A stretch of DNA of 48,630 nt, taken from positions 1 to 48,630 of the IMG/VR virus record IMGVR_UViG_3300030104_006971. One strand, 5' to 3'. The position numbers and the translations under genes were made by a program. Source of the stretch: a virus. Of this stretch, positions 1-48,630 are shown piece by piece (the first letter of the stretch is position 1; every line of letters starts with the position of its first letter). Under the pieces are notes generated by a model. That model saw nothing but the letters and a program-made list of their open reading frames with translations. It had not been told where the DNA came from and made no database searches.

Positions 1-17
1 TCTTGTAATAAACTCAT
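1..17 (-). CDS. Start of next leftward gene, probably RNR small subunit (partial)
   Basis: An ATG lies five bases after the stop of the preceding small gene and opens a frame reading MSLLQ before the window edge. Class I RNR beta subunits of marine phages often begin like this and follow nrdA plus a small membrane protein. With only five codons visible, assignment to nrdB rests almost entirely on gene order. Confidence 0.35.
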
Positions 18-21
18 ATTT

Positions 22-207
22 CTACCAATTATGAACTACGTTCGCCATGATGAAAAAACAGGTCATAAAGTTGACTAGCACAATAAGAGTTCGTAGCACT
101 GCTACAATATTATCATGCTCAGCTGTTTTTTCGTCGCTAAAACTTCCGATTGTGTATTTCCAAACTGTCCAGATCTTACCCCTCACAGGCCAGACATCCA
201 TCATCAT
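22..207 (-). CDS. Small single-TM protein between nrdA and the presumed nrdB
   Basis: A 61-residue protein overlaps the 3' end of nrdA in another frame. After a tryptophan-rich start (KIWTVWKYTIG) and an acidic stretch, a hydrophobic segment at about residues 38-57 is a probable transmembrane helix, followed by a short polar tail. A GAGAG Shine-Dalgarno-like sequence sits five bases before the first of three tandem ATG codons; a GTG at 186 is an alternative start. Small proteins of this kind occur in this position in other marine phages as far as I recall. Function is unknown. Confidence 0.6.
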   Translation of the reverse strand: MMMDVWPVRGKIWTVWKYTIGSFSDEKTAEHDNIVAVLRTLIVLVNFMTCFFIMANVVHNW

Positions 208-1945
208 CTATACTCTCAAAGATTCGCTGCCGAAGCACTTCATCTGATATTGTTTCTGCTCTCTTTATTGCTTCACTTCTCAAATAGTATAGAGTTTTTA
301 CTCCACGCTTCCATGCCATCATATGGATAGCATGAAGCTCTTGCTTTGATACATCCGCTGGAAAAAATACATTCAAAGACTGGCTTTGACAGATATGTTC
401 TTGTCTATCTGCTGCCATCTCTATGACCCATCTTTGGTCGAGTTCCACCGCTGTTTTAAAGACGTCTTTTGTCCAATCATCCAAGAAATCCAAGTGTTGT
501 ACAGATCCGCTGTTCGTAACAATACTTTTCCAGACCTCGTCGGTGTCTTCTCCGAGATCTTGGAGGACATTCTCAAGATATTCGTTTTTAAGTAAGCTGC
601 TCCCTGTTTTAGTCTTCTGAGTAAAAGCGTTAGCCCTATAAGGCTCAATCGAAGGAGAAGTATTACCGCAGATAATACTGCTACTGGCGTTAGGAGCAAT
701 AGCAAGCAAATGAGCATTCCGCACACCGTAATCTTTTCCATCAGGGCATGGGCCTCTCTCTTCAGCCAAAGTTCTTGTTGCACGTTCTGCCTCCGATTTT
801 ATGCGTGAAAACATCTGCATATTTCTACTTTTTGCCATCGCACTCTCAAATGGAGTATTATGACGCTGTAGATATGCGTGAAATCCCATCGCACCTAGCC
901 CGAGACTTCTCTCTTGACTTGCACTATACTTAGCGCGAGCGAGTTGGTCTGGAGCATTGTGTATAAAATATTCCAAAACATTGTCTAGCATACGAATGAG
1001 ATCAGGAATGAACTGATCATTGTCCTTCCACTCATCGTATTCTTCCAAATTTACACTTGACAAACAACATACCGCTGTGCGGTCTTTATTTGTAGGTAAT
1101 GTAATTTCGGAACAAAGATTTGATTGACGAACTTTCAATCCAAGTTCTCTTTGAAACTCTGGCACAGCTTCGTCTACAGTATCCCCAAACATAATGTAAG
1201 GTTCCCCAGTTTCCACACGATTTTGAATAAGTTTTACCCAAAGTGTTTTTGCACTTACAGTTTTAACCACAGTATTACTATGGGGATCAATAAGATCCCA
1301 ACTATCGTCGAAACCGGACGTTCGAGTAGCATTTTCAATAATTTGCATAAAATTATCAGACACCACGACGCCATGATGCAGATTAGTAGACTTCCTATTA
1401 ATATCTCCACCAGTAGGTTTCCTGACATCTAAAAATTCCTCAATCTCAGGATGTGACATATCCAAATATGCAGCATAGCTTCCGCGTCTTGTTACTCCCT
1501 GAGAAAAAGCAAGCATCTCTGCATCCACAACTTTCATAAAAGGAATTACACCTGTACTTTCGGAGCCATTGCTCGTTTTCGAGCCTACACTCCGAACCCC
1601 GCTCCAACATCCTCCTACGCCTCCACCGACTGAAGATAGAAACGCATTTTCTGTATAGTGATCTGTAATTCCTTCTCTACTATCATCTACATAATTCAAA
1701 AAACAACTAATAGGCAATCCTCTACTTGTTCCTCCGTTTGAAAGAACAGGAGTAGAAAACATAAACCATAGTTTACTTGCGTAGTCATACAATCTTTGCG
1801 CATGATCATCATCATCTGCAAAAGTTTTAGCTGCACGTGCAAACGCATCTTGTGGAGATTTTTCATCTCCTACTAAATATCTATCTTCTAGAGTTTTTAT
1901 ACTGAACTCTGAGAGATAGTTATCTCTTTTATAATTAAGCTGCAT
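176..1945 (-). CDS. nrdA: Ribonucleoside-diphosphate reductase large subunit (class I alpha)
   Basis: This 589-residue enzyme reduces ribonucleotides to deoxyribonucleotides for phage DNA synthesis. Visible signatures are FSTPVLSNGG and GLPISCFL near the start, GGGVGGCWSGVRS, NLCSEITLPT (active-site cysteine), PNASSSIICGNTSPSIEP near residue 420, and a C-terminal CLACEG pair of cysteines that would be re-reduced by thioredoxin or glutaredoxin. The N terminus lacks an ATP-cone domain, so overall activity regulation by ATP/dATP is probably missing. The gene overlaps the upstream exonuclease gene by 11 bases and is followed by a small membrane protein and a probable nrdB, which favours class I over class II. 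Confidence 0.93.
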   Translation of the reverse strand: MQLNYKRDNYLSEFSIKTLEDRYLVGDEKSPQDAFARAAKTFADDDDHAQRLYDYASKLWFMFSTPVLSNGGTSRGLPISCFLNYVDDSREGITDHYTENAFLSSVGGGVGGCWSGVRSVGSKTSNGSESTGVIPFMKVVDAEMLAFSQGVTRRGSYAAYLDMSHPEIEEFLDVRKPTGGDINRKSTNLHHGVVVSDNFMQIIENATRTSGFDDSWDLIDPHSNTVVKTVSAKTLWVKLIQNRVETGEPYIMFGDTVDEAVPEFQRELGLKVRQSNLCSEITLPTNKDRTAVCCLSSVNLEEYDEWKDNDQFIPDLIRMLDNVLEYFIHNAPDQLARAKYSASQERSLGLGAMGFHAYLQRHNTPFESAMAKSRNMQMFSRIKSEAERATRTLAEERGPCPDGKDYGVRNAHLLAIAPNASSSIICGNTSPSIEPYRANAFTQKTKTGSSLLKNEYLENVLQDLGEDTDEVWKSIVTNSGSVQHLDFLDDWTKDVFKTAVELDQRWVIEMAADRQEHICQSQSLNVFFPADVSKQELHAIHMMAWKRGVKTLYYLRSEAIKRAETISDEVLRQRIFESIDDDGCLACEG

Positions 1946-2771
1946 TCATTATACCCCTTATCACTGATATATTATCAGCCCCTATTGCATCATCACAATA
2001 TGTTACTAAATCCATAAGCTCATAGTTTTGAAGTATTTGCTCATAGTTTTGATTTAATGATTCTATATATTTGTACTTTCCTGGAATAGGACACGCATCG
2101 TATATATTTAATGCGTCCCCATACTCTTTAATAAGACCTAGTGCTCTTTTTGGACCAATACCAGGAATGCCTGGTACATTATCACCTTTATCACCTGTCA
2201 AACATTTAAGAGAAATATATTCTTCCGGACTCACTTCGTAGTGGTCTTTCCAATTATCTAAAGTTACCTCTTTTCGAGTAACATAAGAAAATCTTCCTAC
2301 ATTCTCTTGAATTAATAAATCCCAATCTCTATCGCTAGATATTAACCAAATATATTCTAGCCCGTACTTATTTTTTTCTTTTACTAAATGAGCAGCAAGA
2401 TCATCGGCTTCTACTCCTCTAAATCTAAATAATGTACAGTCTTCTTGAAGCAGACTTAAAGTTGCTTCATACTCTTCTATAAACTCCTCAAAAGAGGCTT
2501 TCTCTGCTTCAGTTTGCTCTGCAAATTTATCTTTTCGATTTTGTTTATACTCTGGACTTATATTCTTCCTATATGCAGAAGAACCTTGGTCTGCTGTAAT
2601 TATGATATTTTTACAGTCATAAGACTTTGCTAGAGACTGTACTGTTCTTTGATATTCATATCGAAAATCTGACCTTCCTTGATGTTTCCAACGAAAAGCA
2701 AGATTCAAAGCATCCACTATAAGCGTACAGTTTCCATCATTTACTAACTTATCTGTAAAATTAAATGCCAT
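1935..2771 (-). CDS. 5'-3' exonuclease / flap endonuclease (PIN_53EXO family)
   Basis: This 278-residue protein resembles the 5' nuclease domain of DNA polymerase I, phage T5 D15 exonuclease and T4 RNase H, which remove primers and flaps during lagging-strand synthesis. Visible motifs are LIVDALNLAFR (first metal-binding Asp), YRKNISPEYKQNR (helical arch region), GVEADDLAA, SSDRDWDLL and GDKGDNVPGIPGIGPKRA, the last being the helix-3-turn-helix DNA-binding element. The polymerase gene downstream in this genome lacks its own 5' nuclease domain, so this protein supplies it in trans. It overlaps both neighbours by about 11 bases. Confidence 0.92.
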   Translation of the reverse strand: MAFNFTDKLVNDGNCTLIVDALNLAFRWKHQGRSDFRYEYQRTVQSLAKSYDCKNIIITADQGSSAYRKNISPEYKQNRKDKFAEQTEAEKASFEEFIEEYEATLSLLQEDCTLFRFRGVEADDLAAHLVKEKNKYGLEYIWLISSDRDWDLLIQENVGRFSYVTRKEVTLDNWKDHYEVSPEEYISLKCLTGDKGDNVPGIPGIGPKRALGLIKEYGDALNIYDACPIPGKYKYIESLNQNYEQILQNYELMDLVTYCDDAIGADNISVIRGIMNAA

Positions 2772-3207
2772 CTAAAAATTCCACCTTTTCTTCATTCAAC
2801 CACTCTTCTGCAAGTAGTACAGAGCACGCCAAAAAATGAATATACATAAAATGATCTGTATTTTCGGGAGGCTCTGGTGTAACTACAAACACAGGAGATC
2901 TGTTATACTTGAAAAATAGTAAAGGCTCTTGATTACCTCCCTCAGCTTGTATCTCTAGCTTCTTCCACCATTTTATCAAATTATTCGTTTTCGGAGCTGT
3001 AAATATTTTATCTGATAGAGGAGATGACTCGTAATTTTTTACTTCAATACAAAACTTATTTTTTGCATGAGGTACATATAAGTCTCCTTTCAAATAATCA
3101 AGAGCGCCAGAGCTTGGGACTCGTTCAAACTGATGTCCTGTATGCTCTCTTAACATATCTCGTACTAGATACTCTCCTCTAGCTCCTTTTGCTCTTGAGT
3201 CTACCAC
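2761..3207 (-). CDS. PD-(D/E)XK nuclease, Holliday-junction-resolvase-like
   Basis: A 148-residue protein beginning with SRAKGARGEYLVRDML, then SSGALDYLKGDLYV and FCIEVKNYE. The pattern E, then D in KGD, then EVK is that of the Hjc-like branch of the PD-(D/E)XK nucleases. It probably cleaves branched recombination or replication intermediates in the cytoplasm. Its position between the flap nuclease and glyA in a tightly overlapping operon fits DNA metabolism. The exact DNA substrate cannot be read from sequence; a RecB-like repair nuclease is the alternative. Confidence 0.72.
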   Translation of the reverse strand: MVDSRAKGARGEYLVRDMLREHTGHQFERVPSSGALDYLKGDLYVPHAKNKFCIEVKNYESSPLSDKIFTAPKTNNLIKWWKKLEIQAEGGNQEPLLFFKYNRSPVFVVTPEPPENTDHFMYIHFLACSVLLAEEWLNEEKVEFLDGI

Positions 3208-4358
3208 TACTTCTCCATTACCTCGATCATATACTCCGCTAAGTTTTCAAACCAGTAAGCTGATCGTCCTCTTGTTGTTTCTGCTGCTGTTCCAATTCGT
3301 ATACCACTTGTTTCCATAAAGCTGCGTGGATCATTTGGAACACCATTCTTATTTACAGTAATCCCTGCTTTTTCAAGCTTGTCAGCAGCTTCTCTACCAC
3401 TGATTTCTTTATCACTCAAATCTAGTAGAAAGAGATGACTTTCAGTGCCTCCAGTAACTACATTGTATCCATTTTTCTTAAATACACTTGCCATTGCTCT
3501 TGCATTTACAATTACTGCATCAATATACGTCATGAAACTTGGTGAAAGTGCTTCTGCAAAACACTGAGCTTTTGCAGCAATCATATTCATAAGAGGCCCG
3601 CCCTGAGTTCCTGGAAAGATGCCACTATTTATTCTCTTAGTGTAATCTTTCTCATTCCAAAGAATCATGCCCCCTCTTGGCCCTCGCAGAGTTTTATGAG
3701 TAGTACTTGTAACTACATCCGCAAAGGGCAAAGGACTGGCATACATTTTAGCTGCAATCAAGCCACTATAGTGGGCCATATCACACAGTAGAAATGCTCC
3801 AACCTTATCTGCAATATCCCTAAACTTTCTCCACTCTATCTGTCGAGAATAAGCACTTGCACCTGCTACAATCATCTTTGGTTTGCATACTGTTGCAAGC
3901 TCTTCTATCTCATTATAGTCAAGAAAGCCTCGCTCATCTACTCCATAGGCGTGCGCATTATATACCTTGCCACTGAGAGTAGGCTTTGCACCATGACTAA
4001 GGTGCCCTCCACTTGCCAGATCCATTCCAAGTATTGTATCACCAGGCTTTAGAAAAGCCTGATACACTGCTGTATTTGCATTGACCCCGCTATGAGGTTG
4101 TACATTGGAATAGTTACATCCATAGAGCTCTTGTACTAATCTGTTTGCAAGAAGCTCTATCTGATCCATAAACTCACAGCCATTATAGTATCGAGCACCC
4201 ACATAACCCTCTGCATATTTATTAGTAAATACACTTCCACATAAGTCTCTTACTTCTTTACTTGCAAAGTTTTCACTTGCAATAAGTTCTATCTGAGAGC
4301 TTTGTCGCTTTTCTTCGCTATTAAGAATTAGTTGTATTCTTTCTTTATTACTTACCAT
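3207..4358 (-). CDS. glyA: Serine hydroxymethyltransferase
   Basis: This 383-residue PLP enzyme converts serine and tetrahydrofolate to glycine and methylene-tetrahydrofolate, the one-carbon donor for thymidylate synthesis. IELIASENFASKEV, NKYAEGYVGARYYNGC, LLCDMAHYSGLIAA and TSTTHKTLRGPRGGMI are near-invariant, and the lysine of THKTLRGP binds PLP. It is about 35 residues shorter than bacterial GlyA at the C terminus but otherwise looks intact. As an auxiliary metabolic gene between nucleases it probably feeds dTMP production; no thymidylate synthase gene is seen in this window. The gene overlaps the SbcC-like gene by seven bases. Confidence 0.95.
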   Translation of the reverse strand: MVSNKERIQLILNSEEKRQSSQIELIASENFASKEVRDLCGSVFTNKYAEGYVGARYYNGCEFMDQIELLANRLVQELYGCNYSNVQPHSGVNANTAVYQAFLKPGDTILGMDLASGGHLSHGAKPTLSGKVYNAHAYGVDERGFLDYNEIEELATVCKPKMIVAGASAYSRQIEWRKFRDIADKVGAFLLCDMAHYSGLIAAKMYASPLPFADVVTSTTHKTLRGPRGGMILWNEKDYTKRINSGIFPGTQGGPLMNMIAAKAQCFAEALSPSFMTYIDAVIVNARAMASVFKKNGYNVVTGGTESHLFLLDLSDKEISGREAADKLEKAGITVNKNGVPNDPRSFMETSGIRIGTAAETTRGRSAYWFENLAEYMIEVMEK

Positions 4359-6148
4359 TCTAGCCTACTTACATTTCCTTCTTTTACAACCTCTACTTTA
4401 TGAAGCAAAGGATGAGTCCATCCATGAGATACTACATATGTATTTAGTTCTTCCTGAAGCAAAACTTCTACCATTTTTTCTCTGCCGCTATCATCTAATA
4501 CATTGATTACTTCATCAAGAAAAAGAATATTTATTCTTGACTTTGATATACTACTCATTAGTTTACGAATAGCAATCAAAGTAGCGGTATTTACTCTTGC
4601 AAGCTCTCCAGAAGAAAGTGCAAGGATATCTACAATATTCTCATTATCCGTAATCTGTACATTCAATTTATCGTTTGATACAATAAACTCAAGAGTAAAT
4701 CTACCGTCGGATAGTTCTGCCAAATAAGTGTTTGTCAGTTCCTCTAATTCTTTTACTAAATTTTCTATTTTGTATGCAAGAAGTCCATTTGTACTAAATG
4801 CTTTTTTCAATATTTCTAAGTTAGAGTCTAGCTCTCGCTGTTCTAGTAATACTTCTTGTGCCGCGTTTAGCTTCTCTATGAATCCATCGGTTTGAGCTTG
4901 AATAATTTCTATTTTAGTATTATTCTTTGTTCTCCTTTCGTTCTCTTTGGCAATCTTTTCTAGCTGTAGTTTGGCAGCGCTGAGGTGCTTACTAACCTCT
5001 TCAATACTTTTTTCGAGTTCTTCTTTATTTATTAAGTCTACGGGTAGTCCTGGATCTATATTTCTATATAGATCTTCCCACTCTTTTTGTCCTCTCTGCT
5101 TTTTATCGAATAAAGCATTCTTTTCTTTAATTCTATGAACCAATTTTTCATTAGTTCTTTTTCTTATATCCATAGATGCTATCTTTGCTAGCTCTTGATC
5201 TAATAAGTTTTGCACAAATTCTGGATCTACTTCCTGTTCGCATGTAGGGCAAACATCGCCAAGTTTTTTTAATTTTTCTGACAAACTATTAGATGCCTTT
5301 ATTTCTCCATCTAACTGTCCTATTTCTTTCTGCTGCTCGTCATAGGATTCTTTTGCAGAAACATCAATACTATTGATATAGTCAAGACTTATAGCATCCA
5401 GCATCTTTTTGTACTGATTATTCTTTAGAATTTTTTTATTTTTTTCCGAAATATTTTCAAGTTCTATCGAAAGTGAACGGAATTGTTTCTCGTGTTCTTC
5501 CGTGTAAATATCAAAATCTAATAGATCTAGTACTTCCATACCATCTAAATTATTTGTTTGTAACCATTTTTCAATGGTATTAATTTCTGTACTTACCTCA
5601 ATTAACTTATTAGAAGACAATCGAGAGGCGTCTTTAAATACCTCAAACAAATTTACATAATCATCTAGGTGCAACAAATCAATTAGAAACTTTTTTCTAT
5701 TTGTATCGGTGGCAGTAAGAAACTGTAAACTCGCATTTGTATTTTGATAGACAAGCTGAGAGAATGTCTTGAAATCAATACCTATAATTTCTTGTATAGT
5801 TTTATAGGTATTCGTAGCTGTATGACTAGATATATCTTCCCCATTTTTAGTAAGTTTTATCTTAATACTGCCACTTCTTTTAATATCAATTAAGTACTCA
5901 TTACCATCTTTTTCAAAAAGCAACCAAATTGTATATCCATTATTCATATACCGATTAGGTATATCTGCCTTCTTGATTCCTTTTGAGTTCTTATTGTAAA
6001 GAGCTTCCTCAATAATTAACGGTATGGATGATTTACCCATACCGTTAGTTCCGATAATTTGTGTTACCGTATCTGTATCGAGTCTTAAATTATTATTTGG
6101 CCCGTAGCTAAAGCAATTATCCCAGCTGAGCTGTTTTAGCGTAATCAT
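4352..6148 (-). CDS. SbcC/Rad50-like recombination ATPase (T4 gp46-like)
   Basis: A 598-residue SMC-type ATPase, partner of the Mre11-like nuclease encoded just upstream. It has the Walker A motif GTNGMGKSS near residue 34, long coiled-coil arms on both sides of a zinc-hook motif CPTCEQEV near residue 300, an ABC signature-like LSSGELARV near residue 515, and Walker B ILFLDEVINVLD near residue 545. In T4 the gp46/gp47 pair processes DNA ends for recombination-dependent replication. It overlaps the nuclease gene by 32 bases, and this 5'-nuclease-subunit then ATPase-subunit order is usual for such pairs. Confidence 0.92.
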   Translation of the reverse strand: MITLKQLSWDNCFSYGPNNNLRLDTDTVTQIIGTNGMGKSSIPLIIEEALYNKNSKGIKKADIPNRYMNNGYTIWLLFEKDGNEYLIDIKRSGSIKIKLTKNGEDISSHTATNTYKTIQEIIGIDFKTFSQLVYQNTNASLQFLTATDTNRKKFLIDLLHLDDYVNLFEVFKDASRLSSNKLIEVSTEINTIEKWLQTNNLDGMEVLDLLDFDIYTEEHEKQFRSLSIELENISEKNKKILKNNQYKKMLDAISLDYINSIDVSAKESYDEQQKEIGQLDGEIKASNSLSEKLKKLGDVCPTCEQEVDPEFVQNLLDQELAKIASMDIRKRTNEKLVHRIKEKNALFDKKQRGQKEWEDLYRNIDPGLPVDLINKEELEKSIEEVSKHLSAAKLQLEKIAKENERRTKNNTKIEIIQAQTDGFIEKLNAAQEVLLEQRELDSNLEILKKAFSTNGLLAYKIENLVKELEELTNTYLAELSDGRFTLEFIVSNDKLNVQITDNENIVDILALSSGELARVNTATLIAIRKLMSSISKSRINILFLDEVINVLDDSGREKMVEVLLQEELNTYVVSHGWTHPLLHKVEVVKEGNVSRLEW

Positions 6149-7076
6149 TATACGTTCCTAAAATATTAAATATTTGTTCCTCTGGTATCTCCAGTATATA
6201 CCGCAAATACTCTACGAGTTCATCTTCCATTGTCATATCTTTGTCAATAACTAGACTTGCTTCTGTATTTCTTTTTACTACTTTTTTATCAAGCAGTTCT
6301 GAGTTTTCAACAGTAGCAAGTTCTTGAATATCTCCTTCTATTTCATAAATAGTATGGTGATATGTTGTTGGTACCATGTCCCCTGCTTTAGTAACTGTTT
6401 TTCTTATCAGTTGAGGCAGAGTAAAAGGCCACCAGTTCCAAGACCAATCTTTTGGATTTATAAGTAAGTATCCAGTCTCTACTTCTTTTCTATGAAATGA
6501 AGTAGTCATAGGACTTCCTGGATAAATAATATTTCTTTGAGTATTACTATGAGCGTGTAAGTCTCCTGCGAATACTACAGGAAAATCTGCAAATCTATCT
6601 AAGTCTACCTCTGGCTTTACATGTGGAGGTATTTCTCCTCGCACATGGGTAAATAGAGGTTTATTAGTATCAAAGTGCTCAATACTGCCTTTTCTATGTA
6701 GGTCTGCGTAAGGTAAAACTCCAAAACCTAAATCTTCATCAACATAGGAAATATCTACGATATTTACAAGAGGATTAATATCTCTTGTCGGTTGCTTTAG
6801 TTGAGAGAAAAAGGTACGATTCTTCCGAGTTGCTTCATGGTTGCCATCAAATATAAGAGTTGGTTTCTTTACATTTCTTACAAAAGAAAAATATAAAGCT
6901 AGTTCCTCCATACTTGGGACACGGTCAAACAGATCGCCACCAATAATATGCATATCACAGGTGGCAGCCTGCTTGTGTACTTGATCAAAAAACTCGTTAT
7001 ATCGCTTTACTGCCCATTCTAGAGGCACATTCTTCTGTCCCAGCTTTATATGCCAGTCGGCAGTAAATAATATCAC
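6117..7076 (-). CDS. SbcD/Mre11-like nuclease (T4 gp47-like)
   Basis: A 319-residue calcineurin-like metallophosphoesterase. Metal-binding motifs appear in order: FTADWHIKLGQ at the N terminus, IIGGDLFDR near residue 45, DGNHEATRKN near residue 78, THVRGEI near residue 143 and AGDLHAHSN near residue 170. It should act as the end-processing exonuclease/endonuclease subunit with the SbcC-like ATPase downstream. The start overlaps the stop of the ssDNA-binding protein gene (ATGA-type coupling), placing it in the core recombination/replication operon. Confidence 0.92.
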   Translation of the reverse strand: MILFTADWHIKLGQKNVPLEWAVKRYNEFFDQVHKQAATCDMHIIGGDLFDRVPSMEELALYFSFVRNVKKPTLIFDGNHEATRKNRTFFSQLKQPTRDINPLVNIVDISYVDEDLGFGVLPYADLHRKGSIEHFDTNKPLFTHVRGEIPPHVKPEVDLDRFADFPVVFAGDLHAHSNTQRNIIYPGSPMTTSFHRKEVETGYLLINPKDWSWNWWPFTLPQLIRKTVTKAGDMVPTTYHHTIYEIEGDIQELATVENSELLDKKVVKRNTEASLVIDKDMTMEDELVEYLRYILEIPEEQIFNILGTYNDYAKTAQLG

Positions 7077-7699
7077 GCTACGTTAAACTCATCTTCCAAG
7101 GTTTCATCAATTTCATTAGATCCGCTATCTCGTAGCCTATCTAGTAACTCTTTCTGCGCATCTGCTGTTGGGCGAGGCATAACTTCATCCATAGATTTAA
7201 GATCAGCTATAAGCTCCATTTGCTCCTCTGTGAGAGCACGAGGCTTGCATTTAAGTGCCTGCAATTGATACTCTACATTGTAAGGAAGAGGACCAGTCTT
7301 AACTCTTTTAAATTGAACATCCCAACCTGTTTCTGGGTCTGTGGGATCTCCTAAGTCTTCTGCTGCGGTAATAATCTGTTCCCACAACTTCTTCTTTAGA
7401 TTTACAACTTTGACTTGACCGTTATCAATACATTGAGTTGCATAGCTCCAACCACATTTCAGATCAGGATAATACTCACGAACCCAATCTTTTTCTTTGT
7501 TGTTGAATGCTTCTTTGTTTCTATCAAACGACAAACACTCTAAAGGAATGTTTTTGTCATTTTCACCCTTTACCCAGTATACATACCGAGCAAGAATATC
7601 TCCGACAAGTCGGAAACTGTTATCACCATCAGTGTATTGAAAACTGGTGATGCTTGATTTTTGTGCAGCACCTTTGTGCTGGTTGAATTTAATAGCCAT
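7073..7699 (-). CDS. Single-stranded DNA-binding protein (gp32-like)
   Basis: A 208-residue protein with an OB-fold-like N-terminal region (SFRLVGDILARYVYWV), aromatic residues that could stack on DNA bases, and a strongly acidic C-terminal tail ending DETLEDEFNVA. Such tails are typical of phage SSBs, where they recruit replication proteins. The position next to the SbcD/SbcC genes and between helicase genes matches gp32-type SSBs of marine phages. There is no full T4 gp32 zinc motif, so this is a family-level call made mainly from architecture and context. Confidence 0.75.
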   Translation of the reverse strand: MAIKFNQHKGAAQKSSITSFQYTDGDNSFRLVGDILARYVYWVKGENDKNIPLECLSFDRNKEAFNNKEKDWVREYYPDLKCGWSYATQCIDNGQVKVVNLKKKLWEQIITAAEDLGDPTDPETGWDVQFKRVKTGPLPYNVEYQLQALKCKPRALTEEQMELIADLKSMDEVMPRPTADAQKELLDRLRDSGSNEIDETLEDEFNVA

Positions 7700-8109
7700 T
7701 AGTGTATCTCCTTTGGATTGACTTCTTCGTAGCGGAAATGAATATGTTCATTCCCATCTACTTTAAGTAGCCTGTTTTGGTCTAGTATTTGTTCTGGATT
7801 TAATCCCGGCATCAAAACCATATTGAGTGTAGTGTCTTGAGTCGAAATAAAATCTGCTGCTGATCGTAGAGCGCACAAACTTATGTACTGCGCAACTTCA
7901 CGATGCCGGTACTTATGAGAATGGTATAGAAGAATATCAGGATGTAGCATGAAACTCATCCCGGAAAAGTCTATCTGCGAATATCTATAGATTGGGTCAT
8001 ACTTGTTCTTTGGCACTTGTTTTTCAACAATCATGCGAAAGATTCGTACAACTTCGACCACACTCCCTTTGGAGTGGTCGTAGATTTTCGGCCAGTCAAA
8101 TAAGAACAT
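7699..8109 (-). CDS. Conserved-looking phage protein of unknown function
   Basis: A 136-residue soluble protein with no motif I recognise. It is rich in aromatic and histidine residues (YHSHKYRHREVAQY near residue 60). It starts the SSB-recombination operon: the promoter lies directly upstream with its -10 box only two bases before the ATG, so the mRNA would be leaderless or the start would be very close to the first transcribed base. It is followed by the SSB gene with one shared base. A role in DNA metabolism is plausible only from context. Confidence 0.6.
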   Translation of the reverse strand: MFLFDWPKIYDHSKGSVVEVVRIFRMIVEKQVPKNKYDPIYRYSQIDFSGMSFMLHPDILLYHSHKYRHREVAQYISLCALRSAADFISTQDTTLNMVLMPGLNPEQILDQNRLLKVDGNEHIHFRYEEVNPKEIH

Positions 8110-8111
8110 AT

Positions 8112-8140
8112 AGTATACTAAAAATTAACCTTTATGTCAA
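8112..8140 (-). promoter_or_regulatory. Promoter for the SSB/SbcDC/glyA/nrdA operon
   Basis: TTGACA at 8140-8135, 17-base spacer, TATACT at 8117-8112, preceded by the A-rich AAAAATAGTTC stretch shared by many promoters here. The -10 box ends only two bases before the ATG of the next gene. Confidence 0.8.
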
Positions 8141-8151
8141 GAACTATTTTT

Positions 8152-9435
8152 TTAAAGTTCTTTTATCTGGTATCCCTGCTTCATATAGTGACCCATCCTG
8201 GTGGAAGCCTGTCTTTTTGCAGTATTTCCCTGCAGATGTATATCTATAATTACTGGGTCTCTTTTATTTTCTTCTTTTCGTATCACTCGACCAATCAATT
8301 GAGTAAGAAGAGGCTCATTATTAATTGGTGTCCCAAGAATGAGACAACTAAGGTTGTTGAGTGAGATTCCTTCAGAAAAGATAGCTTGAGTACCGAATAG
8401 GACTTTCTTTTTGCCCTCTCTTATTTCAGACATATACTTTTCTCTATCCTCATGCGAAACCTCACCCGTAACACATATTGCGTCTTCTCCGACCTGTTCG
8501 GCGCATGCTTTCAAAAAATGCACTCGATCGCTTACGACCAATACCTTATGACCTCTTGCAGCGTAAGCTGCTGCAGTCAAAGCAATAGTATGACGATACT
8601 CCTCGTTGTTTGCAAGAGCCGTTACACGATTTGCCCAAGGTATTCTAGCTCCATCCATAAATCGTACTCCCGATCTAAGAATGTGAACAGTTGGAGGCAT
8701 AAAGTTTTCTTTCGGGGGTTTATAGACTGTACTACCAAAATAGTCTCGAAAGACCACATGTTTACCGTCTTTTCTTTCTATAGTACCTGATAGTCCTATC
8801 TTATACCTTGCATAGTTTGTATCAATTATTTTTGAAAACGTCGGAGACGAGACATGATGCATTTCATCCAAGATGACTGTCCCAAATATACGACGTATCT
8901 CTGGAATATTACGGTAAAGAGTTTGAGTATTGCCAATAACCACAGAACCAGAAGTATCGAAGCTACCACTTCCAATAATACTTGGCTTAAATCCATAGAC
9001 TTTTTCTACCTCTTTTGCCCACTGATTTCTTAGTGGGACTGTGTGGGTTACCACAAGTGTTTTCTGACCAAGCTTGCCAGCTATTGCAAGACCTGTAAAA
9101 GTCTTGCCCCAACTGACCCACGCGTTAATTATAGCGTTGTCTTCGATTGAATCATAAACAGCCTGTTGACTTTCTCGTAAATCAAACTTGAAGTCAGGAA
9201 AATCAACTGGCTTGTTTTCTCGCTTATCGACTATTTCATAGTGTTTGGGTATTAGATCCGTTCTTCCGACAGGTATGCTAACTAAATCTGATCTTATCCT
9301 TGACATATTTTTTATGACAAGAGGAGGATCAGTAGGGTTGTAAGAAGCAATAGTATATGTAAGCTCTTTACTTAGAACGTCTTTGTACTCTTCAGTTACT
9401 TCTAGATATATTCTATTACTTATTACTGCTTTCAT
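8152..9435 (-). CDS. Superfamily 2 DNA helicase (UvsW-like)
   Basis: A 427-residue SF2 helicase. Motifs in order are the Q-like region RESQQAVYDS, Walker A as AWVSWGKTF near residue 105, THTVPLRNQW (motif Ia), DEMHHVSS (motif II), LSGTIERKDG (motif III), ICVTGEVSHEDRE (motif IV region) and LIGRVIRKE (motif VI). The Walker A is unusual in having VSWGKT rather than GTGKT, a variation I associate with phage UvsW-like enzymes. In T4, UvsW unwinds R-loops and branched DNA and drives the switch to recombination-dependent replication. It follows phoH with a four-base overlap. Confidence 0.9.
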   Translation of the reverse strand: MKAVISNRIYLEVTEEYKDVLSKELTYTIASYNPTDPPLVIKNMSRIRSDLVSIPVGRTDLIPKHYEIVDKRENKPVDFPDFKFDLRESQQAVYDSIEDNAIINAWVSWGKTFTGLAIAGKLGQKTLVVTHTVPLRNQWAKEVEKVYGFKPSIIGSGSFDTSGSVVIGNTQTLYRNIPEIRRIFGTVILDEMHHVSSPTFSKIIDTNYARYKIGLSGTIERKDGKHVVFRDYFGSTVYKPPKENFMPPTVHILRSGVRFMDGARIPWANRVTALANNEEYRHTIALTAAAYAARGHKVLVVSDRVHFLKACAEQVGEDAICVTGEVSHEDREKYMSEIREGKKKVLFGTQAIFSEGISLNNLSCLILGTPINNEPLLTQLIGRVIRKEENKRDPVIIDIHLQGNTAKRQASTRMGHYMKQGYQIKEL

Positions 9436-10094
9436 AATCCCAGATCTGTTTTAGCGGTTATATAATTTTTTACGAAGTCGCTTCGTACTATGTCTTTTAT
9501 CTCAAATTCTACAAGATCAAACTGATCCATTGCTTTGAGAACTCTTATAAAATCTTGTAGACCATTCTTCTGCAAATCTGCCTGTCGGAAGTCTCCACAA
9601 AAAATTACTCTACAATCTTCGCCTACTCTAGTTATAATTGAATCCAACTCATGGAATGACATATTTTGACATTCATCAATTACAATTACAGCATTTTTTA
9701 ATGTTATTCCACGAATATAGGAAGTAACCATGAAATGTACTAAATTTTTTGTCTTTAGTATCTCATAAGCATCTCCTCTCTGAAACAACTCTACAGCAAT
9801 ATCTTTGTAGGGTTCTTCATAGACAGACGCCTTTTCTTTTTCATTCCCTGGTAGGAATCCTATATCTCTTGTTGGAACTGCACTCCTTATAATTATAAGC
9901 TGTTTATACAGCCCTTTTATCATATCATCAAAAGCTAAATAACAAGAAATAAAAGTTTTACCTGTTCCGGCGATGCCGTGTAAAACTAAGTTCTTCTCAC
10001 TCTCAAATGCATGCACTTGATTTTTAGTTAAAGGTTCTACTTCTGCTAGTGTTAGACTTGCCGCAGCAAGAGTTTTGCTTTTTCTATTTGGCAT
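9432..10094 (-). CDS. phoH: PhoH-like ATPase
   Basis: A 220-residue P-loop ATPase of the PhoH family, common in marine phages. Walker A is GIAGTGKTF near residue 40; IIIRSAVPTRDIGFLPG, VIVIDECQNMSFHEL (Walker B) and RVIFCGDFRQAD are characteristic of the family. It covers the PhoH domain only, without KH or PIN extensions. The function in infection is unsettled; proposed roles include RNA metabolism and phosphate stress. It overlaps the helicase gene start by four bases and lies six bases after the gene upstream. Confidence 0.93.
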   Translation of the reverse strand: MPNRKSKTLAAASLTLAEVEPLTKNQVHAFESEKNLVLHGIAGTGKTFISCYLAFDDMIKGLYKQLIIIRSAVPTRDIGFLPGNEKEKASVYEEPYKDIAVELFQRGDAYEILKTKNLVHFMVTSYIRGITLKNAVIVIDECQNMSFHELDSIITRVGEDCRVIFCGDFRQADLQKNGLQDFIRVLKAMDQFDLVEFEIKDIVRSDFVKNYITAKTDLGL

Positions 10095-10099
10095 AATTA

Positions 10100-10594
10100 T
10101 TATACTTTTCTTCGAGTGTCAGACTTCTTGAACTCGGAATACTCGTAGAGCATCCAAGGTATTCCACTCAGATGTAAAACGCCTGCCCATGAAGTATCAG
10201 CATTAGGAGGGCGCGGTATTTTGAAAGGAAAGTTTACTCCTTTCAGCCATACGACAGAGGCAGAGTTTTTACGCTCTATCTTTCGTATTTTGTAGTACTT
10301 TAGAGATGCTGAGTGAGTCTTCTCATAGAGAAAAGGTATTCCTTCATTATCTATAAAAGCACTTTTTGTATGTTTTATAAGTCCCAAGGTATCAGCAATA
10401 CTGCCCTTGAGCTGTACTAAATCTTTAAAAGGTGTTTGTAATCTTCTCATTCCGAGAGTCTTACCTTTCATGTTTTTATCGTCTACTAACTTCTTTTCTA
10501 TAAACAAAAGCCCGTCCTGCTCCTCCCAGTCGGAACTGGGAAGAACAAAGACAGGAAAGGTTATTTTAGGTAGGGTTTTGTAAGTAATCACCAT
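10100..10594 (-). CDS. Phage protein of unknown function downstream of polA
   Basis: A 164-residue basic protein without motifs I recognise. It overlaps the 3' end of the DNA polymerase gene by 29 bases and precedes phoH by six. Patches such as KYYKIRKIERK suggest nucleic-acid contact but prove nothing. The conserved position in the replication operon suggests an accessory role in DNA metabolism (inference). Confidence 0.6.
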   Translation of the reverse strand: MVITYKTLPKITFPVFVLPSSDWEEQDGLLFIEKKLVDDKNMKGKTLGMRRLQTPFKDLVQLKGSIADTLGLIKHTKSAFIDNEGIPFLYEKTHSASLKYYKIRKIERKNSASVVWLKGVNFPFKIPRPPNADTSWAGVLHLSGIPWMLYEYSEFKKSDTRRKV

Positions 10595-12851
10595 ACATTT
10601 TTTCGAATTTGCCTAGGGAATAGTCGTCATGCACATCAAAATCACAGCCAACAGGAGCACCTGAGATAGATATACCTCTATCCATTTGAATGCAACTCTT
10701 GAGTATGTCTGAGTATTCTTCCACTTCATTTTCTGGTACCTCTGCGAGTATTGAGTCATGCACCAATGCAAAGATACGAGATTTCATACCATATGCTTTG
10801 ATAGTCTTGTGAGTATCTATTGCGCCTAGAAGATTAATATCTGAAGCAGCTGATTGAACGAGAAAATTAAGCCCAGACCTAACAGTATGACTACGAATAC
10901 CAGCATCTTCAGATAGTACGTTTGGTAATCGTCGTTTCCTTCCAAAAAACGAATAAACGAAACCATTCTGTTCAATGAATTTTTGATTTGTCTCAATCCA
11001 CTTTTTAAGACGGTGAAAAGAGCCGAAATAATCGCTAATAACGTCTTTAGCTTCTGATACACTGAAATATGTTCCTGAGTCTTTTGTTACTTGTTGACTG
11101 ATCTTCGAAGGACCAGCGCCATACATAATACCGAATGTGACTGCTTTTGCAGCTTGTCTTTGAGTTCCGTAGAGTTCTGCAACCTCTTCTACATCACATG
11201 GTAACTTAAATACTGTCTTTGCAATACTACTGTGAAAGTTCCCGCCGCTGCGGAATACTTCCATGAGCGCAGTATCGTCTGCAAGTTTTGCAGCTACATA
11301 TACTTCTGCGGTGGTTAAGTCCATTGCAACAATTTTGTGTCCTTCCTGTGCTTTAATACAACCTTTTACAATTGGATTATCACGAGGAAGCTGCTGCATA
11401 TTTAGCTTGCCGCTCGAACTAAGACGTCCACTAGTAGTACCATGTAGATTAAAATTAGTGCGAAGTCGAGAGTCCCTATCCAACTGGGGAATGATCTTGT
11501 CCAGATAAGTATTCTTGATTTTAGACTTCTGACGTATATTAAGAATGAACTTCGGTACGTCATGTTCTTCTCCAAGTTGTTGGAGTACTTCCGCATCTGT
11601 CGAATTTGCTCCTGTGCCTGTCTTTTTCCCTGTGGGCTGGAGTCCAATGTAATCAAAGAGCAAGCTTCGAAGTTGGACTGTACTGTTGGGATTAAAGTCT
11701 TTTCCTTGTGCTTTTTCAAACTCTCTCACCGCCTCTACTTCATATAACTGTTGAATTGCAGCATCAATGTCATCTTGCATGAGGCCCTGGGACACGAGAA
11801 GCCGCATACGATCAAATGGCACACCATTATCCTGTGCATCCATAAGGAAGCGGCAGCCAGGAATAAGAATGTGGTCATAGACCCACTTGAGTTTTTGATT
11901 TTGCTTAATCTTTTTAAACTTCTGATAAAGCAGAAAAGTACATACAGCATCCATAGCTGCATACGTTTTCATAATTTCAAATGGAATCATATCCCAAGAG
12001 AAACTTTCTTGGTTGTATCCATTCGCACGCTTGTACTGATCTATCCAATCGTACATGGGCTTCTCGTAGTCCCCATACGGTGTAAACTTAATTGATAGCT
12101 GTTTGAGGCCATGCCCTCCGGGATTCTCGTCTATGAGGTAATGGAGCAACATGGTGTCTTCGAAGCTAGGAAACTCAAATCCAAAGTGATACTCAAAGAA
12201 TGCCATATCGAATTTTGCATTATGAAAAATTACTCTACGCTTTTTAAACAGCTCACGCAGCATATTTTCTATCTCTTCATCAAAACAATCAGTATCAATA
12301 TAGATACCATCTTTTCCGTTATAAGACATAGAGATACCGATCATATGCCCGTTTCGAGGATATAGTCCATTTGTTTCGGAGTCAAGAGCAATATAGTCAC
12401 CAGTATGTGCTAGTGCTCCACGAATCCACTCTTTTGCAACTTCTGTATCTTGTGTACCCATTGCGATCTTTTCGTCAATGATTACATCTTCTATCTCACC
12501 ATTAATATACGCAATAATATTTTCTTTGGAAGAATCCCACGTTTTCTTTGCTTCTGGTTTGAATGCAAGCATAGCAGGATTAATTACAGGCAAGAACTTA
12601 CCTTCCACTTTCTTACCGGAATATTCTGTAACTGAATTAATTTTGGTAAAATACTTCAAAGCATCACTACCTACAAGTACAACCCAGTCATACTCATCTG
12701 TATTGATTGAAATATCGCAGTCTCGCTTTAGAACTTTCTTGAGCGTAGGATCAGAACACAACTGGTACTGGTCGAACTCAAAAGCATTATCAAACTCACG
12801 AGTGAAGTTTGTACGGCTTGGTTTAGTTTCTACTAATGCAACTTTAGGCAT
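10566..12851 (-). CDS. polA: DNA polymerase I, family A, with 3'-5' exonuclease
   Basis: A 761-residue replicative polymerase. The proofreading domain shows Exo I IALDSETNGLY near residue 154, Exo II FHNAKFDMAFFEY near residue 210 and Exo III TYAAMDAVCTF near residue 290. The polymerase domain shows motif A VAMDLTTAEVYVAA near residue 510, motif B RQAAKAVTFGIMYGAG near residue 577 and motif C LVHDSILAEV near residue 700. The residue equivalent to E. coli Phe762 is Phe (AVTFGIMYG), an allele linked in marine phages to virulent, fast replication. Motif A has DLTTAE in place of the usual DYSQIE. The 5' nuclease is a separate gene at 1935-2771. Confidence 0.96.
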   Translation of the reverse strand: MPKVALVETKPSRTNFTREFDNAFEFDQYQLCSDPTLKKVLKRDCDISINTDEYDWVVLVGSDALKYFTKINSVTEYSGKKVEGKFLPVINPAMLAFKPEAKKTWDSSKENIIAYINGEIEDVIIDEKIAMGTQDTEVAKEWIRGALAHTGDYIALDSETNGLYPRNGHMIGISMSYNGKDGIYIDTDCFDEEIENMLRELFKKRRVIFHNAKFDMAFFEYHFGFEFPSFEDTMLLHYLIDENPGGHGLKQLSIKFTPYGDYEKPMYDWIDQYKRANGYNQESFSWDMIPFEIMKTYAAMDAVCTFLLYQKFKKIKQNQKLKWVYDHILIPGCRFLMDAQDNGVPFDRMRLLVSQGLMQDDIDAAIQQLYEVEAVREFEKAQGKDFNPNSTVQLRSLLFDYIGLQPTGKKTGTGANSTDAEVLQQLGEEHDVPKFILNIRQKSKIKNTYLDKIIPQLDRDSRLRTNFNLHGTTSGRLSSSGKLNMQQLPRDNPIVKGCIKAQEGHKIVAMDLTTAEVYVAAKLADDTALMEVFRSGGNFHSSIAKTVFKLPCDVEEVAELYGTQRQAAKAVTFGIMYGAGPSKISQQVTKDSGTYFSVSEAKDVISDYFGSFHRLKKWIETNQKFIEQNGFVYSFFGRKRRLPNVLSEDAGIRSHTVRSGLNFLVQSAASDINLLGAIDTHKTIKAYGMKSRIFALVHDSILAEVPENEVEEYSDILKSCIQMDRGISISGAPVGCDFDVHDDYSLGKFEKMYGDYLQNPT

Positions 12852-13671
12852 ATAATTTACTCTCCAACTTTCTTACTTGAGCTTCGGTAAGTGCACCCGG
12901 ATCTAGCTCTGGTATAGAGACATTCCGAGTTAAGAGACCAACTTTCTCGCACATTACCTTAATGTTTACTGCTGCTTTTTGTCCTGCTTCATCTCCGTCA
13001 AAGAAAGTAGCAACTCTACTTACTCCTTGAATCTTTAGCATTCCAAGTTTATCTTCATTTATATTATTCGTACCAAAGCAGCACAGTACGTTTTCTATTC
13101 CTTTATCATGCATATTTATTACATCATAAATACCCTCTACAAGTATGACTTCTCCAAGTCGAGGAGATACTTGTGGAAAGAGAGGAAGTTTTGCCCCAGG
13201 TGGTGTAAACTTATACTTAGGTGTACCACCTGCAGTATGTCTACCCTGAAATGCTACTATCTTTCCAGAAATATCCCGTATAGGAAAATTTATTCTACTA
13301 GTGTAATCGGAGCCGGTATGTTCAAAGGCTTCAAACTTTGTGTAAGTTCTGGGTGAAATATTACGCCAATTTCCAACATAAGGCATATAGTTAGCTGGGA
13401 AATTAAGTCCGACATTTTCTGCTCGTTTCTCCTGTACCTTTCGTTTTATAACTTCGCGACGAAGTTGCAACCCCGTTGCGGCTTCTCCAAAGTGTGTGAA
13501 GATATTACCTTTGAACTCACAGGCAAAGCAATTGAACCGACCATCAATTTGGTCGATTCTCATACTGGGGTTCTTGTCATTGTGTTCTGGGTTTAAGCAG
13601 CGCACGACAAAGTCTTTACCCTTCGGTATAAAGTATACTTGCTTTGATTCTAAAAGTTCTTGTACGTTCAT
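12844..13671 (-). CDS. DNA primase (zinc-finger plus TOPRIM, DnaG-like)
   Basis: A 275-residue primase. The N terminus has a CHC2-type zinc ribbon (C and H in RCLNPEHNDKNPSM, then CFACEFKG). The central part carries INFPIRDISGKIVAFQGR and TPKYKFTP, typical of the RNA polymerase domain of DnaG, and the TOPRIM part shows ILVEGIYDVINMH and FFDGDEAGQKAA for metal binding. It makes RNA primers for the lagging strand, presumably with the DnaB-like helicase encoded at 14474-15826. There is no C-terminal helicase-binding domain. It overlaps polA by eight bases and starts within a TAATG overlap with the small upstream gene. Confidence 0.93.
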   Translation of the reverse strand: MNVQELLESKQVYFIPKGKDFVVRCLNPEHNDKNPSMRIDQIDGRFNCFACEFKGNIFTHFGEAATGLQLRREVIKRKVQEKRAENVGLNFPANYMPYVGNWRNISPRTYTKFEAFEHTGSDYTSRINFPIRDISGKIVAFQGRHTAGGTPKYKFTPPGAKLPLFPQVSPRLGEVILVEGIYDVINMHDKGIENVLCCFGTNNINEDKLGMLKIQGVSRVATFFDGDEAGQKAAVNIKVMCEKVGLLTRNVSIPELDPGALTEAQVRKLESKLYA

Positions 13672-13814
13672 TACCAGAATATCATTAATGCTGCTACAGC
13701 CACTGTACAGAATAGAATGAATAGAGATTCGGCATCTTCCATCATTTCTCCCCAGGTTGGTATAGGCTCTTCTTCTTCGACAAACAACTCTAACTGTTCT
13801 GGTTCATTTTCCAA
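13671..13814 (-). CDS. Small acidic tail-anchored membrane protein (TTG start)
   Basis: A 47-residue reading frame with an acidic N-terminal half (ENEPEQLELFVEEEE) and one C-terminal hydrophobic helix ending in FW. TTG at 13814 is the only plausible initiator and overlaps the end of the upstream gene; an internal ATG-ATG pair is the alternative. Its stop shares a base with the primase ATG (TAATG). The position in a gap otherwise empty of genes and the clear amphipathic layout support it. Function unknown. Confidence 0.55.
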   Translation of the reverse strand: MENEPEQLELFVEEEEPIPTWGEMMEDAESLFILFCTVAVAALMIFW

Positions 13815-14106
13815 TGTGTTTTACATCCTCATTTGGTATTACTTGATAGTTTCCTTTGTTGTAAGGAATACTTACAGTGTATTTACTACTTACTTCTTTT
13901 TTGTATAACTGACAATCTGGGTCAGTCCACGGAAGAAATTCTTTCTTAGATTCTATCTCTTTCTTCTTCTGTTCCCACCAGATAGGACTAAACTGATGAT
14001 GCTTCTTTGTATTTAAGGGGACGAATGCTTTTTGAACTTTCTTTACTTTGTATGAGTTTTTCTTACGACCAGAGTAGGTGTAATTAAGATTGCCTTGTAT
14101 AAACAT
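13804..14106 (-). CDS. Small basic protein of unknown function
   Basis: A 100-residue protein rich in Lys, Tyr and Trp (YSGRKKNSYKVKKVQKAF near the N terminus, PIWWEQKKKEIE in the middle). I chose the ATG at 14106 because an AGGAG ribosome-binding site lies just upstream and a promoter with its -10 box at 14137-14132 comes before it; the longer frame starting at 14160 would begin upstream of the transcription start. It heads the polA/primase/phoH operon. No family recognised. Confidence 0.65.
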   Translation of the reverse strand: MFIQGNLNYTYSGRKKNSYKVKKVQKAFVPLNTKKHHQFSPIWWEQKKKEIESKKEFLPWTDPDCQLYKKEVSSKYTVSIPYNKGNYQVIPNEDVKHIGK

Positions 14107-14131
14107 AAAAATCTCCTGAATATGAACGTAT

Positions 14132-14160
14132 ATTATACAGGGTTCGACATAAAATGTCAA
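14132..14160 (-). promoter_or_regulatory. Promoter for the primase-polA-phoH-helicase operon
   Basis: TTGACA at 14160-14155, 17-base spacer, TATAAT at 14137-14132. The -35 box is the left half of an inverted repeat, TGACATTTTATGTC, a candidate operator. A leader of about 25 bases with AGGAG follows. Confidence 0.85.
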
Positions 14161-14163
14161 GAC

Positions 14164-14484
14164 TTATTTTTTGAATAACTCTAAAACTTCTAAGAAAGTT
14201 ATTTCGAGTCGAAGAACTCTGACGGACTGCATGTTTGTACGCTGTATAATATCGTACCGATGATGTCCGTCAATGAGTTTATAATCTTGGTCTACAACTA
14301 AAGGTCTGTAGGTATTTGTTGTTATCTTTGTATATCTTGATAAATACTTATCGTCATCAAAAGGAAGTCGATCTACTTGCATTGGCGTTATACTACTTGG
14401 AGTAATTATTAAACTCTCATAGGGTATACCTTTTTCTTTTAGTACACTCTCCGTGAGTTGAGGCAAATCACTTCTAGATATCAT
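14164..14484 (-). CDS. ParB/Srx-fold domain protein (small)
   Basis: A 106-residue protein consisting of little more than a ParB N-terminal-like fold, with the signature KLIDGHHRYDIIQ near residue 70 and the preceding RPLVVDQDY strand. It lacks the helix-turn-helix and dimerisation domains of chromosomal ParB, so partition is unlikely to be its job alone. Proteins of this fold act as nucleases, CTP switches or DNA-binding regulators. It overlaps the start of the helicase gene's coding end by 11 bases and thus belongs to the helicase transcript. Confidence 0.75.
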   Translation of the reverse strand: MISRSDLPQLTESVLKEKGIPYESLIITPSSITPMQVDRLPFDDDKYLSRYTKITTNTYRPLVVDQDYKLIDGHHRYDIIQRTNMQSVRVLRLEITFLEVLELFKK

Positions 14485-15826
14485 CTATATCCTCTCCAGT
14501 CTTATGCTCGCTCTGTTCTTTCTCAGTAGGAGTCATAGCAGACTCTGGACCAATTTTCATGGTTTCCCAGTTTACAGTAGACGTAAAGGAACGCATAGCG
14601 GCGGAGCGCATCTTAGTACAATTAAATGTAATAGCTGCATCTTCTTGATCGTATGTTTCAAGAGCATAAGCAGCATCTGCGGCATCTAATATACCTTTTG
14701 CAAAACGCGCTTCACCACTTGCGTCAGTTTGATATGGCGTAACAACAGTACATTCATACTCTTGTGCCATAGATTTGAGGGCTTTGCTCACCTCTATTTG
14801 TTCCGTCCAGTCATACTGTCCCATACGGGAAGGTATAGCGGATCGTTTGACCTGATTGATATAGTCAACTAGAACTACCGCGACATTGAGTGATTTCACT
14901 TTCTTGTCCATTTCTGCTTTGATCTTTGCGAGAGTCAATGCTGGATCATAAATAACATCAACCTGCTGAGTCGGGAGAAGCTCGCACGTTGTTGTAAGAT
15001 TATGATGAAACTTTTCAAAGTCTCGGTGTTCTTTGTACTCTTTCAATTTGTCTTGACTATCCTTGAATCTGTTAGTCCACCAACCGGCGACCAGTTCCCA
15101 TTCGAGAACACTTAGATTTTTTGTACGCAACCGTGAGAAAGGTACTCCTGTTGCAATAGAACAAACTCTTTGAAGAATGGAGCGGCTATCCATCTCAATA
15201 GTGAAATACATAGCCGACCTTCCGCCCTCAAATACACTGTGAGCAATATTTGCACAAGTAAGCGATTTACCAGCCCCGCGACGACCCCCGATAAGAACCA
15301 AATCTTTCGGAGAGAACTGAATCTCACGGTCATAGTCTGCATTAAGACCAAGAGCTAGATACTTACTAATCTCATCATCATCTTCAAATAAAGCTATGCG
15401 CTGCATACTTTCTTGAGGCTCTTGTAGATCGACCTTCTTTTCAACGTCGAGTACAATCTGATGTAGATGTGCAACTGACTCCTCTGCATCTTCAAAAGCT
15501 ACAGAGTTGTCAATATACGTTTCCAGAGAATCTAGGATTTCTTTCTGCGTATACTCATTTTTGAGATACTGTAGAAGCATAAATGCATCAGCTTCTACGT
15601 CGATACTTTCGATTGCAAACAGTTTTTCTACTGTTGCAGGATCTCGTACCTCAAACTTTAAATCTTCAAAGGTAGGAAGTGTATGAAACTTATCACAATG
15701 TTTATCAATTACACTAAAGATAGTGTGATATTCATTGGGTAGATAATCTTTGCGAACGGACGTCCAGGTCTCAAAGTCCTGCAGCGTCAACACCTGCTTG
15801 ATTAGAGCACTCGCAATATTCAACAC
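14474..15826 (-). CDS. Replicative DNA helicase (DnaB / T4 gp41-like)
   Basis: A 450-residue RecA-fold hexameric helicase. Walker A is IGGRRGAGKSLT near residue 180, MYFTIEMDSRSILQRV follows, Walker B is VAVVLVDYINQVKRS near residue 325, and VTPYQTDASGEARF is the motif 3 region. The N-terminal 150 residues are helical, as in gp41/DnaB primase-interaction domains. It unwinds the fork 5'-3' and should partner the primase at 12844-13671. The C-terminal tail is acidic. A 39-base gap containing a UUCG-capped hairpin separates it from the SANT-repeat gene. Confidence 0.93.
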   Translation of the reverse strand: MLNIASALIKQVLTLQDFETWTSVRKDYLPNEYHTIFSVIDKHCDKFHTLPTFEDLKFEVRDPATVEKLFAIESIDVEADAFMLLQYLKNEYTQKEILDSLETYIDNSVAFEDAEESVAHLHQIVLDVEKKVDLQEPQESMQRIALFEDDDEISKYLALGLNADYDREIQFSPKDLVLIGGRRGAGKSLTCANIAHSVFEGGRSAMYFTIEMDSRSILQRVCSIATGVPFSRLRTKNLSVLEWELVAGWWTNRFKDSQDKLKEYKEHRDFEKFHHNLTTTCELLPTQQVDVIYDPALTLAKIKAEMDKKVKSLNVAVVLVDYINQVKRSAIPSRMGQYDWTEQIEVSKALKSMAQEYECTVVTPYQTDASGEARFAKGILDAADAAYALETYDQEDAAITFNCTKMRSAAMRSFTSTVNWETMKIGPESAMTPTEKEQSEHKTGEDIDDI

Positions 15827-15844
15827 TTCCCCCGAAGATATAGC

Positions 15845-15858
15845 AGCCCCGAAGGGCT
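15845..15858 (-). other. UUCG-capped hairpin before the helicase gene
   Basis: On the transcribed strand AGCCC-TTCG-GGGCT forms a very stable stem-loop between the SANT-repeat gene and the helicase gene. No U-tract follows, so it looks more like an mRNA-stabilising or processing hairpin than a terminator. Confidence 0.5.
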
Positions 15859-15865
15859 ACTCAAA

Positions 15866-16591
15866 TTAGCCTGCGGCTTTTTCTTTCTTTGCAGCACCGT
15901 CGTAGTCTTCCGCAACAAGACCTCGACGAGTCAACATAGTTTTAACACCACGGGCGGTTTTGCCAATGGCCTCTGCAATTTCTTCAACAGTCATTCCAGA
16001 GATGTCACCCAGGTCTGCTAAAGGATCTTCTTTAGTAGAACCTTTTGTATGCTCCTGACGCGGAATCGCATCAATATCACCAGAGCGTAGCAAGCTAAGA
16101 GCTTTACCACGAACTGAGTTTACTGAACGATCTAATGCATCAGCAATAGCTTCGACAAAGGCACCGTCATTTACCATTTCGATAAATGTCGTTTCTTCAG
16201 CTTCTGAGTACGTTCGAACTGCTTCTACTTTAGGGGCAGGCTTGACATGCTCGGTCAGTTCCATAGAAAGAATCTTTCCTTGGATTGACTTGGCAGAAAA
16301 TGCGCCGCCATCAAAGTTTTCAGCAATTTGAGCGTAAGTATACTCACCACTGTTATCTTGCACAAAAGTTGCAAGAGTTGCTTCCTGTGATTCTGAGAAA
16401 GCACGAGAGCTAGAAGCAGATGCAAGCTCTACTTCGTAACCCATTTTCCTCAATTTGCTAGAAATTGAGCGAGTTGAGGTCTCAAGCTGGTCTGCTGCGT
16501 CTGCAACTGTAGCTTGAGAGATAGGTGATTCATCACCAACAAAAGAGACAAGCTGATTAGTACGCTCGTCCGTCCACTTAGGCAATGCCAT
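15866..16591 (-). CDS. Multi-repeat SANT/Myb-like helix-turn-helix protein
   Basis: A 241-residue protein built from about four copies of a small three-helix DNA-binding unit: PKWTDERTNQLVSFV to SISSKLRKMGYEV (about 4-52), FSESQEATLATFV to SIQGKILSM (about 64-108), YSEAEETTFIEMV to SVRGKALSLL (about 127-168), and GMTVEEIAEAIG to GVKTMLTRRGL (about 195-230). The recognition-helix pattern T/S-x-x-S-I-x-x-K-L recurs in the five smaller proteins of this window. It probably binds DNA as a regulator or nucleoid-like protein. It overlaps the ligase fragment gene upstream by 14 bases and has a lysine/alanine-rich tail. Confidence 0.75.
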   Translation of the reverse strand: MALPKWTDERTNQLVSFVGDESPISQATVADAADQLETSTRSISSKLRKMGYEVELASASSSRAFSESQEATLATFVQDNSGEYTYAQIAENFDGGAFSAKSIQGKILSMELTEHVKPAPKVEAVRTYSEAEETTFIEMVNDGAFVEAIADALDRSVNSVRGKALSLLRSGDIDAIPRQEHTKGSTKEDPLADLGDISGMTVEEIAEAIGKTARGVKTMLTRRGLVAEDYDGAAKKEKAAG

Positions 16592-17336
16592 TCGTTTCTC
16601 CTAAAAAGTCTAATAAATTTTCGACTATTGTTACGCCAGATTCTCTGGCTTTGGTTGTTTTCTGGGACTCTACTCCACTCTCATTGACCAGTATCGTTAC
16701 GTCTTTTGTGACACTACTTTTTACTGTGTAGCCATGCTGTTCTAACGCTTGAGTAGCCTGAGCCTTAGTTTTGAAACTCTTAAGTTTACCACTTATACAC
16801 ACAACACCTACATTTGTCCGTATAACGGGCTTATCAAATGCAAAGCTATGTGGCAGATCGAGAAGAGGGTATTCTTCTTCAATCCAGTCTAGTAAGCTCT
16901 CAGTAGCGACAGGGCCAAGACCCGCTTCTACACAACTATCTTCATTTATATCAAGTATTGATTCACACACTGCAGATAGTTTCTCTGAGGCTGTCTTACC
17001 TATGAGGCGAATACTGAAAGCTGCTAATAATATATTTAGTGGAGCTTTCTTCGAGTTTTCGATTTCTAAAAACAATTTCTCACCGAGCTTTTGTGAGTCC
17101 AATCCTTGGACTAAATCAAACTCTTTCATTGAGTAAATATCGTTTACAGATTCCATACCCAAAGATTCAATCGTAGCTGGACCTAGACCTTTGATCTTAA
17201 GGGTCTTGGCAAAGTGTTCAATCTTCTTTGATGATTGGTCTCCGCAAAGAGTATTACGGCAATACAAGAGAGGGGACGATAACTCAAGTTGATACCCACA
17301 GCTTGGGCAAGTATCAGGTAAAGTAATCGTCTGCAC
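16578..17336 (-). CDS. NAD+-dependent DNA ligase, C-terminal subunit (Zn finger-HhH-BRCT)
   Basis: A 252-residue protein equal to the C-terminal half of bacterial LigA. It has a four-cysteine zinc finger (CPSCGYQLE ... CRNTLC, residues 10-31), helix-hairpin-helix repeats with IKGLGPATIESLG and GLGPVATESLL, and a BRCT domain from about residue 175 (GVVCISGKLKSFKTKAQA). The catalytic half is the next gene upstream, so the ligase is split in two. It has its own promoter at 17366-17394 and a GTG start preceded by AAAGGAG. A comparable split is known for phage T5 (LigA/LigB). Confidence 0.9.
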   Translation of the reverse strand: MQTITLPDTCPSCGYQLELSSPLLYCRNTLCGDQSSKKIEHFAKTLKIKGLGPATIESLGMESVNDIYSMKEFDLVQGLDSQKLGEKLFLEIENSKKAPLNILLAAFSIRLIGKTASEKLSAVCESILDINEDSCVEAGLGPVATESLLDWIEEEYPLLDLPHSFAFDKPVIRTNVGVVCISGKLKSFKTKAQATQALEQHGYTVKSSVTKDVTILVNESGVESQKTTKARESGVTIVENLLDFLGETNGIA

Positions 17337-17365
17337 AAAAAGTACTCCTTTGAAATTGAAAGAAT

Positions 17366-17394
17366 ATTATATATAAATTTAAGCTCTTTGTCAA
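17366..17394 (-). promoter_or_regulatory. Promoter between the two ligase halves
   Basis: TTGACA at 17394-17389, 17-base spacer, TATAAT at 17371-17366, with AAAAATAGTTC upstream. It would drive the C-terminal ligase subunit, the SANT-repeat gene and the helicase independently of the catalytic subunit. Confidence 0.85.
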
Positions 17395-17397
17395 GAA

Positions 17398-18339
17398 CTA
17401 TTTTTCATCAACACGTCGTAAAATTCGAGGTATAATTTCACCACTGCGAATCACCTCCACTTTACATCCGATTTCTAAATTGAGTGAGCGTATATAGTCT
17501 ATGTTATGCAAAGTAGCTTTCTGAACTACAGCATCTCCAATAGTTACAGGCTCAAGTATTCCTACAGGGCTTACGACCCCGCTCTTCCCTACTTGCCATT
17601 TTACATCTAGTAATGTTGTTATTACGCCCTCTTTCTTTTCTTTGAGCGCAAAAGCCCCGCGAGGATGATGAGCTGTGTATCCTTTTTCATAAAAGTCTGC
17701 ATACTCATTTATTCTGTATACTTCACCGTCAGTCGGATAGATACCGTCTTGCACATGAAGTACAGTTGCAAACCCGGATATCATAAGATATTCCATGGTT
17801 CCAGTCCATCGTTTCAGATGGGACGGCTGCATATCATAAGCAACAAAGTTTACATTTCTAGATAGAAACTCCTCTGTATCTTTAAGATTCAGAGCACCTG
17901 CTGCATAGTTTCTTGCATTAGGAATAGACTTGGGTGCAACAATCTCTCCAGTAATCTGGACTACATCCCTTGCGGGAACGCCCTCGATTCTAAGAGGTAC
18001 AATATGTTGCATCTTTTTTGTAATGTCTTTTCCATGTATACCATCCCCGCGAGTAAGAGCGAGCTGTAAATCTCCTTTTATGTAAACGAGAGATACTGCT
18101 GCCCCATCTAGCTTAGGGCTGCCTATATATCCTTTATCGTTTTTACCGGCAGGACATTCTTCTACTGAGAAGAACTTCTGCAAAGAATACATACGCTGAA
18201 TGTGAGGAATGCCATCAGTTATCTGATGACCTACATCATTGAACTTATAGACATCAGCAAGTACATCAAACTGCTCGTCTGATATAATTGGATTACCGTC
18301 ATAGTATTTCTTGGCGGCGTGTTCTAAAAATTCGCGCAT
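17398..18339 (-). CDS. ligA: NAD+-dependent DNA ligase, catalytic N-terminal subunit
   Basis: A 313-residue protein equal to the adenylation and OB domains of LigA. The catalytic lysine is in SPKLDGAAVSL near residue 75; TRGDGIHGKD, ITGEIVAPK, NARNYAAGAL, AFALKEKKE and VKWQVGKSGVVSPVGILEPV are the remaining nucleotidyltransferase and OB motifs. It seals nicks using NAD+. The N-terminal Ia domain for NMN binding is present but short (YYDGNPIISDEQFDVL). The zinc finger, HhH and BRCT parts are in the next gene. A promoter with a Shine-Dalgarno GAGGGA precedes the ATG. Confidence 0.93.
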   Translation of the reverse strand: MREFLEHAAKKYYDGNPIISDEQFDVLADVYKFNDVGHQITDGIPHIQRMYSLQKFFSVEECPAGKNDKGYIGSPKLDGAAVSLVYIKGDLQLALTRGDGIHGKDITKKMQHIVPLRIEGVPARDVVQITGEIVAPKSIPNARNYAAGALNLKDTEEFLSRNVNFVAYDMQPSHLKRWTGTMEYLMISGFATVLHVQDGIYPTDGEVYRINEYADFYEKGYTAHHPRGAFALKEKKEGVITTLLDVKWQVGKSGVVSPVGILEPVTIGDAVVQKATLHNIDYIRSLNLEIGCKVEVIRSGEIIPRILRRVDEK

Positions 18340-18362
18340 AGTTCCCTCACTTATTTCTATAT

Positions 18363-18391
18363 ATTATAGAGGATTTAAGGAGTAAAGTCAA
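18363..18391 (-). promoter_or_regulatory. Promoter for the catalytic ligase subunit
   Basis: TTGACT at 18391-18386, 17-base spacer, TATAAT at 18368-18363, followed by a leader of about 20 bases with GAGGGA before the ATG. Confidence 0.8.
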
Positions 18392-18394
18392 GAG

Positions 18395-18694
18395 TTATTT
18401 GTAGATTTGGTCAAGAAAATCTTTAAAATGTTCTTCTAGTATTTCTTTACTTTCTGCCAGGGATAGTATTTCTACTAATCCTGCAAAGAGTTCTCGAGAG
18501 TTATCAAAGTCTAACTCCATTGCAATTCCTTCAGGCGAAGGCATCCATTCCTCTGTAAACGCTAAATAGTATTTACGAAGATGTAGATATTCGATCCCGC
18601 GAAAAGTACTAACAGTTAAACGAACCTGTATTTCTTTATCCTCATTATAATGCACGATCTTCTCGTACATAGAGGGAGCTTCATATAATTCCAT
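18395..18694 (-). CDS. PC4/p15-like (YdbC-type) ssDNA-binding protein
   Basis: A 99-residue protein whose centre reads VRLTVSTFRGIEYLHLRKYY, then EEWMPSPEGIAMEL, matching the beta-sheet and GEWKPTKKGI pattern of the transcriptional coactivator PC4/YdbC family. These proteins bind single-stranded DNA as dimers. In phages they are thought to act in transcription or replication. The C-terminal helix (ELFAGLVEILSLAESKE) is longer than in small bacterial members. It sits one base after the SH3-like gene upstream. Confidence 0.75.
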   Translation of the reverse strand: MELYEAPSMYEKIVHYNEDKEIQVRLTVSTFRGIEYLHLRKYYLAFTEEWMPSPEGIAMELDFDNSRELFAGLVEILSLAESKEILEEHFKDFLDQIYK

Positions 18695-18695
18695 G

Positions 18696-18962
18696 CTACT
18701 TCTCGTTTTTGAGAACGGAAGATAAAGGAACTACACTTGTTACGTTACTAGGTTTGAGTAGTCTATACGAGTCTGTATCCCAACAAAAGAGCAAAAGAGT
18801 CCTGTCAGACTCCTTTGCCCGATTTTTCTTTGTCTGGATATAGGGGGTACTAAAGTCAAGTGTGCAAACATTATACTTTAGTTTTTTGGAGTTTTCACTT
18901 CTATAGGTAATGATAGCATCACCGTAGTCAGTTACTAACTTTGCTAAATCCTCTTTTTTCAA
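18696..18962 (-). CDS. Small SH3-like beta-barrel protein, paralogue of 20229-20474
   Basis: An 88-residue, probably all-beta protein (DAIITYRSENSKKLKYNVCTL, then LLFCWDTDSYRLLKPSNVTSV). The FCWDTDSYRLLKPSNV segment aligns with VAWDVDNNCWQDIRVSTI in the protein at 20229-20474. The layout matches small phage proteins annotated as SH3-fold, in which a basic barrel is followed by a W-D strand. A TTG start preceded by AAGGAG appears at 18962. Function unknown. Confidence 0.6.
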   Translation of the reverse strand: MKKEDLAKLVTDYGDAIITYRSENSKKLKYNVCTLDFSTPYIQTKKNRAKESDRTLLLFCWDTDSYRLLKPSNVTSVVPLSSVLKNEK

Positions 18963-19024
18963 TGTTACTCCTTAGGTAGGTTAGCAAAAGTTTTTTCGCT
19001 GTCCTATCTCAAAGGAGTGAGAGA

Positions 19025-19390
19025 TTAGCTGTTGGTTGCCCCAATTATACCAGCAAAATACATTGCTGCTTTACCAGTTAGTTTTTCAACTATATCATTA
19101 TCAATTTCTGCACCGACATCTGTCAGAGCTGCAATGAGTGCTTCTTGTGCTGCTGCTTTTGAAACACGGCTGCCACCGTTACCACCACCTGAGCTGGTAC
19201 CAGATCCACTCGCAGCCGGAGTCTTTTTTACATAAACACCTGCTTTGCTGAGAATCATTCGTACACCGTTGGGTGATTCATCAAACTCATCTGCAATTTC
19301 TTTTACAATCTCCATTGAGTTCTCTGGAGTTGGATTTTGCTCTTCGTATGCTGCAATAACTGCTGCTTTCTTATCGTCGTCCCACGCCAT
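19025..19390 (-). CDS. Small SANT/Myb-like helix-turn-helix protein
   Basis: A 121-residue protein with an N-terminal helix-turn-helix unit (WDDDKKAAVIAAYEEQ ... EIADEFDESPNGVRMILSKAGVYV), a glycine/serine linker near residue 70, and a C-terminal helical domain (SKAAAQEALIAALTDVG). This two-domain plan is shared with 27618-27935, 30055-30393 and 33040-33339. I chose the ATG at 19390 because its paralogues start at this point; an in-frame ATG at 19474 lies in a leader with a hairpin. Probably a regulator or architectural DNA-binding protein. Confidence 0.75.
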   Translation of the reverse strand: MAWDDDKKAAVIAAYEEQNPTPENSMEIVKEIADEFDESPNGVRMILSKAGVYVKKTPAASGSGTSSGGGNGGSRVSKAAAQEALIAALTDVGAEIDNDIVEKLTGKAAMYFAGIIGATNS

Positions 19391-19401
19391 CTTGCGCTTC
19401 C

Positions 19402-19450
19402 TTCTAGTTGTTGATCGAGACCCTGGGCAAGAACCCAGGCATTCTAGTTG
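19402..19450 (-). promoter_or_regulatory. Leader hairpin flanked by direct repeats
   Basis: In the roughly 100-base leader of the SANT-like gene, CCTGGG-TTCTTG-CCCAGG forms a stem-loop (19422-19439) and the sequence CAACTAGAA occurs on both sides, the second copy next to the ribosome-binding site. This could be a translational operator or attenuator (inference). Confidence 0.4.
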
Positions 19451-19498
19451 CTGAAAATAAAATCGGTCGCCCATAGGTTTCCTTAATTATGAAAACCT

Positions 19499-19527
19499 AT
19501 TATAGTTCAAATTGACATTCTTGTCAA
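19499..19527 (-). promoter_or_regulatory. Promoter for the SANT-like gene at 19025
   Basis: TTGACA at 19527-19522, 17-base spacer, TATAAT at 19504-19499. The -35 box lies in an inverted repeat TTGACAAGAATGTCAA, a candidate operator. Confidence 0.85.
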
Positions 19528-19727
19528 GAATTATTTTCATCTAACTGTCGATAATATTCTTGTGACTCCGCCCATGTACCAAACTTCTTAGCTGGATACA
19601 TCCAGAACTGTGCCTTATAATGATTAGTTACTTCTTCCTCTTCACCACACCAGTTACAAGGTTCTCCATTTTCTACGCCCATAAGTGATCTCTCCGTTTT
19701 ACAATAATGTTGCCACATATAATCCAT
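19524..19727 (-). CDS. Small CxxC protein of unknown function
   Basis: A 67-residue protein with one CNWC pair near residue 24 and further cysteine and histidine residues (YCKTE, NHYKAQ) that could complete a metal site. The C-terminal half is aromatic and acidic. It ends inside the promoter region of the next leftward gene and begins two bases after its upstream neighbour. No family recognised. Confidence 0.55.
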   Translation of the reverse strand: MDYMWQHYCKTERSLMGVENGEPCNWCGEEEEVTNHYKAQFWMYPAKKFGTWAESQEYYRQLDENNS

Positions 19728-19729
19728 TT

Positions 19730-20239
19730 TTAATCTCCTAACTGTTTTGAAGGTTTGTCCCTAGCTAGCCATCCTGGGAGTGCGTCTCCTTCTTTTTCAA
19801 ACTCTAACATCTCTTTTCCTGCTCTATCTTTCTCTGCAATATAATGCTGAGATTTCCATGCAGTTTCTATGCATTGAAAAAATACTTGTACTGCTTTATT
19901 CCGAAACTCTATTTCCGGCCAGAGATAAAAGCCGTTCCACCATTCTCTATCAAATCTAGCAACTCTAATTTCTTGATTCAAAAGTTTAGACTTCTTTGAT
20001 GCCATACAAGCTCGCAGTCTTTGACTGCCCGCTATTGGATACCAGTTTGGCATAACTAGAATAGGATTTATCATTCCATCTCGCTCAAGACTTTCAAACA
20101 AAGATAGATTTACTGGAATTTGTTCATAATTCTTTACAAACTCTTCCTGCTCTAATAGCCAACTAACTGTTCTTACATGCCAAGTTGTCGGAGGAATTGC
20201 AACAAGTTCTGATGTTTTTTTATTTACTCTATGACTCAC
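19730..20239 (-). CDS. ParB-like nuclease domain protein
   Basis: A 169-residue protein whose N-terminal half contains the ParB/Srx fold: SLFESLERDGMINPILVMP near residue 50 and WYPIAGSQRLRACMAS near residue 65, where GSQRLRA corresponds to the nucleotide-binding GxRRxRA box. The C-terminal half is helical, aromatic-rich (REWWNGFYLWPEIEF) and unlike the HTH domain of partition proteins. It may bind CTP or DNA. It is the second ParB-fold protein in the window and overlaps the SH3-like gene upstream by 11 bases. Confidence 0.7.
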   Translation of the reverse strand: MSHRVNKKTSELVAIPPTTWHVRTVSWLLEQEEFVKNYEQIPVNLSLFESLERDGMINPILVMPNWYPIAGSQRLRACMASKKSKLLNQEIRVARFDREWWNGFYLWPEIEFRNKAVQVFFQCIETAWKSQHYIAEKDRAGKEMLEFEKEGDALPGWLARDKPSKQLGD

Positions 20240-20474
20240 TTGGTATTCCTACAAAATTTTGTATAGTGCTTACTCTTATATCTTGCCAGCAATTATTATC
20301 TACATCCCAAGCAACTAAAGTATCAGTATCATTTGACTGTCTTTTTATACGCTTGCCTTTTAGGGTAAAGTGTCCTTCATGAGATTTACCTTCTGAAGTA
20401 AGACTATCAAATTTAATATATACTTTATCACATAAGTATAGTATTTTTATAATTGTAGCTGTTTGTATGCTCAT
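20229..20474 (-). CDS. Small SH3-like protein, paralogue of 18696-18962
   Basis: An 81-residue predicted all-beta protein (TIIKILYLCDKVYIKFDSL, then LVAWDVDNNCWQDIRVSTI). The similarity to the C-terminal half of 18696-18962 suggests a duplicated small fold. It overlaps the HTH gene upstream by four bases (ATGA) and the ParB-like gene downstream. Function unknown. Confidence 0.6.
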   Translation of the reverse strand: MSIQTATIIKILYLCDKVYIKFDSLTSEGKSHEGHFTLKGKRIKRQSNDTDTLVAWDVDNNCWQDIRVSTIQNFVGIPSES

Positions 20475-21184
20475 AATTTAGCTAGGTCGATTCCGTATTC
20501 TTCAAGATGTTTTAGTTTGCCTAAATCATACGCAAGTGCAAAAGCATAGAACCCCCCAACATCTGGTATATCCCAAATATCTTCTGTGGAAGGTTTTTGT
20601 CTTACATAGATGCTATAGCAGTCTGCACCATATTTTTCTATATAGTCTACAGTTTGTATACCCGGCTTACTATCTTGGTGTTCTTTGGATAATCTTTTAT
20701 CAATAACTGCAGGAGCGTGATGTGTTGCTGACCACACAACTTCTCCCACGTCAAAATCCTCTGCCACACACTCTTCTGGTAGGTAGTATTCTTGTTTGCG
20801 AGCTTCTAGTTGAGTAGGTCTTTGGGGTACTCCGATCTTTTCAAGAATGCTTTTCACAAATGAAGGAGAGCGATAAAGACCTTTCGAAATATTACTTACA
20901 TTCTCACCAGATAGATACTCTCTTACAATGTCTTGTATCTCATCAGGTCGTGCAGGTCTGCCGCGATTCTGTGAGACTCTACGAGCACGATACTCTTTCT
21001 GCTCGTGAAAGTCTACAAGTATTTTATCAAGCCTTATAGTATTGTATGAGATGTTTAATATGCTGCATGCTTCTCTTTTTGTAATCGGCTTCGACTTCTT
21101 GTCTGTAGGATTCAAGAGCGTTAGGACATGCTTGATGTTCTGTGACGTCAGATTCTCGTGACTCTTCTTCTTTACTCTTGGCAT
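20471..21184 (-). CDS. Helix-turn-helix DNA-binding protein
   Basis: A 237-residue protein. The N-terminal third has a first helix-turn-helix (KREACSILNISYNTIRLDKIL) and a resolvase-like second one preceded by a basic hinge (NRGRPARPDEIQDIVREYLSG ... NISKGLYRSPSFVKSILEKIG). The C-terminal part (from about 130) is acidic and unrecognised. The GRPAR hinge resembles minor-groove contacts of Hin/resolvase proteins. Its first 158 bases are shared, in another frame, with the end of the upstream gene. Confidence 0.7.
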   Translation of the reverse strand: MPRVKKKSHENLTSQNIKHVLTLLNPTDKKSKPITKREACSILNISYNTIRLDKILVDFHEQKEYRARRVSQNRGRPARPDEIQDIVREYLSGENVSNISKGLYRSPSFVKSILEKIGVPQRPTQLEARKQEYYLPEECVAEDFDVGEVVWSATHHAPAVIDKRLSKEHQDSKPGIQTVDYIEKYGADCYSIYVRQKPSTEDIWDIPDVGGFYAFALAYDLGKLKHLEEYGIDLAKL

Positions 21185-21461
21185 CTTCTAATTCAATCTC
21201 CAACTTAAATAATAAACAACAAATGGCGTGTGCTAGGTGAGAGAGTCCAGACTCTGTATCCAAGGCTTCACTATCAATGTGTGCAAATATATGCCGCAAA
21301 GCACCACTAGTATACCGAGACTGTAGGTTATCAAGTTTTCTCCAATTTTCTTCATCATACTTCTGTGCTCCAAATGTTAATACTTTTGCTACCTCATTGA
21401 TAGCTTTTGGAGGAAGTAAGTGCATCATTGGCTTTTCACCGTCGTACTTAATCCCCGTCAT
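21027..21461 (-). CDS. dATP/dGTP diphosphohydrolase-like protein (DUF5664/MazZ-like)
   Basis: A 144-residue protein with the signature KYDGEKPMMHLLPPKAI near the N terminus, VLTFGAQKYDEENWRKL and RHIFAHIDSEALDTESGLSHLAHA, which match phage all-alpha NTP pyrophosphohydrolases that hydrolyse dATP/dGTP. The recognisable domain ends near residue 92. The last 50 residues are read out of frame across the start of the next gene and look like an extension gained by loss of a stop codon. It probably shapes the dNTP pool. Confidence 0.8.
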   Translation of the reverse strand: MTGIKYDGEKPMMHLLPPKAINEVAKVLTFGAQKYDEENWRKLDNLQSRYTSGALRHIFAHIDSEALDTESGLSHLAHAICCLLFKLEIELEDAKSKEEESRESDVTEHQACPNALESYRQEVEADYKKRSMQHIKHLIQYYKA

Positions 21462-21618
21462 GTATATTCTTTAAAGTATTGTAATACTCTAAAGCCTCTT
21501 CTTCATCATGAAAAGTCTGCTCTCTTACAATAACTCCGCCGTCAAGATTAACTACTCTCCAGCGGGGTATGTCATCTGAAAAATGTACGGGCCATATTTC
21601 TACTTCTTTCTTTCTCAT
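21448..21618 (-). CDS. Small protein of unknown function
   Basis: A 56-residue protein starting MRKKEVEIWPVHF. The ATG at 21618 overlaps the stop of the lipoprotein gene (ATGA), which argues for this start over an ORF beginning further upstream at 21660. It has an acidic helical C terminus (HDEEEALEYYNTLKN). No family recognised. Confidence 0.6.
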   Translation of the reverse strand: MRKKEVEIWPVHFSDDIPRWRVVNLDGGVIVREQTFHDEEEALEYYNTLKNIHDGD

Positions 21619-21788
21619 GCTAGGCACTCGCATATCATGTGAGGCCCATACTGTCGGCAAAACTCTATCTCAGTATCTGCACAGCGAACATTCTCAGGAC
21701 TATAGTAATCCCAATGGCTTCTACCTCCAGGCACCGCGCAAGCAGATAGTAAGCATACAACAGCTATAATAATTATTATCCCTCTCAT
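21615..21788 (-). CDS. Small predicted lipoprotein
   Basis: A 57-residue protein with a hydrophobic signal (MRGIIIIIAVVCLLSAC) ending in a clear lipobox, LLSAC, so the cysteine at position 17 should be lipidated. The mature part is 41 residues with four more cysteines. It is coupled by ATGA overlaps to genes on both sides. It lies just downstream of the lysozyme region, so an outer spanin-like role is conceivable, but it is not proline-rich like classical Rz1. Function is unproven. Confidence 0.7.
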   Translation of the reverse strand: MRGIIIIIAVVCLLSACAVPGGRSHWDYYSPENVRCADTEIEFCRQYGPHMICECLA

Positions 21789-22357
21789 CGTGTTATTCTC
21801 TCCTCGTAATCTGCCTCTTCTTCATTCCACCATGTTGGTTTTTCTCGGAATTTCCAAGAAGCAAAGGTTGCTTTGTCTTTGTGATAAAAACGTCGATAGG
21901 CTTCTACTGCGTCGTCTCCTTTGAGTTCGTCTGGCATAGCTTGAGCAAATGGAGTGAGCCCCAGTCTTGGTAGGTGTACTGTGTCGGGTAACTTGAGTAT
22001 GACATCATGCACTGATTTATGGCTCTTTCCGTATCGGTATCCGTATTCATCGTTGAGAGCCACTGCATAGCAATGTAACCATTCATGATTATCCAGACTA
22101 CTACGAGCCCAAATAGTACAGGGATGGTTATGCATTGTAGGAAGGTAAGGGAAGTCCCTTGGTTCATTCTTTTTCGCCTCTCGCAATACTGCAAGCTGTT
22201 CTTTACTTAGTTTCTCTGGAACATATCCAAAGTACTTATCAATCCACATGTTCGTGCAGAGCATCTGTGCTGCTTCAAGCGGCATTTTGATAATGTGTTT
22301 ATCAACGTGATACTCTGCACACCTATCTAAATCTTCATCTAGTATAAAAATATTCAT
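21785..22357 (-). CDS. Pyrimidine-dimer DNA glycosylase-like protein
   Basis: A 190-residue protein matching a common phage family related to DenV-type glycosylases: MNIFILDEDLDRCAEYHVDKHIIKM at the start, HNHPCTIWARSSLDNHEWL near residue 80, YRYGKSHKSV, LGLTPFAQAMPDEL and a C-terminal PTWWNEEEADYEER. The proposed role is repair of UV-damaged DNA or base removal; the enzymatic assignment is by family annotation only. The ATG lies seven bases after the -10 box of its promoter, implying a leaderless mRNA. Confidence 0.75.
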   Translation of the reverse strand: MNIFILDEDLDRCAEYHVDKHIIKMPLEAAQMLCTNMWIDKYFGYVPEKLSKEQLAVLREAKKNEPRDFPYLPTMHNHPCTIWARSSLDNHEWLHCYAVALNDEYGYRYGKSHKSVHDVILKLPDTVHLPRLGLTPFAQAMPDELKGDDAVEAYRRFYHKDKATFASWKFREKPTWWNEEEADYEERITR

Positions 22358-22364
22358 AGAGCAT

Positions 22365-22393
22365 ATTATACTCGGTTAAGCGTTTAAAGTCAA
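22365..22393 (-). promoter_or_regulatory. Leaderless-type promoter for the glycosylase-like gene
   Basis: TTGACT at 22393-22388, 17-base spacer, TATAAT at 22370-22365. The start codon is seven bases further on, about where transcription should begin. Confidence 0.8.
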
Positions 22394-22839
22394 GAAACAT
22401 TTTCGAGTCTGCTCATCAATCTTTCTGCACGATTTGTCACCTGTCGGTACCATCGAGAGTCACGTCCTTCTTTTGCAGCTTCCTTGAAGTCATCTTTTTT
22501 CAATGCTGCATTCATCTTTTTAAATTGTGACAAACGTGGGCGTCCCATGTTGAACATCATGTTAACAAGTATCTCTTGCACTTCATCTGGAAAGTCTTCA
22601 AAATATGACTCATTATAAAGAGCATAACACTCCATAACAGATGTCTGAACATCTATCTCAAAACAGCGTTTTACTCGGTCTTCACTTACAGGAGTGCCCA
22701 CAGGCTGCCCCCACTCAGGATCACCTTCCACAACTAGATGCCCGATTCCGAAAGTTTCATACCCTAAATGGTCTTTATATACTTCGTACTTTACGCCTTC
22801 ATCAATTTTTAACTGTTCATACAATCTATCAAAGTTCAT
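22390..22839 (-). CDS. T4-type lysozyme (GH24 endolysin)
   Basis: A 149-residue muramidase. The T4 catalytic triad pattern E-8aa-D-5aa-T is visible in KIDEGVKYEVYKDHLGYETFGIGH (Glu, Asp and Thr). Further family features are MEC.ALYNESYFEDFPDEVQ, ILVNMMFNMGRPRLSQF and RAERL at the C terminus. No signal peptide, so release depends on a holin. It overlaps the next upstream gene by 11 bases, and the holin-like gene is two genes away, forming a lysis group. Confidence 0.92.
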   Translation of the reverse strand: MNFDRLYEQLKIDEGVKYEVYKDHLGYETFGIGHLVVEGDPEWGQPVGTPVSEDRVKRCFEIDVQTSVMECYALYNESYFEDFPDEVQEILVNMMFNMGRPRLSQFKKMNAALKKDDFKEAAKEGRDSRWYRQVTNRAERLMSRLENVS

Positions 22840-23143
22840 AGTTTCCCTTTACTCTTGCACAGTCTTCTGCAGCGCTAGGTAGTTCATCGTCCATGCCAGT
22901 AGCGTCCGGTTCTGGATGTCGTCCATCTACTTTATGATATACCTTTTCTTCTGCTTCTCCATACCAGTTCCATCTTCCATCTGGCATTTGATCGTAGTGC
23001 TCTCCATCGTTTCCATTCTGCCCAATTATATCCATTCTGCTTTTCATCTTCTTCTTCCTTTCTTGTTCAATCATCTGCATTTCATGGTGGTGGAAGCATT
23101 GTGACATTCTTCTCCACAATGAAACTCTTTGTTTCTTTGTCAT
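22829..23143 (-). CDS. Small protein of unknown function in the lysis group
   Basis: A 104-residue hydrophilic protein, basic and His/Met-rich at the N terminus (RRMSQCFHHHEMQM, then QERKKKMKSRM), and acidic toward the C terminus (GRHPEPDATGMDDEL). No membrane segment. It overlaps the holin-like gene (four bases) and the lysozyme gene (11 bases). No family recognised. Confidence 0.6.
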   Translation of the reverse strand: MTKKQRVSLWRRMSQCFHHHEMQMIEQERKKKMKSRMDIIGQNGNDGEHYDQMPDGRWNWYGEAEEKVYHKVDGRHPEPDATGMDDELPSAAEDCARVKGNYEL

Positions 23144-23550
23144 TTTGTTCTCGCAACACCCTTCGCTTTCTCGTAGGATCTCATTCCGCCCAATCCCAGC
23201 ATTCCTAGTAGGACTGGCATCATTGTTTCTAATTCAATTAAAGGTACTACAACGGGACTTTCGACCAGCGCTAGTACAAAATTTGTCATTGGCACTATAA
23301 TAAAGTTTGATAACATACCAAGTCCGCATATCCAGCCAATTGCAGGTCTCCAACCTGCGACAAAAAGCGATTTGTGGGCTGCTTCTTGTTTATTGACTTC
23401 TACTTGCGCCATCACTTCTGCATGATGTTGTTTTTCCGCAAGTGTGGAAATTTCGTGTGCTAGTCTATTGGCTTCATCCTTATCCTCGATAAACTCTGAG
23501 ACTAGACCTGTGACTGGTCCAACTAATTCTTTTATAAAACCTAGTGCCAT
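23140..23550 (-). CDS. Holin-like membrane protein (3-TM holin family)
   Basis: A 136-residue protein. The N-terminal part is a helical region (LVGPVTGLVSEFIEDKDEANRLAHEIS) followed by a coiled segment and then AAHKSLFVAGWRPAIGWICGL, which matches the GTA/phage three-TM holin family. Two hydrophobic helices follow, ending near GMLGLGGMRSYEKAKG. It should make inner-membrane holes for lysozyme release. I chose the ATG at 23550, preceded by GGAG, rather than an upstream one at 23571. A GC-rich perfect hairpin lies in its leader. Confidence 0.8.
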   Translation of the reverse strand: MALGFIKELVGPVTGLVSEFIEDKDEANRLAHEISTLAEKQHHAEVMAQVEVNKQEAAHKSLFVAGWRPAIGWICGLGMLSNFIIVPMTNFVLALVESPVVVPLIELETMMPVLLGMLGLGGMRSYEKAKGVARTK

Positions 23551-23573
23551 AATATTCTCCGACTCGATCAAGT

Positions 23574-23594
23574 GGGCGGGGAGCGACCCCGCCC
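23574..23594 (-). other. Perfect GC-rich hairpin in the holin leader
   Basis: GGGCGGGG-TCGCT-CCCCGCCC is an eight-base-pair perfect stem just after the small upstream gene's stop. No U-run follows. It may be an attenuator or mRNA stability element timing lysis (inference). Confidence 0.55.
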
Positions 23595-23601
23595 GAACCC
23601 C

Positions 23602-23709
23602 TTAGTGTGCAGCGGCTGCTAGTAACACGGTAAATAGAGCTGCATAGCTCCACATTGCGTCACAAGTATAACCGTCACAGTCCCTCAGGCGCTGTATGAT
23701 CGTTTTCAT
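23602..23709 (-). CDS. 35-residue tail-anchored membrane peptide
   Basis: The frame starts MKTIIQRLRDCDGYTCDAMW and ends in a hydrophobic helix of about 17 residues (SYAALFTVLLAAAA) and H. The ATG lies three bases after the stop of the sHsp gene. A basic N terminus with one TM helix, directly upstream of the holin gene, would fit a lysis accessory or antiholin, but this is inference. Confidence 0.5.
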   Translation of the reverse strand: MKTIIQRLRDCDGYTCDAMWSYAALFTVLLAAAAH

Positions 23710-23712
23710 TCT

Positions 23713-24126
23713 TTACTCTATCGTAACTACCTTCGGTTTATCTTCATCGGGAACAATTTCCTCGAGGTCGATGCATAGTAGCCCTTTGTTCATGTAAGCC
23801 TTATTGAGATGGATATTCGCTCCCACCGTAAAAGTACGGGTAAACTCCTTTCCACTCAACCCCTTGTAGATATATGACTCACCTTCGTTCTCCGCTTTTT
23901 GCTTACATACCCCTCGGACAGTTAGTACGTCTTTGAGTAGAGTTATTTCAACATCTGACTTATTCCACCCTGGAACAGCCAACTCTACCCTGTAACCTCC
24001 GTCGGTCTTTACGATATTATAGCGAGGATAACTATTATCAAGTTGATAAATATTATTCTCAAAACGGTCAAATCCCAAAAAGAACTTTGGGAAATCTGCC
24101 ATGTTCAATCTTGCTAGATTGTTCAT
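23713..24126 (-). CDS. Small heat-shock protein (Hsp20 / alpha-crystallin)
   Basis: A 137-residue chaperone. The alpha-crystallin domain runs from about residue 35 (PRYNIVKTDGGYRVELAVPGWNKSDVEI) through LTVRG, YIYKGLSGKEFTRTFTVG and the AYMNKGLLCIDL strand to a C-terminal VVTIE. It lacks a clear I-x-I anchor at the end, where VVT is found. It probably prevents aggregation of virion or host proteins late in infection. It is preceded by a 92-base leader with small hairpins and an AAGGAG site. Confidence 0.92.
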   Translation of the reverse strand: MNNLARLNMADFPKFFLGFDRFENNIYQLDNSYPRYNIVKTDGGYRVELAVPGWNKSDVEITLLKDVLTVRGVCKQKAENEGESYIYKGLSGKEFTRTFTVGANIHLNKAYMNKGLLCIDLEEIVPDEDKPKVVTIE

Positions 24127-24218
24127 TTTTTTCTCCTTTGTACCCTTACGGTGTACACTTTGCCCCCTTTCGGAAGGCTTGGTTTTGTCAATATTGAGCG
24201 TTTAAAGGCTGCTCAAGC
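24127..24218 (-). promoter_or_regulatory. Structured leader of the sHsp gene
   Basis: The 92 bases before the sHsp gene contain GGCT-TGAGC-AGCC, a CCTT-AAGG hairpin and TGTAC-(9)-GTACA just before the AAGGAG site. Small-hsp leaders in alphaproteobacteria often hold ROSE RNA thermometers; I see no stem that clearly covers the ribosome-binding site, so this remains a question. Confidence 0.3.
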
Positions 24219-24371
24219 CTATTCGTCAAACTCTATAACTCCATTGGCTTCTAGAAAGTCTATAGCATGAGTTATGCCTGCATGATGACCAAGTTTCCAA
24301 CTGGTCCAGCCGCACCCTAACATACAGGCAACTATTACTACTATTTGAAGTTCTAACATACTAAATTCCAT
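24219..24371 (-). CDS. Small N-anchored membrane protein
   Basis: A 50-residue protein: one N-terminal hydrophobic helix (LELQIVVIVACMLGCGWTSW), then KLGHHAGITHAIDFLEANG and an acidic VIEFDE end. The SWKLG-x-x-x-G-I-x-x-x-I-D-x-L-E pattern recurs in small membrane proteins of marine phages as I recall. It is the first gene after the leftward promoter at 24412-24440, preceded by AAGGATAG. Function unknown. Confidence 0.7.
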   Translation of the reverse strand: MEFSMLELQIVVIVACMLGCGWTSWKLGHHAGITHAIDFLEANGVIEFDE

Positions 24372-24411
24372 ACTTGCTCTATCCTTAGAGTTACTTTTTA
24401 CACAATCATAT

Positions 24412-24440
24412 ATTATACACGCAAGAACATTTTATGTCAA
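24412..24440 (-). promoter_or_regulatory. Leftward promoter for the sHsp/lysis operon
   Basis: TTGACA at 24440-24435, 17-base spacer, TATAAT at 24417-24412. It stands back to back with the rightward promoter at 24478-24506, making this the divergent control point for two blocks. Confidence 0.85.
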
Positions 24441-24477
24441 GAACTATTTTTCGATAGTTATAAAATAAAAATAATAC

Positions 24478-24506
24478 TTGACATGAGAGGTTAATTCCTC
24501 TATAAT
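24478..24506 (+). promoter_or_regulatory. Rightward promoter with palindrome in its spacer
   Basis: TTGACA at 24478-24483, 17-base spacer, TATAAT at 24501-24506. The spacer contains AGAGG-TTAATT-CCTCT, an inverted repeat between the two boxes that would suit a repressor. The ATG follows six bases after the -10 box. Confidence 0.85.
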
Positions 24507-24512
24507 ACTAGA

Positions 24513-24695
24513 ATGAAAAATTATATCAAACAACCGTGGTCACATGAGGAGAGAAAGCTCCTGGCCGACAGTTGGTATACCATAAGTAAAGATGATATAA
24601 AAGAACTACTCCCTAATCGTACATATAATTCCTGTGCAAAACAGGTGAAATATCTAAAGGATAGAGGATGGCGTTTCAAAAAATTATCTTTGTAG
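24513..24695 (+). CDS. Minimal Myb/SANT-like DNA-binding protein
   Basis: A 60-residue protein that is essentially one SANT/Myb unit: PWSHEERKLLADSWYTIS, KDDIKELLPNRTYNSCAKQVKYL and a basic DRGWRFKKLSL end. The arrangement W...E...L with RTYNSCAKQVKYL as recognition helix is clear. It is first in the short rightward block and would be translated from a leaderless mRNA. It may be an early regulator; it belongs to the helix-turn-helix group expanded in this genome. Confidence 0.75.
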   Translation: MKNYIKQPWSHEERKLLADSWYTISKDDIKELLPNRTYNSCAKQVKYLKDRGWRFKKLSL

Positions 24696-25126
24696 CGTGT
24701 ACATTACTTTGTACAGCGCAAGCAAATGCGGTTGATAGATTTGATGAATTATACTGTCTAGCAAAGAATATATACTTTGAAAGCAGAAATCAACCCAGGC
24801 TAGGAAGAATAGCTGTGGGCCAAGTTACTCTTAACAGAGTCAACTCAAAAAGATTTCCAGCTACAATTTGTGCTGTTGTTAGGCAGGGTGGAGAAAGACG
24901 GAATAAGTGCCAATTTAGTTGGTACTGTGACGGTAAATCAGATGAGCCAAAGAGTGGTAAAGTTTGGGATGATTGTGTTTACTTAGCACTCCTTCTTTAC
25001 AGCAAGCAATTCACTGTAGATGTTACAGACGGAGCGCTTTGGTATCATGCAACATATGTTAGCCCTAGTTGGGCAGAGCACTACGAAAAAACTGTTCGTA
25101 TCAACGAGCATATTTTTTATAGATAG
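24668..25126 (+). CDS. SleB/CwlJ-like cell-wall hydrolase with signal peptide
   Basis: A 152-residue protein with a signal peptide (KIIFVACTLLCTAQANA, cut near residue 21) followed by a Hydrolase_2 domain: LAKNIYFESRNQPRLGRIAVGQVTLNRV with the catalytic Glu in YFE, then KRFPATICAVV and CQFSWYCDGK, and WYHATYVSPSW near the C terminus. The family degrades peptidoglycan. Exported in this way it would reach the periplasm without a holin. It overlaps the SANT-like gene by 28 bases. Confidence 0.88.
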   Translation: MAFQKIIFVACTLLCTAQANAVDRFDELYCLAKNIYFESRNQPRLGRIAVGQVTLNRVNSKRFPATICAVVRQGGERRNKCQFSWYCDGKSDEPKSGKVWDDCVYLALLLYSKQFTVDVTDGALWYHATYVSPSWAEHYEKTVRINEHIFYR

Positions 25127-25135
25127 GAGATAGAA

Positions 25136-25291
25136 ATGGAACCGGACAATCAATTAGAACTCTTTGAAGACACTGAGTTCGCTTTTGATTATGAAAGTGA
25201 TGCAGATGCATTAGCTTCTGCAGGCTTTGGTACTGATGAGGATTACAACCACTTTGATGCGTGGGATGATGAGGCAGGGTACCGATATTAA
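25136..25291 (+). CDS. Small acidic protein of unknown function
   Basis: A 51-residue, very acidic protein (LELFEDTEFAFDYESDADALASAG, in part). AGGAGATAG lies ahead of its ATG. It ends inside the bS21 gene. It might be a nucleic-acid mimic or adaptor, but no family is recognised. Confidence 0.6.
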   Translation: MEPDNQLELFEDTEFAFDYESDADALASAGFGTDEDYNHFDAWDDEAGYRY

Positions 25292-25493
25292 AATTTTAAT
25301 TAGAAACAACAATGTAGATAGCGCACTGAGAGTACTCAAACGTAAGACAAAAGACAAACTGGTAGAACTAAAAGATAAGGGATACCATGAAAAAAGAAGT
25401 ACAAAGCGGAATAGAATGCTCCAGGCAGCTAAAGTAAGAGAACATAAAAGGCAAAAGAAAGATGAACAAAATAAAACCCCACGGAGACGTTAG
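25269..25493 (+). CDS. rpsU: Ribosomal protein bS21 (phage-encoded)
   Basis: The core IRNNNVDSALRVLKRKTKDK, then GYHEKRSTKRNRMLQAAKVREHKR matches bS21: the conserved N-x-x-x-D-x-A-L-R-x-x-K-R start, the Y/F-E-K-x-x-x-R-K/R-R middle and the basic tail. About 74 residues from the ATG at 25269; another ATG lies three bases earlier. bS21 helps the 30S subunit bind mRNA leaders and is loosely attached, so a phage copy could replace the host protein and bias initiation. It overlaps the MazG-like gene by 32 bases. Confidence 0.85.
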   Translation: MRQGTDIKILIRNNNVDSALRVLKRKTKDKLVELKDKGYHEKRSTKRNRMLQAAKVREHKRQKKDEQNKTPRRR

Positions 25494-25866
25494 TAACTTT
25501 GAGTTGGTTGGGGACTTTATGGAAGCCTTTGGACAAAAGGTTGAACTAGATCCTACATGGCCCGACTTTGATACTCGTGAACTTAGATTAGAACTCATCG
25601 CCGAAGAACTAGATGAACTGTCAGATGCAGTTGCTGATCGTGATATGATTCAAATTGCAGATGCACTTACAGATTTACTCTATGTAGTCTATGGAGCAGG
25701 TCATGCTTTTGGCATTGATCTCGATGAATGCTTTCAAGAAGTTCACTCAAGTAATATGTCAAAGCTAGGCCCAGATGGACGCCCTATATATCGAGAGGAT
25801 GGAAAGGTATTGAAAGGACCAAAATTCTTTGAACCTGATCTCGAGAATATACTAGGAGCGTTATGA
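25462..25866 (+). CDS. MazG-like all-alpha NTP pyrophosphohydrolase
   Basis: A 134-residue protein with FELVGDFMEAFGQKVE, then RLELIAEELDELSDAVADRDMIQIADALTDLLYVVYGAGHAFGID, containing the E-x-x-E and D-x-x-D metal sites, and a C-terminal EVHSSNMSKLGPDGRPIYREDGK. This fits phage phosphoribosyl-ATP pyrophosphatase-like/MazG proteins. It hydrolyses nucleoside triphosphates or alarmone-like molecules; the exact substrate is uncertain. It ends in an ATGA overlap with the next gene. Confidence 0.88.
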   Translation: MNKIKPHGDVSNFELVGDFMEAFGQKVELDPTWPDFDTRELRLELIAEELDELSDAVADRDMIQIADALTDLLYVVYGAGHAFGIDLDECFQEVHSSNMSKLGPDGRPIYREDGKVLKGPKFFEPDLENILGAL

Positions 25867-26015
25867 TTAACTGGTTAGAGATTGGACTTTTTGCTGTTCT
25901 TGCACCTTCTTCTATTGTGTTTCTATTTTGGCTTATAGATGCTGTTACAACAAAGAAGTGGCCTTTCAATGAGAAGAAAGGAACTAAAGTCAATTCAGGA
26001 GGTAAATTCGGATGA
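25863..26015 (+). CDS. Small single-TM protein
   Basis: A 50-residue protein with one membrane helix (WLEIGLFAVLAPSSIVFLFWLI, in part) followed by a basic polar tail (KKWPFNEKKGTK). It is coupled by ATGA overlaps at both ends. Function unknown. Confidence 0.65.
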   Translation: MINWLEIGLFAVLAPSSIVFLFWLIDAVTTKKWPFNEKKGTKVNSGGKFG

Positions 26016-26155
26016 CAATTACTAGACATAAATTTACGCACGCATTTTATTTTTTACCAGCAGTTACGCTGGAGTGGATGAATCTGCAAGGAAAAAAGGA
26101 GTACACACTTGGCTTTGAGTGGCTGGTGTGGGGATTTTATTTAGATAAGGACTAA
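26012..26155 (+). CDS. Small aromatic protein of unknown function
   Basis: A 47-residue protein (MTITRHKFTHAFYFLPAVTL at the start), rich in W, F and Y with an acidic end. The start overlaps the stop of the previous gene and GGAGG lies a few bases upstream. No family recognised; it could be peripheral to membranes. Confidence 0.55.
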   Translation: MTITRHKFTHAFYFLPAVTLEWMNLQGKKEYTLGFEWLVWGFYLDKD

Positions 26156-26157
26156 GA

Positions 26158-26520
26158 ATGAAAAATAAACTTATGTGGTTTTATTATAGCTGGGATTCTA
26201 TAATGAAACTCAAGTATAATCCCATAGGGTATATAGGTGATACAAGTCTACGAGCATATTTCATGACTGTACTGTCTATCATTTGGACACTTGTGTTTTG
26301 TACCTATATCGCAGGTTGGATGAACGTAGTACCACTTTTGTTTGGTCACGTTCTTTTTGTGTTTGCTACCTTCTTTACTTATGGAGTATTTGAAGATGCA
26401 AAGAAAGATGGTAAAGCTTGGTTCCAAGACTGGGACGAGAAGTATACACTTGCATCAGCATTTGATAATCGAGATAAAACTAAAAATGCTTGTAGGTGGG
26501 ACTTAGAGATAGAGGCATGA
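26158..26520 (+). CDS. Two-TM membrane protein of unknown function
   Basis: A 120-residue protein with two hydrophobic helices (YFMTVLSIIWTLVFCTYIAG at about 34-53 and VVPLLFGHVLFVFATFFTYG at about 57-76), a short loop between them and a charged C-terminal half (EDAKKDGKAWFQDWDEKY). It lies in a chain of small membrane proteins in the rightward block. No family recognised. Confidence 0.7.
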   Translation: MKNKLMWFYYSWDSIMKLKYNPIGYIGDTSLRAYFMTVLSIIWTLVFCTYIAGWMNVVPLLFGHVLFVFATFFTYGVFEDAKKDGKAWFQDWDEKYTLASAFDNRDKTKNACRWDLEIEA

Positions 26521-26744
26521 CAGACTTTCGTACTTGGTGGAAATTTCGAGAAGGCAAAGAAATAACAATTACAGGAATAGTAATAGTTGCTGTACTTCTT
26601 GGTTTAGTAGTATTTGCTGAACCGGAGGAGAGAGATCCTAACATTTGTAGTAATCTATGTATTATGGATAAGAACGGCATACCCAGGTATGAAGAGTGGT
26701 TTAAGAAACATCCAGAAGATCTTCCAGATGGTATTCGTGGATAA
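26517..26744 (+). CDS. Small single-TM protein ending the rightward block
   Basis: A 75-residue protein: basic N terminus, one helix (ITITGIVIVAVLLGLVVFA) and a polar C-terminal half with two cysteines (CSNLCIMDKNG). The ATG at 26517 overlaps the preceding stop (ATGA). A terminator follows immediately. Function unknown. Confidence 0.65.
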   Translation: MTDFRTWWKFREGKEITITGIVIVAVLLGLVVFAEPEERDPNICSNLCIMDKNGIPRYEEWFKKHPEDLPDGIRG

Positions 26745-26745
26745 T

Positions 26746-26771
26746 AAAAAGGGGCTCTAAGCCCCTTTTTT
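26746..26771. terminator. Bidirectional intrinsic terminator
   Basis: AAAAAGGGGCT-CTA-AGCCCCTTTTTT is a symmetric stem with A-runs and T-runs on both sides, placed between the convergent rightward block and the leftward gene at 26770. Confidence 0.92.
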
Positions 26772-27021
26772 ACTTGCCTCCAAACATTGTTGTTGGCATA
26801 TCTTCTACGTTGAGTACAGGCTTCTCAAGTGCTAGAGACATATAGTGCATATCCTGTACAAGTTCTTCTGCACTTTCACCGTAAGGTTCAATACCATCTT
26901 CGCTGTATCCGATAATTCCAGTCTCATCGCTGTACACTTCGTGAATTTTATAGATTCTATTCCCTTCTTCTTCGGGCAAACCTAAAGCAGGGTGTGAGAT
27001 TATACGATAGTTCCATGACAT
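26770..27021 (-). CDS. Small conserved-looking phage protein
   Basis: An 83-residue protein starting MSWNYRIISHPA, with IYKIHEVYSDETG and ALEKPVLNVEDMP. The MSWNYRII start and the IHEVYxDExG segment are familiar from small phage proteins, but I know no function. I chose the ATG at 27021, which has GGAGAG upstream. A GTACC-(5)-GGTAC inverted repeat lies before it but no strong promoter is evident. Confidence 0.65.
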   Translation of the reverse strand: MSWNYRIISHPALGLPEEEGNRIYKIHEVYSDETGIIGYSEDGIEPYGESAEELVQDMHYMSLALEKPVLNVEDMPTTMFGGK

Positions 27022-27112
27022 TTTCCAACTCTCCTTCTTAAAATTAAAACTTTTATACATTACCTAATTCCCGCACAATCCATTGTACCACATAGGTACT
27101 CAAAAATAATAC

Positions 27113-27141
27113 TTTTCTTTTGCCAAAAAGTGTGGTAAAAT
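27113..27141 (+). promoter_or_regulatory. Degenerate copy of the phage promoter driving a candidate RNA
   Basis: The A-rich AAAAATAATAC stretch typical of this phage's promoters is followed by TTTTCT (27113-27118) where TTGACA is expected, exactly 17 bases, then TAAAAT (27136-27141). The layout matches, the -35 box is weak. Confidence 0.4.
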
Positions 27142-27145
27142 ATAT

Positions 27146-27340
27146 AACATATTTGATATGCAATCAAGTCAATCGTTGATTTACTCATCCAGCAGATTGG
27201 AGTTTTAATTAGAGCGTTAGTACTGAGGAGGGAGGCCGCAGGCCGAACGCCTCTCAGTATAGCTCTTAATTAAACCGACAATCATCAACTCTACTCTAAT
27301 TCGCACTAAATGGTGTAAGAATTACGACAACCAATATGAC
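27146..27340 (+). ncRNA. Candidate structured non-coding RNA with long hairpin
   Basis: The 235-base gap holds no gene except a tiny antisense frame at 27296-27373. Its core is a long rod: TTTAATTAGAGC (27204-27215) pairs with GCTC-TTAATTAAA (27262-27274), inside it TACTGA-GAGG pairs with CCTC-TCAGTA, capped by GGCC-GCA-GGCC. An outer GTTGAT/ATCAAC pair and a second hairpin (TAATTC...GAATTA) flank it. The rightward strand is preferred because of the promoter-like sequence upstream, but the hairpin itself is nearly strand-symmetric. It could instead be the 3' end of the leftward operon. Confidence 0.5.
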
Positions 27341-27373
27341 CGTGATAATTAAATACTTTATTACGGGTTTCAT
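27296..27373 (-). CDS. 25-residue single-TM peptide
   Basis: ATG overlaps the stop of the upstream gene (ATGA) and opens a frame reading a short basic start (MKPVIKY) and a hydrophobic helix of about 16 residues ending in TPFSAN. Coupling and composition suggest a real micro-protein. Function unknown. Confidence 0.45.
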   Translation of the reverse strand: MKPVIKYLIITVILVVVILTPFSAN

Positions 27374-27621
27374 TCTTTTTTTCCACTTAAGTCAAACTCC
27401 GTCCCAATTTCGTGCAATTCGCGATGATTTTTTCTGGTTAAGATTCTCTTTGCTTCGTTGATTGCACCTGAAAGAACTGGAAATTTGGTAGAATCATCAG
27501 AAATTATTCGTAGCCTGTAGTAGGTTAGATCACATGAGGACATAGTTTGTATATCTTCATAAATTTCGATTGTAGTATTTCCGTCTACCCACGTTTCACA
27601 TAGTTTTGGTAATCTTCTCAT
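27370..27621 (-). CDS. Small protein of unknown function
   Basis: An 83-residue protein, mixed alpha/beta by appearance (TTIEIYEDIQTMSSCDLTYY, then LRIISDDSTKFPVLSG). It is joined by ATGA overlaps to the SANT-like gene upstream and the micro-protein downstream. No family recognised. Confidence 0.6.
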   Translation of the reverse strand: MRRLPKLCETWVDGNTTIEIYEDIQTMSSCDLTYYRLRIISDDSTKFPVLSGAINEAKRILTRKNHRELHEIGTEFDLSGKKE

Positions 27622-27935
27622 AGCTCTGACCCCGCTGCGACCCCTTTAAGGACCTTTAGTACTTGTTTTGGGGCTTTCTCCAACCCCGCTAAGGTTGCTG
27701 GATTCAGATCGAATATATACGCGAGTTCCTCCACCAGCTCTGTTTTAGTTACTGGACTTTCGCCTGTCTTCGTCTTGTAGACGGAACGGCGATACACTCC
27801 TTCTCTGCTTAGTTTGCCGATTATAGATTTTGGACTTTTATCTAACTCTTTTGCTAATCTGTCCACAGTGATTCGGCTTGGTTTGTTTTTGTACTGCTCG
27901 ACCATATACTCGGTCTGATCATTTGTATAGTTCAA
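27618..27935 (-). CDS. Small SANT/Myb-like helix-turn-helix protein
   Basis: A 105-residue protein with an N-terminal unit (YTNDQTEYMVEQYK ... DRLAKELDKSPKSIIGKLSREGVY) and a C-terminal helical domain (TKTELVEELAYIFDLNPATL). The pattern SPKSIIGKLSREGVYRR is nearly the same as KPKRSIISKLSSLGVYKA in 30055-30393. It is one of six such proteins in the window and probably binds DNA. Confidence 0.78.
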   Translation of the reverse strand: MNYTNDQTEYMVEQYKNKPSRITVDRLAKELDKSPKSIIGKLSREGVYRRSVYKTKTGESPVTKTELVEELAYIFDLNPATLAGLEKAPKQVLKVLKGVAAGSEL

Positions 27936-27938
27936 TTA

Positions 27939-28169
27939 CTAATCCTCGTCAAAATCCCATTCACTTCTAAGAGTTTCGATTTTATCACGAACCCCCGCCA
28001 TTCTCTCAACCTCCATATCAATTGCACCTAGTACGTCCGGGTGTTCTCCAATCCCAGCGGGTGTGCTCAAATAGATGTCGATGTTTGCTCTATGCATTTC
28101 CATGTCACCCAAATACTTACAATAGAGCGCCTGTAGTATCTGCCTTCCTAAATCTTTTTTACTTTTCAT
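27939..28169 (-). CDS. Small helical protein of unknown function
   Basis: A 76-residue acidic protein predicted to be mostly helical (KKDLGRQILQALYCKYLGDM, then MEVERMAGVRDKIETLRSEW), possibly a helical hairpin. It overlaps the upstream coiled-coil gene by four bases. No family recognised. Confidence 0.6.
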   Translation of the reverse strand: MKSKKDLGRQILQALYCKYLGDMEMHRANIDIYLSTPAGIGEHPDVLGAIDMEVERMAGVRDKIETLRSEWDFDED

Positions 28170-28477
28170 TTCTTCTCCGGTGGTTTAATAAGTGTGATAG
28201 TTATTTTACCATCCTCGCCTCTTTCCATGCCCACATAGGGACAATACTCTAGCCATTCCAAAGGTACATTATCAGATCCTACTTCATCCACATAAGCCAT
28301 CATTAGTTCTTGGTAGCTATCTTCCATTTCGTGAGTCTGGTTTTCAATAGATTTGTAACCTTGATCTACTTTTTCTAATGCAGCATACATCTCTGAGAGC
28401 GATTCTCTCATGTCAGAGAGAGTCTCTTCCAGCCGGTGTTTAAGGGTTGTTTTGGGAAACTGTATAATTTCAGCCAT
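28166..28477 (-). CDS. Small coiled-coil protein
   Basis: A 103-residue protein starting MAEIIQFPKTTLKHRLEETL with heptad-like repeats through about residue 60 (MRESLSEMYAALEKVDQGYK), then an acidic linker and a beta-like end (EDGKITITLIKPP). It is first in its operon behind the promoter at 28498-28526 with AAGGAG before the ATG. The MAEIIQFP opening occurs in small phage proteins; function unknown. Confidence 0.65.
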   Translation of the reverse strand: MAEIIQFPKTTLKHRLEETLSDMRESLSEMYAALEKVDQGYKSIENQTHEMEDSYQELMMAYVDEVGSDNVPLEWLEYCPYVGMERGEDGKITITLIKPPEKK

Positions 28478-28497
28478 AATTTTCTCCTTGTGCGTAT

Positions 28498-28526
28498 ATT
28501 ATAGTACATCAGAGAAAAATTGTCAA
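28498..28526 (-). promoter_or_regulatory. Promoter for the 28477-27296 operon
   Basis: TTGACA at 28526-28521, 17-base spacer, TATAAT at 28503-28498. It starts directly downstream of the terminator of the large RNA. Confidence 0.85.
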
Positions 28527-28547
28527 GAAATTTTTTTGGATAGGCAT

Positions 28548-29123
28548 AAAAAAAGCCCTGAGATTTTTACGTCTACAGGGCTTAAATCCAGTCGAGTACT
28601 CACTATTGGTCTCACCTCACGATGAGTAGTGCGGGCTTATTAAGCTCACCAATGACTCCGTTGATCTATAGTCGATTTCAGCTCTTAGGCGTTCGGCTAC
28701 TATAGACGACTGTTCTCCTTTGGTTAAAGTGAATGGAGCACCTCCTGCTTTCCATTCGCAATCGACTCACCAGGTGTATACTGTCGATTCCCTGGAGTTG
28801 CATCGTGGGGTAGAAATACAACTCTGTAATTACACACAAACATAGGAATTAATACCAATTATGTGTGAAGCCCTTATCGACGTGCTTAGGCGGCACTGGT
28901 ACTTTTATCGAAACCTCCCAGTTGCAGGGAACTATAACGCCACACTTACAGTTGCGGATCACTGGGACGCGCACCTAGGGTTGCGTCTCACGAGAATGGT
29001 ACTATTCAGTACGCCTATATCCCGCCCTAAATAAAGAAGGGCTGCACCGGAGATTCTGTTTCAGTGCGATCTTTACTGCCTTATCCCGTAATGGTCGAGT
29101 CTCTGGCTTCCCTTTAATTTTGA
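28548..29123 (-). ncRNA. Large (about 575 nt) structured non-coding RNA of unknown class
   Basis: This stretch has its own promoter, its own terminator and no reading frame of note. Visible helices in transcript order include GCACTG/CGGTGC, GCCCT/AGGGC, GTACT-GAAT-AGTAC, GACGC/GCGTC, GTGC-CGCCTAA-GCAC, GAGTTG/CAACTC, GAATGGA/TCCATTC (seven perfect pairs), TCTATAGT/ACTATAGA and CTCA-TCG-TGAG. At 28760-28796, CCAGG, AATCGAC, CCTGG and GTCGATT occur in that order, which is an H-type pseudoknot. The loop sequence CGCCTAA occurs twice. Size, ornate folding, phage location and nearby tmRNA recall GOLLD- or ROOL-type RNAs, but I cannot match it to either by eye. tRNA, RNase P and intron cores were not found. 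Confidence 0.8.
28549..28583 (-). terminator. Intrinsic terminator of the large RNA
   Basis: AGCCCTG and CAGGGCT pair across a 16-base loop and are followed by TTTTTTT on the transcribed strand. Confidence 0.9.
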
Positions 29124-29129
29124 AGAAGT

Positions 29130-29158
29130 ATTATCTCAAAAAATAACCATTCTGTCAA
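29130..29158 (-). promoter_or_regulatory. Promoter of the large RNA
   Basis: TTGACA at 29158-29153, 17-base spacer, GATAAT at 29135-29130, with AAAAATAGTTC upstream. No start codon follows; transcription should start near 29123. Confidence 0.88.
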
Positions 29159-29176
29159 GAACTATTTTTGTTAAGG

Positions 29177-29401
29177 TTATACAACTTTTCCAATCTTTTT
29201 GAAAGGTATTGGAAAACCTTTGTCGTCATAGAGAGTTTTCATGGTATCTCTACCTTCTCGTATGAATCCGCCTAAGATATCATACTTCATACCCTCTCGT
29301 CGGCTTACGCATCGGATAGGAAAAACTTGTTGCTCTCCTAACATACGTCGGCTTACTACTTTAGTCTTTGAAATTCGTGCTGGTTTCTTTCCTCTAGCCA
29401 T
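29177..29401 (-). CDS. Small basic protein of unknown function
   Basis: A 74-residue strongly basic protein (ARGKKPARISKTKVVSRRML, in part), probably binding nucleic acid. It overlaps the gene upstream by eight bases and ends just before the promoter of the large RNA. No family recognised. Confidence 0.6.
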   Translation of the reverse strand: MARGKKPARISKTKVVSRRMLGEQQVFPIRCVSRREGMKYDILGGFIREGRDTMKTLYDDKGFPIPFKKIGKVV

Positions 29402-29585
29402 TCAACCTCTCCTTTGCTACTTTTGCTGCTGCTATGCTTTTTGCTCGCTTATCCATCAACCAGAAGATGTCTTCGGGTGTAGATAGTTCTGCTCGCATAA
29501 TGAACGCAAGAGCTTCCTCTGATTTCAAACCTTCCGCCATCATACCACCGTGCATGGTGAATAGCTCAAACTGTGAATCTGTCAT
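29394..29585 (-). CDS. Small helical protein of unknown function
   Basis: A 63-residue protein starting MTDSQFELFTMHG with a helical body (SEEALAFIMRAELSTPEDIF) and a basic end. I chose the ATG at 29585 because it follows a promoter (29610-29638) and a CAGGGAGAG ribosome-binding site; the longer frame starts upstream of the promoter. No family recognised. Confidence 0.62.
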   Translation of the reverse strand: MTDSQFELFTMHGGMMAEGLKSEEALAFIMRAELSTPEDIFWLMDKRAKSIAAAKVAKERLNG

Positions 29586-29609
29586 GTATCTCTCCCTGAA
29601 TATGCGTAT

Positions 29610-29638
29610 ATTATACAACCTTACGCATTCATTGTCAA
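29610..29638 (-). promoter_or_regulatory. Promoter for the 29585-29177 pair
   Basis: TTGACA at 29638-29633, 17-base spacer, TATAAT at 29615-29610. The leader resembles those at 14106, 28477 and 30393. Confidence 0.87.
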
Positions 29639-29644
29639 ACATTT

Positions 29645-29757
29645 TTCGTTTTATTACTTAGAAAACATACTGGGTAGGTCACTGGGATAGCTCGTGCCAG
29701 GCGTCCGTTTGAGACCTACCATCACTGGAGGTCATACCCAATATGCTTACTAAGTGA
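29645..29757 (-). ncRNA. Structured RNA element downstream of the tmRNA
   Basis: The outer arms ACTTAG/CTAAGT, GCATA/TATGT and TGGGTA/TACCCA close a domain. Inside, GGTAGGTC pairs perfectly with GACCTACC, but this competes with TGGGTA/TACCCA and with an alternative GACCT/AGGTC hairpin. Mutually exclusive pairings suggest either a conformational switch or a processing/3'-end element of the tmRNA transcript. No reading frame and no known motif. Confidence 0.5.
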
Positions 29758-30054
29758 CTCTCCTTTTGATAACAAGGCGAGAGTCTTTCCCCGTCTAGCT
29801 TATGCAGCTAGAGAATAAACGTCGTCGTTGGCGTTTGTGTTTTCCGGAGTGTTGTTAACGTCTTTGATCCGGTACTGTTGACGATTCTCCACTAACCTGA
29901 GATTGCCTGTCGAAACTATGCTCCCCCATCAAAAACACACCAAGGCAAGGTTTAAGGCTCTCATACTTGCGTGGTGGCACACCTTGATGTGCTTTTGGTG
30001 GAGGAGGGGGGAATCGCACCCCCGTCCATTCAACCCTACTTTAGCTTCATCGAA
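29756..30054 (-). ncRNA. ssrA: Circularly permuted (two-piece) tmRNA
   Basis: The acceptor piece comes first: GGACG, then T-arm GGGGG-TGCGATT-CCCCC (30023-30007), acceptor strand CTCCTCC (30006-30000), discriminator A and encoded CCA (29998-29996). After a 67-base linker the coding piece starts with GGGGGAG (29928-29922), which pairs with CTCCTCC and gives the G3-U70 identity pair for alanine tRNA synthetase. CAA-CUC/GGGUUG and UUAG/CUAA join the pieces as helix P2. The tag frame 29832-29803 encodes ANDDVYSLAA with stop TAA in a CTAGCT/AGCTAG hairpin. It rescues stalled ribosomes and tags proteins for proteolysis. The permuted form is typical of alphaproteobacteria. It begins right after the stop of the upstream gene. 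Confidence 0.93.
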
Positions 30055-30393
30055 TTAGTTGCTGAACTGTGCTCGTTGAACTAGTTCTGCCAAGGCTTCT
30101 AGGTCAGCTTTGCTTGCTTTTGCAAGAGAGTCAAGCTGGTTAGTACCAAGAGATGCTTGGATCTGAGCTACAAGCTCTGACTTGCGAATAACTGGCTCAC
30201 CTTGCTTGGTGGTGTTGCGTGGTTGTGCTTTGTACACGCCCAAGCTTGACAGCTTAGAAATAATGCTGCGCTTTGGCTTGCCGAATTCTTCGACAAGAGC
30301 ATCAACGGTAGCAAGGGTAGGTGCATCTTCGTATGCAGCGACCATAGCTTCTACCATTTCGTCCGTGTAGTTCTTTGCAGTTGCGTCTGCCAT
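30055..30393 (-). CDS. Small SANT/Myb-like helix-turn-helix protein
   Basis: A 112-residue protein: helix-turn-helix unit (YTDEMVEAMVAAYEDAP ... ALVEEFGKPKRSIISKLSSLGVY) and C-terminal helical domain (RKSELVAQIQASLGTNQLDSL). The ATG at 30393 has GGGAG upstream and a promoter before it. An in-frame ATG at 30483 would give a 30-residue N-terminal extension from the more distal promoter. It is cotranscribed with the tmRNA, since no promoter or terminator lies between them. Probably a DNA-binding regulator. Confidence 0.8.
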   Translation of the reverse strand: MADATAKNYTDEMVEAMVAAYEDAPTLATVDALVEEFGKPKRSIISKLSSLGVYKAQPRNTTKQGEPVIRKSELVAQIQASLGTNQLDSLAKASKADLEALAELVQRAQFSN

Positions 30394-30429
30394 AATTTTT
30401 TCTCCCTGATTATGTTTGTTTATGCGTAT

Positions 30430-30458
30430 ATTATACAAGCCAAAGGAAACAATGTCAA
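30430..30458 (-). promoter_or_regulatory. Proximal promoter for SANT-like gene and tmRNA
   Basis: TTGACA at 30458-30453, 17-base spacer, TATAAT at 30435-30430. Confidence 0.87.
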
Positions 30459-30525
30459 GAAATTTTTTCACCGAAGGTCTCATAATTTATCTCTAATTTG
30501 TTCCGTTGTTTTTGTTTATGCGTGT

Positions 30526-30554
30526 ATTATACTTGCTTTTGGGTATGTTGTCAA
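30526..30554 (-). promoter_or_regulatory. Distal promoter for SANT-like gene and tmRNA
   Basis: TTGACA at 30554-30549, 17-base spacer, TATAAT at 30531-30526. Two tandem promoters 96 bases apart point to strong expression of the tmRNA transcript. Confidence 0.82.
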
Positions 30555-30690
30555 ATGTTTTTGCTACCTAATCGTAAAATAACGCAAACGAATTCCCGGG
30601 GGCCGCGCGCGGGGTTTTCGTGTCAAGTTTTATTTTCTGCAATTTACCATAATTTTCGTGAATTTGCAACCCCGCGCCGAGACCTTCCTC

Positions 30691-30813
30691 AATTAAAATT
30701 ATTTTGCACATATCTGCAAATAACACTTGACACGGGCGAGCTTTGCGGGTAAAATGGCGCGGGGCTTGGCATCGCTTTTTTACTTCGCTTTCGCACTGGC
30801 GCAGACTACTTAC
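30691..30813 (+). repeat. Promoter-bearing direct repeat, unit 1
   Basis: About 123 bases starting AATTAAAA, with TTGACA (30727-30732), 17 bases, TAAAAT (30750-30755) and GGCGCGGG directly after the -10 box, ending near CGCACTGGCGC. Unit 2 repeats the same landmarks 123-124 bases later. The implied transcription is rightward, against the leftward ppk2 gene. Confidence 0.6.
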
Positions 30814-30927
30814 AATTAAAAAAATTATGTGCAACCCCGCAAAAAAGACTTGACATTCATCGCTTTTGCACCCATAATGGCGCGGGCAACACCTTCGGTT
30901 TCGCACATCGTTTTCGCACTGGCGCCA
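30814..30927 (+). repeat. Promoter-bearing direct repeat, unit 2
   Basis: The second copy starts AATTAAAA and has TTGACA (30850-30855), 17 bases, CATAAT (30873-30878), GGCGCGGG and CGCACTGGCGC. Divergent from unit 1 in between. The 600 bases 30394-30995 contain no gene I can support beyond these repeats and the two leftward promoters. Confidence 0.6.
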
Positions 30928-30979
30928 CCGCGCCGCCCGGGCGTTGTCAAGTGCCATCGAGCGGGTTGGTGATGGTGGC

Positions 30980-30995
30980 TGTTTCACGTGGAACA
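30980..30995. promoter_or_regulatory. parS-like centromere site
   Basis: TGTTTCACGTGGAACA reads TGTTCCACGTGAAACA on the other strand, which is a canonical bacterial parS form bound by chromosomal ParB. It lies directly after the stop of ppk2, in non-coding DNA at the edge of the GC-rich island. Confidence 0.65.
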
Positions 30996-31613
30996 TTATT
31001 CTAACAAGTCGCATAAGCGAGTAAGCAGCGCCAAGCGTCCGGCCGATTTGCTGTTGTAGTCTATCGAGTGCCAGTTGCTAGTTGTGGTCAAAACGCGCTC
31101 TTTCAATAGCGTCATTTGGTCATAGTAGGAAAGCGCAATCTTATCGTTGGGCGATAGTTTCCAGTTGGTTAGCGGTGATGTCTCACGCTTGCTAATCCGC
31201 GCAGCTTGCTCCGCTTCCGAAATCGACAACCAAAATTTGATAAATTTCGCTGGCGTTTGTGCCTCAAATGCATTTACGCCCGCCATGAAATTCTCGTATT
31301 GCTTAGGCGTACACCAACCGTTGATGTGCTGAACCATCGCGCGAGAATACCATGAGCGGTCATAGAAAACGATTTGACGCTCGACGGGCATTTTTTGTGC
31401 CCAATAACCGAGCCAGTTTGCCATCGTCGATTTGCTAGGCTTGGTTGATAAAACAACCGAATAGCGTGGCGTTGGCAAGTAGTGGGTTAGCTCACGAATC
31501 GTCGAAGATTTGCCAGCGGTGTCGCGCCCTTCAAGAACGACTGCGACCGGCTGAAAATCGTCGCGCTGGACGATTTTGTTAAGCCGCGCCTGTTGTGTTT
31601 CGATTGGTGTCAT
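30996..31613 (-). CDS. ppk2: Polyphosphate kinase 2 family protein
   Basis: A 205-residue PPK2. Walker A is LEGRDTAGKSSTIRE near residue 30; FYDRSWYSRAMVQHINGW is the Walker B/lid signature, and FIKFWLSISEAEQAARISKRETSPLTNWKLSPND matches the family C-terminal block in part. PPK2 uses polyphosphate to phosphorylate nucleotides (ADP/GDP or AMP). It is shorter than most bacterial PPK2s (about 230-300), losing N-terminal sequence. I chose the ATG at 31613, coupled to the upstream stop as TAATG. The base composition is GC-richer than the replication genes. Confidence 0.88.
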   Translation of the reverse strand: MTPIETQQARLNKIVQRDDFQPVAVVLEGRDTAGKSSTIRELTHYLPTPRYSVVLSTKPSKSTMANWLGYWAQKMPVERQIVFYDRSWYSRAMVQHINGWCTPKQYENFMAGVNAFEAQTPAKFIKFWLSISEAEQAARISKRETSPLTNWKLSPNDKIALSYYDQMTLLKERVLTTTSNWHSIDYNSKSAGRLALLTRLCDLLE

Positions 31614-31735
31614 TAGATGCCTCCAGAAGCGATTAGCCAAACCAGCCCACAAAGTAGAATGATGTCGGCGGTGATGGAATAAACCATATAGCAAGCTGCT
31701 AGGATTTTCCAGATTTTAGTGTCGCGCTTTTTCAT
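31613..31735 (-). CDS. 40-residue membrane protein upstream of ppk2
   Basis: Starts MKKRDTKIWKILAACYMVYS and continues with a hydrophobic stretch (ADIILLCGLVWLIASGG). Probably one or two short membrane helices. The stop and the ppk2 start share a base (TAATG) and the start lies inside the end of the exonuclease gene. Function unknown. Confidence 0.6.
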   Translation of the reverse strand: MKKRDTKIWKILAACYMVYSITADIILLCGLVWLIASGGI

Positions 31736-32396
31736 TTACGATTCTCCAAGGTTGAGCGTTGATTATACCATATGGCACAGATTTTTTGCAAGCGTAGCAA
31801 TCGGCCAAAATCTTGGTTTCGATGATTGCATCCGACAATGCGGTGTGGTCTTCGATGAAACCGTGATCGCCAGAGCAAAATCGGTAGGCGTATTCAGCGC
31901 CGGTTCGGATATTGCCAGCCGAAGAAGTCCAGCCGAAATCTCTAGCGATTTGCTTGTATCGCGCTTGTGACAATTTGGTTTCGCAAGCAAATTGCCAAAT
32001 GTCGAGAAGCTGCGGATTTGTAGAGAAAACCGGTCCATCGCCTAACAGTTTGTTTGTCTGTCGCATCACGCGACGATCAAAGCCGAGATTGTAAGCAGCG
32101 ACAACATTCACGCCGAAAGTCGAAACATCCGAGCGCATTTGCTCGACGATCTCAGCCCAAGGCTTGAGCGAGATCGTGCCAGCGTCCAGCATCGGAGCGT
32201 AATGCGTGAATAGTTTTTTCGCATAGAACGCGCCCATCATCTTGCTTGCATCGGTAAAGATTTCGCTAACGAGTGCGTTGTATTGCGTGACAATTTCGCC
32301 GCGACGATTGTGGATCGTGTAGCCTACATCGTAGACGTTGCCCGCCAAGTCGCACGCTTCCGTATCGAGAGTGAGGATGATTTTTTTGTCGATCAT
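31716..32396 (-). CDS. DnaQ-like 3'-5' exonuclease (DEDDh)
   Basis: A 226-residue exonuclease: Exo I LTLDTEACDLAG near residue 10, Exo II AAYNLGFDRRVM near residue 100, Exo III HTALSDAIIE near residue 183 (His plus Asp of DEDDh). Such phage enzymes may proofread, trim RNA or degrade host DNA; the polymerase here already has its own proofreading domain. It belongs to the GC-rich island and lies one base after the HAD gene. Confidence 0.85.
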   Translation of the reverse strand: MIDKKIILTLDTEACDLAGNVYDVGYTIHNRRGEIVTQYNALVSEIFTDASKMMGAFYAKKLFTHYAPMLDAGTISLKPWAEIVEQMRSDVSTFGVNVVAAYNLGFDRRVMRQTNKLLGDGPVFSTNPQLLDIWQFACETKLSQARYKQIARDFGWTSSAGNIRTGAEYAYRFCSGDHGFIEDHTALSDAIIETKILADCYACKKSVPYGIINAQPWRIVNEKARH

Positions 32397-32397
32397 T

Positions 32398-32856
32398 TTA
32401 AGCTGTCCTTATGTTCAGGTTGTAGTTTACAGGATCAATCACGCGAAGTCCAACGCTGCGAAGCGTGTTTTGAACGTCGATTGAATCGTCAAACATAATG
32501 CTAGTGCGACGAAATCTCGCCCAAGTCATGCCCAACGATTTTGCATAGTCGTGCAATAGCGATAGTTTGAAGAAGCCACAGTTGCGGTCATCGTTTGCAT
32601 CACGACAAAGAATCGTGACGTTATCGACGCCGTTCGCTTGCAACCATTGGAAGTCATAAGTGCCCATCACGCGCGAAGTGCAGATGATAACGTCGAGTCC
32701 GTCGTTAATAGCGTCGAGCATTTGATCGAACAATGGCAAGCAAGAATCGGCTGCGATATTGTCGGCGGTGTTGAGTCGTCGCCAATCATCTAACGAATCG
32801 CCTAAGCGGTGATCCGAGTTGATGACGGTTCCGTCCAAGTCAAATATATAGCGCAT
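32398..32856 (-). CDS. HAD-superfamily phosphatase
   Basis: A 152-residue HAD protein: motif I MRYIFDLDGTVINSDHR at the very start, motif II VIICTSR near residue 62, and motif IV SIMFDDSIDV near residue 125. The small cap and size fit 5'-nucleotidase- or polynucleotide-phosphatase-like HAD enzymes of phages. I chose the ATG at 32856, which puts the DxDGT loop at residues 6-10 as usual. The substrate cannot be told. Confidence 0.82.
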   Translation of the reverse strand: MRYIFDLDGTVINSDHRLGDSLDDWRRLNTADNIAADSCLPLFDQMLDAINDGLDVIICTSRVMGTYDFQWLQANGVDNVTILCRDANDDRNCGFFKLSLLHDYAKSLGMTWARFRRTSIMFDDSIDVQNTLRSVGLRVIDPVNYNLNIRTA

Positions 32857-33043
32857 AGGTATAACCTCCAATGCCGATGATGTTAAGTAAAATCAGATTG
32901 TAGCATTGTTTGTGCCATGCTTGCAAGCATAGAATTCCCAGCCCAGCGATAGCGCAAGCCTTGCCAAAATCCGTGTCGATGATCGGCGGAGCGATGCAAA
33001 GAAGCACCGCCCCAACCCATCCGCTAAGGTCAACCAAGCTCAT
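32840..33043 (-). CDS. Small membrane protein (two TM)
   Basis: A 67-residue protein with hydrophobic segments at about 8-22 (WVGAVLLCIAPPII) and 28-66 (ACAIAGLGILCLQAW and LILLNIIGIGGYTYALYI). The layout resembles a fragment of transporter-like small proteins such as PnuC relatives, but too short to assign. It overlaps both neighbours. Confidence 0.6.
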   Translation of the reverse strand: MSLVDLSGWVGAVLLCIAPPIIDTDFGKACAIAGLGILCLQAWHKQCYNLILLNIIGIGGYTYALYI

Positions 33044-33339
33044 GATAAATTCATGAGCAGGTTATTGAGAGCTGACGCCTTCGCCAGAGCTAAACCGTCA
33101 AGCGCATCCGCGTCGACGTTGATCGCCTTAGCGATTGCGTCAACGGTATCCGCCTTGCTAGAGCGAACGCGCTTGGGCGCTTTCGACGTAGCGACATAGT
33201 CCAAGCCAAGGTGTTTGGCTTTGGATATGACAGAACGATGCGACAGACCGAAGTCGGCAGCGAGATCCTTGGCAACAGCAAGGTTAAGGGGAGCTGCGGC
33301 TTGCAGCTTGGCGATCATCGCCGGAGTGTAGTTGGACAT
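33040..33339 (-). CDS. Small SANT/Myb-like helix-turn-helix protein (GC-rich island copy)
   Basis: A 99-residue protein: YTPAMIAKLQAAAPLN ... DLAADFGLSHRSVISKAKHLGLDY, then linker and helical C-terminal domain (SKADTVDAIAKAINVDADAL). Same plan as the paralogues at 19025, 27618 and 30055 but with GC-richer codons. Its promoter contains a long perfect inverted repeat, suggesting autoregulation (inference). Confidence 0.78.
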   Translation of the reverse strand: MSNYTPAMIAKLQAAAPLNLAVAKDLAADFGLSHRSVISKAKHLGLDYVATSKAPKRVRSSKADTVDAIAKAINVDADALDGLALAKASALNNLLMNLS

Positions 33340-33365
33340 AATAGTCTCCTAGTTAGTGAGGGTGT

Positions 33366-33399
33366 ATTATACCAAAATCCGCGCTTTGGTCAAGCGCGG
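33366..33399 (-). promoter_or_regulatory. Promoter with nested perfect inverted repeat
   Basis: TTGACC at 33393-33388, 16-base spacer, TATAAT at 33371-33366. CCGCGCTT-GACCA-AAGCGCGG (33399-33379) covers the -35 box with eight-base perfect arms, an obvious operator candidate. Confidence 0.8.
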
Positions 33400-33428
33400 G
33401 AAGTTGGACATAAGTTGGACGCGCGCGC

Positions 33429-33689
33429 TTATTGTCGCGCCTTAAGCATATTGGTTACCTCGACATAATCGCCTACAACGTCATAGAACGCATCGCATCG
33501 CTCGCGCTGAAACGCGGCGCTGTTGCTATTCTCGATGGACGTTTCCTTCCAATAGCCGACGTTATCCTCGAGCCGTTCGATGTAAGAATCTTTCGCATCC
33601 AGCAGCAGGTTGGTGTCGTGGATGTAAATCGTTTGGATCGCGGTAGCAGTCATGAAAACGACGGTCAGAATGTAGGGTAAGTATCGCAT
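33429..33689 (-). CDS. Small N-anchored coiled-coil protein
   Basis: An 86-residue protein with an N-terminal membrane anchor or signal (RYLPYILTVVFMTATAIQTIY) and a periplasmic-type helical region (DAKDSYIERLEDNVGYWKET, in part). This is the topology of an inner spanin (Rz-like) but the identity is not established; the candidate lipoprotein partner at 21615 is far away. It is the first leftward gene at the divergent junction. Confidence 0.6.
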   Translation of the reverse strand: MRYLPYILTVVFMTATAIQTIYIHDTNLLLDAKDSYIERLEDNVGYWKETSIENSNSAAFQRERCDAFYDVVGDYVEVTNMLKARQ

Positions 33690-33717
33690 GGCATAGCCTC
33701 TTAGTTAATGTCCGATT

Positions 33718-33746
33718 ATAATGCCAGAATCGGGGTGCTATGTCAA
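33718..33746 (-). promoter_or_regulatory. Promoter for the 33689 gene
   Basis: TTGACA at 33746-33741, 17-base spacer, CATTAT at 33723-33718. CGATT and AATCG flank the -10 region as an inverted repeat. Confidence 0.6.
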
Positions 33747-33774
33747 GCGGGGGCGGTTAATTGACTTGCTTTTT

Positions 33775-33789
33775 GCCCGCGCCGCGGGC
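33775..33789. repeat. Perfect GC palindrome at the divergent strand switch
   Basis: GCCCGCG-C-CGCGGGC, seven-base arms around one base, in the non-coding gap between the leftward island and the rightward late genes. Function unknown; it could be a terminator-like stop for readthrough or a protein site. Confidence 0.55.
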
Positions 33790-33879
33790 GTCCCCTACAC
33801 GTACGACTTGGGGTAAATTATAACACAAAATTAACTAAAAGTAAAGAGTTATTTTCTATTAGCCACGCAAAAATAAATC

Positions 33880-33908
33880 TTGACATTTTTCATGTCATTT
33901 AGTATAAT
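33880..33908 (+). promoter_or_regulatory. Late-block promoter, leaderless type
   Basis: TTGACA at 33880-33885, 17-base spacer, TATAAT at 33903-33908. The -35 box is the left half of TGACAT-TTTTC-ATGTCA, an inverted repeat. The ATG follows seven bases after the -10 box. Confidence 0.88.
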
Positions 33909-33915
33909 ACAACAC

Positions 33916-34884
33916 ATGGCAAATCATAATGTATTTTTAGGATTATCAAATGGCGGTCTTGGAACACTAGCAAACCGCAACTATGATATTATTAATGGAG
34001 ATACTATTACATTAGCTGTAAATAATAATATTTCGGGATGGAATAGATGGAATGAAAGTTCCAGTAGCTTTAATCCCACAAGTTATAGCAATACAACAGG
34101 AACAGGTTATGGAACAAGTCCCGCAGTAGTATTTACTGCAACTACTAATGGTTCTTATACGATGAATGTATACTCTTACCGCTCCTCTTCTCAAGGAGGA
34201 TACGCATATAAAACCGGAAGAGTCTATGGGCAAATTACTGGAGCTGCTGCATCATATAGCCTATCTGCACCTACTTCTATTCAAGAAGGAACCACAGGAA
34301 CTGTAAACATAAGTGCAACAAATCATACGGCAGGCACAGTATATTGGTCTGTTACTCCTACTGCTGATTTTTCTCCAAATACTGGAAGTACCTATGTTGC
34401 TTCTACTGGGCTTGGCTCTTTTAGTCTTAGCCCAATTACAGACAATACCACAGAAGGGAATGAAACTGCAACTATTCGTCTTTACTCAAACTCACTAAGA
34501 ACAATTCAAATTGCGTCAACCACTACTACAATTACAGATCAAGCTGCAGCAGGCGGCGGAGGCGGAAGCACTGGAGGAGGAACTTCCGGAGGAAGTACAA
34601 ACCAGGGCATAGATGTTTTCTCTCCCAACGGCACAAAAGTCTTTGGCACAGATTTAAGAACACAGAATGTACAGTATGAGCAAAGTGTATCAATTTCAGG
34701 AAGCTCAACTTCTTCTACATTTAGTATGGCAGATGCAAATGATTCTACAAAAGTACTAATTACACTGCTAGGCTACTATCCTCCAAGCCGCTTTACAATT
34801 AATACTACATCTACAGGGTTCTCAATCACAAATAATACAAGTGGCACAAAAACTGCCAATTTGCTTGCATTAAGGATAGGATAA
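33916..34884 (+). CDS. Putative tail fibre / adhesin-like protein
   Basis: A 322-residue Ser/Thr/Asn/Gly-rich protein without charged clusters, typical of virion surface proteins. The N-terminal part (HNVFLGLSNGGLGTLANRNY) is followed by beta-rich sequence, a Calx-beta-like domain at about 128-215 (GTTGTVNISATNHTAGTVYW; DNTTEGNETATIRLYS), a poly-glycine linker near 218-235 and a C-terminal beta domain. I chose the ATG at 33916 because it fits the promoter; the longer frame starts inside the promoter. Probably recognises the host surface (inference). Confidence 0.7.
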   Translation: MANHNVFLGLSNGGLGTLANRNYDIINGDTITLAVNNNISGWNRWNESSSSFNPTSYSNTTGTGYGTSPAVVFTATTNGSYTMNVYSYRSSSQGGYAYKTGRVYGQITGAAASYSLSAPTSIQEGTTGTVNISATNHTAGTVYWSVTPTADFSPNTGSTYVASTGLGSFSLSPITDNTTEGNETATIRLYSNSLRTIQIASTTTTITDQAAAGGGGGSTGGGTSGGSTNQGIDVFSPNGTKVFGTDLRTQNVQYEQSVSISGSSTSSTFSMADANDSTKVLITLLGYYPPSRFTINTTSTGFSITNNTSGTKTANLLALRIG

Positions 34885-35567
34885 TGGGATATGGAATAGA
34901 AATAGTTGGTGTAGATGGAGGAGGAGTATTTAAAGTTCAAGATACAGATTTGAACATGATAAACTATCAAATCATCGCTCAAGGTGTTGCAAGTTCTTAT
35001 ACGCCAAGTGCAGGCGATAAAATTTTTATAAATGGAAATTACTCTGGAACTCAAGGGCATCCTATTTGTGTTCAAACGGGAAGTGGCGGTGTAAAGAATT
35101 TTCAAAAGGTATCCTTTAGTGGGAATGCGGGGCAGCACCTAACTAATGTAAGTGTGACAGCAGCAAATTGCAACTACATCGTACTTCGAAAAGCAAATGT
35201 TGCTTCAAACTCTGGAGGAAACTATGGAATACAGTTATTTACTTCAAGTGGAACAGTTGCTTTCGATAGTCGAAGACTAACTATAAATGATTCTTTTGTA
35301 ATGACAGAATCAAGAGCCCCTCGAAGTGTAAGTGGAAATAATGGGCAAATTACAACAAATGGAGATGCTTATCTAGAAGTAGATGCATTATTCTCTTTAG
35401 TAGTTCCAAGCGGACTTGTAGAAGCAAGTGTATCCGCTTGCACTTGGAACGGATCAGGAACAGGAACGGGTAGGTTGAGATATCTGAGCTTCTTTGCAAG
35501 TCATGAAAATCAAAGCACAGATTATTTTTCAAATCACAATACCATGCTTTTAGGACAAGATAGATGA
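34884..35567 (+). CDS. Putative tail fibre / tip protein
   Basis: A 227-residue protein starting GYGIEIVGVDGGGVFKVQD, all-beta by appearance, with TVAFDSRRLTIN near residue 130. The YGIEI...G...FDSR arrangement resembles C-terminal tail-tip or fibre proteins of siphophages. The start shares a base with the previous stop (TAATG) and the end overlaps the next gene by four bases. Likely a virion surface protein with its neighbour. Confidence 0.65.
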   Translation: MGYGIEIVGVDGGGVFKVQDTDLNMINYQIIAQGVASSYTPSAGDKIFINGNYSGTQGHPICVQTGSGGVKNFQKVSFSGNAGQHLTNVSVTAANCNYIVLRKANVASNSGGNYGIQLFTSSGTVAFDSRRLTINDSFVMTESRAPRSVSGNNGQITTNGDAYLEVDALFSLVVPSGLVEASVSACTWNGSGTGTGRLRYLSFFASHENQSTDYFSNHNTMLLGQDR

Positions 35568-36070
35568 CAACACTAACGGAATATGACCGCGTAATTACAG
35601 TTAACGGAGCTGAAGGCGGAAAAATTGTAGGCATCGCAATGGCGATAGGAGAGTATGCAGAAGAGGGGTTAGACGGTGAACTTATAACTGTCTATATGCT
35701 AGAGCACAACTTTCCAGAAGAAGCTTGCAAAGACTTTACTTATTTTATGACAAACTATTGGTTTAACATGACCGACGCTACTTTCGTAAAAGTCGAGTCA
35801 GCACAACCAAATGAGTATGCTGTCTATGACGCAGAGAAAAAGAGTTGGAGCTGGGATGCTGCTTTAGTACTTGTTGATATTCGCCGAGAAAGAGATTCAA
35901 AGTTAAAACTGTCAGATTGGACACAGCTCGGGGATACAACGCTTACAGACTCTCAAAAAACAGAAGCCTCAGAGTATCGCACAAAGCTACGAGATGTAAC
36001 TAAAGATTTAGACAATCCTGTAAACACAGCCGCAGTGTCTTGGCCTACTGTACCAGACTTTCTCAAATAA
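35564..36070 (+). CDS. Tail assembly chaperone-like protein
   Basis: A 168-residue protein whose C-terminal 60 residues carry the phage tail assembly pattern IRRERDSKLKLSDWTQLGD ... EASEYRTKLRDVTKDL ... VSWPTVPDFL, as in tail fibre assembly proteins. The N-terminal part is acidic and unrecognised. It is third in the fibre operon and probably helps fold or attach the two fibre proteins upstream. Confidence 0.78.
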   Translation: MTTLTEYDRVITVNGAEGGKIVGIAMAIGEYAEEGLDGELITVYMLEHNFPEEACKDFTYFMTNYWFNMTDATFVKVESAQPNEYAVYDAEKKSWSWDAALVLVDIRRERDSKLKLSDWTQLGDTTLTDSQKTEASEYRTKLRDVTKDLDNPVNTAAVSWPTVPDFLK

Positions 36071-36088
36071 CATAGTCAAAAATAATTC

Positions 36089-36117
36089 TTGACAATTTTT
36101 GTCTAACACCATATACT
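36089..36117 (+). promoter_or_regulatory. Promoter for the barrel-protein gene
   Basis: TTGACA at 36089-36094, 17-base spacer, TATACT at 36112-36117. TTGACA-ATTTT-TGTCTAA forms an imperfect inverted repeat at the -35 box. Confidence 0.8.
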
Positions 36118-36124
36118 ACCGAAA

Positions 36125-36176
36125 GTGGAGAAAAAATGAAGGGAATGACATCCTGTCTGTTCCTAAGTTTTTCCAC
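36125..36176 (+). promoter_or_regulatory. Long hairpin in the leader of the 36191 gene
   Basis: GTGGA-AAAAA pairs with TTTTT-CCAC, and inside it AGGGAA/TTCCT and GACA-TCC-TGTC form a continuous nested stem of about 50 bases. It sits directly between promoter and ribosome-binding site (GGGAG). mRNA protection or translational control is likely. Confidence 0.6.
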
Positions 36177-36190
36177 ATCGGGAGAAAAAT

Positions 36191-36526
36191 ATGAAATATG
36201 TACTATCGTTTGTGGCTCTTATGGCATTCTCTAGCTCGGCTCTCGCAGGGCCTTATGCAGAATACAAGAATGAAATGAAGTTTACTGACAAAACTCACTT
36301 GGACGAAGAAATGGTGAATCACCTTCGCTTTGGATATCTGATGGGTGAAAGCAAGAAGAACATCTATGTAGAGGCAGGTCCTCGCACTGATGGTTGGTCT
36401 AGCGAAGTTGGTTACAAACTTGAGAAAGGACCTCTTACTTTTAAAGGTAAGTGGGAAGGCTCTAAGATTGATGAAGTCGATCCGTTCGATTCAAAATTAG
36501 AGACTGAGATAAGGTTCTCATTCTAA
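36191..36526 (+). CDS. Small exported beta-barrel-like protein
   Basis: A 111-residue protein with a signal peptide (KYVLSFVALMAFSSSALA, cut after residue 19) and alternating amphipathic strands (YAEYKNEMKF, LRFGYLMG, NIYVEAGP, SEVGYKLEKGP, LETEIRFSF) ending in F, as outer-membrane barrel strands do. It may alter the host outer membrane, for example blocking other phages. It has its own promoter, leader hairpin and terminator, so it is a single-gene unit. Confidence 0.7.
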   Translation: MKYVLSFVALMAFSSSALAGPYAEYKNEMKFTDKTHLDEEMVNHLRFGYLMGESKKNIYVEAGPRTDGWSSEVGYKLEKGPLTFKGKWEGSKIDEVDPFDSKLETEIRFSF

Positions 36527-36539
36527 TACATAACCTTCA

Positions 36540-36559
36540 GGGCCCTTCGGGGCCCTTTT
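36540..36559 (+). terminator. Intrinsic terminator after the barrel gene
   Basis: GGGCCC-TTCG-GGGCCC-TTTT, a UUCG-capped perfect stem with a short T-run. Confidence 0.88.
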
Positions 36560-36577
36560 ACCTTCCAAAAATAAATC

Positions 36578-36606
36578 TTGACATTCATACTCTTTTTTCG
36601 TATAAT
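36578..36606 (+). promoter_or_regulatory. Promoter for the packaging/curli operon, leaderless type
   Basis: TTGACA at 36578-36583, 17-base spacer, TATAAT at 36601-36606; ATG seven bases later. No other promoter is visible before 42845, so this one should drive the whole csg-like cassette. Confidence 0.87.
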
Positions 36607-36613
36607 TTATCTC

Positions 36614-37078
36614 ATGGCAAAAGAATTAACTACAATCTCTCCTGAAGGACTTGAAGTAGCAAACTCGTACCTTACTTTTGGAAATATCCGTGCAGTTGTC
36701 GAGCAACTCGGGGTTCAAGAAAACAAAGTGGTCGAGCTGTTAAATAAACGAGAAGTAAAAAAGTATATTGACACAGTATACTTGGATATGGGCTACAGAA
36801 ACAAAAATAATATTGCCAGCCTTCTGGATGAGATGATTGAAAGTAAGCTTGATGAAGCAAAGGAAAGTGGAGTATATTCCAATAAAGATTTAGCTGACTT
36901 ACTACAGATGGCACATAAGATGCGCATGGACGAGATCAAGGCACAAGCCGAACTCCAAAAAGCAGAAGCATCAAACGTCAGAAGTCAAACGAACATACAA
37001 GTAAATGAAGGGGTTCCCTTCGGCCAGGGTAACTACGGGAAGCTCATGGAAAAGTTGTTGAAGGATGTCGACGGATAA
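36614..37078 (+). CDS. Putative terminase small subunit
   Basis: A 154-residue protein with an N-terminal helix-turn-helix-like region (SYLTFGNIRAVVEQLGVQENKVVELLNKR), then helical sequence (NIASLLDEMIESKLDEAKES, then DLADLLQMAHKMRMDEIKAQ) and a flexible tail. This pattern is seen in small terminases that select DNA for packaging. The large subunit is far downstream (45473), so the assignment is moderate. The ATG at 36614 directly follows the promoter. Confidence 0.6.
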   Translation: MAKELTTISPEGLEVANSYLTFGNIRAVVEQLGVQENKVVELLNKREVKKYIDTVYLDMGYRNKNNIASLLDEMIESKLDEAKESGVYSNKDLADLLQMAHKMRMDEIKAQAELQKAEASNVRSQTNIQVNEGVPFGQGNYGKLMEKLLKDVDG

Positions 37079-37271
37079 AATTCAGGACTTGGAGGTCCAG
37101 TTTAAAGTTCACGAATCACAATGCGAAGAAAGATGGAAGACTATCTTTGCTCGTATGGAGGGCGTAGAACATAGATTGGACCGCATGCATCATCTAATAC
37201 TCGGTGGAGGCGCAACCACAATTTTATTTCTATTGGGGATCTTATCCACTTTAGCGGTGAACCATTGGTGA
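37065..37271 (+). CDS. Small C-tail-anchored coiled-coil protein
   Basis: A 68-residue protein with a helical N-terminal part (VQFKVHESQCEERWKTIFAR) and one C-terminal membrane helix (GGGATTILFLLGILSTLAV). This architecture resembles haemolysin XhlA-type proteins that sit near holins. It overlaps the gene upstream by 14 bases and the next by four. A lysis role is possible. Confidence 0.62.
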   Translation: MSTDKIQDLEVQFKVHESQCEERWKTIFARMEGVEHRLDRMHHLILGGGATTILFLLGILSTLAVNHW

Positions 37272-37360
37272 CATTTAAAAAAATACATAAAATAATGAAA
37301 GCAACAAGAATGCAGCGAGTGCTAAAAGCGGCGGGAATAGCAAAAAAGAAGAAAAAGTAA
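37268..37360 (+). CDS. 30-residue very basic peptide (GTG start)
   Basis: The GTG start overlaps the previous stop (GTGA) and the stop is directly followed by the next ATG. The peptide reads MTFKKIHKIMKATRMQRVLK and ends in a run of lysines. It fills an otherwise empty gap exactly; function unknown. Confidence 0.5.
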   Translation: MTFKKIHKIMKATRMQRVLKAAGIAKKKKK

Positions 37361-37639
37361 ATGGAAATATTTGATTTTATCGCCCAGGTTGGTGCTCCCG
37401 TTGCGGCAGCGCTAATCATGGGCTTTTTTATCTTCCAAACTTTAAAGTATATTCTCGAAGGAGTACTCGATCAAGTGAAGATGGTAGATAACTTTACGTC
37501 TTCATTAGTAAACCGTGTCAAGACTATGAATAATGACTTGATACGCATAGACACGCTCGTCAGTTATGCACTCAATGTAAATCCTGACATTGAGAGAATT
37601 GCAAGAGCAAACGGCAAGGAAGATGCAAGACGCGATTGA
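37361..37639 (+). CDS. Small N-anchored membrane protein, paralogue of 37623-37970
   Basis: A 92-residue protein: one membrane helix (APVAAALIMGFFIFQTLKYI), then a helical soluble region (FTSSLVNRVKTMNNDLIRID). The NNDLIRIDTLVSYAL segment aligns with DNDLIRLQQKVNVVL in the next protein. The pair could be holin-like or could anchor the export module that follows. Confidence 0.62.
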   Translation: MEIFDFIAQVGAPVAAALIMGFFIFQTLKYILEGVLDQVKMVDNFTSSLVNRVKTMNNDLIRIDTLVSYALNVNPDIERIARANGKEDARRD

Positions 37640-37970
37640 TGCAATACAAAAGTTTGGATTTCCAATAGTAATGGCAGTAGGTATGGGTTACTATATCTAC
37701 TACATCTGGAAATACGTTACAGAAGAGGTTGCTCCTAAACTTGAGGAATCTCACTTAAATCTAATAAAAGTTATTGACCAGATAAGAATGCTAGACAATG
37801 ACTTAATTCGATTACAGCAAAAAGTAAATGTGGTACTTGAGTATGAAAAAATTCATAATTCCAGCTCTAATCCTTCTAGCGGCCCCGGCCAGCGCGGATC
37901 AGCTGACCTTCAAGTTCAAGAGCCCCAGCTTCAGCGGCGTAAATCAATCAAGCCACTATCTGACGATTGA
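37623..37970 (+). CDS. Small N-anchored membrane protein overlapping csgF
   Basis: A 115-residue protein with a membrane helix (FGFPIVMAVGMGYYIYYIW) and a helical segment ending in NVVLEYEKI near residue 76. The last 40 residues (Ser/Pro/Gln-rich) are read out of frame over the start of the csgF-like gene, so the ancestral stop was probably lost. The ATG at 37623 lies in the end of the upstream paralogue. Confidence 0.6.
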   Translation: MQDAIDAIQKFGFPIVMAVGMGYYIYYIWKYVTEEVAPKLEESHLNLIKVIDQIRMLDNDLIRLQQKVNVVLEYEKIHNSSSNPSSGPGQRGSADLQVQEPQLQRRKSIKPLSDD

Positions 37971-38394
37971 GAACCAAGAGTCAAGTAGAAAAGAAGAGCT
38001 AAAAAAGAAACTTGAAGCAGAACTGGAGGAGCTAGAGCGAGAAGAAGAAAATAGTACGATGAACAAGTTTCTTCGTAACTTCGAAAGCCGTATCTATTCT
38101 CGACTGTCAAAAGAACTTGTGGAAAGCTTGTTCGAAGGCGGAGCACAGGATGGAGTTGAAGGAAAGTTCTATTTTGAAAGTGAAGACTATTACATAAGAT
38201 ACTACACTACAACAGATGATGACGGGAATGTAAGACTAATTATGGAAACCTTCCCAGGGTATAAAGGAGAGGATGGATCTTATGATCAGTGTAACCCAGA
38301 CGATCTTTGCACTCAAATCGAAGTTCCGATTGATTCATTCGATATCTATACTCCGAGGGATACTACTGATAGCACTGACGGTGACGGCGGCTAG
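37843..38394 (+). CDS. csgF: CsgF-like curli assembly protein
   Basis: A 183-residue exported protein with signal peptide KKFIIPALILLAAPASA. The mature N terminus, DQLTFKFKSPSFSGVNQSSH, follows the E. coli CsgF start (TMTFQFRNPNFGGNPNNG), the segment that inserts into the CsgG channel. Next come a charged coiled segment about 45 residues longer than in E. coli, the helix NKFLRNFESRIYSRL, and strands YYIRYYTTTDDDGNVRLIME and TQIEVPIDS that parallel CsgF's C-terminal part. It should form a second constriction with CsgG and guide curlin at the cell surface. Confidence 0.82.
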   Translation: MKKFIIPALILLAAPASADQLTFKFKSPSFSGVNQSSHYLTIENQESSRKEELKKKLEAELEELEREEENSTMNKFLRNFESRIYSRLSKELVESLFEGGAQDGVEGKFYFESEDYYIRYYTTTDDDGNVRLIMETFPGYKGEDGSYDQCNPDDLCTQIEVPIDSFDIYTPRDTTDSTDGDGG

Positions 38395-39136
38395 TTGTAA
38401 GAGTGGACAAGTAGCTTGGCCACAAAAGACAGCAGAAGTAGGACAGTTAAAAGTAGATGCATTATATAATCTACCGGAGCCAGACCAGAAGCCAGTAGTT
38501 GCAATATATGGCAATGCCTTCGGAGACTTTACAGGACAAAGAAAGAGTAACTCAGAGTTTGCTCTTTTTTCATCGGCGATAACTGCAGCGCCAGAAACGT
38601 ATCTCATAAGAGCGTTAAAACATGCAGCAAAAGGAGAGTTCTTTCGAGTTGTAGAACGTGTCGGAATCGACAACATTACAAAAGAAAGACAAATCATAAG
38701 AAGCACTCGAAAGGATTTCCGGAAGGGTGACAAACTAGGGCCACTTTTATTTGCAGGACTCTTAATGCAAGGTGGAGTGGTAGATTACGAAACCAATTTA
38801 AGAACAGGAGGTGTAGGAGCAAGATATCTAGGCATAGGAGCTTCCCGACAGTTTCGAGAAGACACAGTAACAGTAACCTTGCGAACCGTATCTGTTCTAA
38901 CAGGAGAAATATTAATTGAGGTCCTTGTGACCAAAAAGATTCTTTCCGTTGGTACATCAGGCGATGTTTTCAGATTTGTAGAAGCCGGCACTCAGTTGAT
39001 AGAACTAGAGGCCGGAGCAACTGAAAACGAGAGTAGTGCAATAGCATTACGAGAAGCAATTGAAACTGCCGTCTACAATACCATACTGGAGGGGAAAGAA
39101 AAAGGCTTTTGGTCTTTTGAACTGGGAGATGAGTAA
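38273..39136 (+). CDS. csgG: CsgG-like outer-membrane curli secretion channel (lipoprotein)
   Basis: The mature protein starts at a lipobox, LTVTAASC. KPVVAIYGNAFGDFTGQRKS, then APETYLIRALKHAA, FFRVVERVGIDNITKERQII, GGVVDYETNLRTGGVGARYLGIGA (in part), VLTGEILIEVLVTKKIL and VFRFVEAG follow E. coli CsgG nearly block by block, including the constriction-loop region and both transmembrane hairpins. A nonameric pore is expected. The ATG at 38273 has AGGAGAGG upstream but gives a long signal n-region; TTG at 38330 is an alternative. It overlaps csgF by 122 bases and abuts the curlin gene as TAATG. Confidence 0.92.
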   Translation: MDLMISVTQTIFALKSKFRLIHSISILRGILLIALTVTAASCKSGQVAWPQKTAEVGQLKVDALYNLPEPDQKPVVAIYGNAFGDFTGQRKSNSEFALFSSAITAAPETYLIRALKHAAKGEFFRVVERVGIDNITKERQIIRSTRKDFRKGDKLGPLLFAGLLMQGGVVDYETNLRTGGVGARYLGIGASRQFREDTVTVTLRTVSVLTGEILIEVLVTKKILSVGTSGDVFRFVEAGTQLIELEAGATENESSAIALREAIETAVYNTILEGKEKGFWSFELGDE

Positions 39137-40020
39137 TGAAACGCTCATTATTAGTGCTCGGAGTACTTTTTATATCTAGCTCTGCGTATGCTGCTGATAA
39201 CCAGATTTATATACAGCAGACTACAACAGGAACTACCAATACTCAAGTAGACATTGAGCAGCTGGGTAGTGGAAACATTGTAGCTGGTGATACAAGTGCG
39301 ACAGGTACTGTAAATAACGCGATGCTACTTAACAGTAGTAACATGGTGTTCAATCTAGATCAGATTGGAGACTTAAACTTCTTTCGTGCAGATATAAACT
39401 CAAATACTTCTGACTTCAATTTTTCTTGGACAGGAAGTAACAATGAGTTAGTTGGACAGTGGAATCCTTCGGGAACTTACGATATTGATACTACAGACTG
39501 GGATAATACCATACTTGGTGGAAACAATGATCAAACCATAAACTATGGTGTTGGAGCAGATGCTTCAGACGGTATTGTAAACTGGTATATAAACGGCAGC
39601 GATAACACAATTGTGTTCGATGCTGCAACTGCAAAAACACATACTGGTTTGAATAGCTGGAATAGCATGGGGTCTCTCTCAGCAGCAGACTCAAGTAATA
39701 TGAATCTGGACTGGGATATCAACGGTAGTAACAATACTATAAACGCAGTCATCAACTCTAAATATGTTGTACAAGATTGGGATATTACAGGAAGTTACAA
39801 TGAAATTGATTATGTGGGTATTAACAACAGTGGAGCTAGTTCTGGTAACGGGCACAGTTCTACTATTAGTGTAACAGGTAGTTATTGGGATATTGGAGTA
39901 TACCAATCTTCTACTGGCAATAATGATTTTATAAATTTCTCTACAACAGGAAGCGGCACAAGTGGAACGAATGCGACTCTTTGTATTATTCAGTCTGGTT
40001 CTGGTTCCGTCACTTGCTAG
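39136..40020 (+). CDS. Curlin-like secreted repeat protein
   Basis: A 294-residue exported protein with signal peptide KRSLLVLGVLFISSSAYA. The N-terminal repeats (NTQVDIEQLGSGNIVAG, VFNLDQIGDLNFF) have the curlin pattern Q-x-G-x-x-N. Later repeats run WTGSNNELVGQW, YINGSDNTIVFD, WDINGSNNTINAVI, WDITGSYNEIDY and SVTGSYWDIGVY, spaced by roughly 20-35 residues. It is Asn/Ser/Thr/Gly-rich and nearly lacks basic residues after the signal. It is the expected substrate of the CsgG/CsgF channel and probably forms amyloid-like fibres. The repeats are too divergent from CsgA to assign A or B type. Confidence 0.8.
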   Translation: MKRSLLVLGVLFISSSAYAADNQIYIQQTTTGTTNTQVDIEQLGSGNIVAGDTSATGTVNNAMLLNSSNMVFNLDQIGDLNFFRADINSNTSDFNFSWTGSNNELVGQWNPSGTYDIDTTDWDNTILGGNNDQTINYGVGADASDGIVNWYINGSDNTIVFDAATAKTHTGLNSWNSMGSLSAADSSNMNLDWDINGSNNTINAVINSKYVVQDWDITGSYNEIDYVGINNSGASSGNGHSSTISVTGSYWDIGVYQSSTGNNDFINFSTTGSGTSGTNATLCIIQSGSGSVTC

Positions 40021-41053
40021 TGCGAATATTGGCAGCGTAACCGATGTATTTGGAACCGCTGCCGTATTTCGTGAAGCAAAAGAGAATACAGCCACACTTG
40101 ACTTCAACATAGAAAGCTATGACGATGTTCGCACAGCTGCAGGAAGAATAGAACTTAAGTTTCTTGACGATTCCGTACTTAAACTAACAGAACATTCTGA
40201 GATCATAATTGATGAGTTCGTTTATGACCCAGACCCTACCAAATCAAAACTTGCACTGAACTTTGCGTCAGGCACAGCAAGATTCATTACAGGTGCTCTC
40301 GGCACCATTGACAAAGACAACATAAAAATTACTACACCCACAGCAGAGATTGCTATTCGTGGTACAGACTTTACTGCGACTGTGGACGAGCTTGGAAGAA
40401 CTCTTATCATACTTCTTCCAGACGAATTTGGAGATGCTTCTGGCGAGATTGTAGTTTCATCTATGATGGGGCAAGTTACGCTCAACAAGCCCTATCAAGC
40501 TACAACAGTTTCTCTCATGGAGAAAGAACCGTCAAGTCCAAAAATACTTGATATCACTTTAGGACTTATAGATAACTTACTTATTGTATCACCACCAAAG
40601 GAAGTGATAGAAGAAGAGGAGATTGTTACACAGACTGAAAGCTTGCTTGACTTCAATGAGCTAGACGTAGAATTACTAGAAGACGAGCTAGAGAAGACAG
40701 AGGAAGATTTAGAATTTACAGAACTTGACATCGACTTACTCGATGTTGATTTCTTACGAGACTTACTCGATGTATTCGAGGAGATAGACAAAGAAGAGGA
40801 AGATGTAGATGCTCTAGAACAAGAAGGCGCTTTATCTGTTAGAGGAACTCGATTCGGTTTTGACCAAGAGACTCAAATTAGTACTTTCATGGAAGGGCAG
40901 CAAGTAGTAGTGCAACGACAAGTTGAAAATATGACAAGACTCGAATTGCTACAAACTACAGGCTATAGTGTCAAGCTAACTGATAATGGTGAGAGATTTG
41001 ACATTATGATAAACAAAGGAGGCGATGTATATATTACAATCGTACAAGAATGA
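39962..41053 (+). CDS. FecR-domain exported protein
   Basis: A 363-residue protein with a signal peptide (RLFVLFSLVLVPSLASA) and a FecR domain in residues 25-170: GSVTDVFGTAAVFRE, ESYDDVRTAAGRIELKF and the hallmark TPTAEIAIRGTDFTATVDE. Then follows a long acidic region with LD/EL repeats (LDFNELDVELLEDELEKTEE; DIDLLDVDFLRDLLDVFEE) and a second small RGTRFGFD unit near the end. In bacteria such FecR proteins sit next to CHASE2 cyclases and are periplasmic sensors or scaffolds. ATG 39962 or 39971; both overlap the curlin gene end. ATGA joins it to the cyclase gene. Confidence 0.85.
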   Translation: MERMRLFVLFSLVLVPSLASANIGSVTDVFGTAAVFREAKENTATLDFNIESYDDVRTAAGRIELKFLDDSVLKLTEHSEIIIDEFVYDPDPTKSKLALNFASGTARFITGALGTIDKDNIKITTPTAEIAIRGTDFTATVDELGRTLIILLPDEFGDASGEIVVSSMMGQVTLNKPYQATTVSLMEKEPSSPKILDITLGLIDNLLIVSPPKEVIEEEEIVTQTESLLDFNELDVELLEDELEKTEEDLEFTELDIDLLDVDFLRDLLDVFEEIDKEEEDVDALEQEGALSVRGTRFGFDQETQISTFMEGQQVVVQRQVENMTRLELLQTTGYSVKLTDNGERFDIMINKGGDVYITIVQE

Positions 41054-42879
41054 AAAAATTTTATGTAATTGGTACTTTAATACTTGCACTCATAGGACTA
41101 CGCGCTTGGGATCCGTTTCCAGTCGAATCCGTACGCTTAAAAACTTTTGATTATTTTATTTCAACATTGCCATATGTAGGTGATGAAAATATTTTATTAG
41201 TAGATATTGATGATGACAGCCTTCAGCAACTTGGTCAATGGCCTTGGCCTCGAGAAGTATTCTGTCGGTTACTGGGACCAGGAGTTACGGGGTTCTCCGT
41301 CTTATTTCCTGAGGAAGATCGCTTCGGCGGAGATAAAAATTTAGCAAAATGTATCGAAGAAAATGCGGTGGTAGTTTCAGCCGCCGCCTCTAACGCTACG
41401 TCAGCAGGTAAACCTCCTCATGTAGGTACAAGTTCTATTGGAGAAGACCCAAAGCCGTTTCTATTTTCATACTCAGGAGTATTGAATAATGTGGATCCAA
41501 TTGAAAAAGCAGCTATTGGAAATGGTATAACTTCTACTGCTCCGGAGGTAGATAATCTTGTAAGACGACTACCTTTGGTATTTAATATAAATGATACTCT
41601 GTATCCGTCTTTTGGTATTGAAGTGCTTCGAGCCGCTACGGGTGCACGTTCTTACGCACTCAAAACAAAAGAAACAGGTATTGAAGCTTTGCGAGTGAGA
41701 GGTATGCCACCTATAGTTCCAGACTCGAATGCAAGAATCTGGGCTGCATGGAATACAAAGTTTACTCGCATATCTGCAAAAGATTACGCAGAAAAGAGGC
41801 TAGAGTATCCAATTACACTGCTTGGTGTTACAGCTCGAGGGGCTGCGACTCTTGTAGCAACTCCTGACGGTTTAAAAGCTCCCCACGAAATACAAGCATC
41901 AGCTATCTCAACTTTGCTACAAGGAAATAACATTGCAAGACCGGACTGGGCAGAAGGAGCAGAAATATTCGCTCTCGCAGGAATACTTGCACTTATAGGC
42001 ATACTTGCATTTAATTTGTACTTCTCTATACCCGCACTTGTTGTAGCTATAGCAGGATCAGTTGGATATGCTTCATATACTTTTACTAATTCGTATACTT
42101 TACTCGATCCATCTTATATCGTATTTGCTTCTTTCGTGACCTGGGCAGTTGCAAGTTTTGTAAGTTTCTACGGACAGTTTAAGTTGCGACAGCAGATCAA
42201 GAAACAGTTTGAGCACTACTTAGATCCCGGCATGGTGGCAAAGCTGCAAAAGAATCCAGAGTTGCTAAAGCTTGGTGGCGAGCGCAAAGATATGACATTT
42301 CTTTTCTGCGACATACGAGGCTTTACTCCAATTTCAGAAGGATACAAAGATAACCCAGAAGGTTTAGTGGAACTTATAAATCGTTTTCTTACAAATCAAA
42401 CGGATATAATTTTACAGTATGGTGGTACAATAGATAAGTATATGGGAGACTGTATTATGGCATTTTGGAATGCACCTATTGATAATCCAAACCATGCAGA
42501 AGACGCAGTAAATGCAGCACTGCATATGCGTCTGGAGTTAGCGGAGTTAAATAATGTTCTACAACATGAAGGAGGCATTCAAATCAATACGGGAATCGGA
42601 ATCAATACTGGACCGTGCATTGTCGGTAATATGGGTTCTAGTAGTCGTTTTGACTATAGTGTTATCGGGGACGCAGTTAATCTTGCTTCTCGTTTAGAGG
42701 GTCAGTGTAAAGAGTTCAACACCGATCTAATCATATCTGAATTTACAGCAGAGCTTGCTCTTTTTGATTATAAAAAGCTGGGAGAAGTGACTGTAAAGGG
42801 TAAGAATGAACTTGTTAAAATTTATACCATACCAAAAATAAGTCTTGACATTGAGACTTATTCGTATTATAATACTTAA
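41050..42879 (+). CDS. CHASE2-domain class III adenylate cyclase
   Basis: A 609-residue membrane signalling enzyme. After an N-terminal TM helix comes the periplasmic CHASE2 domain (NILLVDIDDDSLQQLGQWPW; WPREVFCRLL; LGVTARGAATLVATP), then two or three TM helices at about 312-375, and a cyclase domain from about 415: MTFLFCDIRGFTPISEGY and DKYMGDCIMAFWNAP carry the two metal-binding Asp residues and the adenine-selecting Lys, while GIGINTGPCIVGNMGSSSRF, then YSVIGDAVNLASRLEG complete it. Predicted product is cAMP. No phosphodiesterase is visible. A phage cyclase fused to an extracytoplasmic sensor is unusual; it ends the csg-like cassette. Confidence 0.92.
   Translation: MKKFYVIGTLILALIGLRAWDPFPVESVRLKTFDYFISTLPYVGDENILLVDIDDDSLQQLGQWPWPREVFCRLLGPGVTGFSVLFPEEDRFGGDKNLAKCIEENAVVVSAAASNATSAGKPPHVGTSSIGEDPKPFLFSYSGVLNNVDPIEKAAIGNGITSTAPEVDNLVRRLPLVFNINDTLYPSFGIEVLRAATGARSYALKTKETGIEALRVRGMPPIVPDSNARIWAAWNTKFTRISAKDYAEKRLEYPITLLGVTARGAATLVATPDGLKAPHEIQASAISTLLQGNNIARPDWAEGAEIFALAGILALIGILAFNLYFSIPALVVAIAGSVGYASYTFTNSYTLLDPSYIVFASFVTWAVASFVSFYGQFKLRQQIKKQFEHYLDPGMVAKLQKNPELLKLGGERKDMTFLFCDIRGFTPISEGYKDNPEGLVELINRFLTNQTDIILQYGGTIDKYMGDCIMAFWNAPIDNPNHAEDAVNAALHMRLELAELNNVLQHEGGIQINTGIGINTGPCIVGNMGSSSRFDYSVIGDAVNLASRLEGQCKEFNTDLIISEFTAELALFDYKKLGEVTVKGKNELVKIYTIPKISLDIETYSYYNT
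42845..42873 (+). promoter_or_regulatory. Promoter inside the end of the cyclase gene
   Basis: TTGACA at 42845-42850, 17-base spacer, TATAAT at 42868-42873. AAGTC-(9)-GACTT forms an inverted repeat around the -35 box. A GCAC-TTT-GTGC hairpin lies in the leader. Confidence 0.85.
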
Positions 42880-42918
42880 ATTATTGGGCACTTTGTGCCA
42901 AGCATGAAGGAGAATCCT

Positions 42919-43065
42919 ATGCAATTAGTAGAAAAGGCAGGTGAATGGAGAGTTCAAGATAATATGGGCTTGCACACCTTTAAGACGAAAGCTGAAGCCG
43001 AAGAATACATGAAAGGCAACGGACACAAAGAAGAGAAAAAAGAGCCTGCAGCAGAAGAGGAATAG
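42919..43065 (+). CDS. Small charged protein of unknown function
   Basis: A 48-residue protein: GEWRVQDNMGLHTFKTKAEAEEYMK, in part, is a short beta-beta-helix-like unit, followed by an acidic/lysine tail (HKEEKKEPAAEEE). AAGGAG precedes the ATG; an in-frame ATG lies five codons upstream. First in the block of small basic proteins. Confidence 0.62.
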   Translation: MQLVEKAGEWRVQDNMGLHTFKTKAEAEEYMKGNGHKEEKKEPAAEEE

Positions 43066-43068
43066 ACC

Positions 43069-43251
43069 GTGGCTGCTCGTAGACGACGTAAGACCTCTTC
43101 AAAAAGAAAATCTGTCCCTACAAACAAAGCCTTATATGCAAGAGTAAAAGCAGCAACTAGACGAAAGTTTGCTGTATACCCTTCAGCTTATGCAAACGCA
43201 TGGCTTGTACGAGAATACAAGAAGCGGGGAGGTAAGTACCGAAGTGGATAA
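43069..43251 (+). CDS. Small basic protein (DUF5872-like region)
   Basis: A 60-residue, arginine/lysine-rich protein with GTG start. After ARRRRKTSSKRKSVPTNK it reads ALYARVKAATRRKFAVYPSA and NAWLVREYKKRGGKY. The ALYxRVKxxxxRKFxVYPSAYANAW pattern is one I have seen in small proteins of large viruses and marine phages. Possibly a nucleic-acid condensing or virion protein; function unknown. Confidence 0.7.
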   Translation: MAARRRRKTSSKRKSVPTNKALYARVKAATRRKFAVYPSAYANAWLVREYKKRGGKYRSG

Positions 43252-43309
43252 GCGTAGAAAAAAGCCAATGGGTAAAAAGCGGCGGCGTAGGGGTAAACGA
43301 CATACCTGA
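43244..43309 (+). CDS. 21-residue protamine-like peptide (GTG start)
   Basis: Starts at GTG overlapping the previous stop and reads MDKRRKKPMGKKRRRRGKRH plus T. More than half of the residues are Lys or Arg. It fits exactly between its neighbours, in a block of equally basic proteins, but is too short for certainty. Confidence 0.45.
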   Translation: MDKRRKKPMGKKRRRRGKRHT

Positions 43310-43330
43310 CCGTCTAAGAAGAGATAAACC

Positions 43331-43603
43331 GTGAGTTTAACAAAATGGTTCAGTGAAAATTGGGTTGATATATCAAGACCCAAAAAAGGCGGTGGTTTTC
43401 ATAAGTGTGGCCGTACAAAAGCAGGAAAGAAAAGATACCCCAAGTGTGTCCCTGCATCAAAAGCAGCTCGAATGACACCAGCTCAAAGAAAATCTGCGAT
43501 ACGCAGAAAGAGAGCAGCTAAACAAGGAGTTGGTGGTAAACCAACAAATGTAAGTACCTTCGCAAAGAAGAAGAGAAGGCAGAAGCGTGGAAGAAAACGT
43601 TAA
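43331..43603 (+). CDS. Basic Cys-containing protein (DUF5872-like)
   Basis: A 90-residue protein with GTG start: WFSENWVDISRPKKGGGFHK, then CGRTKAGKKRYPKCVPASKA and AQRKSAIRRKRAA. The W-x-D-I-x-R-P-K-K...C-G-R...Y-P-K-C-V-P-A motif is distinctive of a small family in large DNA viruses and phages. Two cysteines may bind metal. Probably binds DNA. Confidence 0.7.
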   Translation: MSLTKWFSENWVDISRPKKGGGFHKCGRTKAGKKRYPKCVPASKAARMTPAQRKSAIRRKRAAKQGVGGKPTNVSTFAKKKRRQKRGRKR

Positions 43604-43934
43604 TTGGAAAGCATACTTTGAGAAAATCTCAGATGCTTGCCCTTGGTCACTAGAGGCATACAACAATGATGAGATTCAGTTTTTTGAAGGAGACATTGCA
43701 ATCCGAAGTCTCAGCACAGGTAAAGCAAACTTATATATCTTACCTGACATTGATGTTGACCATATCTATGAGCTTGCGGAACAATTAGACGAACTTTACT
43801 TTCAATATGAGTTTCTTTGGTCACATCCTGACTATACAAAAGGAGGCAATAGAGCAACACCAGTACCTGTAATTATTCAACAGGACAAAGCAGAATTGGA
43901 GTATCTCCGTGGCAATAAACAGAAAAAAGCATAA
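43587..43934 (+). CDS. Acidic protein of unknown function
   Basis: A 115-residue protein (GTG start) that, unlike its neighbours, is acidic (ISDACPWSLEAYNNDEIQFF; LPDIDVDHIYELAEQLDELY). It might pair with the basic proteins around it. It overlaps genes on both sides. No family recognised. Confidence 0.62.
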   Translation: MEENVNWKAYFEKISDACPWSLEAYNNDEIQFFEGDIAIRSLSTGKANLYILPDIDVDHIYELAEQLDELYFQYEFLWSHPDYTKGGNRATPVPVIIQQDKAELEYLRGNKQKKA

Positions 43935-44103
43935 GGCTTATATAAGCCGAGGCAACGTTTTTAAATCTGCAACTGCTGCTCGTAAACGAGCGCGAGCCCT
44001 TGGACTAAAAGGTATTCACTCACATGGTAGAGGAGATGCAAAGCGCTTTATGCCTGGTAGCTCCCACCAAGCGTACATAAATAAAGTACGAAAGAGAAAA
44101 TAA
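43909..44103 (+). CDS. Small basic protein of unknown function
   Basis: A 64-residue protein with GTG start: RKKHKAYISRGNVFKSATAA, then RKRARALGLKGIHSHGRGDA and HQAYINKVRKRK. Basic throughout, likely nucleic-acid-binding. It overlaps the gene before by 26 bases and the next by one. Confidence 0.62.
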   Translation: MAINRKKHKAYISRGNVFKSATAARKRARALGLKGIHSHGRGDAKRFMPGSSHQAYINKVRKRK

Positions 44104-44246
44104 TGGCATTGACTGCAAAACAAAAGAAACTTCCACCTGCTTTACAACGAGCTATTCTTGCAAAGCAGAAAGGTATGGGTAAGAAGAAAAAGCCGGCAAA
44201 GAAAAACGGTAAGAAGCGCGGTAAGAAGCGCTCGAGTCGCGGCTAA
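44103..44246 (+). CDS. Small basic protein with lysine-rich tail
   Basis: A 47-residue protein starting ALTAKQKKLPPALQRAILAK with a tail dominated by GKK repeats. The KLPPALQxAILxKQ start is familiar from small marine-phage proteins. Its start shares a base with the previous stop (TAATG). Possibly DNA-condensing. Confidence 0.6.
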   Translation: MALTAKQKKLPPALQRAILAKQKGMGKKKKPAKKNGKKRGKKRSSRG

Positions 44247-44315
44247 TAATGGCGGGGGTAAGTGCCCCCGCTTCCTTTCGCCAACAGTTGGCAGGAAAGA
44301 AGAGGAGGAAAAAAC

Positions 44316-44618
44316 GTGGCCGTAAAAAGAAAACGAAAAAAAGATCCTAGACTGAAGCGAGCTGGTGTCTCAGGCTTTAATAAACCAAAGAGAACACCGG
44401 GCCATGCGAAGAAGTCACATATCGTAGTAGCAAAAGTCGGAGCAAAAGTAAAAACAATTCGATTTGGTCAGCAAGGGGCAAGTACTGCGGGCAAACCAAA
44501 GAAAGGTGAAAGTGAAGCCATGAAACGAAAGCGAGCCTCATTCAAAGCTCGTCATCGTAAGAATATCGCTAAGGGTAAGATGTCAGCAGCTTACTGGGCG
44601 GATAAAGTAAAATGGTAA
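44316..44618 (+). CDS. Basic virion- or nucleoid-associated-like protein
   Basis: A 100-residue protein with GTG start preceded by AGGAGG. It reads AVKRKRKKDPRLKRAGVSGF, then NKPKRTPGHAKKSHIVVAKV, KTIRFGQQGASTAGKP and KARHRKNIAKGKMSAAYWAD. I recall this layout from small proteins of marine phages and cyanophages, without a known function. Strongly basic. Confidence 0.72.
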   Translation: MAVKRKRKKDPRLKRAGVSGFNKPKRTPGHAKKSHIVVAKVGAKVKTIRFGQQGASTAGKPKKGESEAMKRKRASFKARHRKNIAKGKMSAAYWADKVKW

Positions 44619-44929
44619 AGAAATTACAAAAGGGCTCACACTTTGATGAGTTCGATCTGGACGGGGACGGAACTGTGTCAGATGAAGAGATTAAGCGGTC
44701 GCAAGACATGCTTGAAATTGAACTTCGGGAAGAAAAGTCCGAAGCTCAAAAAAGAATGGCTTGGGTAGCTATGGCATCAATGATAGTCTTTAGTGGGGTA
44801 TTATTCACACCGATGGTTACTGAAAGTCGAGTGTCAGCATTAGCTGACTTATTGGGTCTATTTTATATAGCCCAAGCAGGTGTTGTTGGAGCATATATGG
44901 GGGTCTCAGCATGGATGAGCAGAAAATAA
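44612..44929 (+). CDS. EF-hand membrane protein
   Basis: A 105-residue protein with one canonical calcium-binding loop, DLDGDGTVSDEE (residues 15-26), a charged helix and two membrane helices (WVAMASMIVFSGVLFTPMV; LFYIAQAGVVGAYMGVSAWM). The loop would face the cytoplasm or periplasm depending on topology. EF-hands of this kind are rare in phages. It overlaps the protease-like gene by 19 bases. Confidence 0.78.
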   Translation: MVKKLQKGSHFDEFDLDGDGTVSDEEIKRSQDMLEIELREEKSEAQKRMAWVAMASMIVFSGVLFTPMVTESRVSALADLLGLFYIAQAGVVGAYMGVSAWMSRK

Positions 44930-45345
44930 AGAACGAACAATTTTTGGAACATCTAAATAAAAACTTTACATACGTTTCTGATAAGAATCAGTATGGAAAA
45001 AGAGAAGCCTGGTATGTTATGAAACAGCTGCCTTTTGAAGGCGATTGTGAGGATTATTCTTTAACATATTTATATGAAGTTTCTGGAAGAAGCTACTTTA
45101 AAATGTTTTGGAACCTTATATTCGGTGGATATAAAATTTGCTTTTGTCGAGTACACGGCACAGGACATGCTGTCCTGCGTCATCATAACTGGTATCTAGA
45201 CAATATCCAAAAGAAGTGGTGTGAAAAGACTTTCCTCGAAAGTAGAGGATATGTTTTTAGTAAAACCTTCTTCTGGTGGCATACTGTTGCGGTAAAACTA
45301 ATACAAGGGTGGTATTATGGCGCTTCCAAAAAAATCCGAGATTGA
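44911..45345 (+). CDS. Transglutaminase-like cysteine protease
   Basis: A 144-residue protein with the papain/transglutaminase-type triad: Cys in FEGDCEDYSLTYLY near residue 47, His in GTGHAVLRHHNWY near residue 88, Asp in YLDNIQKKW near residue 96. This fits bacterial transglutaminase-like cysteine proteinases. No signal peptide. It could process a virion or host protein; substrate unknown. Confidence 0.78.
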   Translation: MDEQKIKNEQFLEHLNKNFTYVSDKNQYGKREAWYVMKQLPFEGDCEDYSLTYLYEVSGRSYFKMFWNLIFGGYKICFCRVHGTGHAVLRHHNWYLDNIQKKWCEKTFLESRGYVFSKTFFWWHTVAVKLIQGWYYGASKKIRD

Positions 45346-45472
45346 GAAAATACTTCAGGATGTAGATGAGATTAAAAAGAGTATTCGACCTCCACAAGAG
45401 GAAGAAGAAAATCTTACAGAACTAGAGTATTGCAGAAAATATAGTAAAACACGTTCAATGGGACAAGACTAA
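45317..45472 (+). CDS. Small charged protein before terL
   Basis: A 51-residue protein, acidic and helical (KKSEIEKILQDVDEIKKSIR; PPQEEEENLTELEYCRKY), with the start in the end of the protease-like gene and the stop directly followed by the terL ATG. It might be a packaging accessory. No family recognised. Confidence 0.6.
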   Translation: MALPKKSEIEKILQDVDEIKKSIRPPQEEEENLTELEYCRKYSKTRSMGQD

Positions 45473-46777
45473 ATGACAATAGAGATCAGCCGTAAAGATA
45501 TATTATCCGAATATATCTGTGATTATGCAGTAGAAGATAAATTTTTGAAACTTCCAGTAGAACCATATATGGACTTATTGGGAATCACACCTTTACCTTC
45601 TCAGGTAGCAATTATAAATGCTATCAATAATCCAAAATATAGATTTGTCTGCGCGGCAATCTCACGAAGGCAAGGAAAAACATATATAGCCAATATAATT
45701 GGACAACTCGTTTCACTGGTACCTTCGTCTAACATTTTGATCATGTCTCCGAACTATGCTCTCTCGCAGATCTCCTTTGATCTGCAGAGAACGTTGATAA
45801 AGCACTTTGATCTTGAAGTCGTTAGAGATAACGCAAAAGATAAAGTGATCGAAATTTCAAACGGTTCTACTATACGCATGGGATCAGTCAATCAAGTTGA
45901 CTCATGCGTTGGTAGATCATACGATTTGATTATTTTTGATGAGGCGGCGCTTGCCGACGGTAGAGATGCCTTTAACGTAGCCTTGCGCCCTACTCTTGAT
46001 AAAGATAATTCAAAAGCTATATTTATCTCAACTCCTCGAGGAAGAAATAATTGGTTCGCCGAGTTTTTCGATAGGGGGTTTACAGATGATTTCACGGAGT
46101 GGGTATCTATTAAAGCGAGTTATAAATCTAATCCTAGAATGTCTGAAATGGATATTAAGGAAGCTCGAAAAAGTATGTCCGAGGCTGAGTTTCGACAAGA
46201 ATACGAAGCTGACTTTAATACTTATGAAGGCCAGGTATGGAACTTTAAATTCGACGAATGTGTAGGATCCTTTCAAGAAATGGATACTTCCGGTATGGAT
46301 GTATTTGCAGGACTTGATGTTGGATATCGCGATCCTACTGCTTTCTGTGTCATTGCGTATTCATGGGATGAAGAGAAATACTTTCTTCTTGATGAATACC
46401 TAGACGCAGAAAGAACTACGGAACAGCACGCAGTTGAAATACGAAACCTGATAGATAAGTGGGATATTGACTACATTTATATTGACTCTGCAGCACAGCA
46501 AACTCGATTTGACTTTGCTCAGAATTATGATATTACTACTGTAAATGCAAAGAAATCAATCTTAGACGGAATCTCTCATGTGGAGTCTATTGTAGATAAT
46601 AATAGATTACAGGTTGATCAGTTTTGTAGAGAAACGCTACAATGCTTAGATCAATACCAATGGGATCCCAATCCTAACCTTCTAAAAGAGAAACCGAAGC
46701 ACAATCGTGCATCACATATGGCGGATGCATTGCGCTATGCATTGTATTCATTCGAGACATCAAACAGCGGCTTTTAG
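45473..46777 (+). CDS. terL: Terminase large subunit
   Basis: A 434-residue packaging motor. ATPase motifs are AAISRRQGKTYI (Walker A with arginine) near residue 64, YDLIIFDEAAL (Walker B) near residue 155 and FISTPRGRNNW (motif III) near residue 186. The RNase H-like nuclease shows AGLDVGYRDPTAF near residue 280, YIYIDSAAQQ near residue 340 and HMADALRYALY at the end. It drives DNA into the head and cuts it. It ends 67 bases before the HNH gene. Confidence 0.95.
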   Translation: MTIEISRKDILSEYICDYAVEDKFLKLPVEPYMDLLGITPLPSQVAIINAINNPKYRFVCAAISRRQGKTYIANIIGQLVSLVPSSNILIMSPNYALSQISFDLQRTLIKHFDLEVVRDNAKDKVIEISNGSTIRMGSVNQVDSCVGRSYDLIIFDEAALADGRDAFNVALRPTLDKDNSKAIFISTPRGRNNWFAEFFDRGFTDDFTEWVSIKASYKSNPRMSEMDIKEARKSMSEAEFRQEYEADFNTYEGQVWNFKFDECVGSFQEMDTSGMDVFAGLDVGYRDPTAFCVIAYSWDEEKYFLLDEYLDAERTTEQHAVEIRNLIDKWDIDYIYIDSAAQQTRFDFAQNYDITTVNAKKSILDGISHVESIVDNNRLQVDQFCRETLQCLDQYQWDPNPNLLKEKPKHNRASHMADALRYALYSFETSNSGF

Positions 46778-46800
46778 AGATACCACATCAAAAATAATGT

Positions 46801-46829
46801 TTGACATGATACCTCACTTTCGCTATAAT
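46801..46829 (+). promoter_or_regulatory. Promoter for HNH-portal genes
   Basis: TTGACA at 46801-46806, 17-base spacer, TATAAT at 46824-46829, with AAAAATAATG upstream. The leader is only about seven bases. Confidence 0.85.
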
Positions 46830-46843
46830 TCTGGTATTCGAAA

Positions 46844-47206
46844 ATGGATTTGAAAAGAGACATAGTAAAATACATAAGAGATAAAGCAAAAAACAAATAT
46901 GAAAAAGGCACCGAGTGCTATATTTGTGGAGAAAAAACGGAACTTGATTTTCACCATTTCTATTCATTAAGTCCGTTAGTTCATAATTATGTAAAAAAGA
47001 ACAAGTTACTTCCCGAGAATATTTTATCTTTCCGGGAAGATTTTATACAAGACCACTGGTCTGAGTTATACGATCACACAGTTACGTTATGCCATGCACA
47101 TCACTTAAAATTACATAAGGTGTATGGAAGAGATCCGGCTTTAACAACAGCTAAAAAGCAGGAAAATTGGGTAGAGATTCAAAGAGAAAAACATGGCATG
47201 GTATGA
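46844..47206 (+). CDS. HNH endonuclease
   Basis: A 120-residue protein with a zinc CxxC (ECYICGEKTE near residue 25), a catalytic HH (DFHHFYSLSPLVHN) and a C-terminal CHAHHLKLHK. This C-C-H-H arrangement is an HNH fold. HNH proteins adjoining terminase and portal genes often assist cutting of packaged DNA, which probably applies here; a free-standing homing nuclease is the alternative. It overlaps portal by 14 bases. Confidence 0.85.
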   Translation: MDLKRDIVKYIRDKAKNKYEKGTECYICGEKTELDFHHFYSLSPLVHNYVKKNKLLPENILSFREDFIQDHWSELYDHTVTLCHAHHLKLHKVYGRDPALTTAKKQENWVEIQREKHGMV

Positions 47207-48392
47207 TCGCTTTATAGGAAGAACACCCGAGTCAGAGGAGAAGCTTAACCCTTCTCAACAATACTATGATCACTCTACAGCTCCCTCTAGGGAGTTTACG
47301 CTCAAGTATGAGAAAGCGTACGAAGATATAGAAATTGTAAACAGAGGCGTAAATCTAATTGTAGATGATGCATCTGAAATTAAAACTACCGTAGGAGAAC
47401 AGATACAAGGCTTACAAAATATTGTAAAAGGGGTAAAGAGATCCAAGGTACGATTATTACTGAATAAAGAACCAAATCCGTTTCAGGATATTAGTACTTT
47501 TAAAAGAAACTTAATTACTGATTATCTTATTGATGGAAATATATTTGTCTATTTTGATGGGGTTCATTTATATCATCTTCCTGCAAATAAAGTAAATATT
47601 CATGCAAGTAAAACTACTTATATTGAAAAGTTTACTTTCAACGAGACAGTAGACTATAAGCCCTCCGAAATAATTCATATCAAAGACAATTCTTTTTACT
47701 CAATTTATCGAGGTATTTCTCGATTAAAGCCTGCACTTAGAACTATGATTCTAATGCAGAATATGAGACAGTTTCAAGATAACTTTTTCAAGAACGGAGC
47801 GGTCCCAGGATTAGTACTTAAAAGTCCTAATACACTAAGTGAAAAAATAAAAGAGCGAATGATACAATCCTGGACGCTCCGTTATCGACCAGACTCAGGA
47901 GGAAGACGCCCACTGATATTAGATGGTGGTATAGAAATAGATAGTATCTCAAATACAAACTTTAGAGAGCTAGATTTCCAAGCAGCTATTCATGAAAATG
48001 AAAAGATTATTTTAAAAGCCTTGGGAATACCACCAATCTTACTTGACTCAGGTAATAATGCAAACATTCGACCAAATATGAGAATGTATTATTTAGAAAC
48101 AGTATTACCTATAGTAAAGAAAATGCACTATGCGTTTGAAAGATATTTTGGATTTGAACTAAAAGAAGACGTAACAGATGTTCCTGCATTGCAGCCTGAG
48201 ATGAGAGATCAATCTCAGTATTATACAGCTTTAGTTAATGGCGGTATAATATCTGCAAATGAAGCTAGAGAGCATCTAGGATTTGACCCTGTTGAAGGAC
48301 AGGATGATGTAAGAGTACCTGCCAACATTGCGGGAAGTGCTGCAAATCCTGATGAAGGTGGCAGACCAGAAGAAGGAGAAGAAGATGGGTAG
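47193..48392 (+). CDS. Portal protein (HK97-type)
   Basis: A 399-residue portal: EKAYEDIEIVNRGVNLIVDDA at the N terminus, DYLIDGNIFVYFD, LPANKVNIH, IHIKDNSFYSIYRGISRLKP near residue 170, then MRQFQDNFFKNGAVPGLVL and ALGIPPILLDSGNNANI near 290. These are the wing/stem features of HK97-family portals. It forms the dodecameric DNA entry ring. The start ATG is in the HNH gene; the stop overlaps the next gene. Confidence 0.92.
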   Translation: MAWYDRFIGRTPESEEKLNPSQQYYDHSTAPSREFTLKYEKAYEDIEIVNRGVNLIVDDASEIKTTVGEQIQGLQNIVKGVKRSKVRLLLNKEPNPFQDISTFKRNLITDYLIDGNIFVYFDGVHLYHLPANKVNIHASKTTYIEKFTFNETVDYKPSEIIHIKDNSFYSIYRGISRLKPALRTMILMQNMRQFQDNFFKNGAVPGLVLKSPNTLSEKIKERMIQSWTLRYRPDSGGRRPLILDGGIEIDSISNTNFRELDFQAAIHENEKIILKALGIPPILLDSGNNANIRPNMRMYYLETVLPIVKKMHYAFERYFGFELKEDVTDVPALQPEMRDQSQYYTALVNGGIISANEAREHLGFDPVEGQDDVRVPANIAGSAANPDEGGRPEEGEEDG

Positions 48393-48630
48393 CATACGAC
48401 GCAGAGATGTGGCTATACAAGCAGCAGCAATGGCAATGCTCGAAGAAGGTAGAGTTCTTACTAAAAAAGAGTTTGATAATATTACTAAGCCAACAGGAGT
48501 TCGGTCTGGTAATTTGATGAATTTATTTGGAAGTTGGTCTCGACTCGTAGGATTTATTGAGAGAGATCATCCAGATATTTGGGCACAACTACATGGCGAA
48601 AAAGAAGAGGACTCAGTTAAAGCTGAAGAA
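48385..48630 (+). CDS. Open frame after portal, truncated by the window edge
   Basis: At least 82 residues open to the window end, starting GSIRRRDVAIQAAAMAMLEE, then KEFDNITKPTGVRSGNLMNL and HPDIWAQLHGEKE. Basic helical start; it overlaps the portal stop by eight bases. Genes at this place often encode head assembly or protease functions but nothing here identifies it. Confidence 0.6.
   Translation, partial: MGSIRRRDVAIQAAAMAMLEEGRVLTKKEFDNITKPTGVRSGNLMNLFGSWSRLVGFIERDHPDIWAQLHGEKEEDSVKAEE

Follow-up and report, generated by a model that had tools for sequence, protein, structure and literature searches.

The GOLLD RNA, which we take to be Rfam family RF02032, forms a 14-mer nanocage, and the ROOL RNA, presumably RF03087, an octameric one. 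Both belong to the cage-forming phage RNAs located near tRNA islands, without an established function, and a marine GOLLD example sits downstream of tRNA-Met (PMC12286853). Here, we focus on an RNA encoded in a window of 48,630 bases (the whole stretch of DNA analysed), which comes from an IMG/VR virus record and whose terminase is nearest to T5-like siphovirus terminases. This non-coding RNA of about 576 nt (28548-29123, minus strand) is shown by comparative sequence analysis to represent a previously undescribed family of structured non-coding marine-phage RNAs composed of separable domains, and a search of the open-access literature returned no prior description of it.

With regard to its limits, a sigma-70 type promoter, TTGACA-17-GATAAT with an extended -10 TG, is present on the minus strand at 29130-29158, with a start site at about 29123; read from 29158 to 29130 as TTGACA-17-TGaGATAAT, it gives 11 matches out of 12. 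At the other end, an intrinsic terminator, GCCCTG..CAGGGC-U7, occupies 28584-28548 on the same strand and was recognised from its sequence and from a stem that covaries in homologues. Since both signals are present, as an earlier note on this DNA had claimed, the limits 28548-29123 are correct, and full-length homologues were found in L002, L072 and L099. The same note had seen no reading frame in the RNA, and comparison of six homologous RNAs agreed with this: none of their ORFs is conserved, and thus the mark of a protein-coding gene, an ORF common to the homologues, is absent from these six. Its claim of many strong helices is weak in that form. The minimum free energy of the window RNA is -171 versus -161.8 for shuffled sequences (z -1.79, 1 of 20 shuffles being equally stable), which is unremarkable, and the folding energy of one sequence was dropped as evidence for structure; covariation among homologues, on the other hand, supports structure decisively. 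A repeated loop sequence, CGCCTAA, does exist in two copies in the window, at 28685-28691 and 28886-28892 (TTAGGCG on the plus strand), but it is not repeated in L002, L072, L099 or L004 and is therefore attributed to chance.

A search of Rfam 15 with the window RNA gave no match at gathering score or at E-values up to 10, except for two on the terminator hairpin, which are terminator look-alikes. Similarly, in ten homologue loci searched at E-values up to 1, GOLLD, ROOL and the glutamine riboswitches were not matched. The search proposed in the earlier note, which covered GOLLD, ROOL, OLE and HEARO, thus returned no family, and identities as group I intron, HEARO or OLE were ruled out on the same ground. 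Taken with the covariation, this supports the view of that note that the RNA is structured, of no known class and maybe new.

Homologues were collected using the neighbouring exonuclease gene (31716-32396) as bait, which yielded 66 viral contigs, several of them with the RNA at the equivalent position. The L002 homologue spans the full RNA with 84% identity, L004-L006 match its 3' half, and L017-L024 its 5' part, adjoining tRNA-Trp and a permuted tmRNA. All viral contigs were then scanned with the most conserved stretch, GATAAGGCAGTAAAGAT, and the set was widened by a structure-aware pattern. The homologue records are fragments, mostly from uncultured phages, and the model E-values are rough. 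The 5' domain, hereafter M1, was seen in viral contigs only, mostly adjoining permuted tmRNA and tRNAs. BLAST against 50,697 phage records found no homologue of the RNA, and a 17-mer scan of 84,980 genomes gave only chance matches, the best reaching 29 bits versus at least 45 for true ones. No convincing M1 match was obtained in bacterial and archaeal genomes, and a search with the M1 model of 385 alphaproteobacterial genomes (the class to which G042 belongs) did not find the domain.

M1 is a pseudoknotted domain of 87 nt (29032-29118, minus strand; 85.2 bits with covariance model R1), the most conserved part of the RNA and one overlooked in the earlier note. Its parts are the outer stem (P1), a GCC/GGC helix of three pairs, hairpins P2 and P3, and a three-pair pseudoknot GAG/CUC, in which the segment following GCC pairs with the P3 loop; the core GAUAAGGCAGUAAAGAU is invariant in the window and in most sequences. 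Pairing is kept in 91.5% of cells among 10 sequences versus 27-52% when the partners are slid, and in 92.4% among 45 distinct sequences versus 28-46% in the slid controls. Among the latter 45, compensatory double changes occur at 16 of 20 pairs. The covariation score of 0.58 compares with at most 0.12 for slid partners and was reached by none of 500 shuffles. Even the short helices vary coherently, as GGG/CCC, GAG/CUC, CGG/CCG, AGG/CCU and GCG/CGU in the pseudoknot, and as GCC/GGC, GUC/GAC, GAC/GUC, AAC/GUU, CUC/GAG and AUC/GAU in the core helix. M1 thus displays compensatory change above controls, by which we recognise a new family, and the covariation in homologues named as a check by the earlier note is strong in M1 and in the 3' core. 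In three closely related contigs, a 17-base unit, ACAGTTTTGTACTTGAT, is repeated in tandem three, four or five times within the P2 hairpin (L083 8302-8434, L085 6416-6565 and L110 2398-2564), forming a variable-number repeat within a structured RNA.

The 3' core (28867-28731, minus strand) is composed of hairpins M2 and M3, followed by M4. M2 (28833-28867), defined from the alignment, has a AAUUGGUAUUAAUUCCUAUG internal loop; M3 (28795-28824) has a C-rich loop, UACCCCA, on a stem kept with different sequence in 13 homologues; and M4 (28731-28799; 75.2 bits with covariance model R2) comprises an H-type pseudoknot (about 28760-28796) and then a hairpin with a G-rich loop. Among 13 sequences, pairing is kept in 98.5% of cells versus 40-52% for slid partners, with double changes at 12 of 15 pairs. 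The H-type pseudoknot had been proposed previously at 28760-28796. Its geometry is real and its hairpin covaries strongly, but the second helix, CAGG/CCUG, shows G-C/G-U changes only; being formable in 92% of cells, it is likely, not proven. A pairing of the C-rich loop of M3 with the G-rich loop of M4 is possible from the sequences; formable everywhere yet invariant, it is unproven. The AGGAGG of the M4 loop was also considered as a 16S rRNA decoy and rejected, because relatives have AGGUAGG, AGGCAGG or AGGUUGG instead, and a degenerate pattern search for this loop gave mostly chance matches in coding sequence. Of 43 records, 20 gave an M4 match, those in L017- and L086-type phages being weak, though independent, and M1 is kept with a different body in L050, L058, L059, L087, L094 and L195-L210.

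Exactly one M1 was found by covariance model search in each of 38 virus records, a lower bound on copies per genome as the records are fragments. In 32 of 46 homologues, a sigma-70 promoter lies 38-61 nt upstream of M1, which begins just downstream of it, a few nt from the transcript 5' end; 38 of the 46 have a terminator no more than 1 kb downstream, in most records with no ORF in between. The carriers of M1 are diverse: the 5' end of the long RNA, a short terminated RNA (M1 alone, then terminator, in L077, L095 and L048), the leader of an ORF for a small membrane protein (directly 5' of it in L097, L104, L114 and L216), and the 3' domain of a permuted tmRNA (L004, L005, L006, L126, L127 and L198). 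Since these six tmRNA carriers are closely related, they may go back to a single event; in L004, L005, L006, L126 and L198, five of the six, the long RNA is present but lacks M1. M2 lies upstream of M1 in L073 and L104 and downstream of it in the window, so that the modules can stand in different orders. Outside the conserved modules, the remainder of the RNA is freely inserted, lost and re-ordered among homologues; the RNA ranges in length from about 130 to 800 nt across records, many of which lack entire domains. The ORF that follows M1 in L097, L104 and L114 sits after M4 in L083. Proteins of about 50-65 residues, with one membrane segment and two or three Cys, were noticed after M1 or M4 in L083, L085, L097, L104, L114, L081 and L216. 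The long RNA of L006 contains, at 10415-10489, an inserted tRNA-like gene whose anticodon loop has eight bases (gtta as read by ARAGORN).

The window also encodes a tmRNA, the ribosome-rescue RNA, as a permuted two-piece gene with the tag ANDDVYSLAA (29709-30092, minus strand). This is the only tmRNA found in the window by ARAGORN and Rfam, none lying inside 28548-29123, and its 3' pseudoknot is unlike the M1-type domain present in the tmRNA of relatives. Permuted tmRNA accompanies M1 in 20 of 38 records, many of which are short fragments, and phage two-piece tmRNAs are mostly marine (50 of 53; PMC9004378). At the tmRNA locus of L018 (7020-7213), an apparent decayed tmRNA, with T-arm-like and acceptor-like strands but without CCA or tag, is directly followed by M1, and L083 harbours on one contig two different permuted tmRNA genes (670-847 and 6623-6873) with different tags. 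In the phage Melnitz (L215 1399-1500, MZ577097), a glutamine aptamer is located 3' of the tmRNA and just 5' of a short ORF, and for this reason the riboswitch, published as a control of the tmRNA, more likely controls the short ORF. In other respects, three paralogous small proteins are encoded in the window (27618-27935, 30055-30483 and 33040-33339), two of which match the DNA-binding phrog_1725, the third being similar by eye.

As regards function, we give about an even chance to a reading in which this new family consists of phage-encoded non-coding RNAs acting in trans, with M1 as the partner-binding domain and the body as a scaffold. Host sigma-70 polymerase would initiate at the promoter that the RNA possesses within the tmRNA/tRNA region of the genome in T5-like marine phages, and the long RNA would be a stable scaffold that displays M1 together with the 3' core, making it an RNA of the same general kind as GOLLD and ROOL. 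M1 would bind one partner in trans, for which a protein or the translation machinery is the most likely candidate. We infer action in trans because M1 sits on interchangeable carriers, several of which lack any gene that it could control, and the tmRNA/tRNA setting suggests, as a lead only, a partner in translation. Counted against action in trans are the placements of M1 or M4 just 5' of a small ORF (L097, L104, L114 and L216; L081 and L083), which would also suit cis-regulation. A stronger proposal, advanced tentatively and rather improbable as it stands, is that M1 is a portable domain kept in a single copy per phage and moved among carriers, including tmRNA, to act on a host factor in trans.

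An alternative is that M1 is a metabolite-sensing riboswitch aptamer controlling nearby small ORFs, the copies in long RNAs and tmRNA having been co-opted. The compact pseudoknot with its long invariant unpaired core, the position directly 5' of membrane-protein ORFs bearing a Shine-Dalgarno sequence in L097, L104, L114 and L216, and the Melnitz precedent of an aptamer between tmRNA and short ORF are all in its favour. However, most records have no ORF before the terminator, and no downstream gene can be under the control of an M1 embedded in tmRNA; the glutamine core CGUUC..GAACG and any Rfam match are also lacking. As the tmRNA, the short RNAs and most long RNAs offer no gene to control, we regard a riboswitch as unlikely. 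In L097, L104 and L018, an upstream segment is complementary to the 5' strand of P1 and could act as its alternative partner, in keeping with a riboswitch, but most of the 24 loci examined for such a segment lack it, and a general P1 strand-switch was thus ruled out.

A stability element shielding RNA ends from nucleases would also be consistent with where M1 lies: a few nt from the 5' end of the transcript in 32 of 46 sequences, and elsewhere immediately ahead of a terminator or in the stem that closes the tmRNA. A stabiliser of this general kind ought to recur on several RNAs of one genome, and since M1 is limited to one copy per record in 38 records, this role seems quite improbable. The same location at transcript 5' ends and in the tmRNA 3' domain, with a size of about 87 nt, a pseudoknot, a highly conserved core and mixed gene contexts, recalls self-cleaving ribozymes, in this case one trimming phage RNA ends; yet no Rfam ribozyme was matched, no conserved cleavage junction was found and both P1 strands are constant in length, which makes this very unlikely. 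A GOLLD- or ROOL-like cage, built as a homo-oligomer of the whole RNA, is suggested by the size, phage origin and tRNA/tmRNA neighbourhood of the RNA, and by the tRNA inside the L006 RNA, as in GOLLD linkers (PMC12286853). We nevertheless consider it quite improbable: neither RNA was matched in sequence or structure, and a body varying from about 130 to 800 nt, with missing domains, would hardly be tolerable for a precise cage.

To return to an RNA acting in trans through M1, the separable 87-nt domain is small enough to be made, probed and crystallised alone. Because phages carry it either on an independent RNA or within their tmRNA, the question of its role becomes linked to translation or ribosome rescue, which offers a direct handle for finding the partner. 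If M1 were indeed portable, phage RNAs would follow a principle of domain shuffling, much as proteins do. To our knowledge, few large structured phage RNAs have been described, all without a known function, and the present family joins them with evolutionary support that is unusually strong.

Among described systems, the glutamine riboswitches (RF01739, RF01704) resemble M1 in being a small fold, here an aptamer, that marine phages have near a permuted tmRNA and 5' of a short ORF, and the arrangement in Melnitz resembles that of M1 in L216. However, the topology of M1 differs, no Rfam match was obtained, and the CGUUC..GAACG core is absent from all 46 M1 sequences. Permuted tmRNA (RF04321, RF01850) is a neighbouring gene and has M1 as its 3' domain in six related records, whereas the long RNA has no tRNA-like domain, tag reading frame or match to a tmRNA model. 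The likeness to GOLLD and ROOL drawn in the earlier note holds for size, phage context and tRNA/tmRNA neighbourhood. ROOL is likewise about 600 nt long, phage-borne, near tRNA islands, with several pseudoknots and without a known protein partner, but its model does not match, and the length and domain content of the window family are highly variable. GOLLD is also a large structured phage RNA near tRNAs and can hold a tRNA inside (PMC12286853). It exceeds 800 nt, versus 576 nt for the window RNA, which its model does not match, and its 3' region is universal, whereas here the 3' core is found in 20 of 43 records and it is the 5' domain, M1, that is most widely kept.
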